Shown here piece by piece: positions 1-64,000 of a DNA stretch of 64,000 nucleotides. A program made the translations under genes and the position numbers. The notes under the pieces were generated by a model. It saw only the letters and a list, made by a program, of their open reading frames with translations, did not search any database and was not told where the DNA came from. Each line of letters begins with the position of its first letter. Position 1 is the stretch's first letter. The DNA is from Rhodoluna limnophila (GTDB lineage: Bacteria; Actinomycetota; Actinomycetes; Actinomycetales; Microbacteriaceae): NCBI RefSeq assembly GCF_005845365.1, contig NZ_CP040509.1:248001-312000 (forward strand), in the 5' to 3' direction.

Positions 1-20
1 GATCTTGAAGAAAGAAAATA

Positions 21-1301
21 ATGTCTGAATTTTCAGCGCCAGAACTAATCGTTGCAAAGCGCGATAAGGGTGAACTCTCGACCGAGCAAATCAACTGGTT
101 GATCGCAAATTACACCACCGGAGTTGTGGCTGACGAGCAGATGTCGGCCATGGCGATGGCCATTTTGCTCAACGGCATGAATCGCCGCGAAATCAAAGAC
201 CTTACCCTGGCCATGATTGCCTCGGGGGAGCGTTTGAACTACGCAGACCTCAAAGTGCCAACCTCAGACAAACACTCGACGGGCGGTGTCGGCGACAAAA
301 TTACCTTGCCGCTAGCCCCTTTGGTTGCGGTTTTTGGCGTGGCTGTTCCACAGCTATCGGGTCGAGGTCTGGGCCACACGGGTGGAACCCTAGACAAACT
401 GGAGTCCATTCCTGGTTGGCGTGCGCAAATCTCTAATGAAGAATTTCACCGTCAGCTGGCTGAGGTCGGAGCCGTCATCTGTGCAGCGGGTTCTGGCCTG
501 GCCCCTGCTGACCGCAAGCTCTACTCGCTTCGCGATGTGACCGGAACGGTCGAGGCAATCCCACTGATTGCATCGTCAATCATGTCTAAGAAGATTGCCG
601 AGGGCACCGGCTCGCTAGTACTGGATGTCAAAGTTGGTTCGGGTGCCTTCATGAAAGACATCGACCGCGCTCGCGAGCTGGCCACAGTGATGGTTCAGCT
701 TGGTCAGGATGCTGGAGTCAACACCTCGGCTCTGCTCACCGACATGTCGACTCCTTTGGGGCTCGAAATCGGTAATGCCCTCGAAGTTAAGGAATCACTA
801 GAAGTTCTTGCCGGTGGTGGCCCGGCTGATGTGGTTGAAATCACCGTTGAGCTTGCTCGTGAGATGTTGCGTCTGGCCGGCAAGCCAGACATCGATGTTG
901 AAGCAGCGCTAAAAGATGGCCGTGCCATGGACAAGTGGCGCCAGATGATTTCTGCCCAGGGCGGCGACCCAGATGCTGCGCTGCCAGAGGCGAAAGAACA
1001 CCATGTGATTACCGCACCAGAATCTGGTTACCTAAGCCAGCTAGATGCACTGCAGGTTGGCACTGCCTCTTGGCGCCTCGGCGCCGGGCGCGCCCGCAAA
1101 GAAGACGCAGTGCAGTTTGGCGCCGGCATCACGCTTCACGCCCAGCAGGGCCAGCGCGTTGAGGCCGGTGCTCCGCTGATGACTCTTCACACCGATGAAC
1201 CTGAACGTTTTGAACGTGCGCTCGAAGCGCTAGACGGTTCGTTTAAGATTGAGGCTTCTGCTGCACCACGCAAAATCGTGCTTGAAAAAATCAACGGCTA
1301 A
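21..1301 (+). CDS. deoA: Thymidine (pyrimidine-nucleoside) phosphorylase
   Basis: Cleaves thymidine/deoxyuridine with phosphate to the free base and deoxyribose-1-phosphate in cytosolic pyrimidine salvage. The family signature is present near residues 113-128 (SGRGLGHTGGTLDKLE), preceded by the phosphate-binding KHSTGGVGDK segment near residue 83. The C-terminal part (about 330-426) matches the alpha/beta domain of the family. The length of 426 aa is normal. The ATG follows a purine-rich GAAGAAAGAAAA stretch, and only 20 bases of the window lie upstream, so the operon probably begins outside. add follows 20 bp downstream on the same strand, and the whole run reads as a nucleoside catabolism operon. 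Family call is secure; substrate range (thymidine only or pyrimidines generally) is not resolved from sequence. Confidence 0.96.
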   Translation: MSEFSAPELIVAKRDKGELSTEQINWLIANYTTGVVADEQMSAMAMAILLNGMNRREIKDLTLAMIASGERLNYADLKVPTSDKHSTGGVGDKITLPLAPLVAVFGVAVPQLSGRGLGHTGGTLDKLESIPGWRAQISNEEFHRQLAEVGAVICAAGSGLAPADRKLYSLRDVTGTVEAIPLIASSIMSKKIAEGTGSLVLDVKVGSGAFMKDIDRARELATVMVQLGQDAGVNTSALLTDMSTPLGLEIGNALEVKESLEVLAGGGPADVVEITVELAREMLRLAGKPDIDVEAALKDGRAMDKWRQMISAQGGDPDAALPEAKEHHVITAPESGYLSQLDALQVGTASWRLGAGRARKEDAVQFGAGITLHAQQGQRVEAGAPLMTLHTDEPERFERALEALDGSFKIEASAAPRKIVLEKING

Positions 1302-1321
1302 CGCCAAGAAAGAGAATAAAA

Positions 1322-2419
1322 ATGGCGAAATTCGATATTCAGTCACTGCCGAAGATTTCACTTCACGATCACCTAGATGGCGGTCTGTGCCCACAGAGCA
1401 TCATTGAAATGGCTGCAGAGATCGGTCTGGAACTTCCGGCAAACACCGCCGAAGAACTGCGTGCGTGGTTCGAGAAGTCAGCTGACTCGGGCTCACTGGT
1501 TGAGTACCTAAAGACTTTTGACATCACCACCGCGGTAATGCAGACCCGCGAGCACCTAACCCGTGTGGCCCGTGAGTTTGTGGTTGACCTGGCTAACGAT
1601 GGTGTGATTTACGGTGAGGTTCGTTGGGCACCTGAGCAGCACCTGACCCGAGGTCTGACCCTGGATGAAGCCGTTGAGGCGGTACAGGATGGCCTCGAAG
1701 AAGGCGCTGCAATCATCGAAAAGCAGGGCGGCTACATTCGAACCGGCCAGCTAATCACCGCAATGCGTCACGCAGATCGCGCGCTTGAAATCGCCGAGCT
1801 AGCAGTTCGTCACCGTGATGGTGGTGTGGTCGGCTTCGACATCGCCGGAGCTGAAAAGGGATTCTTGCCAAGCAAGCACAAGGCCGCCTTTGACTACCTG
1901 GCTGGCGAGCTCTTCCCAGTTACCGTTCACGCGGGTGAGGCAGACGGTGTTGAAAGCATCCGCGACGCAATCGTCAGCGGCCGTGCTTTGCGCCTAGGCC
2001 ACGGCGTGCGCCTGATTGAAGACATCATGTTCAGCCGCACTGAAGATGACACCGATGTTGTTGAGCTTGGCCCAGTGGCCGAGTGGGTAAACGACCGCGG
2101 CATTGCCCTTGAAATTTGCCCTTCATCAAACCTGCAGACCGGTGCCATCAGCATGCTGGGTGACAAAATGAGTGACCACCCGTTTGACGTGTTCTACGAC
2201 CTTGGTTTTGCCGTGACCGTCAGCACCGATAACCGCCTAATGAGTGGCACCACACTGACTCGCGAACTAGAGCTTTTGGTCGACACCTTTGGCTACGGAA
2301 TTGAAGACCTAGAGGTATTCATGACCACCGCGGCTGAACACTCATTCCAGCCAATCCACGACCGTGAAGAGCTAATCGAGGTTATCCAAGAGGCTTACGC
2401 GGCGGCAGCTGGGCGCTAA
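1322..2419 (+). CDS. add: Adenosine deaminase
   Basis: Deaminates adenosine and deoxyadenosine to inosine and deoxyinosine, feeding the purine nucleoside phosphorylase encoded nearby. Zinc and catalytic motifs of the amidohydrolase fold are visible: HDHLDG near residue 15, VHAGEADG near 203, GHGVRL near 224 and STDNR near 301. The length of 365 aa is typical of actinobacterial Add. The ATG is 20 bp after the deoA stop with an AAGAAAGAGAA ribosome-binding stretch. It is followed after 2 bp by a PTS IIA gene, so the cluster is probably one transcript. Distinguishing adenosine from adenine deaminase rests on the context with deoA and punA and on overall similarity to Add. Confidence 0.95.
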   Translation: MAKFDIQSLPKISLHDHLDGGLCPQSIIEMAAEIGLELPANTAEELRAWFEKSADSGSLVEYLKTFDITTAVMQTREHLTRVAREFVVDLANDGVIYGEVRWAPEQHLTRGLTLDEAVEAVQDGLEEGAAIIEKQGGYIRTGQLITAMRHADRALEIAELAVRHRDGGVVGFDIAGAEKGFLPSKHKAAFDYLAGELFPVTVHAGEADGVESIRDAIVSGRALRLGHGVRLIEDIMFSRTEDDTDVVELGPVAEWVNDRGIALEICPSSNLQTGAISMLGDKMSDHPFDVFYDLGFAVTVSTDNRLMSGTTLTRELELLVDTFGYGIEDLEVFMTTAAEHSFQPIHDREELIEVIQEAYAAAAGR

Positions 2420-2421
2420 AC

Positions 2422-2868
2422 ATGCGGTTTCCTAACCTGGCAGCGGCCTTCGGTGAGCATGCTGTTCAGGTTGGGGCCATCGCGTTGGATCGTGACCACG
2501 CAATCACGCTGGCCGGCGACCTGCTGGTAGCCAGCGGACGGGTGACCCCACAGTACACGCTTGAAATGGTCGAGGTGGTTGAAACCCACGGACCCTACAT
2601 CGTTATTGCTCCGGGCATTGCTCTCGCGCACTCCAAGCCATCCGACGCCGTGATCGAAACCGGGTTGAGCCTGGTAGTTCTTGCCGAAGCAATCCCATTT
2701 GGAAATGCCGCCAATGATCCGGTGCGATTGGTGATCGGGCTGTGCGCGGTTGACCACGACGGACACCTGGATGTAATGCAGGAGCTGGCAATTGCCCTTT
2801 CAGATGCCGAGTATGTGAATTCTCTGTTAAATGCGGTGGATGCCGAACATCTCCGTAGTTTGTTTTAG
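2422..2868 (+). CDS. PTS EIIA component, ascorbate/mannitol-type (EIIA-2 domain)
   Basis: A single EIIA-2 domain protein of 148 aa that would accept phosphate from HPr and pass it to a IIB partner. The likely phosphorylated histidine is His70 in APGIALAHSKPSD, with a second conserved histidine at 56 in THGPYIV. It starts 2 bp after the add stop codon, so translation is probably coupled to add. The matching IIB gene follows 22 bp downstream, but no IIC permease lies in the window. Actinobacterial nucleoside salvage operons often carry such an EIIA gene. It may serve an unlinked sugar permease or act in regulation; the sequence cannot decide. Confidence 0.85.
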   Translation: MRFPNLAAAFGEHAVQVGAIALDRDHAITLAGDLLVASGRVTPQYTLEMVEVVETHGPYIVIAPGIALAHSKPSDAVIETGLSLVVLAEAIPFGNAANDPVRLVIGLCAVDHDGHLDVMQELAIALSDAEYVNSLLNAVDAEHLRSLF

Positions 2869-2890
2869 CACCGTCTGCGACAATTGAAGC

Positions 2891-3160
2891 ATGAAGATTA
2901 TTGCGGTTTGTGGAATGGGTATCGGCACTTCAGTCTTGCTGAAGATGAACGCCGAGAAGGTTCTGCGCACCATCGGTGTTGAGGCAACGGTTGAGGCCAC
3001 CGATGTAAAAACTGCTCGCGAATCTCGTGATGCTCAAATTATTTTGACCACCGCAGACTTGGCTGAGTCGCTCAAGGGGTTGCCTTCAGAGGTAATCACA
3101 ATCGATCACTTCTTTGACCTTGAGGAAATCACCACAAAGCTTTCCGACTCGCTTCTCTAA
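2891..3160 (+). CDS. PTS EIIB component, ascorbate/galactitol-type
   Basis: A small 89-aa protein with the IIB P-loop beginning at the N-terminus; Cys7 in the VCGMGIGTS segment is the expected phosphorylation site. This type of IIB transfers phosphate from EIIA to a sugar bound by a IIC permease. It lies just downstream of the EIIA gene, and the two probably act as a pair. Its stop codon overlaps, in the opposite orientation, the stop codon of the phosphosugar mutase by 4 bases (3157-3160), so no terminator separates the convergent genes. The membrane IIC subunit is not visible here, and the transported substrate is unknown. Confidence 0.85.
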   Translation: MKIIAVCGMGIGTSVLLKMNAEKVLRTIGVEATVEATDVKTARESRDAQIILTTADLAESLKGLPSEVITIDHFFDLEEITTKLSDSLL

Positions 3161-4797
3161 ACGAGCAAAGCCTTCATCGCAGTATTCAAAGCAGCCAATG
3201 CGGTTTGCGCTTCGAGCTTGGATGAACCGGTGGCCTGAAGGTAGCACTTGAGTTTTGGTTCGGTGCCCGATGGGCGCACAATCACTCTGCGTCCGTCAGC
3301 AAGATCAAATCGCAGACCGTCAGTCGGTCCCAACTCTGGCGAGCCAAGTTTCAAGTCGGTGAATGATGTCGAAACGCCATCGATGTTTTTTGGCGGGTCG
3401 TTGCGCAGTTTGCTCATCAGGTTGGCAATCACCGAAAGGTCATCAACTCGGATTGAAATCTGCCCGGTTGCAAAGTGGCCGTAGAGCCTACCCATTTCAT
3501 CGAGGCGATCTGCAATGGTTTGGCCCTCGTTGGCAAGATCAGCGGCAATCGCTGCAACCATGAGCGCAGCTGAGATTCCGTCTTTATCAGGGGTGCTGGT
3601 TGGGTCGATGCAGTAACCCAGGGCCTCTTCGAAACCAAAGATTAGGTTTGGCACTTTTGAGATCCACTTGAAGCCGGTCAGGGTTTCGCGGTAACCCAGC
3701 TTGAACTTATCAGCAACCTTAGCGAGGGCGCTGCTTGAAACAATCGAGCAGGCGAGGTTGCCAGAAATTCCAGAATCCACGGCACGCTTGGCTACTTCGT
3801 GACCAAGCAACAGACCCAGTTCATCGCCAGTTAGCCTGCGCCATCCTTCGGCTGCGTTGGCATCCGGAATTCCAATTGCCAAACGGTCAGCATCTGGGTC
3901 GTTAGCCAAAATCAGGTCAGCTTCAACGCTGCGTGCTAGGGCAAAACTCAGATCCATCGCGCCCGGTTCTTCTGGGTTCGGAAACGCCACGGTAGGAAAC
4001 AATCCATCGGGTAGCAGCTGTGCGTCGACCGTCGCAGGTCGGGCCAAACCGGCCTTGGCAAATAGCTTCTCAACTACGTGCCAGCCAACGCCGTGCATGG
4101 CTGTGTAGACAATCTTCACGTCATTGCCGTTGGCAATCGGCCCAGTAAGGTTTCTGGTTCTGTCGATGTACAGGTCGCGAATCTCATCGCCGATGATTCG
4201 GTAGTTGTCAGATTTTGGAATCTCGTCGAAAGTTTGCCCTGCGGCCACGGCGTGAATCTTTAAACTGATTTCTTTGTCTGCCGGAGAGGTTATCTGCGAA
4301 CCACCATTGGCGCCGCCGAGATAAACCTTGTATCCGTTGTCTCTAGGTGGATTGTGAGACGCAGTCACCATAATCGCGGCCGATGTCCCAAGGTGCTTTC
4401 CGGCAAATGCCAAAACTGGGGTGGGTACGACAGAGTCAAAGAGGCTGGTCTCAATGCCGGCCGCGGCAAAAATTTCGGCTGAATCTCGAGCAAAAATATC
4501 GCTGTTAATTCGGCCATCAAAACCAATTACCACCGATGCACCCTGCGGAAACTGCTCCAGCACGTAGTCGCGAATACCGGCTGCGGCCTGGGCTACCAAA
4601 ACTCGGTTCATTCGGTTTGGTCCGGCGCCAAGTTCACCGCGTAGGCCGGCGGTGCCGAACTCCAGGCGAGATCCCATTCGGGACTGCAAAGCATCGATGT
4701 TCCGGGCCTGAATCAGCCCAATCAGCTCAGTGCGAGTCTCACTATCAGGGTCTTGGTCGGCCCAAGCCTGCGCCGCGGCAATCAGTTGCTCAGTCAT
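3157..4797 (-). CDS. pmmB: Phosphohexomutase-family phosphosugar mutase (PmmB-like; possible phosphopentomutase)
   Basis: A 546-aa alpha-D-phosphohexomutase. The phosphoserine loop TASHNPPRDNG places the catalytic serine near residue 147, the metal-binding loop is NDPDADR, the sugar-specificity loop is GFEEALGY, and the phosphate-binding loop near the C-terminus is RPSGTEPK. The long length and these loops match the PmmB/phosphoglucomutase-type subgroup. It starts 2 bp after the punA stop, so the two are one operon. Because DeoA and PunA both release (deoxy)ribose-1-phosphate and no deoB-type phosphopentomutase is seen, conversion of pentose-1-phosphate to pentose-5-phosphate is a plausible role. 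That role is inference from context; phosphoglucomutase or phosphomannomutase activity is equally compatible with the motifs. Confidence 0.9.
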   Translation of the reverse strand: MTEQLIAAAQAWADQDPDSETRTELIGLIQARNIDALQSRMGSRLEFGTAGLRGELGAGPNRMNRVLVAQAAAGIRDYVLEQFPQGASVVIGFDGRINSDIFARDSAEIFAAAGIETSLFDSVVPTPVLAFAGKHLGTSAAIMVTASHNPPRDNGYKVYLGGANGGSQITSPADKEISLKIHAVAAGQTFDEIPKSDNYRIIGDEIRDLYIDRTRNLTGPIANGNDVKIVYTAMHGVGWHVVEKLFAKAGLARPATVDAQLLPDGLFPTVAFPNPEEPGAMDLSFALARSVEADLILANDPDADRLAIGIPDANAAEGWRRLTGDELGLLLGHEVAKRAVDSGISGNLACSIVSSSALAKVADKFKLGYRETLTGFKWISKVPNLIFGFEEALGYCIDPTSTPDKDGISAALMVAAIAADLANEGQTIADRLDEMGRLYGHFATGQISIRVDDLSVIANLMSKLRNDPPKNIDGVSTSFTDLKLGSPELGPTDGLRFDLADGRRVIVRPSGTEPKLKCYLQATGSSKLEAQTALAALNTAMKALLV

Positions 4798-4799
4798 GA

Positions 4800-5621
4800 C
4801 TAGAGTTTGGCAATAATTTCGGCAAGGAGGGCGCTGATGCGAACCTCTGCGTCTTTGCCCGCCTGCAAAACTTCGGCGTGGCTTAGCGGTTCTTTTTGGA
4901 TTCCGGCAGCCAGGTTGGTGATTAGGGATAGTCCCAGAATTTCCATGCCGGCTTCGCGTGCCGCAATTGCCTCGAGCGTGGTCGACATGCCCACGATGTG
5001 ACCACCGATCGCCTTGGCCATTTGAACTTCGGCTGGGGTCTCGTAGTGTGGTCCGCGGAACTGGCAGTAAACGCCTTCGTCGAGCGTTGCGTCTACGGTG
5101 CGGGCCACATCTCTGAGTCGCTTTGAGTAGAGATCAGTCAGGTCAACAAACTTTGCGCCCTCTAGCGGGCTGGTGGCAGTGAGGTTGATGTGGTCGCTGA
5201 TCAGCACCGGGGTGCCAGGCTTCCAGGTTTCTTTGATGCCTCCGGCTCCGTTGGTCAAAATCATGGTCTTGACTCCGGCGGCAGCCGCTGTGCGGGTGCC
5301 GTGGGCAACGCGGCGAACACCGTGACCTTCGTAGTAGTGGGTGCGAGCACCAAGAACCAGCGCGTGCTTACCGCTCGGCAGTTTGATTGAACGCAAAGTA
5401 GCAACGTGGCCCTGGACGGCTGGTGCCGAGAAACCGATTACCTGGGTGGCGTCAATTGTGGCTACGGTCTCACCGATTAGGTCTGCAGCCTTGGCCCAGC
5501 CTGATCCGAGGGTGAGTGCAATGTCGTGCTGGGCAACTCCGGTGAGCTGAGCAATGGTCTCGGCTGCCTGGGCAGCAATGTCAAACGGATTCGTCGCTGA
5601 ATCATCTAGTGGGTTGTTCAT
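4800..5621 (-). CDS. punA: Purine nucleoside phosphorylase
   Basis: Phosphorolyses inosine and guanosine (and deoxy forms) to base plus pentose-1-phosphate. The 273-aa protein belongs to the trimeric PNP class: glycine-rich LTLGSGWAK near residue 41, HYYEGHGVRR near 92, the TNGAGGI segment, CQFRGPHYETPAE near 186 and GMSTTLEAIAA near 210. Its products are the substrates proposed for the adjacent mutase, and Add supplies inosine, so this block is a coherent purine salvage route. The ATG start lies only 30 bp from the divergent GTG start of the next gene, leaving very little room for two promoters. Confidence 0.95.
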   Translation of the reverse strand: MNNPLDDSATNPFDIAAQAAETIAQLTGVAQHDIALTLGSGWAKAADLIGETVATIDATQVIGFSAPAVQGHVATLRSIKLPSGKHALVLGARTHYYEGHGVRRVAHGTRTAAAAGVKTMILTNGAGGIKETWKPGTPVLISDHINLTATSPLEGAKFVDLTDLYSKRLRDVARTVDATLDEGVYCQFRGPHYETPAEVQMAKAIGGHIVGMSTTLEAIAAREAGMEILGLSLITNLAAGIQKEPLSHAEVLQAGKDAEVRISALLAEIIAKL

Positions 5622-5651
5622 CCTTCGAGTTTACGGTGGCAGAATTGAAGG

Positions 5652-7070
5652 GTGAGTACTGTCGAAAAAAAGAAACACCATATTGTCATCATCGGTGGAG
5701 GGCCTGGCGGCTACGAAGCAGCCCTAGCCGGTGTGCAACTCGGCGCAGAGGTAACTCTGATTGAGCGCAATGGTGTTGGTGGAGCAGCGGTTCTTACTGA
5801 CGTCGTGCCTTCTAAAACCCTCATCGCCACTGCTGAAGCAGCCCAGCGTGTGGCTCACGCCACCACCTTGGGGGTTAAGTTTTCTTTTGCCGGTCAGGTA
5901 ATCAAGCCAAAGCTCGAGATTGACCTTGCCATCGTCAACCAGCGCCTACTAGACCTTGCCGAAAACCAATCCTCAGACATGCTCGAGACCCTGCTTCAGG
6001 CCGGTGTCCGTGTGATCCGCGGGTCCGCTCGCTTGGATGGAAACCACCACGTAATTGTCGACGCCATCGAAGACAACAAACCGGAGCGTCTTGAGGCCAA
6101 GACCATCATTGTTGCCGTTGGCGCCCACCCAAGACAGTTGCCAGACGCCAAGCCAGACGGCGACCGCATTTTTACTTGGACTCAGCTTTACAACCTGACC
6201 GAATTGCCAGAGCACATGATTGTGGTTGGTTCGGGTGTAACCGGTGCTGAGTTTGCCTCTGCCTACAACGCTCTAGGCTCTGAGGTCACTTTGATTTCAA
6301 GCCGCGATAAAGTTTTGCCTGGCAAAGATGATGATGCAGCCGACCTACTCGAGCACGTATTCCGCCGCAACGGCATCAACATTTTCAACAACACCCGTGC
6401 CGACAAAGTCGTGAACACCGGCAGCGGGGTAGAGGTAACCCTTGCTGACGGCAAGGTAATCAAGGGCAGCCATTGCTTGATGGCTGTTGGTTCGATTCCA
6501 AACACTCAGGGGCTTGGTCTCGAAGAAGCCGGAGTTGTGCTGACTCCATCGGGTCACGTTGAAGTAAACAAGGTTGCCCGCACCTCACGTGCCAACGTTT
6601 ATGCAGTCGGCGACTGCACCACTTTCTTACCACTAGCTTCGGTCAGTGCCATGCAGGGTCGAACCGCAGTGTTCCACACCATGGGTGACGTCTCTGCCCC
6701 AACCGAGCTGCGCAATGTAGCCTCAAACGTTTTCACCGCTCCTGAGATTGCCTCGGTTGGCTGGAGCGAGCAGGAGCTTCGCGAGGGCAAAGTATCTGGT
6801 TTCGTCGAGAAGATTCAACTCAACTCAAACCCACGGGCCAAGATGCAGGGCATTGAGGACGGCTTTATCAAGCTGATCTGTTCGACCGGTGGAACCGTCA
6901 TCGGTGGCGTGGTAATTGCCCCTCGAGCATCAGACCTTATCTACTCAATTGCGGTGGCAATCGAGAACCGCTTGACCGTAGATGAACTGGCACGAACCTT
7001 TACCGTGTATCCATCACTGTCAGGTTCAATCAGCGATGCCGCTCGTGCCCTGCACATGCCAAACGTGTAG
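5652..7070 (+). CDS. lpdA: LpdA-type flavoprotein NAD(P)H:quinone oxidoreductase (disulfide-less)
   Basis: A 472-aa protein of the pyridine nucleotide-disulfide oxidoreductase fold: FAD-binding IIGGGPGGYEAAL near residue 13, NAD-binding VVGSGVTGAEFAS near 192, the second FAD motif NVYAVGDCT near 316, and a C-terminal dimerisation domain. The position where dihydrolipoamide dehydrogenases carry the redox CxxxxC reads GGAAVLTDVVPSKTLI, so both catalytic cysteines are missing. This is the pattern of mycobacterial LpdA (Rv3303c), an NAD(P)H quinone reductase, and not of an E3 subunit. No E1 or E2 genes are nearby. The start is GTG, 30 bp from divergent punA. A strong bidirectional terminator follows. 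Confidence 0.88.
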   Translation: MSTVEKKKHHIVIIGGGPGGYEAALAGVQLGAEVTLIERNGVGGAAVLTDVVPSKTLIATAEAAQRVAHATTLGVKFSFAGQVIKPKLEIDLAIVNQRLLDLAENQSSDMLETLLQAGVRVIRGSARLDGNHHVIVDAIEDNKPERLEAKTIIVAVGAHPRQLPDAKPDGDRIFTWTQLYNLTELPEHMIVVGSGVTGAEFASAYNALGSEVTLISSRDKVLPGKDDDAADLLEHVFRRNGINIFNNTRADKVVNTGSGVEVTLADGKVIKGSHCLMAVGSIPNTQGLGLEEAGVVLTPSGHVEVNKVARTSRANVYAVGDCTTFLPLASVSAMQGRTAVFHTMGDVSAPTELRNVASNVFTAPEIASVGWSEQELREGKVSGFVEKIQLNSNPRAKMQGIEDGFIKLICSTGGTVIGGVVIAPRASDLIYSIAVAIENRLTVDELARTFTVYPSLSGSISDAARALHMPNV

Positions 7071-7088
7071 GTAAAAATTTAGCTAAGC

Positions 7089-7125
7089 AAAAGAGGGGCC
7101 CCACAGACGCGGGACCCCTCTTTTT
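7089..7125. terminator. Bidirectional intrinsic terminator between lpdA and accA
   Basis: A GC-rich inverted repeat, AAAAGAGGGGxCCC against GGGxCCCCTCTTTTT, with an 8-9 base loop. It is flanked by A-rich and T-rich runs on the two sides, so it can end transcription from either strand. It sits in the 65-bp gap between convergent lpdA and accA. Confidence 0.85.
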
Positions 7126-7135
7126 CTTTAAGAAA

Positions 7136-8938
7136 TTAGTCTTCGAACTCCAGCAGCACGGTTCCGGCCGGAACAGTCGTGCCAACCACAGCAGAGATTG
7201 ACTTGATGACGCCGGTTTTGTGCGCGTTCATCGGCTGTTCCATCTTCATGGCTTCAAGCACGACAACTAGGTCACCTTCGTTTACGGTGTCTCCGACTGC
7301 AACAGCAATCTTGACTACGGTTGACTGCATCGGCGCCTTGAGGGCATTGCCCGAAGCGCCACCGCTACCCGCACTGGCTGATCCGTGGCTCTTGCGCTTT
7401 GGTGCAGCTCCGGCGATTGCCGGTCCAGCAACTCCGGCACCGGCAGCTAGCAGGCGCTTCGGCAGTGAAACCTCGATGCGCTTGCCGTCAACCTCAACCA
7501 CAACGTTGTTACGTTCTGCAATTTCACCGGTAGGTTCAGCCACGCCAGTCCAAGCAGGAATGTCGTTTACCCACTCGGTCTCAATCCAGCGGGTGTAGAT
7601 TCCAAATTTGTTTGCCTGCTCGTCACCGATAAAGGCTGGGTCATTCACAATCTTGCGGTGGAACGGAAGCACGGTCGGAAGACCAGCGACTTCCATCTCG
7701 GCAAGTGCGCGGCGTGAGCGCGCTAGGGCCTCTTTGCGAGTTGCGCCGGTCACGATTAGCTTTGCCACCATCGAGTCGAATGAACCTGAGATCTCGTCAC
7801 CGGCACCAACGCCGGTGTCAACGCGCACACCAGGGCCAGAAGGCGCCTTGAAGACATGGACTGGGCCAGGTGCCGGCATAAAGTTGCGGCCGGCGTCTTC
7901 ACCGTTGATGCGGAACTCGAATGAGTGTCCCTTGACCACTGGGTCGGCGTAGTCAAGCACGCCACCCTCGGCCAGGCGGAACTGCTCGCGCACTAGGTCA
8001 AGGCCGGTTACCTCTTCTGAAACCGGGTGCTCAACCTGAAGGCGGGTGTTGACCTCGAGGAATGAGATGGTGCCGTCCTGAGCGACCAAGAACTCACAGG
8101 TACCGGCGCCCTGGTAGCCAACCTCTTTCAAGATTGCCTTTGATGATTCGTAAAGTCGGCGGTTCTGCTCTTCGGTCAAGAATGGCGCCGGAGCCTCTTC
8201 GACCAGCTTCTGGTGGCGGCGCTGTAGTGAGCAGTCGCGGGTAGAGACCACAACCACATTTCCGTAGGCGTCAGCCAAGCACTGAGTTTCAACGTGGCGT
8301 GGCTTCTCGAGGTACTTCTCAACAAAGCACTCGCCGCGGCCAAAGGCTGCAATTGCCTCTCGGGTGGCCGACTCAAATAGCTCAGCAACTTCCTCGGTCT
8401 TATAAGCAACCTTGATGCCTCGGCCCCCGCCACCGAATGCCGCTTTGATGGCAACCGGTAGGCCGTGCTGGGCAACAAATTCAAGAACTTCTTCGGCGCC
8501 CGATACTGGGTCAAGGGTTCCCGGTGCCAGCGGGGCACCGGCTTTTTCAGCAACGTGGCGGGCTGAAACCTTGTCACCAAGTTGCTCAATCGCACGAGGT
8601 GATGGTCCAATCCAAATAATCCCAGCATCGATAACGGCCTGCGCAAATGCAGCGTTCTCGGCAAGGAATCCGTAACCAGGGTGAACCGCATCGGCACCGG
8701 ACTTCTTGGCAATTGCCAGAATCTTCTCAATCACCAGGTAGGTCTCAGGGCCAGTGGTGCCGTGCAGGGCATAGGCCTCATCGGCAAGCTTCACGTGCAT
8801 GGCATCGCGGTCTTGGTCTGCGTAGACAGCAACCGACAGAATGCCGGCATCCTTAGCCGCACGCGCAATGCGCACAGCAATCTCGCCGCGGTTAGCGATC
8901 AGGACCTTGGTGATTTTCTTCTGAGTCGATGAAGTCAT
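7136..8938 (-). CDS. accA: Acetyl/propionyl-CoA carboxylase alpha subunit (biotin carboxylase plus BCCP)
   Basis: A fused biotin carboxylase and biotin carrier protein of 600 aa. It begins with the biotin carboxylase N-domain ([16 protein letters not shown]), followed by the ATP-grasp glycine-rich loop [12 protein letters not shown] and the [18 protein letters not shown] segment. The C-terminal biotinyl domain has the lysine acceptor K565 in EAMKMEQP. It works with AccD and AccE, encoded 5 kb away, to make malonyl- or methylmalonyl-CoA, and BirA, also nearby, attaches biotin. I chose the ATG at 8938 because it follows TTGGGG and gives the usual N-terminus; a TTG at 8959 is possible. maf lies 65 bp upstream on the same strand. 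Confidence 0.95.
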
Positions 8939-9003
8939 AATCCCCAAGCCTATTGGCAATAATGCCCAAATTATTGGCAGTGAATCACAAAAAAATCACA
9001 AAA
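8939..9003 (-). promoter_or_regulatory. Probable promoter/operator region for accA
   Basis: This 65-bp gap between maf and accA holds two direct copies of TATTGGCA(A/G)T about 25 bp apart. On the coding (minus) strand there are two copies of TTGTGATT, and the second TTGTGA could serve as a -35. No perfect -10 hexamer is obvious. The repeats suggest a regulator site in front of the carboxylase gene, but function is inference. Confidence 0.35.
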
Positions 9004-9648
9004 CTACTGTGACAAGTGCCAGAGGCTGGTGTATTCGATCCCTAGGCTTAAGACCAGCTCGCGCAGCGTCGGCAGTGATAGACCGATGACGGTGTGTGCA
9101 TCGCCCTCGATTGACTTCAAAAATGCCCCACCGAGACCATCGATGGTGAATGCGCCGGCAACTTTTAGTGGTTCGCCAGTGGCCACATATGCGTCAATTT
9201 CACGGTCTGAAATGTCGGCAAAATGCACGATGGATTTTGAAACTTTTCCGGTTGCCGGGGGCAGCACCCCAGGGCGCGGGTCTCGATTGTCGATTACCCA
9301 GTGGCCTGAGTACAAAACTCCGGAACGCCCCCGCATGGCCATCCAACGCGCTCGCGCTACCTCTGGTTCGTGCGGTTTACCTAGAGCTTCACCGTCAAAT
9401 TCCAGCGATGAATCACAACCGATAATCACGGCATTTCGGGAATCCGGGTGGTCAATGACAGCTTCTGCTTTTGCCTTAGCCAGAATGTGCACCATGTCGG
9501 CGGTGTTTTCAATTAGGCCCATCGACGCCGCGCGATCTGCAACCAGGTCTTCATCGACGCCCGGGGCAATCGTGGTTGGTTCAATACCGCCCGATCTAAG
9601 CAGGCTGAGGCGGGCAGGAGAGGTTGATGCAAGAACTAAACGAGTCAC
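9004..9648 (-). CDS. maf: Maf-family nucleotide pyrophosphatase (septum formation inhibitor homologue)
   Basis: A 214-aa Maf protein that hydrolyses non-canonical or dTTP/UTP-type nucleotides to monophosphates. The N-terminus LVLASTSPARLSLLRSGG is the family signature; downstream are IIGCDSSLEFDG (catalytic Asp region) and the C-terminal EGDAHTVIGLSLP segment. The chosen GTG start at 9648 gives VTRLVLAS, the usual beginning, while an upstream in-frame start at 9666 would add six residues with no family match. The neighbouring accA and accD genes are the usual actinobacterial context. The divergent RNA methyltransferase gene starts 25 bp away. Confidence 0.92.
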   Translation of the reverse strand: MTRLVLASTSPARLSLLRSGGIEPTTIAPGVDEDLVADRAASMGLIENTADMVHILAKAKAEAVIDHPDSRNAVIIGCDSSLEFDGEALGKPHEPEVARARWMAMRGRSGVLYSGHWVIDNRDPRPGVLPPATGKVSKSIVHFADISDREIDAYVATGEPLKVAGAFTIDGLGGAFLKSIEGDAHTVIGLSLPTLRELVLSLGIEYTSLWHLSQ

Positions 9649-9673
9649 ACCGATACTCTGGCACACTTATAGG

Positions 9674-10912
9674 GTGAGTAAAACTACAAACTGGGTCGGC
9701 CAGAATCTTGAACTAACCATTGAAAAGGTTGCCCACGGCGGCATCTTTGTTGCCCGTCACGATGGGCGAGTGGTTTTTGTATCGCACGCGCTGCCTGGCG
9801 AGAAGGTAAAGGCTGTGGTCTACGAAGACCGCGGAGGCTCTTTTTGCCGTGCTGAACCAACTGAGATTTTGGTTGCCTCACCAGACCGCGTAACGCATTT
9901 CTGGAAGCAGGCTGGACCTGGTGGAGCCGGCGGTGCCGAATTTGGCCACATCAATTTGGCTCGTCAGCGTGAGTTGAAAGCCGACGTTATTGAAGAAGCC
10001 CTTCAGCGTATGGCCGGCATCGAATTGCGCCCGGTTGTTGAGGCGGCGCCTGGTGACGATGAGGCAAACGGCCTCGGATACCGCACCCGCGTGCAGCTGC
10101 ACGTTGACGAAGCAGGCACAGTTGGCCCTTATCGTGAGCGCAGCCATGAGGTAGTAAAAGTTCGCGACCTGCCGTTGGCGGTTGAAGAAATTCGCGAAAC
10201 CGAAATGCACAACAAGAACTTTCAGGATGTCCGAAAGATTGAAGTTTCGGCATCGAGCACCGGCCAGGTCCAGTGGAGAATCGACAACAAGGTCAAGGGC
10301 GACGAACGCTTGGTTGAGCGTGCAGCTGGCCGCACCTTCCGCATTAGCGGCGGCGGTTTCTGGCAGGTACACAAGAAGGCAGCCGACCTACTGGCCACCT
10401 GTGTGAACGACATGGTTCAGGCCGTTGGCATCGATAAAGAAGCTGACAACCTTGATCTATACGGCGGTGTTGGCTTGTTCACCAGCGCACTTGCCGGTCG
10501 TGTCGGCAAGGACCTGCGAATGACTTCAGTTGAGTCATTCCGTCAGGCCACCGATGACGCAACACTGAACCTCTCTGATCTGCCTAAGGTCAAAGCGGTC
10601 TGCGCTCCGGTTGAGCGCTTCTTGAACGAGAAGGTCGGCAACCTAGACAAGGGCGGAAAAACCGCTAGCCCGCGAAACTCAACCATCGTTCTTGACCCAC
10701 CGCGCGCCGGGGCCGGTGCCAAGGTGGTTGATCAGTTGATGAAGATTGCTCCAAAACACATCGTTTATGTGGCGTGCGATCCAATCGCGCTGGCCAGAGA
10801 CCTCAAGCAGTTCCTTGCCGGAGATTACGAGCTCAAGCAATTGCGCGCATTCGATTTGTTTCCGCACACCCACCACGTTGAGTGTGTTGCCAGCCTGGTG
10901 AGAAAGAGCTAA
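9674..10912 (+). CDS. TrmA/RumA-type RNA (uracil-5-)-methyltransferase with TRAM domain
   Basis: A 412-aa class I SAM-dependent methyltransferase that probably makes 5-methyluridine in rRNA or tRNA. It opens with a TRAM-like RNA-binding domain (residues about 1-60), followed by a central region and the SAM domain (NLDLYGGVGLFTSAL near 261). Catalytic segments near the C-terminus are LDPPRAGAG, VYVACDPIALARDL with the nucleophilic Cys368, and FDLFPHTHHVECV. The GTG start after AGG gives the natural N-terminus; an open frame that continues upstream to 9029 only mirrors antisense maf. The response-regulator gene begins 2 bp after its stop. Target nucleotide and RNA are not determined. Confidence 0.9.
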   Translation: MSKTTNWVGQNLELTIEKVAHGGIFVARHDGRVVFVSHALPGEKVKAVVYEDRGGSFCRAEPTEILVASPDRVTHFWKQAGPGGAGGAEFGHINLARQRELKADVIEEALQRMAGIELRPVVEAAPGDDEANGLGYRTRVQLHVDEAGTVGPYRERSHEVVKVRDLPLAVEEIRETEMHNKNFQDVRKIEVSASSTGQVQWRIDNKVKGDERLVERAAGRTFRISGGGFWQVHKKAADLLATCVNDMVQAVGIDKEADNLDLYGGVGLFTSALAGRVGKDLRMTSVESFRQATDDATLNLSDLPKVKAVCAPVERFLNEKVGNLDKGGKTASPRNSTIVLDPPRAGAGAKVVDQLMKIAPKHIVYVACDPIALARDLKQFLAGDYELKQLRAFDLFPHTHHVECVASLVRKS

Positions 10913-10914
10913 AC

Positions 10915-11589
10915 ATGCAAGACGCGAGCCTAGTCGCCACCAACCGCGAAATCTGTGTTGGCATCGTTGATGACCACGATGCCATTCGGTTTGCTTTCCG
11001 CGGTGTGTGTGAAGAGTACGGGCTTAAGTTTTGCGGCGCCTCGGACACAGTGGCCGGCTTGTTGGCTCTCAACTCAGAGCACGCCTGCGATGTCGTGGTG
11101 CTTGACCTTTCGCTGGCCGACGGTTCAATCATCACCGACAACGTCAAGGCCATTCTTCAGGCCGGCAGCCAGGTGCTGATTTTTAGCATCGCCGATAAGC
11201 GCGCTCAGGTGGCCTCTGCTCTCAAGGCCGGCGCTGCGGCTCTGGTCCGCAAGTCGCAATCCATGGATGATCTGGTTAAGGCGATTCGCCTAGTTGCTCT
11301 TGGAGTGGTGGTAAACAACACCGAGACCTCTGCGGTTATCGATGCCGACGTGGTTTTCAAAGAGCAGGCCAACCTTTCGCCGCGCGAGCGCGAGGTTCTG
11401 ACGCTATACGCATCAGGGTTTGCATTGAAGCAGGCTGCGGCCGAGATGAACATTGCCCAGAGCACTGCCAAAGAATTGATCGACCGAGTTCGAGCAAAGT
11501 ACTCATCAGTGGGCAGGCCAACTTCGACCAAAACCGACCTGCTGCTGCGTGCTATTGAAGACGGAATTCTTGAAGAGGGGCCGCAGTAA
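10915..11589 (+). CDS. NarL/LuxR-family response regulator
   Basis: A 224-aa regulator with a receiver domain (about 10-125; predicted phospho-acceptor Asp64 in VVLDLSL, acidic pair DDHD near residue 18) and a C-terminal LuxR-type helix-turn-helix (about 150-215, NLSPREREVLTLYASGF). It is followed after 2 bp by a histidine kinase gene, which is presumably its cognate sensor. The ATG at 10915 follows GAGAAAGAGC in the end of the upstream methyltransferase gene, so the three downstream genes may also be read from the methyltransferase promoter. The regulon is unknown, and I did not recognise a named orthologue. Confidence 0.92.
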   Translation: MQDASLVATNREICVGIVDDHDAIRFAFRGVCEEYGLKFCGASDTVAGLLALNSEHACDVVVLDLSLADGSIITDNVKAILQAGSQVLIFSIADKRAQVASALKAGAAALVRKSQSMDDLVKAIRLVALGVVVNNTETSAVIDADVVFKEQANLSPREREVLTLYASGFALKQAAAEMNIAQSTAKELIDRVRAKYSSVGRPTSTKTDLLLRAIEDGILEEGPQ

Positions 11590-11591
11590 AC

Positions 11592-12782
11592 ATGTACATA
11601 TTTCGTAGCCGACCAACCAAGAGTTTTGCGGTCAACCGAATTGTCAAACTGATTGCCCGAGTCCTTTCTATCGGCCTGGTGATCTCGAGTGCCGAGATTT
11701 ATCTGTACGGCTTTGCCCAGTTGCCACTGCTAAATGCTCCGCTCGCTACCGCATTCTTGTTCTTGCACATGGCCTCGCTGGCCTGGATTATTTTCGGCGC
11801 TTGGTTCACCGAGCGCCCGGCTTATTCGCAGCGCGGGTACACCATCGTTTCTGTGCTTCTGGTTTTTACCTGGCAGTTTCAGGTGCCAGACCCAAGTATT
11901 TTGCCTGAGGGATACCACCCATGGGTTTGGTGGGTCATTGGTACTGCGGGTATTGCCGCAGCGGTTTCACTGCCGCTGGTCTGGGGGCTCTCATACCTAA
12001 TCGGTATTCCGGTGGTTTGGTTCTTCGTTCACATCTCGCCGGCGGGCGGTAGCGCTGAGGCGTTCGGTGCTTTCAAAGACAGCATGTACACAGCTCTCTT
12101 CAGCTCATCCTTCTCACTGCTCCTCCTGCTGCTAATTGACCAGGCTGAGAAAACCGATGAGGCAGCGCAAGCTGCGGCCGAGGCCGAGGCCGAGCGTGCC
12201 CGAATCGATGCAATTGAGCAGGAGCGCTCCCGCGTGGACTCATTGGTCCACGACAAAGTTTTGACCACTCTTTTGATAACAGCCAAGGCTAACGATCCGC
12301 AGCGTACCGCCGAAGCAAAGGCGCTTGCCGATGCCGCTATCCAAGCGCTTGAAGACGACGCTTTTACTCGTGACTCGGCAAAGACTGACATCACATCATT
12401 TAGCCTTTTTGGCGCCTTTCTTGAGACGGTCAAAAATGACTACCCGGATGTCACGATTCGTGAGACCGGTGCCAGCGACCTGCAAATCCCCAATCGGGTT
12501 GCCGCTGCGCTGAGTGAGGCCACGATTCAGGCCATCACAAACTCTAAGCAGCATGCTGGGCCCGGTGCAGAGTGCGTGGTCCGCATGAAGGGCGGCGCAA
12601 ACGGCATCAAGATTGTGATCAAAGATGACGGCAAGGGGTTCAGGCCTTCGCGCGTACCAAAAAACCGATTGGGTTTGAGGCTCTCGATCATCAATCGTGT
12701 TGAGTCGGTCGGTGGAACAGTAAAAATTGACTCGGCCCCTGGCCGCGGTTCAGCAATTATTTTGGAATGGAACAACGCATGA
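11592..12782 (+). CDS. Membrane histidine kinase, NarL-type partner
   Basis: A 396-aa sensor with about five hydrophobic segments in residues 15-185, a coiled-coil rich in Ala/Glu/Arg (about 185-215), a dimerisation/phospho-acceptor motif LVHDKVLTTLL with His220, and a GHKL ATPase domain (N-box-like SEATIQAITNSKQHA, G1 IKDDGKGF, G2 GLRLSIINRV). It starts 2 bp after the response regulator and overlaps the third gene of the unit by 4 bases (ATGA). No extracellular sensory domain of size is visible, so it probably senses membrane or envelope state. The signal is unknown. Confidence 0.9.
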   Translation: MYIFRSRPTKSFAVNRIVKLIARVLSIGLVISSAEIYLYGFAQLPLLNAPLATAFLFLHMASLAWIIFGAWFTERPAYSQRGYTIVSVLLVFTWQFQVPDPSILPEGYHPWVWWVIGTAGIAAAVSLPLVWGLSYLIGIPVVWFFVHISPAGGSAEAFGAFKDSMYTALFSSSFSLLLLLLIDQAEKTDEAAQAAAEAEAERARIDAIEQERSRVDSLVHDKVLTTLLITAKANDPQRTAEAKALADAAIQALEDDAFTRDSAKTDITSFSLFGAFLETVKNDYPDVTIRETGASDLQIPNRVAAALSEATIQAITNSKQHAGPGAECVVRMKGGANGIKIVIKDDGKGFRPSRVPKNRLGLRLSIINRVESVGGTVKIDSAPGRGSAIILEWNNA

Positions 12783-13744
12783 TTCCGGTACCTAGGTGGG
12801 CAGTCTCTGTCGTTGCCATGATGTTTTGCGTCTACCCTGCGGTGCTGGCATTGGTCGGATACTCAGATTCCAGCACGCCGATTCAACTGCTTATCGCGGT
12901 GGCCCTATACCTGGCCGGGGTGGTTCCAACGCTGACCATGTTTGAGCTTCTAAAGCTGCCTCGTTGGCTGGCTGTCTTCAACCTTGGTATTGCAGTGGTT
13001 ATCCCTGCGCTGCTCTTGCCTGGCATCAATCCTGCTCAGGTTGGCGACTATTCAACCTGGTTTGTGGGCGCAATTGCCAGCCTTTCAGCGGCTACCGCCT
13101 TTAGAGATCGAATCACTTTTGCCCTGCTCATGGTCATTGTGGTGTCGGCTCAGGTAATTATCTGGGGTGGCGCTGGTGCCATCATGGGCACCGGTGTGGT
13201 TGGTGCGGTTATTTTCTTTGTGGTCGGTGCTCTGATGTCAAAGGGTATTCGCGGCACTCAATCAGCTGCCGAGGATTACCGTGCCAAGCTGCGTAAGACT
13301 CTGGCAAACACGGCGTTCGTAACGGCGTCTCGCGAGGAACACAAGCGTCGTATTGCCGAGGCCTTAGTTCAGTCGGTTCCGCAGCTTCGCGAGATTTCTC
13401 AAACTCCCGGTGACTTTACTCCTGATCTAAAGCAGCGCTCTGAGCTGCTTGAGGCCGCACTTCGCGATGAGATCCGTGGTCGAGGCCTAATCAACCCGGC
13501 GATCAAAGAAGCTGTTCTGGCAGCCCGTGGCCGCGGTATTGAGGTTATTCTCCTCGATGAGGGTGGGCTCGATGATGCCAACACCTCAGAGCGCGATGCA
13601 ATCTTGCTGGAGGCTGCTAAAGCAATTGATTCGGTTGAGGCTGGGCGCATCACTTTGCGTGCCCCTCAGGGCGAACAGTGGCGCGTGACGCTAATGGCAA
13701 CCCGATCAGGTGTTACCGCGCCAGATCTCTGGTTGAAGTTCTAG
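12779..13744 (+). CDS. Membrane protein resembling a degenerate sensor kinase, third gene of a two-component unit
   Basis: A 321-aa protein with four to five N-terminal hydrophobic segments (about residues 5-155), then a helical region and a C-terminal soluble domain ending in TLMATRSGVTAPDLWLKF. The layout mimics the preceding kinase (membrane bundle, helix, ATPase-like domain). However, I see no phospho-acceptor histidine motif and no glycine-rich ATP lid. The segment LEAALRDEIRGRGL recurs, as far as I remember, in sensor-like proteins of Actinobacteria. The ATG at 12779 overlaps the kinase stop as ATGA, indicating coupled translation. It may be an accessory or inhibitory partner of the kinase; that is inference. 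Confidence 0.75.
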   Translation: MIPVPRWAVSVVAMMFCVYPAVLALVGYSDSSTPIQLLIAVALYLAGVVPTLTMFELLKLPRWLAVFNLGIAVVIPALLLPGINPAQVGDYSTWFVGAIASLSAATAFRDRITFALLMVIVVSAQVIIWGGAGAIMGTGVVGAVIFFVVGALMSKGIRGTQSAAEDYRAKLRKTLANTAFVTASREEHKRRIAEALVQSVPQLREISQTPGDFTPDLKQRSELLEAALRDEIRGRGLINPAIKEAVLAARGRGIEVILLDEGGLDDANTSERDAILLEAAKAIDSVEAGRITLRAPQGEQWRVTLMATRSGVTAPDLWLKF

Positions 13745-13750
13745 TTAAAT

Positions 13751-13786
13751 AAGAATCGGTGGCCCCGAAGGACCACCGATTCTTTC
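13751..13786 (+). terminator. Intrinsic terminator of the response-regulator operon
   Basis: A perfect 11-bp stem, AGAATCGGTGG paired with CCACCGATTCT, with a 10-base loop and followed by TTT. It lies 7 bp after the stop codon of the third gene. Confidence 0.88.
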
Positions 13787-13943
13787 CCCAATCAGGTAAA
13801 AGCCTGACCCCGAGAGTTCAGCTCGTTCCCCTGTACGTGAACTGAACCTCTTGGTTTAAGTATGAATTGTGCGCGTGGGAGCCCGCTACCAAAAACTGTC
13901 CCCTCTTCGGGGGACTGTCGGTAACGATTGAATACCGGGAAAT
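13787..13943. other. Structured intergenic segment between two terminators
   Basis: This 157-bp stretch between convergent operons has no credible gene. It contains a small hairpin (TCAGG/CCTGA, about 13792-13807). A larger interrupted stem follows at 13808-13854: GTTCAG/CTGAAC, extended by GAG/CTC after a bulge and CC/GG after an AA bulge, with a possible inner GTTC/GAAC stem. The terminator of the carboxylase operon lies at 13891-13918. A small RNA or an elaborated 3' end would both fit; I do not recognise a known RNA family. Confidence 0.4.
13891..13918 (-). terminator. Intrinsic terminator of accD-accE
   Basis: Read on the minus strand, GTCCCC and GGGGAC form a 6-bp stem with a six-base CGAAGA loop, followed by AGTTTTT. 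It lies about 30 bp past the accE stop codon. Confidence 0.75.
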
Positions 13944-14195
13944 TTAGTTCAAGCCGGAGCGGTAGGCACCGCGCCACTGACCAGGCCCTGGAATAACCGG
14001 GTGTCTGAGTTGAGCAACGTTGCGCGCCCAACTTGACTTGAGTGGGCGCTCATAGCCGGTAGCGGCTGCCGCCTCTTCAGCGTGAACCGCCTCGAGCACG
14101 GCAATAACGGTTGCAAGCTCCTCGGCTGTCGGCGCGCCAGAAACCACCTGCAGGGCCGCCTGCAGGTCGTCTTGTTGCTCTGGTGATTGCGTCAT
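13944..14195 (-). CDS. accE: Acyl-CoA carboxylase epsilon subunit
   Basis: An 83-aa protein matching the small epsilon subunit that stabilises actinobacterial AccA-AccD complexes. The family pattern is visible: GAPTAEELATVIAVLEAV in the middle, a conserved tryptophan in KSSWARN, and the C-terminal GPGQWRGAYRSG. Its ATG overlaps the accD stop codon by one base (TAATG), so synthesis is coupled to accD. This subunit is characteristic of Actinobacteria and supports assignment of the neighbouring beta subunit to an AccD5-like propionyl/acetyl-CoA carboxylase. Confidence 0.9.
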   Translation of the reverse strand: MTQSPEQQDDLQAALQVVSGAPTAEELATVIAVLEAVHAEEAAAATGYERPLKSSWARNVAQLRHPVIPGPGQWRGAYRSGLN

Positions 14196-15814
14196 TAGAG
14201 CGGAATGTTTCCGTGCTTCTTTGGCGGAAGGTTTGAACGCTTGGTGCGCAGGGCACGTAGTGCCTTGATTACCTGAATGCGGGTGGCGCTTGGCTCAATG
14301 ATTCCGTCCAGCTCGCCACGCTCGGCAGCCAAGAATGGGCTGGCTACGTTGTAGGTGTACTCAGCTGCCAATTTTGCGCGAACCGCGGCAACATCCATGC
14401 CGGCTTCTTCAGCCTTTTTGATTTGATCGCGGAACAAGATGTTGACCGCACCCTGGCCACCCATAACCGCGATTTCAGCGGTTGGCCAAGCCAGGTTGAT
14501 GTCGGCACCGAGCTGCTTTGAGCCCATCACGATGTACGCGCCGCCGTAAGCCTTGCGGGTAATCACGGTTACCAGGGGCACAGTTGCTTCTGCGTAGGCG
14601 TAAAGCAGTTTGGCTCCGCGGCGAATAACTCCGGCCCACTCCTGGTCGGTGCCAGGTAGGTAGCCAGGCACGTCAACCAAAGTCAAAATCGGAATCGAGA
14701 AGGCATCGCAGAATCGAACAAATCGTGCGGCCTTTTCACCGGCTTCAATGTTCAGGGTTCCGGCCATTTGCTGTGGCTGGTTTGCCACGATACCCACGCT
14801 GCGGCCGTCTACACGAGCAAAGCCAATCAGAATGTTTGGCGCAAACAGTGGCTGCACCTCAAGAAACTCATGGCCATCAACAATGCCTTCGATGACAGTC
14901 TTCATGTCATACGGCTGGTTTGGTGAGTCCGGGATGATGGTGTCCAGAGCACGGTCGTCATCGGTGACTTCAAGTTCACCTTCAGGTGCGTAGACCACAG
15001 TCTCAGAAAGGTTGTTCTCAGGCAGGTAGCTCAATAGGGCACGAGCGTAGTCAATCGCGTCAGTCTCGTCATCAGCTAGGTAGTGAGCAACGCCCGAGCG
15101 CTCGTTGTGAGCGCGAGCGCCACCAAGCTCTTCCATGCCAACGTCTTCACCGGTTACGGTCTTGATTACGTCTGGGCCGGTAACAAACATGTTTGAAGTT
15201 TTGTCGACCATGATCACAAAGTCGGTTAGTGCAGGTGAATAAACCGCGCCACCGGCAGCAGGGCCCATGATGATGGAAATCTGCGGAATCACGCCAGAAG
15301 CCATGGTGTTGCGCTTGAAAATTTCGCCGTACTTACCTAGGGCAATAACACCCTCTTGAATTCGGGCACCACCTGAATCAAGGATTCCGATCATCGGCAC
15401 GCCGGTCGCAATTGCCAGATCCATGATCTTGATGATCTTGTTGCCGGCAGCTTCACCGAGCGAACCACCAAAAATTGTGAAGTCCTGAGAGAACAGTGCA
15501 ACCTGACGACCGTGGATGGTTCCAACGCCGGTAACCACAGCGTCACCGTAAGGACGGTTCTTATCCATTCCGAATGCGGTTGAGCGGTGGCGTACGTATT
15601 CATCCAGTTCAACAAATGAACCCGGGTCCAGCAGCATCTCAATGCGCTCGCGGGCGGTGTTCTTGCCTTTGGCGTGCTGCTTTGCAATTGCAGTTTCACC
15701 GGCAGCCGTTACGGCCTCGTGGTAGCGCTGACGCAGGTCTTCGAGCTTGCCCTTGGTGGTGGCAATCTCTGGGTTCAACCTGATGGCGCTAGTGAAGGTG
15801 TTCTCAAAGGTCAT
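14195..15814 (-). CDS. accD: Acyl-CoA carboxylase beta subunit (AccD5/PccB-like carboxyltransferase)
   Basis: A 539-aa carboxyltransferase that moves carboxyl from biotin to acetyl- or propionyl-CoA. It has two crotonase-like halves. The N-terminal half carries [11 protein letters not shown] and [17 protein letters not shown], which form an oxyanion region. The C-terminal half carries [14 protein letters not shown] and [16 protein letters not shown]. Length and motifs match AccD5 of mycobacteria. I prefer ATG 15814 (MTFENTF) to GTG 15823, because GGTAGAG then sits at a suitable distance. accE follows with a one-base overlap, and birA is divergent 101 bp away, so biotin attachment and carboxylase are adjacent. 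Confidence 0.95.
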
Positions 15815-15915
15815 GAAAAACACTCTACCGAGGTAATTGGGCCATTCCTTTGAAGGTTAGCCACTGCACTTTGGCTATTTGCCTGTCAAAAATCTACAGA
15901 GAGTAACCTTGGGGC
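15815..15915. promoter_or_regulatory. Divergent accD/birA promoter region with inverted repeat
   Basis: On the accD strand a perfect TTGACA hexamer is present around 15884-15889, although no good -10 lies at standard spacing. AAGGTTA (15853-15859) and TAACCTT (15904-15910) form a 7-bp inverted repeat flanking the region. A shared regulator is possible but unproven. Confidence 0.35.
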
Positions 15916-16689
15916 ATGGATTTCGCAGTAAGTGCCGGTTTGGCTTCAAGTTTTGAGTTTGTTCCTGAGACCGGGTCAACCAACACCGATTTGATTGCGA
16001 ATTCAGCCCAGCTAAGCGATTTTGCAGTCAAGGTAGCTGGATTCCAAAATGCAGGACGCGGCCGTTCGGGCCGTCAGTGGTTGGCTCCTGCCGGCAGCTC
16101 ACTATTCGTATCAGTGCTTTTGAAGCCGCAAAATGTGCCGGCCAGCAAATTCTCTTGGTTGCCGCTGTTGGCGGGTTTGGCCATGAATCGAGCTGTCTCT
16201 GACCTAATTGCCCCTGCGCGTTCAAGTTTGAAATGGCCCAATGACGTCTTGGTCGCTGACCAAAAAATCTCCGGAGTTTTGAGTGAACTCGTGCCAGACC
16301 TCAGCGGCGTGGTGATTGGTGCCGGATTAAATGTGAGCCAAGAACAGGTTGACCTACCAATCGAGTCAGCAACCTCGTTGAGGTTGCAGGGTGCACATAC
16401 CCTGGAACATGATCAGGTGCTTGCGCGCTATCTGGGCCACCTAAAAGACCTTTACCAGCGGTTTGTTGCTAATCAGGGTGATGCCGTTGCTTCAGGGCTA
16501 CGTTTCTCGGTCATCGAGGAATGCGGCACTATCAATCGGCGAGTGAAGGCAATCATGCCGGGCGACACTGAAGTTTTGGGCGAGGCGGTTGGCATCGACG
16601 ACAGTGGGCGCCTGATTTTGCTGCGTGAAGACTCAGGTCAGGTTTTTCCGGTTGCTGCCGGCGATATTGTTCACCTGCGACACAATTAA
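15916..16689 (+). CDS. birA: Biotin-[acetyl-CoA-carboxylase] ligase
   Basis: Activates biotin with ATP and attaches it to the BCCP lysine of AccA. The 257-aa protein is the catalytic domain plus a C-terminal SH3-like cap. It contains the biotin-binding loop GRGRSGRQWLAP (about 51-62), KWPNDVLVADQKISGVLSE (about 111-129), and VIGAGLNVS. There is no N-terminal helix-turn-helix, so it is a monofunctional ligase and not a repressor. Start: ATG after CCTTGGGGC. Neighbours accD/accE (divergent) and accA fit its function. The PH-domain gene begins 4 bp after its stop. Confidence 0.94.
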   Translation: MDFAVSAGLASSFEFVPETGSTNTDLIANSAQLSDFAVKVAGFQNAGRGRSGRQWLAPAGSSLFVSVLLKPQNVPASKFSWLPLLAGLAMNRAVSDLIAPARSSLKWPNDVLVADQKISGVLSELVPDLSGVVIGAGLNVSQEQVDLPIESATSLRLQGAHTLEHDQVLARYLGHLKDLYQRFVANQGDAVASGLRFSVIEECGTINRRVKAIMPGDTEVLGEAVGIDDSGRLILLREDSGQVFPVAAGDIVHLRHN

Positions 16690-16693
16690 CCCG

Positions 16694-17122
16694 ATGAGTT
16701 TTTACACCGAACAACGACTAGCCAAGTTGCGCCCTCGCGCTTCGCAGATGTTTTTGCCGACCTTGGTTCTTGGTTTGGTAAGTGCAGTCATGTCAGCATT
16801 TGCTGGTCGGTTGACCGAGCAGTGGCAGCAACTAACCCTCTGGGTGGTTTGTGGGGCTTTGGCATTTTTATTCTGGCTTTTGCCGTTGCTCAGGTACTTG
16901 AGTACGTTCATCGAAGTAACCACCACTCGAGTCATTGTGCGTTCCGGCCTGATGGGGCAGCACCGAAAAGAAATCAGCCTGTCCAAGATTCGTGACGTTG
17001 AAATTGGCAAAGGTCGGGTAATCAACCTCATCCTCGACGGTCAAGAAGTGGTTGAGGTAAAGGGCGTTCCGCGGCACAAATTGGTGGCGTTAGAAATTGA
17101 CCGCCTTGCTGCGTCAATATAG
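16694..17122 (+). CDS. Membrane PH-domain (bPH2-type) protein, Rv3278c-like
   Basis: A 142-aa protein with two hydrophobic segments (about residues 20-40 and 50-72) followed by a bacterial PH-like domain (about 75-140, TTTRVIVRSGLMGQHRKEIS and KIRDVEIGKGRV). The ATG at 16694 is chosen over a longer reading that begins inside birA. Proteins of this family sit next to birA and purK across Actinobacteria, and their function is unknown; membrane anchoring of a lipid- or protein-binding domain is likely. Probably co-transcribed with birA and purK. Confidence 0.85.
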   Translation: MSFYTEQRLAKLRPRASQMFLPTLVLGLVSAVMSAFAGRLTEQWQQLTLWVVCGALAFLFWLLPLLRYLSTFIEVTTTRVIVRSGLMGQHRKEISLSKIRDVEIGKGRVINLILDGQEVVEVKGVPRHKLVALEIDRLAASI

Positions 17123-17148
17123 AACTTCATAAAACGAATGGAAACTAC

Positions 17149-18285
17149 ATGGGTGCTCTGCGCGTAGGTGTAATCGGTGGCGGCCAGCTGGCTCGAATGA
17201 TGACCCCGCCGGCAATAAATCTTGCAATTGACATCAAGGTTTTGGCCGAGGCCGAAGGTTCTTCTGCTGCCCTGGCAACCACGATGGTTGGCGACTACAC
17301 CCAGGTAGAATTAGTTCGCGAGTTCGCCAAGACTGTAGATGTCATCACCTTCGATCATGAACATGTTCCGCTCGCTGTGCTTGAGGCACTTGAGGCCGAG
17401 GGGGTCAGTGTTCAGCCACCTAGCAAAGCTCTGGCCTTTGCCCAAAACAAATTGGCAATGCGTAAGCGCCTGGGTGCTCTAGGTTTGCCAATGCCGGACT
17501 GGGCCGAAATTCAGGATGCCGAAACCCTAGACGCCTTTATCGAAGCGCACGGTGGCGTGGCTATCCTCAAGACCCCGATCGGTGGTTATGACGGCAAGGG
17601 TGTTCGCGTAGTGCGCAGTGCCTCAGATGCCTCTGACTGGCTGGCCAACCTGGCCCAATACGGCGGCAGTTTGCTTGCCGAAGAAAAAGTTGACTTTGTG
17701 CGTGAGCTAGCTCAATTGAGTGCGCGTCGACCGAGCGGACAGTTTGAGCCTTGGCCATTGGTTCAGACCATTCAAGAAAACGGTGTGTGCTCGGTAGTGC
17801 TTGCACCTGCTCCAGCAGTAGACCAGGCAACTCTTGACCGCACCGCTGAAATTGCCAAGAGCGTTTCAGAGGGTCTGGGCGTAACCGGCGTTCTGGCGGT
17901 TGAGATGTTTGAGGCACGCGATGGTCGCATCTTGATTAATGAACTTGCCATGCGTCCACACAACTCCGGTCACTTCAGCATCGAGGGTTCTGTCACCAGC
18001 CAGTTTGAGCAGCACCTTCGTGCAGTTCTTGATTTACCGCTGGGCTCAGCTGCACCTCGAGCGGCTCACGCAGTGATGGTCAACCTGCTCGGTGTTGACG
18101 ACCAAAACGACTTTGTGCAGGCCTACTCGAGTGCCCTGGCGGCTCACCCAGAAGCCAAGGTTCACACCTACGGCAAGTCTGCTCGCGCAGGTCGAAAGAT
18201 GGGCCACGTTACCGTAGTTGCTGATTCAGCAGAGCACGCGCTCGCCGAAGCACAGGGTGCTTCTGCCGTTTTGCTACGGGGATAA
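17149..18285 (+). CDS. purK: N5-carboxyaminoimidazole ribonucleotide synthase
   Basis: ATP-dependent carboxylation of AIR to N5-CAIR in purine synthesis. The 378-aa ATP-grasp protein begins with a nucleotide-binding [13 protein letters not shown] (about 6-18), has the [15 protein letters not shown] loop near 141 and the metal region [20 protein letters not shown] near 250. It starts at ATG 17149, 26 bp after the PH-domain gene. purE, the next step of the pathway, lies 50 bp downstream on the same strand. Confidence 0.96.
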
Positions 18286-18335
18286 TCCAACACCCTTCGG
18301 TAAAATTTACGGGTCCCCTCTATCTAAGGAGCCCC

Positions 18336-18845
18336 ATGTCTCAGACTGCTGCCGAACGCCCAATTGTCGGCGTTGTAATGGGTTCTGACTCTGACTGGTC
18401 AGTCATGTCTGATGCTGCGCAGGCCCTAAAAGATTTCGGTATTCCATTCGAGGTTGAGGTTCTTTCAGCCCACCGAACTCCAGAAAAGATGATCGAGTGG
18501 GGCAAGGCTGCCGCGGGCCGCGGCATCAAGGTAATCATCGCGGGAGCGGGCGGTGCTGCTCACCTGCCAGGCATGTTGGCTTCGGTCACCACACTGCCGG
18601 TTATCGGTGTGCCTGTGCCGCTGGCAAAACTTGACGGCATGGATTCACTGCTGTCGATCGTTCAAATGCCAGCCGGTATCCCGGTAGCAACCGTTTCTAT
18701 CGGTGGTGCCAAGAATGCTGGAATTTTGGCAGCAAGAATTTTGGGCGCATTCGACCAGGAGATTTCTTCGGCAATGGCCGCTTACAGCGACCTACTCAAG
18801 GCCCAGGTCGCCGAAAAGAATGAGAAGCTGAAATCACAAATCTAG
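18336..18845 (+). CDS. purE: N5-CAIR mutase
   Basis: Converts N5-CAIR made by PurK to CAIR. The class I PurE motifs are complete: [14 protein letters not shown] near the N-terminus, SAHRTPEKM, the active-site [14 protein letters not shown], and [14 protein letters not shown] near the C-terminus. The length of 169 aa is usual. The start is well fixed by a strong CTAAGGAGCCCC ribosome-binding site, and the 50-bp gap after purK could hold its own promoter. An LCP-family gene follows. Confidence 0.97.
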
Positions 18846-18883
18846 GTCCACGTCTAAGCCAACGCGCTCAGCCACGTGCGGCT

Positions 18884-20212
18884 GTGGGCGGGCCTTTTCG
18901 CAACTTTGAGCGGGCTACCCCTGAGCAAATGCATCGCCGCGCTTGGTTTCTTATCGTTCTGAATTTGCTTGTCCCTGGCTCGGCCCAGCTGCTTGCCGGT
19001 AACCGCCGTTTGGCTCGGATTGCCCTCACTGCAACTTTGAGTCTTTGGGGTCTGGTTCTACTGATTGTTTTGCTGGGCACCATTAATCGCGACTGGGTTA
19101 TCTGGATGGCCACCGTGCCTTTTCTGATGGGCCTGATGTCGGTGATTTTGATTGCCTACGCGGTAGTTTTTGCCGTGGTTTCACTTGATACCCTGCGCCT
19201 GATGCGGGTCGGACGAATGTACAACCGTGAGCGATGGATCACACTGGGTGCGATTGTGCTCACCGGTGTTCTGGGTACCTCGGCCGTTGCCTACGGTGGC
19301 AACCTGGCGGGAGTTCAGTCAAACCTCATCGCCACCATATTCAACCAGGGCGGGCTAACCCAGGCGGTTGATGGGCGCTACAACATCATGTTGCTCGGTG
19401 CCGATGCCGGTGCCGATCGTTTTGGTATTCGCCCGGACAGCATCTCGGTGGTCAGCATCGATGCCGCAACTGGTCAGACCGTGAACATTGGCATCCCTCG
19501 CAACCTGCAACGGGTGAGTTTTTCTGAGGGTTCACCGATGCTTGAGGTCTACCCAAACGGCTGGGACTGCGGTGTTGACTGCCTAATTAATGCCATTTAT
19601 AAAGATGTTGAAGACAATCACGCCGACTTGTACCCGGATGCTGTTGCGCAGGGTTCAACCCCTGGTACCGAGGCCACCCGCGATGCTGTCGAGTATGTAA
19701 CCGGTCTTGAAATTCAGTCTTACGTCTTGGTTGACATGGCAGCCTTTGAATCGCTAATCGATGCTCTGGGCGGCATTGACATCAACGTCAAAGAGCGCCT
19801 ACCAATCGGTGGTCAAAATGAAGACCTCTCTGACGTCAAGGGTTGGATTGAGGTTGGTCAGCAGCACATGGATGGCTACACCGCCCTCTGGTATGCCCGC
19901 TCGCGCCACACCACATCTGACTACGACCGCATGAAGCGACAGCACGAGGTAGAGAATGCAGTGTTGGCCCAGATTGCTCCGGCCACCGTTCTAAGCCGAT
20001 TCCAGCAAATTGCCTCGGCTGGTAAAAAGATGATTCGCACCGATATTCCGAGCGGCATGTTGACCGAGTACGTCAACCTCGCAACTTTGGCAAAAGAACA
20101 GGGCATCAACTCGATACCTCTGATTCCGCCAACCATCGATGTAATTCACCCCGATTTCTCAGCAATTCATGCCATGGTTGAAGAAGCCACTACACCGGTG
20201 CCTAAGGAGTAG
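18884..20212 (+). CDS. LytR-CpsA-Psr (LCP) family cell-wall glycopolymer ligase
   Basis: LCP enzymes transfer lipid-linked glycopolymers onto peptidoglycan at the outer membrane-facing side of the cytoplasmic membrane. The 442-aa protein has a hydrophobic N-terminal region with four to five segments in residues 20-140, more than the single anchor of classical LCPs, and then the LCP domain (about 165-400). Visible conserved points are NIMLLGADAG, RPDSISVVSID, GIPRNL, and YARSRHTTSDYDRMKRQ. The start is GTG at 18884 without a clear ribosome-binding site, and the frame is open further upstream, so the start is uncertain. It leads an operon with a lipoprotein and a large secreted protein. Confidence 0.88.
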   Translation: MGGPFRNFERATPEQMHRRAWFLIVLNLLVPGSAQLLAGNRRLARIALTATLSLWGLVLLIVLLGTINRDWVIWMATVPFLMGLMSVILIAYAVVFAVVSLDTLRLMRVGRMYNRERWITLGAIVLTGVLGTSAVAYGGNLAGVQSNLIATIFNQGGLTQAVDGRYNIMLLGADAGADRFGIRPDSISVVSIDAATGQTVNIGIPRNLQRVSFSEGSPMLEVYPNGWDCGVDCLINAIYKDVEDNHADLYPDAVAQGSTPGTEATRDAVEYVTGLEIQSYVLVDMAAFESLIDALGGIDINVKERLPIGGQNEDLSDVKGWIEVGQQHMDGYTALWYARSRHTTSDYDRMKRQHEVENAVLAQIAPATVLSRFQQIASAGKKMIRTDIPSGMLTEYVNLATLAKEQGINSIPLIPPTIDVIHPDFSAIHAMVEEATTPVPKE

Positions 20213-20215
20213 CTG

Positions 20216-20710
20216 ATGAAGAAGGTTGTTGTCTTGGCAGGTGCCGCCCTAGCAGCGGTATCACTGACTGGCTGCGCCCTGCTTTATCCAAACTGGGGGA
20301 CTGACCAGGATCCAAGTGATTCGGCCACCCCGACAACCTCGGCAACGCCGACAGTTACTCCCACCGAGACACCAACCCCATCAGAGTCGCCGAGCAAAGT
20401 CTTAGGTAGCGCTGACGTGGTTTTATTTGACGCTGGCCTTGACCTCTCGACCAGCCCGGCCAAACTTTACGCGATGGCAGATGTGGCAAATTTTGCTGAA
20501 AATGGCGGCCAATGCATTTTGGTTTTCACAAGCGGATCAACCACAAAAACGGTTTCGGTTTCAGCCGAAGCAAATGTGCAGCGCACCCAGTGCGCCCTTA
20601 TGGAGCTGCCGGTCACCGGGCTCCCTAAAGGCAACGCAACGCTCCATGTGAAGTACGAGTCGGCTAACTATGTTGGTGAGACTGAAAAAGTCTCAGTGGT
20701 GGTGCCGTGA
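20216..20710 (+). CDS. Putative lipoprotein with Ser/Thr/Pro-rich linker
   Basis: A 164-aa exported protein. It has a lipoprotein signal ending in the lipobox SLTGC with Cys20, a low-complexity Thr/Pro/Ser segment (about residues 37-62) typical of wall-spanning linkers, and a C-terminal beta-rich domain of about 100 aa containing two cysteines (GQCILVF, RTQCALM) that may form a disulfide. I do not recognise the family. It begins 3 bp after the LCP gene and overlaps the following secreted-protein gene by 4 bases, so the three are co-expressed and probably work together at the cell surface. Confidence 0.75.
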   Translation: MKKVVVLAGAALAAVSLTGCALLYPNWGTDQDPSDSATPTTSATPTVTPTETPTPSESPSKVLGSADVVLFDAGLDLSTSPAKLYAMADVANFAENGGQCILVFTSGSTTKTVSVSAEANVQRTQCALMELPVTGLPKGNATLHVKYESANYVGETEKVSVVVP

Positions 20711-23700
20711 TAAGCCGGTTCAAAACTAGAACAGCCACCTGGATGGCTGCGTTGGCTATTGCTGTAGCTGGTTTGGTCCCGGTTATCGGCGAGGCCCAGA
20801 GCGCCCAAGCGGCGCTTGATGCATCCCGCTTTAATCCTGGTTTGATTATCAGCGATGCCGCGTTCTATGACGAGGACAGTATGACTGCCGAGCAGATTCA
20901 AAACTTTCTTGAACTGCAGGTGCCAGCATGCCGCGCTGCTGCGGGTGAACCGGACTGTCTCAAGAATTACCGCACTAACTCTCCGGCCGTAACTGGCGAG
21001 ACCGGTATTTGTGAATCCATGCCTGACTACGGTGCGATCAAAGCCTCTCAGCTCATTTACAACGTCGCTCAGGCCTGTGGCGTTAGCCCACGTGTGATTT
21101 TGGTAATGCTGCAAAAAGAGCAAGGTCTGGTTCAGAGTGACCGCCCCCTTTGGACGAGGGACCCTTCCATACCCGATAGGCGCTATCGTTTCGCGCTTGG
21201 AATGGACTGTCCCGACACACCATCCGGTTGTTCGGCGTCATCTGCCGGTTTCTTCTGGCAGCTGTACAAGGGCATCGGTCAGCTAAACCGGTACGTGACC
21301 TATCCAGCTCGCTACCCGATGTACCAGCCCGGCGTGAGAAAAATCCTGTACCAAGATACTGGCGTGGACCCTAGCTGTGGTAAGGCAACAGTCAACATCA
21401 TCAACAAGGCAACCACCGCGCTGTACACCTACACTCCGTACACCCCGAATGCGGCTGCGTTGGCAAACCTATTTGGCAGCGGAGACAGCTGCAGCGCATA
21501 CGGTAACCGCAACTTCTGGCGCTTCTTTAGTGTCTGGTTTGGTGACCCGGTTGCTGGATCCTTCATGGTTACCGCTGCTGACAGCCCAACCTACTTGATC
21601 GTAAATAATCAAAAAATTGAGATTCCAAGCACAGCAATCGCGACTTCGTATAAGCCTCTCGGCCCGGTCGGAAAAGTGTCGAAAGACTACCTAGATTCGA
21701 TTCCAACCGGAGCCGGAAAGCTGCCGGTAGTGGTCAAGAATTCAGCAGCAACGCCAAACTACTACGTTGTCGACTACGGACAAAAAATCGATTACAGCTG
21801 CACGCAAATTGCGGCCCTTGGGTTGAGTTGCGACTCGGCTATTCAGTTGGACGCCAACCAGTTGAGTCTGCTGCCGACCGTGCAACCAGACCTAATCCAA
21901 GACTTCAAGGGCAACCAATTTGCTCTGGTTGGTAACTCGAAATACACAATTTCTGACCCAGTGACCAAGGCAGCGTTTGCTCCGATGCTAAAGCCGATCA
22001 CTGTTTCGGGAACCTACCTGGAGAAGTTCACCACCGCAGGTGAGTACCAGCCGGTCGTTCGGGCGCCGGCATCACCTTGCTACTTTGTGCACGGAGGCAA
22101 GCGATATTCATTTACGAATGACGCCCAGATGGCTGAATTTGGAATTGACTGCAACAAAGGCATGTACGTTTCATCAACCGTTTCTGGCAAGCTGCCAATC
22201 GCGGGTGTTTTGAGTGAGTACGTAACAGCTGCCACCGGTGAAAAGTACTTGATTGAAGACGGTACCAAGAGGCAAATCTTTGACACCAAGTCGTCGCAAA
22301 CAATTGGTTTGCCAGCTCTTTCTCCGGTAAGTGCGGCTGCATTTGCCTGGATGCCAATCGGAAAACCGGTTATTCGCGACAAGATCCTTTTTGCTAGCGC
22401 CACCACCGGCGAAAAGATTCTGCACCTTGACGGTGTTGCCTATACCGTTGCCGATGCCACCGCAACCGAGCTGTCCCTGTCGACAGTTTTTGAGGCTTCG
22501 AGTCTGAAATTGCCGACTGACGCACTTGCACCAATTTTGGCCGATGACCCGCTGAATCCGATTGTTAGCGATCCATCTGGCCAGCAGTACATTTTGACCT
22601 CAAGGGGAGCACGCCGAATTGAAGCCGGCAAGTCGCTGACCGAGAACGCCACAAAAGTTTCTGCCAACTTCATCGCTGCGTTTACCCCAAGCGCCGCGTC
22701 TCCGATGCCGACCACAGTTTTTGTGAAGTCGAGTTCTTCGGCCACGGTCTACTTGGTTGAGAGTGGTGTCAAACGTCAGTTGCTAAATACTGCAGACCGA
22801 ACAAAATTTGCTACCCTGATGACCAAGACCACGATCGAGCCGCTGTCGAGTTCGGCCATTGCCCAAATTCCGACCGGCAACCCAGTCATTACTCCTGGAA
22901 CTTTTGTCACTGACAGCTCAACCAGTAAGACCTACCTGATTGACACACTTTCTCGCGCAGTGCTGGTGCCAAACTCAAACCAGGCTGCCTTGCTTGGCCT
23001 GCCGGCTCCAAAGGCCTACTCGGCTGCCGCACTCAAGGGCTACACCAAGGGTGCAGCGCTCAAGAACAACAAGTTGAAATGCGGCACTCAGACTTACCTA
23101 TCAATCAGCGGCAGCCTCTACCCAATCGGCGAGGCCGTGGCGGCCGAGTATCCGGGTGGTGCACTATCGCTGAGTGACATCACCTGTGGAAATTTGGTGA
23201 AGAGCACCAAGTCAGCCGGCGTATTTATCAAGTCGACTGGCGACAACAAGATTTACTTCATTGAGGACGGCAAGAAGCGCCTAATCAGCGGCCCGAATTA
23301 CCTGGCCAAGAAGCAAAGCTTGGATCCTTATGTTTTCGTGGGGCCTTATTTTGCCTCACTGATTCCGACCGGTACCCCGGTGGCAGATTCTGAAACCCTA
23401 AGTGTTAGCAACGTCGATGGCGCTACTCCTGTGACTTCGCCAACGCCAACTCCATCGCCGTCACCGGCAACCCCAACCCCAACACCGAGCCCATCAGCTT
23501 CAGCTACCGGGAGTCTGGCAGTTGGTAGTTTTGTGCAGCACGAGGCGACCAAGGTTTTGTATCTAATCGATGCAAACCTGCGTGCGGTCAAGATTGCGAA
23601 TGAAAGCCAAGCCGTTTTGTTGGGGCTTGAAAACCCTCGGGTTGTTTCGTCGGCTGACCTGAGTGGCTATAAGTTCGGCGCCATCATTCAGAGTCCAAAA

Positions 23701-24006
23701 ATCAAGTGCGGGACCCAGGTCTACCTAACCGTCACTGGCACGCTTTACCCGATCTCTTTGGCTCATGCAGCTGAATATGCCGGGGGAGCGCTAACCGTAA
23801 GTGCCGAGGCGTGTGCCACCCTAACCAAGAGCGGAACAGCGGCAGGTGTGTTTATCCGAACCGCAGACGGGCAGCTCTATCAGGTTGAAAACGGAACCAA
23901 GCGCGCTATTACCGGAACCGAATACTGGTCGATCAAGCGTTCTTTGGGTAGCCCAGGTTTCATTTACGTAGGGCCATACTTCGCATCGATGATGCCGACT
24001 ATTTAG
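20707..24006 (+). CDS. Large secreted repeat protein with lysozyme-like N-terminal domain
   Basis: A 1099-aa exported protein. A signal peptide of about 36 residues ends near QSAQAALD. The first domain (about 37-290) contains LVMLQKEQGLVQ with Glu138 in a context resembling lytic transglycosylase/lysozyme-like actinobacterial surface proteins, and has many paired cysteines. The rest is repetitive: a YLIEDGxKRxI-type motif recurs at least five times. Two C-terminal modules of about 160 aa each (about 733-890 and 937-1099) share KCGTQ.YL, LYPI, AAEY.GGAL and VGPYFAS and are joined by a Pro/Thr/Ser linker. The GTG start overlaps the lipoprotein stop (GTGA). Likely wall-associated, with adhesion or wall hydrolysis as candidate roles. 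Confidence 0.8.
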   Translation: MISRFKTRTATWMAALAIAVAGLVPVIGEAQSAQAALDASRFNPGLIISDAAFYDEDSMTAEQIQNFLELQVPACRAAAGEPDCLKNYRTNSPAVTGETGICESMPDYGAIKASQLIYNVAQACGVSPRVILVMLQKEQGLVQSDRPLWTRDPSIPDRRYRFALGMDCPDTPSGCSASSAGFFWQLYKGIGQLNRYVTYPARYPMYQPGVRKILYQDTGVDPSCGKATVNIINKATTALYTYTPYTPNAAALANLFGSGDSCSAYGNRNFWRFFSVWFGDPVAGSFMVTAADSPTYLIVNNQKIEIPSTAIATSYKPLGPVGKVSKDYLDSIPTGAGKLPVVVKNSAATPNYYVVDYGQKIDYSCTQIAALGLSCDSAIQLDANQLSLLPTVQPDLIQDFKGNQFALVGNSKYTISDPVTKAAFAPMLKPITVSGTYLEKFTTAGEYQPVVRAPASPCYFVHGGKRYSFTNDAQMAEFGIDCNKGMYVSSTVSGKLPIAGVLSEYVTAATGEKYLIEDGTKRQIFDTKSSQTIGLPALSPVSAAAFAWMPIGKPVIRDKILFASATTGEKILHLDGVAYTVADATATELSLSTVFEASSLKLPTDALAPILADDPLNPIVSDPSGQQYILTSRGARRIEAGKSLTENATKVSANFIAAFTPSAASPMPTTVFVKSSSSATVYLVESGVKRQLLNTADRTKFATLMTKTTIEPLSSSAIAQIPTGNPVITPGTFVTDSSTSKTYLIDTLSRAVLVPNSNQAALLGLPAPKAYSAAALKGYTKGAALKNNKLKCGTQTYLSISGSLYPIGEAVAAEYPGGALSLSDITCGNLVKSTKSAGVFIKSTGDNKIYFIEDGKKRLISGPNYLAKKQSLDPYVFVGPYFASLIPTGTPVADSETLSVSNVDGATPVTSPTPTPSPSPATPTPTPSPSASATGSLAVGSFVQHEATKVLYLIDANLRAVKIANESQAVLLGLENPRVVSSADLSGYKFGAIIQSPKIKCGTQVYLTVTGTLYPISLAHAAEYAGGALTVSAEACATLTKSGTAAGVFIRTADGQLYQVENGTKRAITGTEYWSIKRSLGSPGFIYVGPYFASMMPTI

Positions 24007-25385
24007 TCTTTCTGCTTTAGCTTCAAGACCGGTTTTTTGGCCCAAAAAGCAATGCGGGTCCGCTTTGCTGAGCGGCCTTTTGGTTCGAGCAACTCGGGTG
24101 ACTCATTCACCTTGATGGCAAATAGCATCAGGAGTACCCAACCAATTTCAATCAGCATTCGGCTTTCGGTCAGGCTCCACACGCCCAAGCCCACAAAGAT
24201 CAAGATGGGCCACAGGTAGAGTGCGCTGGTGTGACGCACCGCAAGTCGCCACAGCTTCACAAAGGTAACCAGCAGCAAAATTGCAAACAAAATTGCACCG
24301 ATGATTCCGAGCTGCATCCAAACATCCAGGTAGGCATTGTGCGCCTGGTAGTAAGGAACGTTCTTGATTACCACCAAGCCCTCGTAAGGTTCAACGCCTG
24401 GCACCCAGTGGCTTGTCCAGCCCCAGCCCAGCCACGGCCGTTGCTCAATTAGGCCAAGCACCAACTTCCAGATGCCGCTTCGCCCAGTCATATCTGGTGA
24501 TTTACCGAAAAACTCAAAGACCTCGGCCCGGTAGAACAGCGTGAAAATTGCCACCGTACCGGCGCTCGCCCAGGCAATTCGGTAGTAGCGGTGACGGGTC
24601 TCGCGGTCTTTACCCTCTGCCGAAATTGACACGATAGCCGAAACCGCGATGGCTGCCATGGCAAAGCCAATTCCCGCTGATTTTGCGGCGTAAACACAGT
24701 AAAGCGCCATCAAAATGCTCGTGATGCTCACCCAACGCTTGGTGGCAATAATGGCGTATTCCACGGCAAAAATAACCACACCCAGCATGGCTGCAAACGC
24801 CAAAAGGTTTGAATTACCGACAATTCCCTGGATGCGGTCATCGGTGAATAGGTTGCCCTGGGTCCAGTAATAGGCCATCGCCGGAGGTTCATCGCCGCTG
24901 TAATTCTTAAAGATTGGAGCAATTGGACCCTGAACAATGGCCGCCGCGACAAACTCAAAAATCAGCGATGCACCCAGAATCACGCGGATCACGTTTGCAA
25001 AAAGCCGCAAGAGGTGCCGCCAGCTGAACAACCCGGCTAGGACGACTGCAAAGGCGGTGGTGGCGATTTGCGTGACTGCTGCCAGCACCGTAACAGCGGT
25101 GTACGCCGACCAAATTGCGCTCAGCAGCATGTAGCCGAGCAGAGCCCAGATAAACCATGGAATCTCGCGCAGGGTGTTGTTAGTGCGATCTTTGGCAAAA
25201 AGGTAGAGCGAGCCGCTGAGCATTACAGCCAGGACGATGCCCCAACCGATCCAGCCAACTGAATACCGAACAGCATCGCCGGCCATGAGAGTGAAAACAC
25301 CAAGTGAGGCCAGCCAGGTCTTGGACCGGTAGCCCTTTTCGCGAGTGTTGAAGACCACGCGAATTGGTCTGGTTAGTTCGTTCAC
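24003..25385 (-). CDS. O-antigen ligase/polymerase-family membrane protein
   Basis: A 460-aa polytopic membrane protein with about eleven to twelve hydrophobic segments and a large loop. The Wzy_C/O-antigen-ligase signature is visible in the second half: GRSGIWKLVLGLIEQRPWLG and GWGWTSH, followed by AHNAYLDVWMQLGIIG. Such proteins polymerise or ligate lipid-linked glycans on the outer face of the membrane. It starts at GTG 25385, is divergent from manA, and its stop overlaps that of the large secreted protein by 4 bases. With the LCP, manA, glycosyltransferase and manB genes it suggests local production of a surface glycopolymer. No acceptor is identified. Confidence 0.85.
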   Translation of the reverse strand: MNELTRPIRVVFNTREKGYRSKTWLASLGVFTLMAGDAVRYSVGWIGWGIVLAVMLSGSLYLFAKDRTNNTLREIPWFIWALLGYMLLSAIWSAYTAVTVLAAVTQIATTAFAVVLAGLFSWRHLLRLFANVIRVILGASLIFEFVAAAIVQGPIAPIFKNYSGDEPPAMAYYWTQGNLFTDDRIQGIVGNSNLLAFAAMLGVVIFAVEYAIIATKRWVSITSILMALYCVYAAKSAGIGFAMAAIAVSAIVSISAEGKDRETRHRYYRIAWASAGTVAIFTLFYRAEVFEFFGKSPDMTGRSGIWKLVLGLIEQRPWLGWGWTSHWVPGVEPYEGLVVIKNVPYYQAHNAYLDVWMQLGIIGAILFAILLLVTFVKLWRLAVRHTSALYLWPILIFVGLGVWSLTESRMLIEIGWVLLMLFAIKVNESPELLEPKGRSAKRTRIAFWAKKPVLKLKQKD

Positions 25386-25469
25386 TAAACTCTCTCTATT
25401 GCTCAGCCTTCAGTCTAAATCCCCTCGACAAAGTTAGGCTTAGACGGCAAGTTAGTAGAAAGGCTTCGG

Positions 25470-26621
25470 GTGCTCTTCAAGATCTCCAATATCGCGCGTG
25501 ACTATGCGTGGGGTTCTCGCACCCTGATTGCTGACTATTTTGGGCTTACCGCCTCGGGCGCACCGATGGCTGAAATTTGGTACGGAACCCATAATGGCTC
25601 GCCAACTTTGGTTGCCGACGAACCGGGCGTGACCCTCAAAGACAAATTGGGTGGCCGCGACCTAAGTTTCTTGCTCAAGATTTTGGCGGCCGATGCTCCG
25701 CTTTCGATTCAGGCGCACCCAAACTCAGATCAGGCAGAGCGCGGTTTTGCCCTAGAAAATGCTGCGGGCATTCCGATGCACTCACCTCAGCGCAACTACA
25801 AAGATGACCGGCACAAGCCTGAGATTATTTTTGCCCTGAGTGATTTCGAGGCGCTGTGCGGGTTCAAGCCGCTCAAGGACATCGGTTATCTGTTCGAAGA
25901 TTTGGCTTCACACGGTGGTGTTAGTGAGGGCTTCAAAACCCTGGCTACCCACTGGGGGCAGCTGCTGCTAGAAGAAAATGGTCTGCAGAAGGTCTTCTCT
26001 GACATCAGTCACCGCCGCGGTAATCTCGACGGATTCACCGCTGAGTTGGCCCAGTTTGCCGAATGGGAGGCCCGTTTTGAACTGGCCGATCGACTGAATC
26101 GTCTGTACCCGGGCGACCCAGGTGTAGTTATTGCAATGCTGATGAACCACGTTTATCTCGAGCCGGGTCAGGCGCTGTTCTTGCCAGCAGGCAACATTCA
26201 TGCCTACTTGGGTGGGCTCGCGGTTGAGCTCATGGCTTCTTCTGACAACGTGTTGCGAGGTGGGTTAACCCCAAAGCACATCGATGTTGACGAGCTTGAA
26301 ACTGTTATTGACTTCACAGCCGGTTCGATTCCACTGGTTAAACCGATCGAGCTAACCAACGGACTGACCCACTATCCGTGTGCCGTAGACGACTTTATGT
26401 TCTATCGCGCTGAGGTCAGTGGCACTGTTGTTTTGGCCGATCTAAACCTGCCGGGTGACACGATTTTCTTGTGCACTGCCGGCGAGGTTGCTGTGAGCGA
26501 CAGCATCGAGGAACACCTGGTTTTGAGGCGCGGCGAAGCGGCTTTTATGTCGGCTGACGCTCGACTATTTAGCTTGGCCGGAAGCGGCACAGTGTTTATT
26601 GCCACCGCAAATTCGAACTAA
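25470..26621 (+). CDS. manA: Mannose-6-phosphate isomerase, class I
   Basis: Interconverts fructose-6-phosphate and mannose-6-phosphate, supplying mannose for glycans. The 383-aa zinc enzyme has the type I motifs: IQAHPNSDQAERGF (about 84-97), DDRHKPEIIFAL (about 113-124), and FLPAGNIHAYLGG with LMASSDNVLRGGLTPKH (about 238-271). The start is GTG at 25470 after GAAAGGCTTCGG. It sits in a divergent 84-bp gap from the O-antigen-ligase-type gene, which also holds GTCTAA/TTAGAC arms. manB, the next step to mannose-1-phosphate, lies 5 kb downstream. Confidence 0.95.
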   Translation: MLFKISNIARDYAWGSRTLIADYFGLTASGAPMAEIWYGTHNGSPTLVADEPGVTLKDKLGGRDLSFLLKILAADAPLSIQAHPNSDQAERGFALENAAGIPMHSPQRNYKDDRHKPEIIFALSDFEALCGFKPLKDIGYLFEDLASHGGVSEGFKTLATHWGQLLLEENGLQKVFSDISHRRGNLDGFTAELAQFAEWEARFELADRLNRLYPGDPGVVIAMLMNHVYLEPGQALFLPAGNIHAYLGGLAVELMASSDNVLRGGLTPKHIDVDELETVIDFTAGSIPLVKPIELTNGLTHYPCAVDDFMFYRAEVSGTVVLADLNLPGDTIFLCTAGEVAVSDSIEEHLVLRRGEAAFMSADARLFSLAGSGTVFIATANSN

Positions 26622-26678
26622 ATCTTCGGTTAGCCCCTAGATATCCCCAATAATCTATCCACCGTTCATTTCCTCAAC

Positions 26679-26739
26679 TTGACACGGAGTGAATTACAAG
26701 AGTGTAATTACATCCAAGGAATTATTTGCAAGATGCAAA
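26679..26739 (+). promoter_or_regulatory. whiB2 promoter with two inverted repeats
   Basis: A near-consensus promoter is visible: TTGACA at 26679-26684, an 18-base spacer, and TGTAAT at 26703-26708. The -10 lies inside a perfect dyad AATTACA-AGAG-TGTAATT (26692-26709), and the same bases also form the 10-bp palindrome TGTAATTACA (26703-26712). A second perfect dyad TTTGCA-AGA-TGCAAA (26725-26739) lies in the expected 5' leader. Binding of a regulator over the -10 is a reasonable inference. Confidence 0.6.
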
Positions 26740-26773
26740 CGGGGGCGTTGGCATCTTATTAAGGAAATAAGTA

Positions 26774-27079
26774 ATGGACAGTCGTAGTCGTGTACCAGAG
26801 AACTGGTTTGTCGACCCGATCCGGCTAGGTGTCGCGGGGGCGTACTCAGATCCAGAAAATGATCCACTATCTTGGCAGGCTGATGCGCTTTGTGCTCAGA
26901 CCGACCCAGAAGCGTTCTTTCCTGAAAAGGGTGGCTCAACTCGAGATGCTAAGCGCATTTGCCAGGGCTGCGAAGTTAAAGCTCAGTGCCTTGACTACGC
27001 GTTGGCAAACGATGAGCGCTTTGGCATCTGGGGTGGCCTATCTGAGCGCGAGCGTCGCAAGCTAAAGAAGCGCGCTTAA
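26774..27079 (+). CDS. whiB2: WhiB-family iron-sulfur transcriptional regulator (WhiB2-like)
   Basis: A 101-aa Wbl protein. Four cluster-binding cysteines are present at 40, 63, 66 and 72 (C-x22-C-x2-C-x5-C), followed by the GIWGGLSERERRKLKKR turn and basic DNA-binding tail. In Actinobacteria WhiB2/WhmD controls cell division and septation. The position between manA and a glycosyltransferase/manB block corresponds to Rv3260c, which supports the whiB2 assignment over other Wbl types. Start ATG follows AAGGAAATAAGTA. The promoter region carries two perfect dyads and shares a motif with the upstream region of the second whiB gene at 47 kb. Confidence 0.9.
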   Translation: MDSRSRVPENWFVDPIRLGVAGAYSDPENDPLSWQADALCAQTDPEAFFPEKGGSTRDAKRICQGCEVKAQCLDYALANDERFGIWGGLSERERRKLKKRA

Positions 27080-27103
27080 TTCTGCGGCTGTGAGCCTTAG
27101 CTC

Positions 27104-29941
27104 ATGATGCAATCAGTAACCGCGGTAGTTATCGCACATGATGAGCCAGACTATTTTGCGGCAACGCTAGCGGCCCTAAAAAATCAATCACGACTCCCTG
27201 AACAGGTTGTCATTGTTGATACATCTAACGATGACCGCTGTGAGCAGTTGGCCAAGGATGCCGGATTCGAACAGATTCTCAAACTGTCTCCGAAATCCAA
27301 TCTGGCAAAAATTACAGCAGTCGCCCGAGAGGTTTCCGGTGAATCTCGCTGGCTTTGGCTGCTGCATGACGATAGTGCTCCATTAGCCGACGCACTCAAA
27401 AACCTCCTCCTGGCCACTGAGGTTTCGCCATCGGTGGTTATCGCCGGCCCAAAGCAGGTTGAGTGGTCCGATAACCGGGTAGTGATGCAGCAGGGTTTGA
27501 CGCTCACTCCATTCGGTGATCTTTTCTCGTTGGTACGAGGTGAACTTGACCAAGGGCAGCATGATGACACAGATGACGTCTTGGCGGTCGGTACCGCTGG
27601 CGCGCTCATCAGGGTCGATGCTTTTGACCAGTTGGGTGGCTTCGATCACCGTGCCCCCGCACTCGCAGCCGACTTCGACTTTTCAATCCGCGCTCGTTTG
27701 GCCGGTTTCAGAGTTATCGTCGTGCCGACCGCAAAAATTGCTCACGCTGGTTTGTCGCTTGCCGGTGCTCGGCCGCGCCGCTGGCTAAAAACCTCGCCTA
27801 AGGCAGCCCGAAGACGAGCAGCCATTCACTTACGCCTGGTTTACTCAGCTTTACCGGCTGCATTGCTGTTTTGGCTTTTCCTGCCACTGATTGGACTGCT
27901 GCGTGCCGTTTGGCGAATTATTGCCAAGCGACCTGACCGAATCTGGTCAGAGATTTCCGCCGCACTGTGGGGCTTCTTCAGCCTTCCGGTAAGGCTAGCC
28001 AGTCGCAGGCGCAAACCAAGGCAAATTCCTTTCAAAAAGCTTCGTTCACTGCGCGCGGATTGGGACTCGGTTCGAGCCAGTGCAAGATCTCAGCTTGATT
28101 CTGAGCAGTCGCGCGCAACCTTAGAGGCATTTGCCAAGGGAACGCTCGAAGGAACCGACCTCAAACCATCACCTGGTTTTGTGGCCTCGGGTGGCCTCTG
28201 GATCGGTGCCCTGCTGATAGCCGTCAGCTGGGCATTCTGGCCAACCAACGTTGCCCTTGTCGGTCCGGGTGCTATGCCACTCAATGGCTCGTGGCTAGAA
28301 CTGTTTGCCAGGGCCGGAACCAGCTATCAAGAGATTGGTTTCGGTTTTTACGGCCCAAGTGATCCGTTCGCGTGGGTTCTGGTCTTGCTTGGCGCCCTTA
28401 CTTTCTGGGCCCCATCGCTGTCTATTGCCATTGTGTTTTTGTTGGCCAAGGCAATTGCCTTTGCCGGAGCCTGGCGATTTATCGGGCTGGTTGCCGGGTC
28501 TGCTGTGGTTCGAACCCTTGCCGCCCTAGCGTTTGCGTTTTGGCCGGCTTTTACCGTTGCCCAACTTGAAGCTCGGGTGCCGGCAGTTCTAGCAATCACA
28601 GCATTGCCTTGGTTGGGGTTGGCTTTGGCCCGCGTGGCAGCAATTGGCAAAGTAACCAAGTCAACCCAGCAAACCTGGTCTTGGGTAGCAGTTGCCGGAC
28701 TACTGTTTGTAGTCGTTGGCGCCAGCGCTCCTTCAACCATCCCGGTGCTGTTGATTTCTCTAGCCGTGCTCGCCGGCATCCGAATCCGCCGACTCGGATA
28801 CTTGGTATGGGTTCCACTGCCGTTGGCTGCAGTATTTGGCCCAACCGTTTTGTGGCAGCTCCAAAATCTCAATCCGTTGGCATTGCTGGCCGATCCAGGT
28901 TTGCCCCAGGCAACTGCTGCAGTAGAGCCGTGGCAGTTCCTTCTCGGTGGGTTTAGCTACGGTGCCGATTTCCCAGTAATTGGTCAGGTTGGGCTATGGG
29001 TTGCCGCGCTGGTGGTAGCCCTAGCACTGGCCGCCACTCTCTCAGCTCGTTGGGCACTCAGTTCAACCATCTGGCTTTTTGCCTTGGTGGCTCTTTCGGG
29101 CGCTTGGTTGCTGTCGCAGGTTGAGTTTGTGGCCAGCGTCAGCGGAACCAGTCAGGCTGCTGAAGGGTTCGTAGCCGGATCACCGCTGGCTCTAATTGCG
29201 ATTTTCGGCTTGTGCGTTGCCACGCTTGCCGGAGTGACTCTTGACCAACTGAATTCGGTTGTGGCGCGCCGCTGGTTGGCTGGCGGTCTCGTGTTGGCTT
29301 CATTGGTTCCGGCATTAGCGCTCTACACAGCCGCCGTGCCTCAGGTTTCCTACAACGATGGTCGCGTGGTCCCATCCATCGTTGCCGCTGAGGCCCAGCA
29401 GGGTGTGGCTCTGAAGCTATTGGTTTTGAACCCAACCGCTCACGAAGATGGAACGGTTAGCTACTCAGCTGAACTGGTTTCAGGGCAGGGCGTTTATTTT
29501 GAAAACCAGAGCATCAACTACCGTTTTTCTCTTGCAGAACAAAAGGGAGAGGCCGTGGATGAACTCACCGGTCTGGTTGGTGGCTTAGTAGCTGCCAACA
29601 ACTCCGATCTTCAGGCTGATCTTTTCGACGCCGGCATCGGCTATATCTTGGTTCCGCCAGCAGACACTGCCGCCCGCGGAGATCTAGCCATCAGTCTCAA
29701 CTCGGTGAAAGAACTTGAGGCTGTCGGCGAAACCGATTTTGGTGGATTGTGGCGAGTTGCCGAGCCAAACACCACCCTCAAGAATGAGCCGGTGACCGAA
29801 TCTAACCTTTGGTCGATCACCAAGGGTGCTCAGGCCGCAGTATTGGCTGCCTTTGTTCTGCTTGCCTTGCCAACTTCAACCAACCGTCGCCGAGTTGCCG
29901 GCGAGAGCTCAATCTTTGTTGAGGCGGGTGACGAAAACTAA
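27104..29941 (+). CDS. Large membrane glycosyltransferase family 2 protein
   Basis: A 945-aa protein. Residues 1 to about 230 are a GT-A family 2 domain (AVVIAHDEPDYFAATLAAL, VVIVDTSNDDR, LLHDDSAPLADAL with the metal-binding acidic pair, and a GGFDHRAPALAADFDF acceptor region). A hydrophobic hairpin follows near 245-275, then about ten membrane segments in residues 370-750, and an extracytoplasmic C-terminal region ending with a last membrane helix near 915. The enzyme would add a sugar to a lipid carrier or wall polymer. It starts 24 bp after whiB2; ATGs at 27104 and 27107 are both possible. The next gene overlaps by one base. Donor and acceptor are unknown. Confidence 0.85.
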   Translation: MMQSVTAVVIAHDEPDYFAATLAALKNQSRLPEQVVIVDTSNDDRCEQLAKDAGFEQILKLSPKSNLAKITAVAREVSGESRWLWLLHDDSAPLADALKNLLLATEVSPSVVIAGPKQVEWSDNRVVMQQGLTLTPFGDLFSLVRGELDQGQHDDTDDVLAVGTAGALIRVDAFDQLGGFDHRAPALAADFDFSIRARLAGFRVIVVPTAKIAHAGLSLAGARPRRWLKTSPKAARRRAAIHLRLVYSALPAALLFWLFLPLIGLLRAVWRIIAKRPDRIWSEISAALWGFFSLPVRLASRRRKPRQIPFKKLRSLRADWDSVRASARSQLDSEQSRATLEAFAKGTLEGTDLKPSPGFVASGGLWIGALLIAVSWAFWPTNVALVGPGAMPLNGSWLELFARAGTSYQEIGFGFYGPSDPFAWVLVLLGALTFWAPSLSIAIVFLLAKAIAFAGAWRFIGLVAGSAVVRTLAALAFAFWPAFTVAQLEARVPAVLAITALPWLGLALARVAAIGKVTKSTQQTWSWVAVAGLLFVVVGASAPSTIPVLLISLAVLAGIRIRRLGYLVWVPLPLAAVFGPTVLWQLQNLNPLALLADPGLPQATAAVEPWQFLLGGFSYGADFPVIGQVGLWVAALVVALALAATLSARWALSSTIWLFALVALSGAWLLSQVEFVASVSGTSQAAEGFVAGSPLALIAIFGLCVATLAGVTLDQLNSVVARRWLAGGLVLASLVPALALYTAAVPQVSYNDGRVVPSIVAAEAQQGVALKLLVLNPTAHEDGTVSYSAELVSGQGVYFENQSINYRFSLAEQKGEAVDELTGLVGGLVAANNSDLQADLFDAGIGYILVPPADTAARGDLAISLNSVKELEAVGETDFGGLWRVAEPNTTLKNEPVTESNLWSITKGAQAAVLAAFVLLALPTSTNRRRVAGESSIFVEAGDEN

Positions 29942-31266
29942 TGCTCAAGAAATTACTTGCGCTTGCTGCAGTGGCCTCAATCGGCACGACCGGCGCTATT
30001 TACGCGCCAAGTTTTGATTACCAGGTTGGCTCCCTGCCGGCCAGCACCTCACTCGACGTAAAAGCACGCGACCTTAGCCTGGTTTGCCCGGGTGGCCTTT
30101 ACCAATCCGGCGGTGCCTCGGGCACCAAACTGGGTTCTTTTGTTTCGGTCGGCACACCTGAGTTGGCCAGCCAGTTCAACGGCCCCGATGGCACCGAGCT
30201 GGTGGAATCTGATGGTGTTTATACCGTGGTTGATCCGGCAGGTGTTGCAACGCAGGGTTCGGCTTTGCTCAACGTGGGGCAGATTCAGCTGGGTAAAACT
30301 TCAAGCATCTCTGGGCTTGCCGGTACTGCTTGCCAGCGCCCATCGAGTGACATTTGGTTAAGCGGCGGAGACACCACCACCGGTCACGAGGCTCTGCTGA
30401 TTCTTCGAAACCCAACTGCCGTTGACGCAACCGTTGATCTCGAGATTTTCACCGAGGGTGGCGCTATCGACGCCGCTGGTCTCAACGGAATTTCTGTGGT
30501 TGCGGGCAAGGTCACGGTATTGCCGCTGGCTAGTTTGGTGCCACGTTCATCGGGGTTTGTTACCCACGTGTCTGCCAAAGGCGGTGCAGTGGCCGCTTGG
30601 GTGCAGCAGCGCAACGTAAACGGACTCACCGCTGTTGGCGTCGACTACATTTCACCATCGGCACCGGCTGCCAAAGAATCCGTCGTGCCAGGAATTTTCA
30701 TTCGCGGTGTCGCACTGGCCAAGAAGCTGGCCGATGCTGATGAAGCTTATGCCGACCTGGTAACTACGGTTCGTTTTTTCAATCCTGGTACTTCAGCGGC
30801 AACCGTCACCGCTCAAATCATGGGGTCAAATTCAAAGACCTTTGGAACTGTGATTCAGCAGGATGTAAAGCCTGGCGCTATGGTTGATGTGCCGCTCACC
30901 GAGCTGGCTGACGGCGACTATGTGGCTTTGGTAAATTCCAACACCGATGTTCTGGTCTCGGTCCGATTGCCGCGTGTAGTGACCGGTTCTGCTCCAGACT
31001 TCACTTGGCTGGCTTCGGCAGACCTTTCGCTTACTGAGCGCAAAATCACAGTGCCGGCATCCGGGTTGACCAAACTTTGCACCTACAACCTGGTGACCAA
31101 AGATATTCGCGTCACACGGGTTACCCCAAACGCCACGCTGACCATTCCGGCTTCTACCGAACAAGTTGCGGCGGTGCTGATTGTTGATATCAATGGCGCG
31201 GTGGCCAACCTGCCGGTGCTAGACCAAAAGAACCTAAGCGGAAAAGTCTCAGTCTCGGTCCATTAG
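29941..31266 (+). CDS. Exported protein of DUF5719 type
   Basis: A 441-aa protein with one N-terminal hydrophobic signal or anchor (residues about 4-22), a cysteine pair region (LVCPGG, TACQRP) and a long beta-rich domain. In gene order and layout it matches the DUF5719 proteins found after the large glycosyltransferase and before the Rv3259-type gene in Microbacteriaceae; I assign it mainly on that basis. Its ATG overlaps the glycosyltransferase stop by one base (TAATG), so the two are coupled. A role in the surface glycan made by its partner is likely but unproven. Its 3' end overlaps the convergent next gene by 18 bases. Confidence 0.75.
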   Translation: MLKKLLALAAVASIGTTGAIYAPSFDYQVGSLPASTSLDVKARDLSLVCPGGLYQSGGASGTKLGSFVSVGTPELASQFNGPDGTELVESDGVYTVVDPAGVATQGSALLNVGQIQLGKTSSISGLAGTACQRPSSDIWLSGGDTTTGHEALLILRNPTAVDATVDLEIFTEGGAIDAAGLNGISVVAGKVTVLPLASLVPRSSGFVTHVSAKGGAVAAWVQQRNVNGLTAVGVDYISPSAPAAKESVVPGIFIRGVALAKKLADADEAYADLVTTVRFFNPGTSAATVTAQIMGSNSKTFGTVIQQDVKPGAMVDVPLTELADGDYVALVNSNTDVLVSVRLPRVVTGSAPDFTWLASADLSLTERKITVPASGLTKLCTYNLVTKDIRVTRVTPNATLTIPASTEQVAAVLIVDINGAVANLPVLDQKNLSGKVSVSVH

Positions 31267-31659
31267 TTCCCAAGGCTCTTTGCCCAGCAGCTTGGCAACT
31301 GCCGAGAACACACATTCTTCGATGTGCATCCGTTCGTGCAAGGCATCCGACCTGCGAACGTGCCCTAGGCGCTCAATTGGCAGACGGTAAATGATTATTG
31401 TCATGTCTTCGTGCCGCACTGACCACCGAGTTACCGAAACAGCATCCGGTCCCAACTTGGGCGCATCGCGCACCTGCCATTTGAGGTTGTTAAGTTCATC
31501 GGGGTAGACCGACTGCAAGAATTCGCAGGCCCCATTCACAATCTGGGCAAAGCTGGTGTTTCTGGAGCCAGTTCTAAACAGCGGGCTCAGCAGCAGTTGG
31601 CGTGAACCGCGCCCGTGGCGGTCTCGATAACTGCCTCTAGAGCGTGACCCATCAACCAT
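31249..31659 (-). CDS. Rv3259-like metallopeptidase-family protein
   Basis: A 136-aa cytosolic protein resembling the actinobacterial proteins annotated as metallopeptidase family between whiB2 and pmmA (Rv3259 position). Conserved features are the TIIIYRLPIERLGH strand region and the C-terminal HERMHIEECVFSAVAKLLG with a DPWEL-like ending (EPWELMDRD). The usual zincin HExxH is not present; the spacing is HERMHIE, so catalytic activity is doubtful. It is encoded opposite to its neighbours and is divergent from manB by 67 bp. Function unknown; confidence concerns the gene and its family position, not activity. Confidence 0.7.
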   Translation of the reverse strand: MVDGSRSRGSYRDRHGRGSRQLLLSPLFRTGSRNTSFAQIVNGACEFLQSVYPDELNNLKWQVRDAPKLGPDAVSVTRWSVRHEDMTIIIYRLPIERLGHVRRSDALHERMHIEECVFSAVAKLLGKEPWELMDRD

Positions 31660-31726
31660 GAGGCCAGTCTATTTGAGGGCCCGCCTTGGTATTCTTGTAG
31701 TTCTGCCACTAAAGATTTGGAGTTTC

Positions 31727-33148
31727 ATGTCTATCGACTGGAATGCACTCGTTAAGACCTACGACGTGCGCGGTTTGGTTGGCTCTCAACTGACCACCAA
31801 AGTAGTGGCTGCGCTGGCTGCCGGCTTTGTAGATGAGCTAGATGCTGCCGGTCAAGATGTCATCGTTGGGCATGACATGCGTGACTCGTCACCTGAATTT
31901 GCCGATGCCTTTGCCGAGGGCGCTCAAGCGCGCGGTGCCAATGTTGTTTCGATCGGGCTGTGCTCAACCGATGAGTCTTACTTTGCCTCAGGAATCCTGA
32001 ATGCGCCGGCAGCGATGTTTACCGCCAGCCACAACCCTGCGACCTACAACGGAATCAAGTTTTCACGAGCCGGAGCCAGGGGCATCAGCCTGGATACCGG
32101 TTTGGCCAACATCCGCGATCGAGCCAAGGCTTACATTGAGAACGGCATCGACGAGGTTAATGAGCCGGGCACCTATCGCGACCTTCACGTTTTGGTTCCG
32201 TATGCCAGCTACCTCCGTGAACTGGTAAACCTAAGCTCGATCCGCCCGCTAAAAGTTGTGGTTGACGCCGGCAACGGTATGGGTGGCATGACAGTTCCTG
32301 CCGTACTCGGCACCGCCTCCGATCTAGAGCACTTGCCGCTTGAAATTATCCCGATGTACTTCGAGCTCGACGGTTCGTTCCCGAACCATGAGGCCAATCC
32401 GTTGGACCCTAAGAACCTAGTTGACCTGCAGAAAGCAGTCGTTGAGCACGGAGCCGACATCGGTTTGGCTTTCGATGGCGATGCAGACCGCTGTTTTGTG
32501 GTTGACGAACTTGGCCAGCCGGTAACCCCTTCAGCAGTGGCGGCAATTGTTGCTCGCCGCGAGATTGCCCGCGAGCGTGCTACCAATCCAGGTGCTCCGG
32601 TCACCGTTCTTCACAACCTTTTGACCTCAAAGGTGGTCGAAGAGGTTATCGAAGCCGACGGCGCCAAGCCGGTCAAGACCAAGGTCGGCCACTCACTAAT
32701 CAAAGACCAAATGGCGGCTACCAACGCAATTTTCGGCGGCGAACACTCGGCCCACTATTACTTCCGTGATTTCTGGGGTGCCGATAACGGAATGTTGGCA
32801 GCTATGCACGTGTTGGCAGAGTTTGGATCTCACGATCTTCCACTTTCACAATTTGCCAAACAGTACAACCCTTACTACCTAAGCGGCGAAATCAATTCGA
32901 CCGTTTCTGATGTCCCAGCCGCCAAGGCTCGTGTTCAGGCAGCTTTTGCTGACCGTGCCGACTTTGATGAGTTTGACGGCATCACAGCGCAAGGCAAGCC
33001 TGCTGAAGCTGGTTCCTGGTGGTGGTTCAACGTTCGTTCATCGAACACCGAGCCGTTACTACGCCTAAATGTCGAAGCCAAAAATGAGGCCGACATGATC
33101 CAGATTCGCGATGAAGTCCTAGGGCTCATCCAGCAGAAAGCAGAATAA
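31727..33148 (+). CDS. manB: Phosphomannomutase/phosphoglucomutase
   Basis: Converts mannose-6-phosphate to mannose-1-phosphate for GDP-mannose and glycan synthesis. The 473-aa enzyme has the phosphoserine loop [16 protein letters not shown] (about 100-115), the metal loop [10 protein letters not shown] (about 247-256), the sugar loop [10 protein letters not shown] and the phosphate loop [11 protein letters not shown]. The ATG at 31727 is supported by GGAG five bases upstream; a longer frame beginning at 31658 is open but lacks family sequence. Its position corresponds to pmmA (Rv3257c). ahcY follows after one base, so translation of the two is coupled. Confidence 0.94.
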
Positions 33149-33149
33149 T

Positions 33150-34622
33150 TTGTCATCGAACACCGCTTTTGAGTTCAGAGTTGCTGACCTTTCACTGGCC
33201 GAGTCCGGCCGCCACCAGTTGCGTCTGGCTGAAAACGAGATGCCGGGCCTGATGGCCATTCGTGCCGAGTTTGCTCCGAGCCAGCCGCTAAAGGGTGCTC
33301 GAATCACCGGTTCGTTGCACATGACTGTGCAGACCGCCGTGCTGATCGAGACTCTTGTGGCTCTTGGCGCACAGGTTCGCTGGGCGTCTTGCAACATCTT
33401 CTCTACCCAGGATGAAGCCGCAGCTGCTGTAGTTGTTGGCCTAAACGGAACCCCTGAAGAGCCAAAGGGCACCCCGGTTTTTGCTTGGAAGGGTGAGAGC
33501 CTCGAAGAGTACTGGTGGTGCACCGACCGCATCTTCGACTGGTCTTCAGAGGCAGAAGCAGAGGGTGCTGACTACACCGGCCCAAACATGATTCTTGACG
33601 ACGGCGGAGACGCCACCCTGTTGGTCCACAAGGGCCGCGAGTTTGAACTTGCCGGCGCCGTTCCGGCCAAGACCGACGCTGACTCTGAGGAGTACGGAGT
33701 AATTCTTGAGCTGCTAAAGAAGTCTTTGGTCTTGGACCCAACCCGCTTCACCCGCATCGCAGCTGAAATCAAGGGTGTCACCGAAGAGACCACCACCGGT
33801 GTGCACCGCCTGTACGACTTCTTCAAGAGCGGCAAATTGCTATTCCCGGCAATCAACGTGAACGACTCGGTTACCAAGTCCAAGTTCGACAACAAGTACG
33901 GCATCCGCCACTCACTGCCAGATGGTTTGAACCGCGCGACTGACACCCTTATCGGTGGAAAGACCGTTTGGGTTGCCGGCTACGGTGACGTTGGTAAGGG
34001 TTCAGCCGATGCAATGCGCGGCCAGGGCGCCCGAGTAATCGTCAGCGAAGTTGACCCGATCTGTGCCCTGCAGGCCGTTATGGATGGCTACCAAGTTGCC
34101 GCTTTGGAATCGGTCATCGAGACCATCGACATCTTTGTAACCGCCACCGGAAACACCGCAATTATCAAGCCAGAGCACCTGATGCAGATGAAGCACCAGG
34201 CCATCATCGCCAACGTTGGTCACTTCGATGACGAGGTCGACATGGCCGGCATCAACCAGATTCCAGGCGTCGAAAAGATTGAGATCAAGCCACAGGTTCA
34301 CGAATGGCGTTTGCCAAACGGCCGTTCGGTCTTGATTCTGAGCGAGGGTCGTTTGATGAACCTTGGCAACGCCACCGGCCACCCAAGCTTCGTGATGAGC
34401 ACCTCGTTTGCCAACCAGGTTTTGGCGCAAATTGAGCTGTTCACCCGCACCGAAGAGTACCCACTTGGCGTCCACATCTTGCCAAAGGCTCTCGACGAAA
34501 AGGTGGCGCGTTTGCACCTTGACGCTCTTGGTGTTGAATTAACTCAGTTGACTGCTCAGCAAGCGGCCTACATCGGTGTACCAATCGAGGGCCCTTATAA
34601 AGTAGACCACTACCGCTACTAA
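33150..34622 (+). CDS. ahcY: S-adenosylhomocysteine hydrolase
   Basis: Cleaves S-adenosylhomocysteine to adenosine and homocysteine, removing the inhibitor left by methyltransferases. The 490-aa protein has [16 protein letters not shown] (substrate domain), [13 protein letters not shown], the NAD fold [15 protein letters not shown] near 275, and the terminal KVDHYRY. The start is TTG at 33150, one base after the manB stop. The next in-frame ATG (about 33240) would remove essential N-terminal sequence, so the TTG is accepted. Homocysteine from this enzyme and MetZ at 54 kb feed the same methionine pool; adenosine goes to Add. mtrA follows 25 bp downstream. Confidence 0.96.
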
Positions 34623-34647
34623 AGTTTCAGAAAGCACAGAGGGGTTC

Positions 34648-35325
34648 ATGCCACACAGTATTTTGGTCGTTGATGACGACAACGCGCTTCGCGAAATGGT
34701 TGGCATTGTCCTAGAGTCTGAGGGCTTTGAAGTCAGCTATCACGATGCTGGATCTGGCGCCTACGAGAAGTTCAACGAAGTCAAGCCAGACTTAGTTCTT
34801 CTTGACGTCATGTTGCCGGGTATGGATGGCATTCAGGTTTGCGAGCAGATTCGCAGCGAATGCGGTACCCCGATCATCATGCTGACGGCAAAGACCGAAA
34901 GCGAAGATGTGGTTCGTGGTCTTGAAGCGGGTGCAGATGACTATGTGGTGAAGCCTTTTGACCCTGCCATTCTGATTGCTCGAATCAAAGCTCGACTGCG
35001 TCCGTTGGCTGAGCCAGAGGGCGAGACCATCACAATTGGTCCGCTCACTCTCGACATCGTGGGGCACGAGGTTCGCCGCGGTGGAGAGAAGCTTTCGCTG
35101 ACCCCGCTGGAGTTCAACCTATTGCTGACCTTGGCATTGAAGCCAAAGCAGGTTTTTACTCGCGAGATGCTGCTTGAGACCGTTTGGGGCTACCACTACA
35201 AGGCTGACACCCGTTTGGTTAACGTTCACGTTCAGCGACTTCGATCAAAGATTGAAGCCGACCCAGACAACCCTCAAATCGTGACCACTGTTCGCGGCAT
35301 TGGTTATAAGGCTGGCCAGAACTAA
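34648..35325 (+). CDS. mtrA: Two-component response regulator MtrA
   Basis: A 225-aa OmpR-family regulator with a receiver domain (about 1-118; DDD at 9-11, phospho-acceptor Asp53 in LLDVMLPGMDG, and the KPF lysine in VVKPFDP) and a winged-helix DNA-binding domain (about 130-225, SLTPLEFNLLLTLAL and RVRGIGYK-like VRGIGYKAG). MtrA regulates replication, division and wall genes in Actinobacteria. The downstream mtrB and lpqB identify it. Start ATG follows AGAGGGG. The mtrB GTG immediately abuts the stop codon. Confidence 0.95.
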   Translation: MPHSILVVDDDNALREMVGIVLESEGFEVSYHDAGSGAYEKFNEVKPDLVLLDVMLPGMDGIQVCEQIRSECGTPIIMLTAKTESEDVVRGLEAGADDYVVKPFDPAILIARIKARLRPLAEPEGETITIGPLTLDIVGHEVRRGGEKLSLTPLEFNLLLTLALKPKQVFTREMLLETVWGYHYKADTRLVNVHVQRLRSKIEADPDNPQIVTTVRGIGYKAGQN

Positions 35326-36918
35326 GTGAAACTTCGAGCAGCCGTTAGCTGGGCGCTCGGTCTCTTCCGCCAATTCCTGCAGGTGCGTGCGGTTTTCTCG
35401 ACCGTAGTGCTGAGCGGGCTTTCGCTGCTCATCATCGGCGGATTTCTCTCGTATTCCATCGGCAACGGTCTTTACAACACCCGTTTGACTCAGTTGCTCA
35501 ATGAGTCTTCTAAGAGTGTTGTCGAGGTTCAAAACTCGTTCTCGGCATCTACCGTGACCGATGAGGTTTCACTGCAAACCCTGCTCAACTCGGTCGTTCC
35601 AAAACTTGAATCCACTGACTCAACCAATAGCCGTCAGGTTGCCCTCTTGCGCACACCGGGCGGGGTTAGCACCCAGGCCCTGCAGAGTCCAATTTCGGCC
35701 GACTTCAATACCGGCCTTCTAACCCCCGATTTTCGTGAGCAGGTCCGTGCCTCTCAGGGCAAGTTGATTTACCAATCAATCGCAATAGGTTCGCAGGATG
35801 GTTCAACCCATCCGGGAGTTGTCGTTGGTGCCCCGGTAGAAATACCAATTGCCGGAGCCTACGAACTGTATTTAGTTTTTGACCTCAACAACGAACAGCA
35901 AACCCTAGATTTTGTTCAGCGCACCCTCGTGTTTGCCGGAATCGTGTTGCTGCTGATCATCGGTGCGATTACCTTTTTTGTCACCAACTGGTTGGTCAAG
36001 CCAGTTCAAGAGGCGGCTATGGTTTCCGAGCAGATTGCCGAAGGTGACCTTGAGAGCCGTCTGCCAGAGCGTGGTGAAGACGTTATTGCCAAACTCGCAC
36101 ACTCGTTCAACCGCATGGCCGACAGTCTTCAAAAGCAGATCACCAAGCTGGCGTCGGTTTCTAAAATGCAACAGCGATTTGTGTCTGACGTCTCGCACGA
36201 GCTGCGTACTCCGCTGACCACCATCAAGCTTGCCGGTGAGGTTATTTTTGCGAGCCGTGAAACCTTGCAGCCGGCAGCCCGCCGCTCGGCTGAGTTGATG
36301 CACGACCAGATCGATCGATTCCAAGATCTGCTCAATGACCTGCTCGAAATTTCGCGCTACGACGCCGGTGCGGTGGCAGCTGAGCTCGAGGTGCAAGACC
36401 TAAACGGTGTGGTTGGAATGGCAATTGTGGGTCTAGAACCGCTTGCGGTTAGCAAGGGTTCGACGATTGAAATTTCGATTCCGCCGGGTGAAGTTGACGC
36501 TGAAATTGATGGACGCCGCATTGAGCGCCTGATTAGAAACCTATTGGCTAACGCAATTGAGCATGGCGAGGGCAAGCCGATTCAGGTTGCCGTCGGGATG
36601 AGCGAGACCGCTGTTGCCGTGAGTGTTACCGACTCTGGTGTTGGAATGAGTCGTGCCCAGGTGGACCGCGTATTTGACCGCTTCTGGCGAGCCGACCCGG
36701 CCCGAAAGCGCACCACCGGTGGAACCGGTTTGGGTTTGGCTATTTCACTTGAGGACACACACCTGCACAGCGGTTGGCTTCAGGTTTGGGCCAAGCCAAA
36801 CGAGGGGGCCTCGTTCCGCCTAACCCTGCCTAGACGCAGGGGAATGGTGTTTACGCAGTCACCATTGCCGCTTCCGCCTAAATCCAAAAGCAAGTCCAAA
36901 AAAGAGGTGAGTGGGTAA
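35326..36918 (+). CDS. mtrB: Sensor histidine kinase MtrB
   Basis: A 530-aa sensor kinase: a first membrane segment at about 22-50, an extracytoplasmic region to about 195, a second segment at about 205-225, HAMP (about 225-280), the phospho-acceptor FVSDVSHELRTPLT with His291, an N-box NLLANAIEHGEG, G1 VTDSGVGMS, F-box FDRFWRADPARKRTTGG and G2 GTGLGLAIS. It starts at GTG with zero spacing after mtrA and overlaps lpqB by one base (TAATG), giving a tightly coupled mtrA-mtrB-lpqB operon. A basic low-complexity tail rich in Lys/Ser ends the protein. Confidence 0.95.
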   Translation: MKLRAAVSWALGLFRQFLQVRAVFSTVVLSGLSLLIIGGFLSYSIGNGLYNTRLTQLLNESSKSVVEVQNSFSASTVTDEVSLQTLLNSVVPKLESTDSTNSRQVALLRTPGGVSTQALQSPISADFNTGLLTPDFREQVRASQGKLIYQSIAIGSQDGSTHPGVVVGAPVEIPIAGAYELYLVFDLNNEQQTLDFVQRTLVFAGIVLLLIIGAITFFVTNWLVKPVQEAAMVSEQIAEGDLESRLPERGEDVIAKLAHSFNRMADSLQKQITKLASVSKMQQRFVSDVSHELRTPLTTIKLAGEVIFASRETLQPAARRSAELMHDQIDRFQDLLNDLLEISRYDAGAVAAELEVQDLNGVVGMAIVGLEPLAVSKGSTIEISIPPGEVDAEIDGRRIERLIRNLLANAIEHGEGKPIQVAVGMSETAVAVSVTDSGVGMSRAQVDRVFDRFWRADPARKRTTGGTGLGLAISLEDTHLHSGWLQVWAKPNEGASFRLTLPRRRGMVFTQSPLPLPPKSKSKSKKEVSG

Positions 36919-38603
36919 TGTCCTCTTTGAAGAAAATTCTGGCAATTATTCTGGCCACATCGGTTGCCTGGCTGGCAACTGGCTGTGCTCAGCTACCAAC
37001 ATCTGGTGACATTGAAACCGGCCCAGACATCAAGTCATCTCTAGAAAACGACTACCTGTACTACTCACCGCAGGGCCCAGAAGACGCTGCTACCCAAGAG
37101 CAAATTCTGCTCGGGTTCTTGAATGCCGGAACCGGCCCACAGAACGACTACGCAATAGCTCGAGAGTACCTGAGTGAAGAATTCAAGTCTGTCTGGAAGC
37201 CAAGCAATCGAGTTTTGATTCGTCAGGGTTTTCCTGAGATCACCGAGCGCACCGATCAGGCTGCTGTCGTGGACCTCAAAGTTTCTGCCCAGGTGAACAG
37301 CCTTGGTCAGTATCGGGTAGAGCCTGCTGACACTGTCGAGCAGTTGACCTTCTCATTCGTTCGCGAAAACGGCCAGTGGCGTATCTCTAACGCGCCTCAC
37401 CTGACCACGGTTATTCGACCGGTCTTCGACGTTATTTTTCAGTCTTATTCGATCTACTTCTACGACAACCAATTGAACTACCTGGTGCCTGACGTTCGAT
37501 GGTTCCCATCGCGTGCTTCGACGAGTACCCGATTGATTGATGCACTGCTCAAGGGTCCTAGCGCTTGGCTGGCACCTGCCGTGACCTCGGCTATTCCGTC
37601 TGGCACCAAGCTCTCGCTGAGCTCGGTGAACGTGACAGACGGCCAGGCAATCGTAGACCTCTCGGCGCGTGCCCTTTCAACTACCTATCGCGAAAAGCAA
37701 CTCATGGAAGCTCAGATTCGCGAGACCCTGCTTCAGTTGAATTCAGTGTTTAGCGTGCGCCTGCTCATCGAACGCTCACCGCAGGACATCGTTGACATTC
37801 AAACCCTCGCGCCATCGCTGGTTTCAACCACTCCGGTGGCCTTCTTAGAAGACGGTTTGAGCCACATTGATGCCACCTCAACCTCGAAGATCATTGGCAC
37901 CAACGCCGTACTGGACACCTTTGGTGCCACTGAGTTTGGCTTGAGTGCCGATGAGGAAACATTGTTGGTACGCGGTGCCGAGGGAATCTACTTCAGCAAC
38001 TACGGCAAGTTGGGTAGCCAGGCAAAATTGCTCGCAGCCGGTACCAACTTCATTGCACCGGTAATTGACCGACAGGGGTTCAGTTGGGTTTCTGGCGCGG
38101 CACCAGGCAGTGTTATGCGTGTTTACGGCCAATCCGGTCAGGCCTTGCCGATTTCGGCTAACTGGATGATTCCTCTGACCAAATATGAAATCTCAATTAG
38201 CACCGAGGGTTCGCGCGCTTTGATTCTGGCCGGTAGCGGAGACGAGCGCGAGATATTTGTGTCGGCGATTGTTCGCGACGAGAATGGTCGACCAATCGAA
38301 CTTGCTGAACCGATCAAACCGGTGGCGGCATCGCTCCAGGTGGTTTCGGCTAGCTGGGTTAATCCAACTTCGATTGGTTACCTCGAATCTGCCGGTGACG
38401 CGTACACCAATGTCAGCATCCAAACGATCGGTGGCCTCAACAACACCTTGCCTCGCATCGAAGCCGGATCCAAGATCATGGGCAACAGTTCAAGCAACGC
38501 AATCTATGTGCTCAATGCCCGCGGCGAGTTCTATCAACAGCGCGGTATCAGCTGGACGCTAATTCGAGATCTGGTTACCGCAGCGCACTTCCCAGGGATC
38601 TAG
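36918..38603 (+). CDS. lpqB: Lipoprotein LpqB
   Basis: A 561-aa lipoprotein with lipobox WLATGC (Cys23), an N-terminal region with ETGPDI and LGFLNAGTGPQNDY, a GerMN-like domain (about 190-290, LIDALLKGPSAWL and SALP-like segments), and a C-terminal beta-propeller-like domain (about 300-561). LpqB interacts with the extracytoplasmic part of MtrB and modulates signalling in mycobacteria. The overlap with mtrB and the conserved gene order support the assignment fully. No terminator is visible in the 60 bp before the comF-like gene. Confidence 0.93.
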   Translation: MSSLKKILAIILATSVAWLATGCAQLPTSGDIETGPDIKSSLENDYLYYSPQGPEDAATQEQILLGFLNAGTGPQNDYAIAREYLSEEFKSVWKPSNRVLIRQGFPEITERTDQAAVVDLKVSAQVNSLGQYRVEPADTVEQLTFSFVRENGQWRISNAPHLTTVIRPVFDVIFQSYSIYFYDNQLNYLVPDVRWFPSRASTSTRLIDALLKGPSAWLAPAVTSAIPSGTKLSLSSVNVTDGQAIVDLSARALSTTYREKQLMEAQIRETLLQLNSVFSVRLLIERSPQDIVDIQTLAPSLVSTTPVAFLEDGLSHIDATSTSKIIGTNAVLDTFGATEFGLSADEETLLVRGAEGIYFSNYGKLGSQAKLLAAGTNFIAPVIDRQGFSWVSGAAPGSVMRVYGQSGQALPISANWMIPLTKYEISISTEGSRALILAGSGDEREIFVSAIVRDENGRPIELAEPIKPVAASLQVVSASWVNPTSIGYLESAGDAYTNVSIQTIGGLNNTLPRIEAGSKIMGNSSSNAIYVLNARGEFYQQRGISWTLIRDLVTAAHFPGI

Positions 38604-38663
38604 TCTTTCCACAGATTTTTGTGTGCTCGGGTGCAGGTGTTTTGCCTGTGACAGCCTTCCAGA

Positions 38664-39314
38664 ATGCTCGACGAGTTTCTAGATCTGTTTCTGCCGACAA
38701 AGTGCTTGCAGTGCCTTCGTCCGCCATCGGTCATATGCCAAGCCTGCGCCGCTGGGCTCGACCTACCGGCGCACCCAGTCACAAGAGGCGGGCTAAACGG
38801 CTATTCGGTGGTCGACTACTCGACCGAAGTCTCGCAGCTCATCGATAAGTACAAAGAACTCGGTGTCACCGCGGTGGCAAAGGTTCTAGCTAAACCAATG
38901 GTGACTAACCTGCTCGCCAATGCCAGCCCCGGAGACCTCCTGGTGGTGCCACCAAGTTCAGCGGCATCTATTAGGCGTCGAGGTTATGAGCCCGCGATGG
39001 TGCTGGCAGTCCAAATTGTGCGGCAGGCCCGCAAAGCTGGGTTCGAGCTCAAACTTGCTCGGCAGGCACTAACTCTGATCGAGCCGGTTCAGGATCAGGC
39101 GCAACTCAATGCCAGGCAGCGGTTTGAGAACCTCGCCAACGCCATGGTGGGGCAGTCCTGGCTCGCTGGGCAACCGGTCATCCTGATTGATGACATAGTC
39201 ACCACCGGCGCCACCCTGCTGGAATGCCGACGTGCAGTTGAGGAGGCTGGAGGTTTTGTGAGATTTTTCTCAACTTTTGCTGAGACAAAGTCAAAAAACG
39301 ATACGCAAAGGTGA
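38664..39314 (+). CDS. comF: ComF-family phosphoribosyltransferase-like protein
   Basis: A 216-aa protein with an N-terminal zinc-finger-like set of cysteines at 14, 17, 25 and 28 (KCLQCLRPPSVICQAC) and a phosphoribosyltransferase domain carrying the PRPP motif VILIDDIVTTGATLLEC (about 171-187). ComF proteins are linked to DNA uptake in naturally competent bacteria, but the actinobacterial gene before hpf and secA (Rv3242c position) has unproven function. The ATG at 38664 gives the standard N-terminus. No other competence genes lie in the window. Confidence 0.9.
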   Translation: MLDEFLDLFLPTKCLQCLRPPSVICQACAAGLDLPAHPVTRGGLNGYSVVDYSTEVSQLIDKYKELGVTAVAKVLAKPMVTNLLANASPGDLLVVPPSSAASIRRRGYEPAMVLAVQIVRQARKAGFELKLARQALTLIEPVQDQAQLNARQRFENLANAMVGQSWLAGQPVILIDDIVTTGATLLECRRAVEEAGGFVRFFSTFAETKSKNDTQR

Positions 39315-39321
39315 AATTGGG

Positions 39322-39351
39322 TATAACTTACTTTCACGGGCAACGTTGCCC
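39322..39351 (+). promoter_or_regulatory. hpf promoter -10 and 14-bp palindrome
   Basis: TATAAC at 39322-39327 is a plausible -10 element for hpf; no clear -35 is seen. It is followed by the perfect palindrome GGGCAACGTTGCCC at 39338-39351, which ends 16 bases before the hpf start codon. It could be an operator or fold as a hairpin in the leader next to the ribosome-binding site. Confidence 0.45.
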
Positions 39352-39367
39352 GAAGATGGAGGTCATC

Positions 39368-39991
39368 ATGGAAGTAAACATCTCAGCCCGCAACCTAAGT
39401 GTTTCGGACCGATTCCGCGAGTACGTATCTGATCGAAGCCACAAGGTTGAGCAGTTGGCTCACAATGTGCAGTCGCTCGAGATCAAAGTAACCAGACACG
39501 ATCACAGCAAAACCTCCGGGCCTGAAGATCAGGTAGAACTTACCGTTTTCGAACCAGGCCATGTAATCCGTGCTGAGGCACATGCCGGTGACAAATTTGC
39601 CGCCTTCGACATTGCGCTTGGAAAGTTGGCTGAACGCCTTCGCCGAGCAGCCGATCGCCGCAAGGTTCACCACGGTCGCCACGGTTCCATTGGAACCAGC
39701 GAGCTAACTGCCCACGATTTTGCCGAACTCGATATCACCCCGGCCGACTCTGATGTGCTGTTGGGTAAGGCTCGCCCAGAGGCCGAAGCCCCGGCACCTG
39801 ACTTTGGTGACAGCCCAGTTGTTATTCGTCGCAAAGAATTTGAAGCCACCCCGATGACCGTTGACGACGCTCTGTACCACATGGAGCTCATCGGTCACGA
39901 TTTCTACCTATTCCTTGACTCAGAGACCGGCAAACCGAGTGTGGTTTACCGTCGCAAAGGTTGGAACTACGGAGTAATTACGCTTTCTTAA
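39368..39991 (+). CDS. hpf: Long-form ribosome hibernation promoting factor
   Basis: A 207-aa protein that inactivates and dimerises ribosomes in stationary phase. The N-terminal S30AE domain (about 1-105) begins [19 protein letters not shown], and the C-terminal dimerisation domain (about 145-207) carries [19 protein letters not shown] and [14 protein letters not shown]. The ATG at 39368 is chosen because GGAGG lies five bases upstream; ATG 39356 would add four residues and overlap that site. Gene order comF-hpf-secA is standard for Actinobacteria. Confidence 0.95.
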
Positions 39992-40015
39992 CGTTTGCTA
40001 CCAATTGCTTGGATA

Positions 40016-40048
40016 GCAGGGCCCAGCCGGTCTCCGGTTGGGCCCTGC
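40016..40048 (+). terminator. Strong hairpin between hpf and secA
   Basis: A 15-bp stem, GCAGGGCCCAGCCGG with CCGGTTGGGCCCTGC (one G-T pair), with a three-base loop TCT. It lies 24 bp after the hpf stop. There is no T-run, as is frequent for actinobacterial terminators, so the efficiency is uncertain. Confidence 0.65.
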
Positions 40049-40092
40049 GTCTAAGATTGATAGAGGACCAATCAAACGGTAGGGGCAATAAC

Positions 40093-42756
40093 TTGGCATC
40101 AATCATCGACAAACTTCTTCGCGCTGGCGAGGGCCGCGTGCTGGCACGCTTGCGTAACTATGCAGACGCCATCAATGCACTTGAAGAAGACTTCAGTCAC
40201 CTAACCGAAGAAGAGCTCCGTAACGAGACCACCGTTTTGCGCGACCGCTATGCGGCTGGCGAGAGCCTTGATGACCTTCTGCCTGAGGCATTTGCGGCTG
40301 TTCGCGAGGCATCTAAGCGCACTTTGGGTCTTCGCCACTTTGACGTTCAGCTAATGGGTGGAGCTGCCCTACACCTCGGCAACATCGCTGAAATGCGCAC
40401 CGGTGAAGGTAAAACTTTGGTCGCCACCTTGCCTGCCTACCTAAACGCCATTGCTGGCCGCGGTGTGCACGTTGTGACCGTTAACGACTTCTTGGCCTCT
40501 TACCAGAGTGACCTGATGGGTCGCGTATTCCGCGCCTTGGGCATGACCACCGGTTGCATCATCTCTGGCCAAGACCCAGCAGAGCGCCGCGAGCAGTACC
40601 TGGCTGACATCACCTACGGTACGAACAACGAGTTTGGTTTCGACTACCTCCGCGACAACATGGCTTGGCAGCAGTCAGACATGGTCCAGCGCGGTCACTT
40701 CTTTGCAGTGGTCGACGAGGTTGACTCAATTTTGATCGATGAGGCCAGAACACCTCTCATCATCAGCGGTCCAGCATCCGGTGAGGCCAACCGATGGTTT
40801 ACCGAGTTTGCCAAGATTGCTGAAAAGCTGCAGCCGGTTATTGATTATGAAGTCGATGAAAAGAAACGAACCGTCGGAATCCTCGAGCCTGGTATTGCCA
40901 AGGTCGAGGACTACCTGGGTATTGCCAACCTTTACGAGTCTGTCAACACCCCACTGATCTCATTCTTGAACAACTCAATCAAGGCAAAAGCGCTTTTCAA
41001 GCGCGACAAAGACTACGTCGTGATGAACGGCGAGGTCCTGATCGTTGATGAGCACACCGGTCGTATTTTGGCTGGCCGTCGCTACAACGAGGGTATCCAC
41101 CAGGCAATTGAAGCCAAAGAGGGCGTCGAGGTTAAGGCTGAGAACCAGACCCTGGCCACCGTTACTCTGCAGAACTACTTCCGCCTGTACAGCAAGCTGT
41201 CGGGTATGACCGGTACTGCCGAGACCGAGGCTGCTGAGTTCATGAGCACCTACAAGCTTGGCGTTGTTCCGATTCCGACCAACAAGCCAATGGTGCGACT
41301 AGACCAGCCAGACCTCATCTACAAGAACGAAGAGGTCAAGTTCAACCAGGTGGTTGTTGACATCGCCGAGCGCCACAAGAAGGGCCAGCCGGTTTTGGTT
41401 GGTACCACCAGCGTTGAGAAGAGCGAGTACCTGTCGAAGCTTTTGGCTAAGGCCGGAGTACGTCACGAGGTCTTGAACGCCAAGAACCACGCCCGCGAGG
41501 CATCTATCGTTGCTCAGGCTGGTCGCCTGGGTGCGGTAACCGTTGCCACCAACATGGCCGGCCGCGGTACCGACATTATGCTCGGTGGAAACGCCGAATT
41601 CCTAACCGTTGAGGCGCTAAACAAGCAGGGCCTAAACGCCGAGGAAACTCCAGAGGCCTACGAGGCAGCTTGGTCTACCGAGTTTGCCAAGATCAAAGAA
41701 GAAGTAACGGTAGAGGCTGAAAAGGTTCTGGTTGTTGGCGGTCTTTACGTTCTAGGTACCGAGCGTCACGAGTCGCGCCGCATCGACAACCAGTTGCGCG
41801 GTCGTGCCGGCCGCCAGGGTGACGTCGGTGAATCGCGCTTCTATCTTTCACTCACCGATGACCTAATGCGCCTATTCAATTCAGGTGCCGCAAGCTCATT
41901 GATGAACCGTGCCAGTGTTCCAGACGAGATGGCTATCGAATCAAAGGTGGTTAGCCGCGCAATCGCCAGTGCTCAGTCACAGGTTGAAGGCCGCAACGCC
42001 GAGATTCGTAAGAACGTTTTGAAGTATGACGATGTTCTAAACCGCCAGCGTGAAGCAATTTACAGTGACCGCCGTCACATTCTTGAGGGTGACGACATTG
42101 CTGGCCGCGTTGATATTTTCTTGACCGACGCCATTACCGCGATTGTTGAAGGCCACGTTTCAGATCACGCTGGTAACGACTGGGATCTTGAAGCGCTTTG
42201 GGCTGAGCTCAAGGCAATTTACCCAATCAACCTCGAAATCGCCGAAGTTCTTGCCGAAGCTGGTAACCGCTCACGCTTGACCAAGGCTTGGTTGACTCGC
42301 GAGATCATTAGCGACGCCAAGGTGGCTTACGCAAAACGCACCGTTGCCCTGGGTGATGCGGCAATGCGCGAGTTGGAACGCCGAGTAGTGCTTTCAGTGG
42401 TTGACCGCAAGTGGCGCGATCACCTCTATGAGATGGATTACCTAAAAGAGGGAATTGGTCTTCGTGCCATGGCTCAGCGTGACCCACTGGTTGAATACCA
42501 GCGCGAGGGTTACAGCATGTTCCAGCAGATGATGGGCCAGATCAAAGAAGAGGTCATTGGCTTCTTGTTCAACGTTGAGGTTGAGGTGACTCCAGCGCCG
42601 CGACCAGCAGCTGAGCAGTTGACTTACATCGCTCCGAACGAAGATGGCGCCGCCGAGGCTCACTCAGCCAACGAGGCAGCGCAGAAGAATGCCCCGACTA
42701 CTCCTACTCAGAAGCCTGAGCAGGGTGGCCAGGGCAGCGCTTTCTTCCGTTCATAG
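40093..42756 (+). CDS. secA: Preprotein translocase ATPase SecA
   Basis: The 887-aa motor of the Sec export pathway. Landmarks are the N-terminus [14 protein letters not shown], Walker [24 protein letters not shown]-like [16 protein letters not shown], the preprotein cross-linking region, and [17 protein letters not shown] in the second ATPase fold. The start is TTG at 40093 after GTAGGGGCAATAAC; the open frame upstream overlaps the hpf terminator and is not coding. The C-terminus is a Glu/Gln/Pro-rich tail ending GSAFFRS with no cysteine-rich zinc motif. It would export the many signal-peptide proteins of this window. Confidence 0.97.
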
Positions 42757-42758
42757 CC

Positions 42759-43268
42759 TCATAACACCGATAGCGCGGTTGCGCGCCAGCGGTGGTTGAT
42801 GCCTTCAAGACGAATCGTCACCGCACGGTTTCTCTTGACGCCGTTCAAAATTACTACCGATTCGACCACGCCGTCTCTCGGTGAATTTTGGCGCATGTGA
42901 CCAACTGAAAACTTTTGGTGGTGAGCCTTGATGCCGTTTTCTTCGCGATACTGCTGGGCCTGCTTGGCCTTGTTTTGCAAGCTTTGATAGACACCGTCGG
43001 TAAGGTATCTCGACAGCTGATCAACCTGCCGAGTACCGGCAATGACCTCAATCACGCCGGTTGCTAGAAGTGCCAGGCTTTCAGTCGGGTTTGGTAGGTC
43101 TTTGGAACTGATGAACTGGCGGCCAAAAAATTCTTCAGACTCGATGAAGTTCTTGGCGTTTCGATCTTTTTTCTTTGGAGCTCGCTTTTTTGCTGGCTGC
43201 TGCTGATTGCTCGGCACGCCCGAGCCGTTCTCTTTGCCGGAGTCGTCCGACTGCTCTGAACTGTTCAA
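42759..43268 (-). CDS. Rv3235-family conserved protein
   Basis: A 169-aa protein with a charged low-complexity N-terminus (Ser/Gln/Lys-rich, residues 1-40), a helical central region (FGRQFISSKDLPNPTESLAL) and the conserved C-terminal end GINHRWRATALSVL that typifies Rv3235-like proteins placed opposite secA in Actinobacteria. Function unknown. The start is TTG at 43268, directly after an in-frame TAA and seven bases after GGGGGA; no better start exists upstream. It is convergent to secA with two bases between stops. Confidence 0.8.
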   Translation of the reverse strand: MNSSEQSDDSGKENGSGVPSNQQQPAKKRAPKKKDRNAKNFIESEEFFGRQFISSKDLPNPTESLALLATGVIEVIAGTRQVDQLSRYLTDGVYQSLQNKAKQAQQYREENGIKAHHQKFSVGHMRQNSPRDGVVESVVILNGVKRNRAVTIRLEGINHRWRATALSVL

Positions 43269-43352
43269 TTACATTCCCCCATCTCTGGTCCTTGACCTCG
43301 CAACTTGATGCGAAGAATTTGAAAGTATTCCTTCGCTATCACCGGCGCAATA

Positions 43353-43375
43353 GGTGGATAACCGCTTGTGGATAA
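43353..43375 (+). promoter_or_regulatory. Two tandem DnaA boxes in the divergent upstream region
   Basis: The 146-bp gap between the Rv3235-like gene and the hypothetical gene at 43415 has GGTGGATAA (43353-43361, one mismatch) and TGTGGATAA (43367-43375, exact reverse of TTATCCACA), 14 bases apart and in the same orientation. A third exact box lies inside the hypothetical gene at 43879-43887. The rest of the gap holds presumed promoters for the two divergent genes without clear hexamers. Confidence 0.5.
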
Positions 43376-43414
43376 CTTCCGTAGTCTTGTCGGAGGTCCG
43401 GACATACTGACGCA

Positions 43415-43906
43415 ATGTCATTTGATAACTTTTTTGAGGATCTGGAAGCCCAGTTTGAGGCAGCCGAAAATAGGCCGATTGCCCAGATAATTAATGGCCA
43501 GTCGGCTTTGGTCGAGGTGCAGGATCAAGGCTTTGCCCACCACCTTTTAGTGGCCCCCATGCTGGGCTGCGACTTCATCGCTGGCCTGGACAAAACGTTA
43601 CCAATTTGGAATATTTTTTCCCTCAAAATGGTGCGCAGCATACGGTTCGTCCCGGGCGAGGAACCCGATTTACCAAAGGCCCGTGAGGTCCAAAAGTCTT
43701 TGGTTGCGCACTTGGGTGAGGTGGCATTGCCAATGGCAATCGAGTGGCGCGGGGTTGACGATGAGAATTTCCGGTCTGCAAACCTGCTCGGGATTTCCGG
43801 CGAACTGCTCCTGATTGCTAAGGGGGAGTCGGTTATCGGTGTGCCAGCCCAAAGAATCGGGCAGATCAAAGTTTTGTCTGTGGATAATTTCGGCTACCAA
43901 TTTTGA
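43415..43906 (+). CDS. Conserved hypothetical protein
   Basis: A 163-aa soluble, acidic protein beginning MSFDNFFEDLEAQFEAA. It has no signal peptide, no membrane segment and no motif I recognise. A middle segment (PMLGCDFIAGLDKTLPIW) and the end (VPAQRIGQIKVLSVDNFGYQF) look like a folded alpha/beta or beta-barrel protein. It is followed after 19 bp by the SAF-domain gene and lies in the run leading to pdtaS. Its upstream region and its own 3' part carry DnaA boxes. Function unknown. Confidence 0.7.
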   Translation: MSFDNFFEDLEAQFEAAENRPIAQIINGQSALVEVQDQGFAHHLLVAPMLGCDFIAGLDKTLPIWNIFSLKMVRSIRFVPGEEPDLPKAREVQKSLVAHLGEVALPMAIEWRGVDDENFRSANLLGISGELLLIAKGESVIGVPAQRIGQIKVLSVDNFGYQF

Positions 43907-43925
43907 AAACTGGTGTGATTTGGGC

Positions 43926-44546
43926 ATGAAATCCACTCGCGCAAGAAAAACCTCGAATCACAAAATCAAGTTACTCGCCGCTGCAGTGGCTTTTGCTTTG
44001 ATGGCCTACGGAGCAATTATTTGGTCACAGCAGGCCGCCGGCAACGCTCAGCAGTATCTGGTTGCCATCAAAGGTCTGCCTGCTGGAGCTCAGGTGAGTA
44101 GCGAGGATTTCACTGTGGTTGAGTATCAACTTGGGAGCACGGGGGAGCATTATTTGGCACCGGATCAATTGAGTCACGGGTCCTACACTCTCGGGCCAAT
44201 TCGCGCTGGGCAGCTGGTGGCTAAGAGCTACTTGGCCAATGCTGTGATCGATGCCAGAGTTCCGGTTGTGGTCACCTCGGCAATGGGTTTGCCCGAGTCA
44301 ATGCAACCCGGGTCATCGGCCGACATCTGGGTCACCCCGCAGCTGGCCGATAAATCTTTTGGTGAACCGTATCTCTTGGTATTGGCAGCCGAGGTCGCCA
44401 GGCTGGCAGAGCCATCGGCTGTTTTTGCTGATGCCCCACCCGAAGTAGAGCTCTGGGTACCAGCTGAGGCTGTGCCTGCGGTGCTCAAGGCGCAATCCGG
44501 AGGCAGTGAGCTCTCTTTGGTTATGAGGGCGACCTTTGCAGACTGA
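43926..44546 (+). CDS. SAF-domain membrane protein, CpaB/RcpC-like
   Basis: A 206-aa protein with a single N-terminal membrane segment (about 13-32) and an extracytoplasmic SAF-like domain (about 42-100, LPAGAQVSSEDFTVVEY and GPIRAGQLVAKSYL), followed by a second beta-rich domain (about 105-206). The layout resembles CpaB/RcpC of Flp/Tad pilus systems, and the next gene is CpaE/MinD-like, but no TadA ATPase or prepilin gene is present. The ATG at 43926 is chosen; the frame is open upstream but overlaps the previous gene. It overlaps the next gene by 11 bases. Confidence 0.75.
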   Translation: MKSTRARKTSNHKIKLLAAAVAFALMAYGAIIWSQQAAGNAQQYLVAIKGLPAGAQVSSEDFTVVEYQLGSTGEHYLAPDQLSHGSYTLGPIRAGQLVAKSYLANAVIDARVPVVVTSAMGLPESMQPGSSADIWVTPQLADKSFGEPYLLVLAAEVARLAEPSAVFADAPPEVELWVPAEAVPAVLKAQSGGSELSLVMRATFAD

Positions 44547-45402
44547 TACCCCTCCACCGGCCAAGCTAGGCAAGATAATTGCCGTTTGGGGTGCGTCTGG
44601 TTCGCCGGGTAAAACCACGATTGCTGTAGGAATGGCTAACGAGTTAGCCGAGGCAGGCAAAACTGTGACGCTAATAGACCTTGATCTTGAAGCAAGTTCC
44701 ACCGGTGTCCTGCTTGGGCTCGGAGATTCACCCGGCGGCATAGCTGCTGCCGCAAGGCTGGCCGGGCATTCCAGGTTTGACTCGGAACAGCTCCACCGAT
44801 TGGCGACCCCGGTTTCCTCAGGCAAGCGATCGTTTCAATTGCTCGGCGGTTTGGTTGCGGCAGAGCGCTGGGCAGAAATTGCTCCCGATCGTGCCGAAGA
44901 GGTAATTATGGTCGCCGCCGAAAATTCTGAGTTTGTAGTTGTTGATCTGGGTTCCTCTCTTGAATCAAATTTGCGTGACGTGACCACTGGGCTAGATCGC
45001 AACAAAGTGACCAAACAGACCTTGACCATGGCCGATCAAATCATCACAGTTTGTCTGGCTGATCCGGTCGGTATCTCCCGCTACTTGAGGGCCATCGACC
45101 AATTGGTTGAACTTCGCCCGGGTGGTCAAATCCTATGCGTGGTGAATCGCATGCGGGCATCGGTGTTGGGTTCATCGGCCAAGCAGCAGGTTGTTGAAAC
45201 ACTGGGGCGAATGGCCCAAATTACGGTTGACTGCTTTATCCCCGATGATCCTGCGGCGGCAGATTTTGCCTTGCGGCAGGCAGTGCCCATCAGTCATGCC
45301 AAGCGAACCTCGCTGGCGCGAATGGCCATTAGTGTGCTGACCAAAACATTGGTTCTTGGCGAGCGGTCCCAGTTAGACAGGCGCCTCGCTAAACTCGGTT
45401 AG
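44536..45402 (+). CDS. MinD/ParA/CpaE-like ATPase
   Basis: A 288-aa deviant Walker A ATPase. The P-loop is WGASGSPGKTTIAVGMAN (about 19-36), the switch/Walker A' region TLIDLDLEASS (about 44-54), and VVDLGSSL with Asp near 136. Such proteins localise or regulate membrane-associated machines. The start is TTG at 44536, overlapping the SAF gene by 11 bases, so the two are translationally linked; pdtaS starts immediately after its stop. A Soj/ParA-like gene near pdtaS is also present in mycobacteria (Rv3213c, from memory). Partner and function are unknown. Confidence 0.82.
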   Translation: MQTDTPPPAKLGKIIAVWGASGSPGKTTIAVGMANELAEAGKTVTLIDLDLEASSTGVLLGLGDSPGGIAAAARLAGHSRFDSEQLHRLATPVSSGKRSFQLLGGLVAAERWAEIAPDRAEEVIMVAAENSEFVVVDLGSSLESNLRDVTTGLDRNKVTKQTLTMADQIITVCLADPVGISRYLRAIDQLVELRPGGQILCVVNRMRASVLGSSAKQQVVETLGRMAQITVDCFIPDDPAAADFALRQAVPISHAKRTSLARMAISVLTKTLVLGERSQLDRRLAKLG

Positions 45403-46878
45403 GTGTCAACGCTTAGTGAACTAATCAAGGCCAATGGCGGCCGCACCAGCCATGCCGACATCGAGTGGCTTCACCTGCTCATGGCCGATTGGCAGTTGAT
45501 TGCCGACCTTGTCTTTGCTGACCTCGTGCTGTGGGTTCCGACCGGTGACGGAAATTTCGTTGCGGTAGGGCATGCCCGCCCGTCAAGTGCGGCAACAATT
45601 TTCTACCGTGACATCAGCGGTGCGCCGGTTCGCAAAGAGTGGGCTGCGCAGGTTAGCGAGGCATTCAGCTCGGGCTTCGTGGTTGAGAACCGAGTGCAAT
45701 CTTCGGATGAGGGGTTTACGTCACGCCTCAGCGCCTATCCGGTTCGCCGCAGGGTCTCGACCAAATCAGAGGAAGTGACCAAAGAGCCGATCGCGGTCAT
45801 TACCCGTCACACCAACCTCAGCGACGTCAAGGTACCAAACCGTCTCCAGCTCAACTACCTCGGTTGCGGCAATGACCTGCTCGACATGGTTGCGGCTGGG
45901 TACTTTCCTGACTTCGGCAACCCTACGGGCCCTCGCCGAGGGGCCCCGCGCGCCAATGACGGCCTGCTGCGCCTGGACGTTGACGGAAACGTCATCTTTG
46001 CTAGCCCCAACGGTCTATCGGCCTTCAACCGCCTAGGTATCAAGGGTGAGCTTGAGGGGCAGTCTCTTGTTACTGCCGCAACTCCGGTTCTCAAAGACCG
46101 CAACGTCGATGAGAGTTTGCCACTGGTGCTTACCGGCCGCGCGCCTTGGCGTACCGACATGGAGTCACGAAATGTGACCCTTACGGTTCGGGCCATCCCG
46201 CTGCGCTCTGCAAACGAGCGCACTGGTGCCATTGTTCTTTGTCGCGATGTGACTGAGTTGCGCCGACAAGAGCGCGAACTAATTACCAAAGACGCGACCA
46301 TCCGTGAAATTCACCACCGAGTAAAAAACAACCTGCAAACCGTGGCCAGCCTGCTGCGGATTCAAGCTCGACGAAGCCAGAGTGAAGAGGCAAAAGAGTC
46401 GCTGCAGCAGGCCATGCGCCGAGTTTCAGCTATTGCCCTGGTGCACGACACGCTTTCTGAAGGACTCAACCAAGACGTCAACTTTGACGAGGTCTTTGAC
46501 CGAATCCTGATGTTGGCCACCGAGGTTGCATCGTCGATGAACACTTCGGTTCGAACCATCCTTGATGGTCGATTTGGTCAGCTGAAGAGTGAGGTGGCAA
46601 CACCGCTTGCGGTTGCCCTGACTGAGGTAATCACCAACGCGGTTGAGCACGGTCTGGCCGAGCGCAGCGGAGTTGTTGCTGTAAACGCTGAGCGTAAGCA
46701 GCGCCAGTTGCTAATCACCGTTTCTGACAACGGTAAGGGCCTGACCGACGGCAAAGTTGGCCAGGGCCTAGGCACTCAGATTATTCGCACCTTGATTGAG
46801 GGCGAGCTTCGAGGCAGCATCTTCTGGTCTTCGCCTAGTGAGGGCGGAGCCCGAGTGGCCATTTCGATTCCGATTTAG
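45403..46878 (+). CDS. pdtaS: PdtaS-type sensor histidine kinase
   Basis: A 491-aa cytosolic kinase with an N-terminal GAF-like domain (about 20-140), a PAS domain (about 180-285) and a HisKA_2-type phospho-acceptor REIHHRVKNNLQTVASLLR with His304/His305, followed by the ATPase domain (TEVITNAVEHGLAE, VSDNGKGLTDGKVGQGLGTQ). In mycobacteria PdtaS signals to the RNA-binding antiterminator PdtaR; no pdtaR is in the window. The GTG start abuts the previous stop codon. The convergent whiB1 gene and a shared terminator reproduce the Rv3220c/Rv3219 arrangement. Confidence 0.92.
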   Translation: MSTLSELIKANGGRTSHADIEWLHLLMADWQLIADLVFADLVLWVPTGDGNFVAVGHARPSSAATIFYRDISGAPVRKEWAAQVSEAFSSGFVVENRVQSSDEGFTSRLSAYPVRRRVSTKSEEVTKEPIAVITRHTNLSDVKVPNRLQLNYLGCGNDLLDMVAAGYFPDFGNPTGPRRGAPRANDGLLRLDVDGNVIFASPNGLSAFNRLGIKGELEGQSLVTAATPVLKDRNVDESLPLVLTGRAPWRTDMESRNVTLTVRAIPLRSANERTGAIVLCRDVTELRRQERELITKDATIREIHHRVKNNLQTVASLLRIQARRSQSEEAKESLQQAMRRVSAIALVHDTLSEGLNQDVNFDEVFDRILMLATEVASSMNTSVRTILDGRFGQLKSEVATPLAVALTEVITNAVEHGLAERSGVVAVNAERKQRQLLITVSDNGKGLTDGKVGQGLGTQIIRTLIEGELRGSIFWSSPSEGGARVAISIPI

Positions 46879-46893
46879 CCCCATTGAGGCAAT

Positions 46894-46928
46894 AAAAAAC
46901 CCGCCCTGCATTGCAAGGCGGGTTTTTT
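46894..46928. terminator. Bidirectional intrinsic terminator between pdtaS and whiB1
   Basis: AAAAAACCCGCC pairs with GGCGGGTTTTTT around an 11-base loop; A-run and T-run flank the stem, so it works for both convergent genes. Confidence 0.92.
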
Positions 46929-46938
46929 GAAATTCTAG

Positions 46939-47193
46939 TTAGCCGGCACGACGTGCACGAGCGTACTTGCGCTTTAGTGACTTACGCTCGTCCTCGCTAA
47001 GGCCGCCCCAAACGCCGGTGTCCTGGTTTTCTTTGATTGCGTACTCAAGGCATTGGGTGGCTACGCCACACTCGCGGCAAACTGATTTTGCTTGCTCAAT
47101 TTGGTCAACTGCAGGGCCGGTGTTACCAACTGGAAAGAAAAGTTCTGGATCTTCGGTGAGGCAACGAGACTCATTTAGCCACTGCATGTTCAT
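46939..47193 (-). CDS. whiB1: WhiB-family regulator (WhiB1-like)
   Basis: An 84-aa Wbl protein with cluster cysteines at 11, 39, 42 and 48 (C-x27-C-x2-C-x5-C), the GVWGGLSEDERKSLKRK segment and a basic tail. Length, spacing and position opposite pdtaS match WhiB1 (Rv3219), a nitric-oxide-responsive [4Fe-4S] regulator that is essential in mycobacteria. ATG 47193 follows AAAGGA at a slightly long distance, and ATG 47187 is an alternative. The upstream gap carries a dyad and a motif shared with the whiB2 promoter. Confidence 0.92.
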   Translation of the reverse strand: MNMQWLNESRCLTEDPELFFPVGNTGPAVDQIEQAKSVCRECGVATQCLEYAIKENQDTGVWGGLSEDERKSLKRKYARARRAG

Positions 47194-47253
47194 ACGTGCG
47201 GTATTCCTTTATGTAGTAAAACTTGGGCGTTCTGCCAGACGAGGATAAAAGTC

Positions 47254-47272
47254 TTCACAAGAGGTGAATTAC
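47254..47272. promoter_or_regulatory. whiB1 upstream dyad and shared motif
   Basis: TTCAC-AAGAG-GTGAA (47254-47268) is a perfect 5-bp inverted repeat, extending into AATTAC. The 19 bases to 47272 match 14 of 19 positions of the dyad over the whiB2 -10 (26693-26711), including ACAAGAG and AATTAC. It lies 61 bp upstream of whiB1, within a 157-bp divergent gap that also serves the membrane-protein gene at 47351. Promoter hexamers are not clear. Confidence 0.45.
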
Positions 47273-47350
47273 GCTAGAAGAGCGATTACTTTTCCTTCCA
47301 AAATCGTTTCACACCACAGCCCGTTTGGCAATACCCAATATCGAGGAATT

Positions 47351-47761
47351 ATGAACAAAAACGCCGATAAGAAGCCAGTTCCGCTCATCATCGCTGTGCT
47401 TTTTGTGCTTCTCGAAGGGTTGGTGGTGGCCTACTTTGCGGCCCAGTTGGGTTTTGGAATTCTGATGGGCGACAGCCGCAGTCTGGTCACCGCGATAGCG
47501 CTATTTGCGCTGGTGGCTGCGGCTGCGGCCTGGGTAATTTTTGTCGCAATTTCTCTACTCAAGGGCAAGCGTTGGGCGCGAAGCGGGGCCTTGTTTTGGC
47601 AGTTGATTCAACTAGCTGTTGCGACCGGATCATTTAGCGGCCAATTCGGCAGCCAAGCCATTGGCTGGAGTCTGATTTTGCCTTCGGCTGTGGTGTTGGT
47701 GGCGCTATTCAATAAGCAGACCATTGCTGCCACAATGAATAGCTCCGACCCAGAAGACTAG
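47351..47761 (+). CDS. Small integral membrane protein
   Basis: A 136-aa protein with four hydrophobic segments (about residues 10-32, 43-65, 72-95 and 100-122) and short polar ends. I recognise no specific family motif. The ATG at 47351 is chosen because GAGGA lies four bases upstream; an open frame from 47264 has no ribosome-binding site and covers the whiB1 upstream dyad. Its stop overlaps the convergent bcp stop by four bases (CTAG). Function unknown. Confidence 0.75.
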   Translation: MNKNADKKPVPLIIAVLFVLLEGLVVAYFAAQLGFGILMGDSRSLVTAIALFALVAAAAAWVIFVAISLLKGKRWARSGALFWQLIQLAVATGSFSGQFGSQAIGWSLILPSAVVLVALFNKQTIAATMNSSDPED

Positions 47762-48231
47762 ATTCCGAGAAGCTTTCGAAGCATTAGAACGTGTCCGGTG
47801 GCCTTTACGTTATAGAGGGCCAGGGCAACTTTTCCGGTCTCGTCAATTGCAAAGGTCGAGCGCAGTACGCCTGTGTACTCGCGGCCGTAGAGCTTCTTGA
47901 GGCCGTAGGCGCCGAATGCCTTGTGAACCTCTAGGTCGGCGTCGCTGAGCAATTCAAAGTTCAAGTCTTGGTTTTGCTGGAAAGTCTTTAGCTTCGATAC
48001 CGCATCAGGGGAGATGCCCAGAACTGTGTAACCCGCAGCCTTGAATGGGTTGAGGTTGTCGTTGAAGTCGCAGGCTTCTTTGGTGCAGCCTGGGGTTGAG
48101 GCAGCAGGGTAGAAGTACAAAATGACTTTCTGGCCTCGGTAGTCAGATAGCGAAACCGGCTTTCCGTCTTGGTTCTCGACCGTAAAGTTTGGAGCCTCGT
48201 CGCCGACAGTAAGTTTTTTCTCATCAGACAT
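47758..48231 (-). CDS. bcp: Thiol peroxidase of the Bcp/PrxQ family
   Basis: Reduces hydrogen peroxide and organic hydroperoxides using a thiol reductant. The 157-aa protein has the peroxidatic Cys49 and resolving Cys54 in STPGCTKEACDF, the atypical 2-Cys PrxQ spacing, and a thioredoxin-like fold (DEAPNFTVENQDGKPVSLSD at the start). ATG 48231 is preferred; an in-frame GTG at 48237 would add two residues. The tRNA-Lys gene is divergent 60 bp away, and the stop overlaps the convergent membrane-protein gene. Confidence 0.93.
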   Translation of the reverse strand: MSDEKKLTVGDEAPNFTVENQDGKPVSLSDYRGQKVILYFYPAASTPGCTKEACDFNDNLNPFKAAGYTVLGISPDAVSKLKTFQQNQDLNFELLSDADLEVHKAFGAYGLKKLYGREYTGVLRSTFAIDETGKVALALYNVKATGHVLMLRKLLGI

Positions 48232-48291
48232 ATTCACCAGTCTATTCGATGTGGTATTGTTGTTCTTCGTTGCGCTGATTCAGCTCAACAT

Positions 48292-48367
48292 GCACCTCTA
48301 GCTCAATCGGCAGAGCAACTGACTCTTAATCAGTGGGTTCCGGGTTCAAGTCCCGGGGGGTGCACCA
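48292..48367 (+). tRNA. tRNA-Lys (anticodon CTT)
   Basis: A complete cloverleaf with encoded CCA. The acceptor GCACCTC pairs with GGGGTGC (one T-G pair), D-arm GCTC/GAGC, anticodon arm ACTGA/TCAGT with loop CTCTTAA (anticodon CTT), and T-arm CCGGG/CCCGG with loop TTCAAGT. The discriminator is A at 48364, followed by CCA. Confidence 0.97.
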
Positions 48368-48371
48368 ATCT

Positions 48372-48404
48372 AAATCCTTCACCATTGCGGTGGAGGATTT
48401 TTTT
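48372..48404 (+). terminator. Intrinsic terminator of tRNA-Lys
   Basis: AAATCCTTCACC pairs with GGTGGAGGATTT (one T-G pair), five-base loop, then a run of T. It starts five bases after the tRNA CCA end and argues against any coding start before about 48405 for the next gene. Confidence 0.92.
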
Positions 48405-48443
48405 GTTTGGAATAGCACCCTCCCGGTCGGGGTTGTTTTCAAA

Positions 48444-49628
48444 ATGGACGAGCTAATTGACATCCACTCCGACCTAGAGCTGATTCTCGAAAAACACTTT
48501 TCCGGCTTGCATTCCGGTGGCGGCAGAAGTTCTATCCGTGGGGGCCAGACGGCCGCCAATCAGGCTCTGCACGACCTAGACATCCGTGGTTATGCCGCAC
48601 AGCGTTCAGAGGTTTTGCCACGGTCAAAGCGCGGGGCAACCGTGCTCTCGCCGTACATCCGGCACAACCTCCTAACTCTGAAGCAGGTCTGGCAAGAGGT
48701 TGAGGCTGCGCCCTTCAAAGATCGTGAAAAATTTCAAGATGAGCTGTTGTGGCAGGAATATGCTCGCCACCTTTATGCCCGCATTGGTGCCGAATTCTTT
48801 GAGAACCTAAGGTTTGAGCAGGTTTGGGATGCCCCGGGTGATGGTTGGAATCGCGACATGAATTGCATCGACGAGGTGGTTTCTGAGCTCGAGCAGGATG
48901 GCTGGTTGGTCAACCAAACTCGAATGTGGCTGGCCTCTCACTGGACTGTGCGCAACGGTCGCGGGTGGCTGCATGGGCAAGAACGGATGTATCGAGAGCT
49001 TATCGATGGGTCACGCGCAGCAAACCTGTTGGGCTGGCAGTGGACAGTTGGCTCTGGCGGAAAGCCCTACGGTTTTGCCCGCTGGCAGGTCGAGAAGCGC
49101 GCACCGGGACTTTGTCTCAAATGCCCGCTGAACAAAGCATGCCCGATCCAAGAGTTTCCTGAAGATAAGGCTCTGGTTCAGCTGGGATCCAGGCCAAGGC
49201 TAGACAGTGACCCTGACCTTGCGCGGACTACCGGTCCGGTATCGGCAATTCATAATGCCAATCCGGATGCTGTGCTGCTGACTATTGACTCGATGGGTGA
49301 TGCTGATCCGGCGCTGGTTGCCAACCCTGATTTGCCGGTTGTGTTTGTTTTCAACCGAGACGCCCTGGCAAAGTTGAAACTTTCCTCGAAGCGCATCTAC
49401 TTTTACCTCGAGACTCTGCAGGACCTCGCCAGCCGCAGGAATCTATCGGTGTACATAGGTAGCCCCTACGAATATGCCAAGGAAAACCGAGTTGCTGTCA
49501 CCTATGCGCCGGTGCCGAGTTTTGCTAAGTTCGAGGATCTGGCCGAGGTGCACCCGTACCCGTGGCTCAAGAAACCACACGCCATGAGCGTGCGCTCGTT
49601 TAGTTCTTGGCGTTCAAAAATCCGGTAG
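48444..49628 (+). CDS. Photolyase/cryptochrome-like flavoprotein, Fe-S type, with apparently permuted domains
   Basis: A 394-aa protein. Residues about 25-240 resemble the FAD-binding domain of bacterial photolyases: GATVLSPYIRHNLLTLKQVW, ELLWQEYARHLYARIG, DGWLVNQTRMWLASHWTVRNG and AANLLGWQWTVGSG. Four cysteines, C141 (DMNC), C224, C227 and C233 (LCLKCPLNKACP), match the order of the [4Fe-4S] ligands of FeS-BCP photolyases such as PhrB. The alpha/beta domain that normally precedes the FAD domain is missing at the N-terminus. Instead, residues about 265-394 (LPVVFVFNRDALAKLKLSSK, FYLETLQDLASR, VTYAPVPSF) look like it. ATG 48444 is chosen because the tRNA terminator lies just upstream. Light-driven DNA repair or signalling is inferred. 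Confidence 0.8.
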   Translation: MDELIDIHSDLELILEKHFSGLHSGGGRSSIRGGQTAANQALHDLDIRGYAAQRSEVLPRSKRGATVLSPYIRHNLLTLKQVWQEVEAAPFKDREKFQDELLWQEYARHLYARIGAEFFENLRFEQVWDAPGDGWNRDMNCIDEVVSELEQDGWLVNQTRMWLASHWTVRNGRGWLHGQERMYRELIDGSRAANLLGWQWTVGSGGKPYGFARWQVEKRAPGLCLKCPLNKACPIQEFPEDKALVQLGSRPRLDSDPDLARTTGPVSAIHNANPDAVLLTIDSMGDADPALVANPDLPVVFVFNRDALAKLKLSSKRIYFYLETLQDLASRRNLSVYIGSPYEYAKENRVAVTYAPVPSFAKFEDLAEVHPYPWLKKPHAMSVRSFSSWRSKIR

Positions 49629-49630
49629 GG

Positions 49631-49647
49631 GACCGGCCAGTCCGGTT
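49631..49647. terminator. Weak GC-rich hairpin between convergent genes
   Basis: ACCGG and CCGGT (49632-49636 and 49642-49646) form a short stem with a five-base loop in the 42-bp gap between the photolyase-like gene and the convergent metalloprotease gene. There is no T-run, so terminator function is doubtful. Confidence 0.3.
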
Positions 49648-49670
49648 CGAGCACTTGCCTTACCTGTTAG

Positions 49671-51023
49671 CTAGTTTTTAATTTTTGCTACTCGGATAAA
49701 GTCCTTGCCCTTTTGAACAGTGAGCGGTTCAACGCTTAATCCTGCAAATTCGGCAGTATCGCCAGGTTTGAAGTAAATATTTGTGAAGACTTCCGCCTCG
49801 CTGGGCCACTTACCCGAGTCCCAGGCTTCATCGGTAGAACCATTAGCAAGAGTGCGTAAGCTCTGGTCTCCTACAAATCTCGACGAGTCGATTTGATACA
49901 TGACAAAGCTGTCGTAGTAACCAGTTTTACCCATCCGTGTTGGCGAATCTATGCTTTCATCCCATTCTCGAGATTCGATTACTAGTCCGGTTGTCTTACC
50001 AGTTCGAATCACAAGCATTTTGGCTCCAGTCTCAGCTGATCGAGCATCGTTCAGGGCGAAAATTTCATCATCTATCGTCGTGGCATCAACGCACAACACT
50101 TGGTTGTCCTCGTGCCAACCCAGGAGCCATGCATTCCAACCCTCGACCGCTCGCGTAACAACCCATTGGTCGGCAAAAAGACCCACGCCATAAAGAGTGT
50201 TTGCGTAGAAATTGTTGGTGTTTTTTGGATTTGGGTCACCCATGTGAGAAATGGGCCCGAACATGTGGCCCAATTCGTGTGCCCAGTGAATCCAAGAAGG
50301 GCTGCGCCCTTTCTTGTCCATGAATTTGCTTCCACTGATTACCCAGTTTCCAATAGTTGCTTCTTGGGAATTGACCAGCGTCGCGCGCTTGGAGCCTGGA
50401 AAGTTGTTGTACTCAAAACCTTGAGTTCCACTCGTCATCACCGTTCCGTTTGTAGGAATTGCGAAGACAACGGCATCTAGACCACCGAAATCAAAAGCGC
50501 TATCGGATGCTGCAACGGCTTCATCCAGCAGCCACTGCTCGAACGGGACGCGAGCCTCATCGCTTCCTTGTTCGTTATCTTCTGCCCTATAGTCTTTCCA
50601 GCTTCCCTCGAGGCGATTCCATGTTTCGGAGACGCGCCAATTCACAGCTAATTTGCCCTGGCTCATCGTCGAATACCACTCGGTCAGTTTTTTAGTTTGC
50701 TCCTTGTAGTACGACTGGTCCTCGTTGTTGCCTTCCTTGTCGGACCAATCAAGCAGAACTAGGCCGATTTCCAAGTCTCCAACACTAGGAAGAAAATATT
50801 GAGAATTCGTTATGGCTGGAAAGTATGAGAATTGTGCCCGGTCTCCCAGGCCATTGCGAAAAGATGGATTCTCTTCAAATTTGCATGCCTTGGGATCGAT
50901 GCTAAGGCTCGAAATTGTGTAAGTCGGTTCCGGTGTAGAGCTGTCCTTACTTGGGCCAGCCGGCCCCGCCGCGCACCCCGTGACCAACAGCAAGCACGTG
51001 ATTGTTGTCAATATCCGAATCAT
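49671..51023 (-). CDS. Secreted lipoprotein metalloprotease, M6-like
   Basis: A 450-aa exported protein with lipobox LLVTGC (Cys17), a short Ser/Pro/Thr spacer, and a zinc protease domain with HELGHMFGPISHMGD (His249, Glu250, His253 and a third His/Asp ligand further on), the pattern of M6/metzincin-like peptidases. A C-terminal beta-rich region (about 330-450) follows. I choose ATG 51023, after GGGGGACTA, because it begins directly with the signal peptide. Several 60-base rows I counted (49681, 50401, 50761) are about 42% G+C, lower than core genes here (60% in the row at 33961), so acquisition by transfer is possible. Substrate unknown. Confidence 0.82.
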   Translation of the reverse strand: MIRILTTITCLLLVTGCAAGPAGPSKDSSTPEPTYTISSLSIDPKACKFEENPSFRNGLGDRAQFSYFPAITNSQYFLPSVGDLEIGLVLLDWSDKEGNNEDQSYYKEQTKKLTEWYSTMSQGKLAVNWRVSETWNRLEGSWKDYRAEDNEQGSDEARVPFEQWLLDEAVAASDSAFDFGGLDAVVFAIPTNGTVMTSGTQGFEYNNFPGSKRATLVNSQEATIGNWVISGSKFMDKKGRSPSWIHWAHELGHMFGPISHMGDPNPKNTNNFYANTLYGVGLFADQWVVTRAVEGWNAWLLGWHEDNQVLCVDATTIDDEIFALNDARSAETGAKMLVIRTGKTTGLVIESREWDESIDSPTRMGKTGYYDSFVMYQIDSSRFVGDQSLRTLANGSTDEAWDSGKWPSEAEVFTNIYFKPGDTAEFAGLSVEPLTVQKGKDFIRVAKIKN

Positions 51024-51127
51024 TAGTCCCCCAACTAGATATTTAGACCGTAGCATCATCAACGCATTCTGCAACGCGCAACCCTGAATGCTTGCGAATT
51101 CTTGTCTAGTCCCCCTAGACTAAAACC

Positions 51128-51967
51128 ATGACCTTGCCAGCAAACCTAATCATGGGTGCAGTGACCCTTCGCGTTCAAAATCTAGACCTAATGATTTCCT
51201 ACTACCGAGATGCAGTGGGTTTGGACCTAATCTCAGAGGTTGCCGGATCGGCAATTTTGGGCCGCGGCACCACACCGGCTTTGATTCTTGAGCACTCGCC
51301 AGCACTTAAGTACGCCAGTGAAAATCAGGCCGGCCTGTTTCACACCGCGTTTCTTTTTGACACCAGAGAGCAGCTGGCTTGGGCGGTGGCTTCGGTTGCG
51401 GCCAAGTATCCGGGCTCATTTACCGGCAGTGCAGACCACCTGGTCAGTGAGGCATTTTATTTTGATGACCCAGAGAACAACGGTGTTGAACTCTATTGGG
51501 ACCGCGCGCGCAGCGAGTGGAGCTGGAAGCACGGCGTGATTGAGATGGGCACGTTTGGACTGGACCCAAACGCCTTCCTTGCCGAAAACTTACCGAAGCA
51601 GGTTGACGAGACCGCCTCGAATATCGGACATGTGCATTTGAGTGTTGGGTCCATCGAGCATGCCCAAGATTTTTATGTCAACAAGCTCGGCTTTGATGTG
51701 ACTTTGAACTACGGCGGATCAGCACTGTTTGTCAGTGCCGGCGGATACCACCACCACATGGCTATGAACATTTGGCGCAGCAGGGGTGCAGGGCTTCGTC
51801 AACCTACACTCGGGTTGCGTGATGTTTCTATCCTGTTGCCCGACACCGATGCCTTAGGAGCCTCTGAAGAGCGCCTAAAGACCTCTAGGGTGCAGATTCG
51901 CCACGATGGTCAAACCATTCGCCTCGATGACCCTTGGGGTAACCAGGTGAGCCTCAGCGTAATTTAG
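51128..51967 (+). CDS. Two-domain VOC/glyoxalase-family protein (CatE-like)
   Basis: A 279-aa protein made of two vicinal-oxygen-chelate modules, as in extradiol dioxygenases of the CatE/YfiE type. The first begins GAVTLRVQNLDLMISYYRDA and includes ENNGVELYWDR (about 117-127). The second begins NIGHVHLSVGSIEHAQDFYV (about 165-184) and includes GGYHHHMAMNIW near 208. Metal ligands of the second half (His, His, Glu type) look partly present. A ring-cleaving or other divalent-metal lyase role is possible; the substrate is unknown. It is divergent by 104 bp from the metalloprotease and overlaps the convergent gene by four bases. Confidence 0.8.
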   Translation: MTLPANLIMGAVTLRVQNLDLMISYYRDAVGLDLISEVAGSAILGRGTTPALILEHSPALKYASENQAGLFHTAFLFDTREQLAWAVASVAAKYPGSFTGSADHLVSEAFYFDDPENNGVELYWDRARSEWSWKHGVIEMGTFGLDPNAFLAENLPKQVDETASNIGHVHLSVGSIEHAQDFYVNKLGFDVTLNYGGSALFVSAGGYHHHMAMNIWRSRGAGLRQPTLGLRDVSILLPDTDALGASEERLKTSRVQIRHDGQTIRLDDPWGNQVSLSVI

Positions 51968-52473
51968 TTTCCGGTCTTGCAGACCGCATCGCTCGCTTCA
52001 AGCACAAACTCGCCGGTGTCGATAGTTTGAGCGTCAGCCGACACTGTGCCATACCAGGTGTATGCCTCTGAGAGGTCCGGGATCGCGTTCACATTTACCG
52101 TGAGCTGATTTCCCGTCTGGCTCCAGGTGCCGCCGAACTGCTCGTAACCCTCGAGGTAGGTCTTGAAGTTTCCATCGTTCAAAAATGCGTAGGCCCAGTA
52201 CTGCTCAGGAATCGCGGCGCCGCCGGCATCTTGTTGAGCAGGCACCAGATGGCAATAAATACCGGCAACTTGGGCCTGGTTTGCAATCGGGTCCTCGCCA
52301 AAAAGTTTGGTGATGTACTCAACCACGCCCACGCGGCCAATCTCACTAAACACTGCGGCAGGTGATTTTCCGTCAATGGCCAGAATGCCAAAGAAACCGG
52401 CAATAAGCACTGCAAAACCACCGGCCAGGCCAGCGCAGCCTTGAACAAAACAGCCGCGTTTTTTCTGATCCAT
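51964..52473 (-). CDS. Membrane-anchored or exported hypothetical protein
   Basis: A 169-aa protein with a positively charged start (MDQKKRG) and one hydrophobic segment (about 13-32), then a soluble domain rich in aromatic residues and beta-strand-like sequence (YWAYAFLNDGNFKTYLEGYE, GGTWSQTGNQLTVNV). Cysteines near the anchor and at the C-terminus (DAVCKTGN) may pair. The domain looks like small extracytoplasmic lipocalin- or copper-resistance-like beta folds, but I do not recognise a family. Stop overlaps that of the VOC gene. Divergent by 69 bp from the aminotransferase gene. Confidence 0.65.
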   Translation of the reverse strand: MDQKKRGCFVQGCAGLAGGFAVLIAGFFGILAIDGKSPAAVFSEIGRVGVVEYITKLFGEDPIANQAQVAGIYCHLVPAQQDAGGAAIPEQYWAYAFLNDGNFKTYLEGYEQFGGTWSQTGNQLTVNVNAIPDLSEAYTWYGTVSADAQTIDTGEFVLEASDAVCKTGN

Positions 52474-52542
52474 TTCAACTAACCCCCAAGTAGTAATTGT
52501 TCACATACTGGCACAGATTTTGTTCACTGCGATAATCATTAG

Positions 52543-53709
52543 ATGCCTGACAATCAAGTAGTTGCGCCATCGTTATCCGTTCTCCGTGAGCGCCACAGTT
52601 CTAAGTGGCGCCGCTTTAGCCCAGATGTTCTGCCGATGCACGTTGCCGAGATGGACTTTCAGGTCGCCGAGCCAATTCAAGCTGTTCTGACCGAGATGAT
52701 TCAGAACTCCGATTTGGGGTACTTGGGTCCGGTGCCTGAGGTTGCCGAGGCGTTTGCCGAGTTTGCAGCTACTCGCTGGAACTGGCCGGTTGATGCCAAA
52801 CAGGTAAAAATGGCAACCGATGTTGGTGTTGCCGCAGTCGAAATTTTTCGAGCGCTGGGTAAGCCCGGCGATCACGTGGTCATCAACACCCCGGTGTACA
52901 GCGCTTTCTTTGGTTGGTTGGCCGAAACTCACCTAACCCCGATGGATGTTCCGCTGGTTCAGAGCGGCTCTGAGTGGCTGCTTGACCTCGAAGGCCTCGA
53001 GCAGGCTTTTGCTGCAGGTGCCAAGTTCTACTTGTTGTGTCACCCGCACAACCCACTGGGCAAGGTTTTCACGCGTGCCGAGCTAACCGCGGTGGCGGCC
53101 CTTGCGGCCCGCTACAACGTGTTGGTTATCAGCGATGAAATTCACGCACCACTGACCTATGCCGGCCAGGTATTTACGCCTTATCTAAACTGCGGACCTG
53201 ATGCCGAAGCCACCGGCGTGACCATTACCTCGTCAAGTAAGTCTTGGAACACGGCTGGCCTTAAGGCTGCCATCGTGGTCAGTCAAAGCAGTGAGGTCGC
53301 CGCCAAGTTGGCCAAGCTCCCGCCAGACATGCACTGGCGTTCATCGTTGTTGGGAGCCTTTGCCATGGTTGAGGCCTACCGCAACGGAACCACCTGGTTG
53401 GACTCAGCCATCGAAACCATCGAGGTTAATTACCAGCACATGGTTTCAGAGGTTGCGGCCAAGTTGCCGGGTGTTGTTATTCACCGGCCGGTTAGCGGAT
53501 ACCTGAGTTGGTGGGATGTCTCAGCGCTGAAGCTTGGCACCGAACCGGGCAAGGTCATTCTCGAGCGCGCCAAGGTAGCTGTGGTTGAGGGTTCAGATCT
53601 GGGTGGAGCGGCCGCCGCAAATTACACCGGGTTCATCCGATTTAATTTTGGAACCAGCCCTGCAAATATCACCGAGGCGATCGATCGAATCGCCGCTATC
53701 GGCAAATAA
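52543..53709 (+). CDS. MalY/PatB-type PLP-dependent C-S lyase (cystathionine beta-lyase-like)
   Basis: A 388-aa fold-type I PLP enzyme. The MalY/PatB signature MHVAEMDFQVAEPIQ lies near residue 32, the cofactor region includes VISDEIHAPLTYAG (about 203-216), and the Schiff-base lysine is K233 in SSSKSWNTAG. MalY/PatB proteins cleave cystathionine or other cysteine conjugates to pyruvate, ammonia and a thiol such as homocysteine. The adjacent convergent metZ gene, four bases from its stop, supports a role in sulfur amino acid metabolism. Which substrate is used is not shown. Confidence 0.88.
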   Translation: MPDNQVVAPSLSVLRERHSSKWRRFSPDVLPMHVAEMDFQVAEPIQAVLTEMIQNSDLGYLGPVPEVAEAFAEFAATRWNWPVDAKQVKMATDVGVAAVEIFRALGKPGDHVVINTPVYSAFFGWLAETHLTPMDVPLVQSGSEWLLDLEGLEQAFAAGAKFYLLCHPHNPLGKVFTRAELTAVAALAARYNVLVISDEIHAPLTYAGQVFTPYLNCGPDAEATGVTITSSSKSWNTAGLKAAIVVSQSSEVAAKLAKLPPDMHWRSSLLGAFAMVEAYRNGTTWLDSAIETIEVNYQHMVSEVAAKLPGVVIHRPVSGYLSWWDVSALKLGTEPGKVILERAKVAVVEGSDLGGAAAANYTGFIRFNFGTSPANITEAIDRIAAIGK

Positions 53710-53713
53710 AAAC

Positions 53714-54946
53714 CTAGATGGCCTTTAGCGCGGTTTCGATGTCGCGCACTAGGTCTTCTGGGTGCTCTAGGCCAACCGATAGACGAACAGTGCTCGGAGT
53801 AATGCCCATCTCTGCCTGAATTTCAAGCGATAGGCGACGGTGAGTGGTCGATGACGGGTGAGTCATCAGTGACTTGCTGTCACCCAAATTGTTTGAGATG
53901 TCGATTACCTGAAGCGCATTCATAAAGCGGAAAACCGAGTCCTTGTCGGCTTTGAACTGAATAGCAACGGTAGAACCGCCACCCTTCATTTGCTGCCTGG
54001 CAAGTTCGTGCCCCTCGTGTGACTTTAGGAACGGGTACGAAACCTTCTCGATCGCACGGTGGTTTTCGAAGGTCTCGGCAATAGTCAGCGCGGTGCTGCT
54101 CATTCTTTCGACGCGCATGTGCATGGTCTCGAGAGACTTGAGCATGACCCAGGCGTTGAATGAACTCATCGATGGTCCGGTGTGGCGGGTGAACGGAATA
54201 ACCACGTCGGTGATGTACTGCTTGCTGCCCAAAATTGCGCCACCTAGGACGCGGCCCTGGCCATCGATGTGTTTGGTGGTTGAGTACATAACAACGTCGG
54301 CACCAAGCTCAAGTGGCTTCTGTAGAACCGGTGAGGCCATTACGTTGTCAACAATTACGGTGGCGCCAACTTTGTGGGCCAGGTCAGACACCATGCGGAT
54401 GTCGGTGATCTCCATCAAAGGGTTGCTTGGCGACTCGATGAATACGGCCTTGGTTGGCTCGGCAAGTGCAGCGGCCCAGCCCTCAGGTGTGTTTTCTTCA
54501 ACCAAAACGGTGTTGATGCCCCACTTAGGCAAAATCTCAGTGAGCACTACGTAGCAAGAGCTGAACATGGCTGCATAGGCAACAACGCGGTCGCCAGACT
54601 TGACCAGTGATGCCACCGATGCAAACATCGCGGCCATACCTGATGCAGTTGCGAAGCAAGCCTCTGCGCCCTCAAGTAGTGCCAAACGGTTTTCGAACTG
54701 AGCGACCGTTGGGTTTGAGAAACGGCTGTACAAGAAGTGGTCGGTCTCGTCGCGGAACGAAGATTCGGCCTGCTCAGCTGAGTCGTAGGTGAAACCGCTG
54801 TTTAGAAACAGTGCCTCGCTAGTCTCGCCGAAGCCGGTGCGGCTTAGGGCGCCACGGATAGCCTGTGTGTCTGGGTGCAATTGCCAGTCTGGCTTAGATT
54901 CATCGTTGCCGGCTTGGTAACCCCATGGGCGGTTTCTCTTGGTCAT
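53714..54946 (-). CDS. metZ: O-succinylhomoserine sulfhydrylase
   Basis: Uses O-succinylhomoserine (or the acetyl ester) and sulfide to form homocysteine directly. The 410-aa Cys/Met-metabolism PLP protein has the lysine K225 in MYSTTKHIDGQGRVLGG, the upstream ATVIVDNVMASPVLQKP, and the C-terminal SLEIQAEMGITPSTVRLS VGLEHPEDL region. The MetZ subgroup is favoured by the N-terminus (WQLHPDTQAIRGAL) and KHIDGQGR. It is the last gene of the NAD/cysteine desulfurase operon, overlapping nifS by one base (TAATG), an unusual place for a methionine gene. Sulfide or sulfur handling links it to nifS, by inference. Confidence 0.92.
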   Translation of the reverse strand: MTKRNRPWGYQAGNDESKPDWQLHPDTQAIRGALSRTGFGETSEALFLNSGFTYDSAEQAESSFRDETDHFLYSRFSNPTVAQFENRLALLEGAEACFATASGMAAMFASVASLVKSGDRVVAYAAMFSSCYVVLTEILPKWGINTVLVEENTPEGWAAALAEPTKAVFIESPSNPLMEITDIRMVSDLAHKVGATVIVDNVMASPVLQKPLELGADVVMYSTTKHIDGQGRVLGGAILGSKQYITDVVIPFTRHTGPSMSSFNAWVMLKSLETMHMRVERMSSTALTIAETFENHRAIEKVSYPFLKSHEGHELARQQMKGGGSTVAIQFKADKDSVFRFMNALQVIDISNNLGDSKSLMTHPSSTTHRRLSLEIQAEMGITPSTVRLSVGLEHPEDLVRDIETALKAI

Positions 54947-56091
54947 TAGGCGATTTTATCAGTGCCGCCAACGGCAGCAACCGCATCAGCCAAGGCTCGG
55001 GCGGCGGTTTCTAGTTCGGCTTCGGTGGTGTGGTGTGAAAAACTGAATCTAATTGCCGTCTGGGCCAACTCGGCGTCGAATCCCATGGCGGTCAAAACAT
55101 GAGATGGCTCATCGCTGCCAGCAGCGCAGGCAGATCCGCTAGAGACGATTACCTCGCGACGTTCCAGCTCAAGCAGCAGGGCCTCACCGCTCAATCCGGG
55201 TACGCAAAAAGAGGCAATGCTTGGTAGGCGAATGCTTGGGTGCCCGGTCAAAATTGCGGTTGGTACCAGGTCTTGAACCTGCCCGATAAACCGATCTCGG
55301 GCTGCTTCGATACGCGGAACCTCAGCGTTTTGCCTAGTCAAAATCTTGACGGCGGTGGCCAAGGCCACAGCCCAGGCCACATTCTCGGTACCCGAACGGC
55401 GACCGTTCTCTTGCCCTCCACCGTGCAACAGTGGTTCAACCGCAAGCCGGCCTCGAATGTAGGTTGCGCCTGACCCCTTAGGTGCCCCAAGTTTGTGGCC
55501 AGAAACCGTCAGTGCATCCACGCCCAGTTCGGCAACATTGCAGTCCAGCCAAGCGGCAGCCTGCACGGCATCGGTGTGAAAAGCAGCCCCAACCTCGTGA
55601 GCCAGTGCAGCCAGGCGAGAGATGGGGTGAATTGTGCCGACCTCATTATTTGCCATCATGAGGGTGACCAGCGTGGTGTCTAGCCGCAGCGCGGTTTTGA
55701 GCTCGGCTAAAGAGATGCAGCCCTGAAGATCAACGCTCAACCAGGTGACTTCAAATTTGTGATGCCGAACCAGATACTCGATGCTCTGCAGTACTGCCTC
55801 GTGCTCGGTCGGTGAGCTGACGATGTGCCTGCCGCGCGGATTGGCAAGTGCCAGCCCCTCGATGGCAAGGTTAATGCCTTCGGTGCCACCCGAAGTGAAG
55901 ATGATTTCACTACCGCGGCAACCCAACCAAGCGGCAACGGCATCGCGCGCTGCCTCAAGCGCCATTCCGGCTCGATGCCCCAGTTCGTGAGTGCTCGACG
56001 GATTACCGAATTCTTCGGTTAGCCAAGGCCAGGCTGCCTGCAGCGCTTCTTTAGCTACCGGTGTCGTGGCCGCGTGATCGAGGTAAATCAT
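54946..56091 (-). CDS. nifS: Cysteine desulfurase (NifS/IscS-type)
   Basis: Releases sulfur from cysteine for Fe-S cluster assembly. The 381-aa PLP enzyme begins MIYLDHAATTPV, with HTDAVQAAAW, Schiff-base lysine K200 in SGHKLGAPKGSG, and the persulfide cysteine C322 in SSGSACAAGS. It overlaps nadC by four bases and metZ by one. In many bacteria a NifS-type gene travels with nadA/nadB, because quinolinate synthase needs a [4Fe-4S] cluster, so supplying sulfur to NadA is the likely job. A general IscS role is also possible. Confidence 0.93.
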   Translation of the reverse strand: MIYLDHAATTPVAKEALQAAWPWLTEEFGNPSSTHELGHRAGMALEAARDAVAAWLGCRGSEIIFTSGGTEGINLAIEGLALANPRGRHIVSSPTEHEAVLQSIEYLVRHHKFEVTWLSVDLQGCISLAELKTALRLDTTLVTLMMANNEVGTIHPISRLAALAHEVGAAFHTDAVQAAAWLDCNVAELGVDALTVSGHKLGAPKGSGATYIRGRLAVEPLLHGGGQENGRRSGTENVAWAVALATAVKILTRQNAEVPRIEAARDRFIGQVQDLVPTAILTGHPSIRLPSIASFCVPGLSGEALLLELERREVIVSSGSACAAGSDEPSHVLTAMGFDAELAQTAIRFSFSHHTTEAELETAARALADAVAAVGGTDKIA

Positions 56092-56945
56092 TTTGGCTCG
56101 ATGGTTACGTCAAGGCCGAGGTCAAGTGATCGAACACTGTGGGTCAGGGCCCCAACTGAAATTACGTCCACACCGGTTGCAGCTATCTTGGCTACTGTCT
56201 CAAGGTTCACCCCGCCCGATGCTTCGACCACAGCGCGCCCAGCGATCAGGTCCACGCCGGCGCGAAGTTCATCGAGGGTGAAGTTATCGAGCATGATGAT
56301 GTCGACACCGCCCTCGAGTACCGGCATGATTTGATCGAGGCGGTCAACCTCAACCTCAAACTTGACCGAAGCCGGAATCTCAGTTCTGACTCTGCGCAGC
56401 TCGGCGGTTAGGGCCTTGCCCCCGGCGGTAAGAACGGCCAGGTGGTTGTCCTTAGCCAAAACCTGATCCGATAGTGAGAATCGGTGATTGGTGCCACCAC
56501 CGTCACGCACAGCTTGGCGCTCGAACTCGCGCAGGCCCGGGGTGGTTTTGCGGGTGTCAAGAATCTTGGCCTTGGTGCCGGCAACTGCAGCAACGTACTG
56601 GGCCGTCAGTGTGGCAATGCCGCACATGCGCTGGGTAAAGTTCAAACCAATTCGCTCGCCGCGCAACACTGCTCGCGCTGGGCCGGTCACTGTGGCAAGG
56701 CTCTGCCCGGCAACAAAGTGGTCGCCGTCGGCAATCTTCATTTCAACCCGGATGCTTGGGTCACACAGCTCAAAGGCTGCCTTGAAAACTTCCACCCCGC
56801 TGAAAACTCCAGGTTCGCGGGCTGCTAGCTCGGCGGTTGCCTGAGCGCTCGCCGGAATCAGGTGTTCAGACGTGATGTCTCCGGCAGGTGCGTCTTCTTC
56901 GAGCGCTGCAGCCACGACTTTATTAATGTGCTCTGGAGTAAGCAT
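56088..56945 (-). CDS. nadC: Nicotinate-nucleotide pyrophosphorylase (quinolinate phosphoribosyltransferase)
   Basis: Converts quinolinate and PRPP to nicotinic acid mononucleotide. The 285-aa protein contains LDTRKTTPGLREFERQAV (about 133-150), GGTNHRFSLSDQVLAKDNH (about 153-171), EVEVDRLDQI, IIMLDNFTLDELR and EASGGVNLETVAKIAATGVD near the C-terminus. It overlaps nadB by one base and nifS by four. It forms the third NAD step of the operon. Confidence 0.96.
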   Translation of the reverse strand: MLTPEHINKVVAAALEEDAPAGDITSEHLIPASAQATAELAAREPGVFSGVEVFKAAFELCDPSIRVEMKIADGDHFVAGQSLATVTGPARAVLRGERIGLNFTQRMCGIATLTAQYVAAVAGTKAKILDTRKTTPGLREFERQAVRDGGGTNHRFSLSDQVLAKDNHLAVLTAGGKALTAELRRVRTEIPASVKFEVEVDRLDQIMPVLEGGVDIIMLDNFTLDELRAGVDLIAGRAVVEASGGVNLETVAKIAATGVDVISVGALTHSVRSLDLGLDVTIEPK

Positions 56946-58498
56946 TATTTGACCTGTCGAACAATCGTGATGGGCTTGGCCATCGATGGGTTTGATTCAG
57001 GGAAGTCCAGTCGGTAATGACCGCCTCTGGACTCTTCGCGGGTATTTGCCGAAGCTGTTAGGGCGCGTGCCAAGAGCAACAGATTGGCGTCTTCCCAGTC
57101 GGTGAATAAACGGTTAGCTTTATCGGCCGAACGCCACTGAGCAAGAGCCTGTTCTGTGGCGGCTAGACCCTCAGCATCGCGAGCCAGTCCAACGTTGTCC
57201 CACATCAGTGACTGCAATTCAACTCGGTCAACTACCTTCAGCGAACTTGCCGGAACTGCACTGTCGGCTTCGTCCTGTAGCTCGATTTCGCGCAAGACAC
57301 CAGATTCCTTCCAGCGTGCGCTGGCCGCATCTGCAGGCCAAGGCTCGTCGAGCACCTGAACCGCTCGGCGTGAGAACACGATGGACTCCAGCAGGGAGTT
57401 TGACGCCAGTCGGTTTGCTCCGTGTGCTCCGGTGCAGGCAACTTCGCCAACGGCAAATAATCCTTCGATGGATGTTCGGCCCCAAATATCGGTTGCAACA
57501 CCGCCCATCCAGTAGTGGGCTGCTGGCGTAACCGGAATCGGATTTTTGCCCCAATCCAGACCATAGGCGCGGGTGGTTTTAGAAATACTTGGGAATCGCT
57601 TATTCAAAAAGTCGGATCCCAATCCGGTTGCATCTAGCAATACCGGCTGGCCGCCCTGCGACAGCATCTCAGCCTGAATACCTCGGGCCACCACGTCTCT
57701 TGGCGCCAGCTCGGCTAGGGGGTGCACCTTTTGCATAAAGCGTTCCCCAGCATTATTAATTAGCACAGCTCCGTCTCCGCGAACCGCCTCGGAAATCAGA
57801 AAACTGCCCGGCACAGCAAGAGCGGTTGGGTGAAATTGGTAGAACTCAACATCAGCCAATTCGGCACCGGCCCTAAAGGCTGCGGCAACGCCGTCTCCGG
57901 TGGTCACGGCTGGGTTGGTGGTGTGTCTGAACAGTTGCCCTGCGCCACCGCTGGCCAGAATCACGGCATCTGCCTCAACAAAATGGCGCCCCGATGAATC
58001 CATCAGGTGCACTCCGGTAATTTTTCTGTTGACGACTTCGAAGTCGATTACAAAAGTGTGCTCGTGAATTGCGGCTGCGGTTGACTTGAGGGTTTCCACC
58101 AAAGCGCGACTGATGTCGGCTCCGGTGGTGTCTCCGCCGGCGTGAAGAACGCGCGGGTGAGAGTGAGCCGCCTCTAGGCCTAGTGCAAATTCAGGACCCT
58201 GCTTATCGAAATCGACACCAAACCGAATTAGATCCTTAATCCGATTCGGCCCCTCGGCACAGAGCACCTCGACTGCAGGTTGGTAGCAATAGCCGGCTCC
58301 AGCAGCCAGGGTGTCGGCAACGTGCTCGGCAACTGTGTCGTCACTTGAGACAACCGCCGCGATGCCGCCCTGCGCGTAGTGAGTGTTGCTTTCGGCCAGG
58401 TTTGACTTGGTGACCAGGGTCACCTCGTGGGTTCGGCTGGCTTCAACGGCCGCAATAAGGCCGGCAATTCCGCTGCCGATAACTACGAGCTTCTTCAT
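56945..58498 (-). CDS. nadB: L-aspartate oxidase
   Basis: An FAD enzyme that oxidises aspartate to iminoaspartate, the substrate of NadA. The 517-aa protein starts with the dinucleotide fold VVIGSGIAGLIAAVEA, has NTHYAQGGIAAV (about 38-49), FQFHPTAL-like YQFHPTALAVPG, and the C-terminal helical domain after residue 400. The length fits NadB and not a succinate dehydrogenase flavoprotein. It lies 8 bp after nadA and overlaps nadC by one base. Confidence 0.95.
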   Translation of the reverse strand: MKKLVVIGSGIAGLIAAVEASRTHEVTLVTKSNLAESNTHYAQGGIAAVVSSDDTVAEHVADTLAAGAGYCYQPAVEVLCAEGPNRIKDLIRFGVDFDKQGPEFALGLEAAHSHPRVLHAGGDTTGADISRALVETLKSTAAAIHEHTFVIDFEVVNRKITGVHLMDSSGRHFVEADAVILASGGAGQLFRHTTNPAVTTGDGVAAAFRAGAELADVEFYQFHPTALAVPGSFLISEAVRGDGAVLINNAGERFMQKVHPLAELAPRDVVARGIQAEMLSQGGQPVLLDATGLGSDFLNKRFPSISKTTRAYGLDWGKNPIPVTPAAHYWMGGVATDIWGRTSIEGLFAVGEVACTGAHGANRLASNSLLESIVFSRRAVQVLDEPWPADAASARWKESGVLREIELQDEADSAVPASSLKVVDRVELQSLMWDNVGLARDAEGLAATEQALAQWRSADKANRLFTDWEDANLLLLARALTASANTREESRGGHYRLDFPESNPSMAKPITIVRQVK

Positions 58499-58506
58499 CG
58501 GTGTGC

Positions 58507-59787
58507 CTAGAGAGGCTTCGCCGCCAACATACGCTCAAGAGCAACCTTGGCACCCTCGGCTACCTTTTCATCAACCACAATCTGGTTTACGACTTCGCCG
58601 GCAACCAAGCGTTCAAGCACCCAGGCTAGGTATCCGGGGTGAATTCGGTACATGGTTGAGCATGGGCAGACCACTGGGTCTAGGCAAAAAATGTTGTGCT
58701 GCGGAAACTCTGCCGCCAGGCGCTGAACCATGTTGATTTCTGTGCCGATGGCAAAGGTGGTTGGCTCGGTTGCAGCAATAACTGCCTTCCGAATGTAGTC
58801 GGTTGAACCATACTCGTCGGCTGCATCAACAACCTCCATTGGGCTTTCTGGGTGCACAATTACGCGAACACCTGGGTGCTCGGCTCGGGCCTTATCAATT
58901 TGGGCCACGCTGAAGCGTTTGTGTACAGAGCAGAAACCGTTCCAGAGGACAACCTTTGCCTCAACCAGCTGCTGCTCGGTGTTGCCACCAAGTGGCTTGC
59001 GGCCCTGCCAAAGCGGCATTAGGTCGGTGCTAATGCCCATGGCTTTTGCGGTGTTTCGGCCCAGGTGCTGGTCCGGAAAGAACAGCACGCGCTGGCCGCG
59101 CTCAAATGCCCACTTCAGAACAATCGCTGCGTTTGAAGAGGTGCAAACAATACCGCCGTGCTCTCCGCAGAAAGCCTTGAGGGCTGCCGATGAATTCATG
59201 TAAGTCACCGGGATGATTGGCGCGCGACCCTCTGCATCAGGCTCGGTGCCGTAGATCTCTTCGAGTTGCTCCCAGGCTTGCGTGACCGAGTCAATGTCGG
59301 CCATGTCTGCCATCGAACAGCCGGCTGCGAGGTTTGGCAAAATAACCGCCTGGTCGTCACCCGAGAGAATGTCTGCTGTTTCTGCCATGAAGTGCACACC
59401 GCAGAACACAATTGCCTTCGCCTCTGGGTGGGCCTTGGCGGCATTAGCCAACTGAAAAGAGTCACCCAGATAATCGGCGTGCTCAACAATTTCATCACGC
59501 TGGTAAAAGTGCCCAAGAATCACAACCTGGTCACCCAAAGTTTTTTTAGCCGCGATGATGCGCTCGCGCAGCTCTTCATCGGATGCGGTTTTGTATTCGG
59601 CAGGCAAGGCGCCTTGCACTGGTGATCCGGTCGGAATCAAATCGCTGCTGGATGCTCCAGGGCCGTAGGCTGCAGGGCCACCGTCAAACTCCCACGGTCC
59701 CTTGGCTAGAGAAGGGCTGCAGGTTGAGTCTGAAGACTGCCCCTTCACAATTAGCTGGATGCGCTGGTTGACCGATGCTGTGGTCAT
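58507..59787 (-). CDS. nadA: Quinolinate synthase
   Basis: Condenses iminoaspartate with dihydroxyacetone phosphate to quinolinate, using a [4Fe-4S] cluster. The 426-aa protein has the long actinobacterial N-terminal extension (about 70 aa). After it come GHFYQRDEIVEHADYLGDS, IVFCGVHFMAETADIL (cluster cysteine), the SSNAAIVLKWAFERGQR and VWNGFCSVHKRF-like segment, and CLDPVVCPCSTMYRIHP with further cysteines. It overlaps nrtR by four bases (ATGA). Sulfur for the cluster probably comes from the NifS of the same operon. Confidence 0.95.
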   Translation of the reverse strand: MTTASVNQRIQLIVKGQSSDSTCSPSLAKGPWEFDGGPAAYGPGASSSDLIPTGSPVQGALPAEYKTASDEELRERIIAAKKTLGDQVVILGHFYQRDEIVEHADYLGDSFQLANAAKAHPEAKAIVFCGVHFMAETADILSGDDQAVILPNLAAGCSMADMADIDSVTQAWEQLEEIYGTEPDAEGRAPIIPVTYMNSSAALKAFCGEHGGIVCTSSNAAIVLKWAFERGQRVLFFPDQHLGRNTAKAMGISTDLMPLWQGRKPLGGNTEQQLVEAKVVLWNGFCSVHKRFSVAQIDKARAEHPGVRVIVHPESPMEVVDAADEYGSTDYIRKAVIAATEPTTFAIGTEINMVQRLAAEFPQHNIFCLDPVVCPCSTMYRIHPGYLAWVLERLVAGEVVNQIVVDEKVAEGAKVALERMLAAKPL

Positions 59788-60470
59788 TGATTTTCTCCTG
59801 TGTTCGTCGCGCGGTAAAGCTGTGGTGGTCGGTGGCGGGTGCCGGCAAGTCGCTCTCCGGTAGGCTCCACCGAGCCTTCTGCCTCAACCAGGCGCCGAAA
59901 GTTTCCCGGGTCCAGTTGAATGTTCAGCACTGCTTCGTAGACCTCTCGAAGCTGCGCCAAGGTGAATAGTTCTGGCAAAAATAGGTGCGCAAGTTGGCTA
60001 TAGGCCAGCTTGTTTCGCAGTCGGTTCAGTGCGTATTCAACGATGATGTTGTGGTCAAAGGCCAGTGGTGGAAGTTCGTCAGCCCAGAACCACTGAACGT
60101 TCTCGCTCTCGATAGCTGCGCCGGCTTCATCGGTGCCGACTAGCGCCCAGTAAACAATCGACACCACGCGGTCGCTGAGCTTGCTGCCGGGGGAGCGGTC
60201 AAGGCTGCCGAATGCGTAAAGCTGCTCAAGGTAGCGCGGTTCAAGACCGGTGGTCTCAAGCAAGTTTCTAGAGGCTGCGTGGCTTAGGTCCTCGGTGATT
60301 TTGAGCGGACCACCCGGCAGAGCCCATTGGTTTTCAAACGGGGCACGGATTCTCTTGACTAGCGGGAGGGCTAGTTTTAGCTCGCCGGTCTCGCAGGTGC
60401 GAAGGGTAAAAATGACGGTCGACACGGCAAGGTTCGGCGCCTCAAGAGGAGCCTGAGTTTGATCTGCCAT
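59784..60470 (-). CDS. nrtR: NrtR-type Nudix-related transcriptional repressor
   Basis: A 228-aa protein with a Nudix-like N-terminal domain (about 12-150) and a C-terminal winged-helix region (about 155-228), the architecture of NrtR, which represses NAD synthesis genes and responds to ADP-ribose. The Nudix box is G-x5-E-x7-RNLLETTGL: two catalytic glutamates of REUxEExGU are replaced by Asn and Thr, as expected for a ligand sensor without hydrolase activity. It heads nadA-nadB-nadC-nifS-metZ. A perfect dyad 27 bases upstream of its start is the likely operator. An ordinary Nudix hydrolase is less likely because of context and the defective box. Confidence 0.85.
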   Translation of the reverse strand: MADQTQAPLEAPNLAVSTVIFTLRTCETGELKLALPLVKRIRAPFENQWALPGGPLKITEDLSHAASRNLLETTGLEPRYLEQLYAFGSLDRSPGSKLSDRVVSIVYWALVGTDEAGAAIESENVQWFWADELPPLAFDHNIIVEYALNRLRNKLAYSQLAHLFLPELFTLAQLREVYEAVLNIQLDPGNFRRLVEAEGSVEPTGERLAGTRHRPPQLYRATNTGENQ

Positions 60471-60496
60471 TGCTCTGCCGGTCTAGTAAAAGTAAA

Positions 60497-60546
60497 AATG
60501 ACACTAAGTAATCAATATCTTAGTGTCATTCTGACTTTTAGTGCAA
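60497..60546 (-). promoter_or_regulatory. NAD operon promoter and perfect 12-bp inverted repeat (putative NrtR operator)
   Basis: AATGACACTAAG (60497-60508) and CTTAGTGTCATT (60519-60530) form a perfect dyad around a 10-base spacer. Outside them AAAAGT and ACTTTT extend the symmetry after four-base gaps. On the minus strand TTGCAC (60541-60546), an 18-base spacer and TAAGAT (60517-60522) fit a promoter whose -10 lies in the dyad. Repression by NrtR is the natural inference. Confidence 0.65.
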
Positions 60547-60560
60547 AAACTAGGCGGCTC

Positions 60561-61031
60561 TTAGTCCTCGCCGATATCTTCGTTCCACAGCGCATCATTG
60601 GCTTCGATGAATTCACGCATGATTTCGATTAGGCCCGGGTCATTGAGAACATGCACCTCGGCACCGTGCTCGGCGACCCAATCTTGGCCACCCATAAAGT
60701 TTTTATCGTCGCCAACAATTACTCGGCCGATGCCGAATTGGCGAATCAAGCCAGAGCAGTACCAGCATGGCGAAAGGCTGGTAGCTAGGGTCACGTTTTT
60801 GTAGCTGCGCTGGCGTCCAGCGTTTCTAAATGCACTGGTTTCTCCGTGCATCGAGGCATCGCCGTCTTGAACTCGGCGGTTGCGCCCACTGCCGAGCAGT
60901 CGGCCTTCCTGGTCAAACAGGGCGGCACCGATAGGGATTCCACCCTCGGCAAGACCGAGGTGGGCCTCGGCAATAGCAACTTGAAGTTTCTCTTCGTCAG
61001 TGGCGAAGATTTGTCCAACTTTAAATTCCAT
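60561..61031 (-). CDS. Zinc-dependent nucleobase deaminase (cytosine deaminase-like)
   Basis: A 156-aa member of the cytidine deaminase-like superfamily. Zinc and catalytic residues are visible as H62 and E64 in SMHGETSAFRN and C89/C92 in SLSPCWYCSGL. The HGE form and the surrounding sequence resemble yeast-type cytosine deaminase more than tRNA-adenosine deaminase. The gene lies 29 bp downstream of an NCS1 permease gene on the same strand, which supports deamination of imported cytosine to uracil. A purine or other base substrate cannot be excluded. It starts at ATG 61031. Confidence 0.85.
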   Translation of the reverse strand: MEFKVGQIFATDEEKLQVAIAEAHLGLAEGGIPIGAALFDQEGRLLGSGRNRRVQDGDASMHGETSAFRNAGRQRSYKNVTLATSLSPCWYCSGLIRQFGIGRVIVGDDKNFMGGQDWVAEHGAEVHVLNDPGLIEIMREFIEANDALWNEDIGED

Positions 61032-61060
61032 TGCCGAGGCCTCTCGATTTTTGGTTCGGA

Positions 61061-62431
61061 TTATTTCTTGTTCGTTGCCTTATAGATTACGAAGTAAAGC
61101 ACCGCTGCCAGCACAAAACCAAACAGCGCGGTCCAGTCACCGTTTTCGGCACCTGGGCCGGTAAAGATGCCGTAGAACTGCACGGTTGGCATCTCTGCTT
61201 TAGCGAACAGTGAAACCGCAGTAACAGTTGCCACTACAAAGGCAATCGGTCCGGCGATGTTTGAGTGCTTGGTTTCTTCTTTGATCAGTTCATCGATGTT
61301 CTGACCCTTGCGCAGAATGCGGTCAACAACAAGAATCGCAACCCATGGAGCCAACCAGTAGCCCACGGTTAGTAGGAACAACTCGAAGATGAATCGGAAG
61401 TTGTCTTCAACGGCAAAGTACGAGATACCGCCGCCGAGGACACCGGCTAGAACCACCATAATTGCGCGGCGGGTCTTGAAGCCAAGCTTCACGCCAGCTG
61501 CGATGAATGACATGGTTCCTGAGTAGATGTTTAGAACGTTTGCCGATACCGAACCGACGGCGATACCGATCAGAGTCAGTACTGCAAGTGCTGGAGGGAG
61601 TACCGCGGTGAAAGCGGTGGTTGGTAGACCCTCGCCGACCACGCCGCTCCAAGCAATTGCACCGACTGACATCAGCATCGTGGTTGCGGTGAAGTTTCCA
61701 AGACCCGCGGCTAGTCCAACTGCCTTTGGTGAGGTGTTGGCAGGAAGGTAGCGGGTGAAGTCAGCGGCAAATGGAGTCCAGCCCTGGGTGTAGCCGTAGG
61801 CAAGCGCAACACCAACGCTGAATGCGCCCCACTTGAAGTCTTCGGTTGGGCTCACGTCATAGTGGCCCTGTGAAACGATCACGGCTGCAACGATGGCAAA
61901 CACTACGGCTAGGTAGAAGAATGCGTAGCGCTCAAACTTCTGAATGAAGTTGTGGCCGATGAAAGCTGCAATTACCTGCACCAAAATGATGATGGTGACC
62001 GAGGCTGCGACCGGGAAATTGGTCAGGGTGGTCAATGCAAAAGCACCAGAAGTGGTGTTTACGGCAAACCAGCCGATTCCGGCAACCAGGGTTGAGGTTC
62101 CGGCAGGCAAAATGTTGCCGCGCAAACCAAATGCTGAACGGCTGATGACCATCTGTGGTACACCGTGGCGTGGGCCCCAGCTACTGAACCAGCCGTGGGT
62201 GATTGCGGCTAGACCGTTACCCAGAGCCAGCGCCAAAATGGCCTGCCATACGTTTAGACCTGCAAAAACAGCAAGTGCACCGATAAAAATGGTTGCGAAC
62301 TCAAGGTTCGGAGACGACCAGACAGTGAACAGATGCCACGCCTTGCCGTGACGCTCAGCCGCCGGAATTGGGGCTACGTCGTTGGTTTCGATTGAGGTTG
62401 CCTTTGCAGAGCCTGTAGATGTTTGAGACAT
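61061..62431 (-). CDS. NCS1-family nucleobase permease (cytosine/purine type)
   Basis: A 456-aa polytopic protein with about twelve membrane segments. The NCS1 features include HGWFSSWGPRHGVPQMVISR and SAFGLRGNILPAG in the first third, and repeated GxG-rich helices such as VGLAAGLGNFTATTM. It would import a nucleobase by proton or sodium symport. I choose ATG 62431 (MSQTSTG), since the upstream in-frame starts (62443 and 62503) add residues without family support. The adjoining deaminase gene points to cytosine as substrate. Direct repeats lie just upstream. Confidence 0.87.
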   Translation of the reverse strand: MSQTSTGSAKATSIETNDVAPIPAAERHGKAWHLFTVWSSPNLEFATIFIGALAVFAGLNVWQAILALALGNGLAAITHGWFSSWGPRHGVPQMVISRSAFGLRGNILPAGTSTLVAGIGWFAVNTTSGAFALTTLTNFPVAASVTIIILVQVIAAFIGHNFIQKFERYAFFYLAVVFAIVAAVIVSQGHYDVSPTEDFKWGAFSVGVALAYGYTQGWTPFAADFTRYLPANTSPKAVGLAAGLGNFTATTMLMSVGAIAWSGVVGEGLPTTAFTAVLPPALAVLTLIGIAVGSVSANVLNIYSGTMSFIAAGVKLGFKTRRAIMVVLAGVLGGGISYFAVEDNFRFIFELFLLTVGYWLAPWVAILVVDRILRKGQNIDELIKEETKHSNIAGPIAFVVATVTAVSLFAKAEMPTVQFYGIFTGPGAENGDWTALFGFVLAAVLYFVIYKATNKK

Positions 62432-62450
62432 AACTGAAAACATAGCGAGA

Positions 62451-62470
62451 AAATTCACAGGAAATTCACA
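62451..62470. repeat. Tandem AAATTCACA repeat upstream of the permease gene
   Basis: AAATTCACA occurs at 62451-62459 and 62462-62470, an 11-base period equal to about one helical turn. It lies 20 bases upstream of the permease start, within the 116-bp divergent gap to the SprT-like gene. A regulator site is possible. No clear promoter hexamers were found in the gap. Confidence 0.4.
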
Positions 62471-62547
62471 TTTTTCTAAAATTGCTCCGGTATTTACAAG
62501 CACTTAATAATCGCCAGTGCCAGCGGCCTAAGTAGTGTTGAAGAACC

Positions 62548-63210
62548 ATGACTTATCAGGATGAACTGCTGGCGCCACTGATTACCGATGAGAGCCTGCT
62601 AATTGAATTTCTGACCAAGCACTTTGACCAAAAAACTGACGAAGTAATCAAAACCGCGGTGTCAATAGACGACTTTCCGGTTATCGCGCGACTCGAAAAT
62701 GTTGGGTTTCAAGTGGGTCGGCAATTTAGTCAGGGAAAAGTCCGCATGATCCGCATGTCCTGTGACCGATACGACTTTGTTCGACTCATGGCTGAGACCA
62801 AAATGGCCGAATTTCTTGATATCACAATCTGGAGTTTTGCTTTTGACAGCGCAAAACGCAGGGCTGGTCTCTGCAATTACACCGACAAGCGCATATCGGT
62901 CTCACGTTACTTGGTCGATATCCACAGCCTTGACGAGACTATGCAGGTGGTTTTGCACGAGATAGCCCACGCGATATGCGGCAAATCAGCTGGGCACGGC
63001 AAACTTTGGCTTGGTACCGCAAAGCAGATTGGCTATCGTGCCGAAAAGTTCACCGGCCGAGAGATTGCCGAAGAAACCGCAGCCTGGATTGGAACCTGCC
63101 CTCAGGGGCATACCCACTATCGGTATCGGCGCCCAGCTCGCGAGTTGAGCTGCGGCGTGTGTGGCCGAGGTTTTTCTAAACGGCACCTGATTCAATGGCG
63201 GCCTCGATAA
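62548..63210 (+). CDS. SprT-like zinc metalloprotease-domain protein
   Basis: A 220-aa protein. A SprT-like domain (about 80-190) contains the zinc motif VVLHEIAHAICG with His137, Glu138 and His141, and GHGKLWLGTAKQIGYR downstream. The C-terminus has a zinc-ribbon-like set of cysteines (GTCPQGH, SCGVCGRGF). SprT/Spartan-type proteins act on DNA-associated proteins in some organisms; bacterial function is poorly known. The gene stands alone, divergent from the permease, and its 3' end overlaps the convergent prenyltransferase by 35 bases. Confidence 0.82.
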   Translation: MTYQDELLAPLITDESLLIEFLTKHFDQKTDEVIKTAVSIDDFPVIARLENVGFQVGRQFSQGKVRMIRMSCDRYDFVRLMAETKMAEFLDITIWSFAFDSAKRRAGLCNYTDKRISVSRYLVDIHSLDETMQVVLHEIAHAICGKSAGHGKLWLGTAKQIGYRAEKFTGREIAEETAAWIGTCPQGHTHYRYRRPARELSCGVCGRGFSKRHLIQWRPR

Positions 63211-64000
63211 CAAACTGGGTGACCACAAAGCCGGCAAAAAAGTTCAACCAGATAAACCTTTTCCAACCTCGGTTAGCCGATTCACAGGTTTCATCGGTGA
63301 TGTTCCAGAAACGACCCACCACTACTAGGTATGGAATGGCCGCTATCGCAACCCACGATGCATTGCCGCCGACTGCGAGTAGTAGCAAGCCAGCGAGAAG
63401 ATACGCAGCGAAGGCAAAACGGGTAGTGAACCGAGCCCCCGTTTTGGTCGCAATCGAGTCAATATTGGCTTCGCGATCTGCCCGAACATCTTGAACCGCC
63501 CCAAAGGCGTGCGAGGCAATACCCCAAAGCCCGAAAGCCGCAATCAGAGCCAAAAGTTTTGGGTCAGCCAAATTGGCTCCGGCCAAAGCAGCCGCAAAAA
63601 CCATCGGCCCCACAAAATGCGCGGCCGAAGTTAGTGAATCCAAAAATGGGCGTTCCTTGAACCGGAGCCCTTTTGCGCTGTAGGCAACCACGCTAAAAAG
63701 CACCAGCAATAACCAAGCGTTGGATGCTAGGTTGCCAACCCAAATCAGATACGCCACAAACGGAAGGCAGGCCAGAACCGAGCTCCAAAGGGTCAGCCGG
63801 TGCCACTTGGGAGCCAGAAGGGCCCCCTCAATTCCGCCCTTGCGCGGATTCCGCAGGTCACTCTCATAATCAAAGACGTCGTTGATTCCGTACATCAGCA
63901 GGTTGTAGGGAATTAAGAAGAATAGGGTTCCTAAAACAAGGGTCGCATCAATTGCCTGGGCTACAAACAGGTAGGTTGCGGCAAAAGGGTATGCGGTGTT
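63176..64000 (-). CDS. UbiA-family prenyltransferase, lycopene-elongase (CrtEb)-like, truncated by window end
   Basis: An incomplete gene: the frame is open to the last base of the window, giving 274 visible residues, and the start lies outside. The first Asp-rich motif is NDVFDYESD, in the sequence MYGINDVFDYESDLRN. The second is DVRADREANIDSIATKTG. There are about seven membrane segments. The family attaches prenyl groups to aromatic rings or to lycopene. The sequence NTAYPFAATYL at the visible beginning and the general layout recall CrtEb of C50 carotenoid pathways; this is recognition, not proof. Other crt genes, if any, would be past the window edge. Confidence 0.75.
   Translation of the reverse strand, partial: NTAYPFAATYLFVAQAIDATLVLGTLFFLIPYNLLMYGINDVFDYESDLRNPRKGGIEGALLAPKWHRLTLWSSVLACLPFVAYLIWVGNLASNAWLLLVLFSVVAYSAKGLRFKERPFLDSLTSAAHFVGPMVFAAALAGANLADPKLLALIAAFGLWGIASHAFGAVQDVRADREANIDSIATKTGARFTTRFAFAAYLLAGLLLLAVGGNASWVAIAAIPYLVVVGRFWNITDETCESANRGWKRFIWLNFFAGFVVTQFVIEAAIESGAV

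Follow-up and report, generated by a model that had tools for sequence, protein, structure and literature searches.

NewPHLs or SPLs, a kind of photolyase described since 2020, are stated to repair CPDs in single-stranded DNA and to have an inverted domain topology (PMC13274461, citing Emmerich 2020). In picocyanobacteria, Phr4/Phr5 and Phr6 are described as having a reversed domain order and four cysteines, and (6-4) repair is predicted for Phr4/5 from these FeS cysteines (PMC9426592). The phr4 mutant loses UV-C survival and displays no UV-B sensitivity; in E. coli, phr4/5 confers protection against UV-C (PMC9426592). The FeS-BCP or prokaryotic (6-4) photolyases, such as PhrB and CryB, are longer than the protein analysed here and have the normal domain order, with an N-terminal DPRP domain. 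Work by Xu in 2021 reportedly found that an SPL of Rhodococcus fascians has FAD and an FeS cluster and repairs CPDs; some SPLs are also said to carry four cysteines.

The locus described here is in a 64,000-nucleotide stretch of the Rhodoluna limnophila genome, termed the window, and its features are listed in Table 1. The encoded 394 aa protein is an actinobacterial FeS-type SPL/NewPHL. It resembles the described SPL/NewPHL proteins (Emmerich 2020; Xu 2021) in that the FAD domain is first and a short alpha/beta domain is last, in its length of ~400 aa and in a class I-like FAD site. The open reading frame was confirmed; its ATG is the plausible start because a longer mechanical open reading frame would begin within the tRNA-Lys gene. 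The gene is intact and under purifying selection: a codon comparison with the nearest homologue (L003, protein 94% identical) gives 114 synonymous differences as opposed to 24 non-synonymous ones. A pseudogene is ruled out by these codon differences and by the homologue searches. The host genome, a single contig of 1,398,704 bases, encodes two other family members, an FeS-BCP photolyase of full length (C1:104719) and a photolyase of the class I type (C1:593095), and thus the 394 aa protein represents the third cryptochrome/photolyase-family gene found in this small genome.

Table 1. Features of the SPL/NewPHL locus; positions are those of the window.
Feature	Position	Strand	Basis or comment
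Peroxiredoxin gene	47758-48237	-	Neighbour; mirrors cpf2/Rhola_00011030 arrangement in R. lacicola
tRNA-Lys (ctt)	48292-48367	+	Upstream neighbour of photolyase gene
Terminator-like hairpin	48372-48400		Between tRNA-Lys and gene; consensus match only
FeS-type SPL/NewPHL photolyase gene, 394 aa	48444..49628	+	ORF and homologue searches; Rhodoluna cpf2 ortholog by inference
FAD-binding catalytic domain, residues ~29-249	48528..49190	+	
Cys141 codon, predicted [4Fe-4S] ligand	48864..48866	+	Alignment with conserved FeS-BCP Cys; 138/138
Cys224 codon, predicted [4Fe-4S] ligand	49113..49115	+	FeS-BCP alignment; 138/138
Cys227 codon, predicted [4Fe-4S] ligand	49122..49124	+	FeS-BCP alignment; 138/138
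Cys233 codon, predicted [4Fe-4S] ligand	49140..49142	+	FeS-BCP alignment; 138/138
Shortened antenna-type alpha/beta domain, residues ~274-372	49263..49559	+	hhalign, AlphaFold2, structure comparison
Conserved C-terminal tail P-W-L-x2-P ... S-F-S-x-W, residues 373-394	49560..49625	+	59 sequences and alignment A1

Domain order and the C-terminal half

At the N-terminal half, the FAD motifs read by eye in the first-pass annotation are borne out by database comparison. Pfam FAD_binding_7 matches residues 140-209 (hmmscan, E 6.7e-9) and, at E up to 1, all 36 members of A1, the alignment of 36 family sequences from which the family profile was made. Residues 29-209 match entry 1owl, the A. nidulans photolyase, with an E of 6.1e-13 (phmmer). 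With hhalign, the family profile matches class I photolyases at E 1e-23, their FAD part at E 8e-25 over residues 31-209, and the FAD part of FeS-BCP proteins at E 5e-11.

The C-terminal half had been described as Rossmann-like and similar to the normally N-terminal antenna domain, i.e. as evidence of a swapped order. Searched alone against Pfam and NCBIfam (hmmscan), residues 250-394 matched nothing, the Pfam photolyase domain included. PF00875 likewise has no match in the 394 aa protein, and in the host genome matches only the paralogue at C1:593095; three A1 members show weak PF00875 matches, and three homologues checked singly (L073, L010 and L034) show none. Profile comparison supports the resemblance. 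For the 36-sequence profile, hhalign gives a 70-column alignment to the N-terminal domain of class I enzymes at approximately residues 275-346, with a probability of 93.6% and, for one template, an E of 2.1e-7. The true score of 49.1 compares with 11.7 for the reversed profile and with a mean of 13.3 and a maximum of 24.9 in 200 column shuffles. The match to the FeS-BCP DPRP domain is weak (17%).

An AlphaFold2 model of the C-terminal half gives the same picture, with photolyases or cryptochromes as 49 of the 50 chains listed by VIA-align. Might this half be an unrelated Rossmann-like domain that merely resembles an antenna domain? Foldseek by itself gives weak matches (best E 0.05) and places methyltransferases, PPAT and USP-type folds close to photolyases, and, together with the lack of a Pfam match for the C-terminal fragment, this speaks for such a domain. 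Against it are the profile score, which exceeds that of every shuffled control, the VIA-align result, and a profile of three Deinococcus C-terminal sequences that is described below; an unrelated domain is therefore most improbable. In four listings of 50 rows each, those of VIA-align and Foldseek among them, no row bears the name NewPHL or SPL.

The Deinococcus sequences come from plasmids. Of two fused homologues, one has a PF00875 match in its C-terminal region (E 7.2e-4) and the other has none; in a split pair, PF00875 matches the second open reading frame (E 2.3e-4). Both matches are below the curated cut-off. For the three-sequence Deinococcus C-terminal profile, the alignment to the antenna domain of class I enzymes is 134 columns long (probability 96.8%) and that to DPRP is poorer (78.6%), and the actinobacterial C-terminal domain matches this profile at E 1e-18. 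By these alignments, the Deinococcus homologues bridge the actinobacterial C-terminal domain to the ordinary antenna domain. The split pair is on a plasmid of Deinococcus sp. QL22 (NZ_CP097153.1), where the SPL FAD domain and the antenna-type domain are in separate open reading frames (L216:1390-2163 and L216:2160-2681) that overlap by 4 bases. The second bears the annotation "hypothetical protein", and the split mirrors that of cyanobacterial phr4/phr5.

The FAD domain is first and a shortened antenna-type alpha/beta domain is last, and both are homologous to those of photolyases. The architecture had been put forward as new to the family, a claim that is ruled out by the published descriptions of NewPHL/SPL proteins, with their inverted topology (PMC13274461), and of Phr4/Phr5 and Phr6, which have the reversed order together with the FeS cysteines (PMC9426592). 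Relative to class I CPD photolyases, the protein shares the FAD domain, the active-site residues and a homologous antenna domain, but differs in its opposite domain order; the class I antenna domain is complete. Membership in the FeS-BCP group was considered and is ruled out by domain order and the absent DPRP domain: PF04244 (DPRP) has no match in the 394 aa protein at E up to 10, and in the host genome it matches only at C1:104719.

FeS cysteines, active site and predicted function

The four cysteines at residues 141, 224, 227 and 233, noted early as FeS type, were placed correctly. In a profile alignment with FeS-BCP proteins, 4/4 are opposite FeS-BCP cysteines, and each is Cys in 138/138 distinct sequences, the Rhodoluna sequence included. 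The 138 sequences consist of 59 from searches of 59 genomes, the order and the phylum (own sequence included) and 79 from the best 80 of 472 relatives; a partial sequence (L057) and one with two in-frame stops (L110) were left out beforehand. The aligned FeS-BCP cysteines are taken here to be the cluster ligands known for PhrB. The host class I paralogue has no Cys opposite C141, and the other three cysteines are outside the aligned part. The host FeS-BCP protein shares the four FeS cysteines but has a last step of 13 residues, as opposed to 6 in the 394 aa protein. In RS9916 Phr4, likened here by its description, C169/C254/C257/C263 are spaced by steps of 85/3/6, compared with 83/3/6 in the Rhodoluna protein; Phr4/5 differs in having two open reading frames and in being a predicted (6-4) enzyme (PMC9426592). 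Three alphaproteobacterial NewPHL-like proteins differ in that they are without the FeS C-x2-C motif after the FAD domain, and their C-terminal profile (three sequences only) had no match to any profile compared.

By alignment, the catalytic E/W/N/M and N5-Asn set of class I CPD enzymes is present. E100, W103, W175, N194 and W198 are each found in 138/138 sequences, N157 is Asn in 137/138 and M161 is Met in 134/138; the roles of these residues are assumed from E. coli photolyase. The active site (E100, W103, N157, M161 and N194) looks to be of the CPD type and not the (6-4) type. The Asn of N157 is shared with class I CPD enzymes; the FeS-BCP row has His there, presumably the (6-4)-type active-site His. 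W198, W175 and position 128 are assumed to correspond to the E. coli Trp triad. Position 128, chosen by eye as the candidate third member of the classical Trp chain, is Trp in only 42/138 sequences. The rarity of Trp here would fit a NewPHL-like Trp dyad, such as that reported in place of a triad for the D. shibae NewPHL (PMC8948257), but another terminal Trp is possible.

With a probability of roughly 80%, judged from the residues and alignments above, the protein is an FeS-type SPL/NewPHL that most likely acts as a CPD photolyase on exposed or single-stranded DNA. It would bind FAD and a [4Fe-4S] cluster. Blue or UV-A light would excite FADH-, and an electron would pass to a cyclobutane pyrimidine dimer held by E100, N157 and M161, whereby the dimer would be split. 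The substrate is probably in exposed or single-stranded DNA, and the flavin would be reloaded with electrons by W198 and W175. Being shortened, the C-terminal domain is unlikely to carry a strong antenna pigment and may instead shut the FAD side. Possibly the conserved PWLxxP...SFSxW tail caps the FAD site. The FeS cluster probably has a structural role.

The four FeS-BCP-like cysteines also raise the question of whether the protein is a (6-4) photolyase of the same architecture, as proposed for cyanobacterial Phr4/5. The Phr4/5 phenotypes, which appear under UV-C and not UV-B, would agree with this (PMC9426592). However, N157 is as in class I CPD enzymes and not the His of FeS-BCP proteins, and a full-length FeS-BCP protein is already encoded by the host. 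The FeS SPL of R. fascians, moreover, is reported to repair CPDs (Xu's 2021 work). A (6-4) activity is thus considered unlikely, and CPD repair is the preferred function.

cpf2, genomic neighbourhood and evolution

In R. lacicola, the uncharacterised gene cpf2 (rhola_00011000) is located close to a peroxiredoxin gene, rhola_00011030 (PMC8591293). Genome G006, one contig of 1.4 Mb, has a 73% identical homologue of the Rhodoluna limnophila protein at 1.105 Mb and, since a matching peroxiredoxin gene adjoins it, the R. lacicola ortholog is very likely cpf2. For another gene, cryB, replacement has been published (PMC11577799). The cpf2 transcript is described as down in light and up in dark, and cpf2 is counted as a potential light sensor (PMC8591293). 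Both points would suit a cryptochrome-like sensor that regulates light/dark expression and has no repair activity. On the other hand, cpf2 is in an expression group common with DNA photolyase (PMC8591293), there is almost no variation at the residues that align with the repair active site, and FeS-BCP genes are sometimes close by; a sensor role is accordingly judged very unlikely in comparison with CPD repair.

An FeS-BCP photolyase gene is present in the examined flanks of 5/140 homologue loci, in differing arrangements. Its distance from the SPL gene is <0.5 kb in three (L035, L075 and L077), ~1.2 kb in L147 and ~4.4 kb in L124. This occasional proximity fits a repair role, perhaps a partnership covering both lesion types. 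A peroxiredoxin relative is close to the SPL gene in 8 further close loci, and tRNA-Lys (ctt) is near it in 8/8 relatives scanned (6 upstream, 2 downstream). With respect to conserved gene partners, 53 of the best 80 loci were compared, and the most widely shared cluster is present at 10 loci, in mixed positions.

Full-length homologues (E < 1e-100) are found in 9/59 genomes searched; at E <= 1e-20, matches are found in 30/396 genomes drawn from the order and 26/396 drawn from the phylum, with the own genome included in all three counts. A search of named genome contigs confirmed 472 relatives, and titles among the best 80 include Rhodoluna, Aquiluna, Nanopelagicales, Cryobacterium and Frigoribacterium. 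Proteins of this type occur in many lake bacteria. A single scan across viral contigs yielded 20 pattern matches and no relatives, and none of 8 phage records examined covers 80% of the query.

In a FAD-domain tree of 50 rows (18/36 A1, 6 SPL-type, 14/29 class I and 12/18 FeS-BCP sequences), the actinobacterial clade joins the six SPL-type plasmid proteins with support of 86/76, and the two together are apart from class I and FeS-BCP sequences, whose long branches were flagged. The Deinococcus intermediates provide new evidence, at the sequence level, that the FeS-SPL C-terminal domain is an ordinary antenna domain moved to the other end of the protein. Also new is a likely identity and function for the uncharacterised cpf2 of freshwater actinobacteria from sunlit waters. 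The existence of an FeS protein whose active site is of the CPD type is relevant to the question of which originated first, (6-4) or CPD repair. As a doubtful conjecture, the two photolyase domains may have started as separate proteins and been fused on two occasions, in opposite orders. The FeS-SPLs of actinobacteria and Deinococcus and the two-ORF pairs (Deinococcus QL22, phr4/phr5) would then be remnants, and the FeS cluster would be ancestral to the (6-4) and CPD lineages.

Contigs titled as Bifidobacterium breve MAGs (L110, L116, L151 and L159) contain SPL genes that resemble the ones in freshwater actinobacteria; these contigs are probably from mislabelled bins. A gene for a DoxX-like small membrane protein, named by eye, is found in the neighbourhood of 7/53 homologue loci, e.g. 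L148. Its median distance is 25 bases, and in 6 of 7 it is upstream on the same strand.
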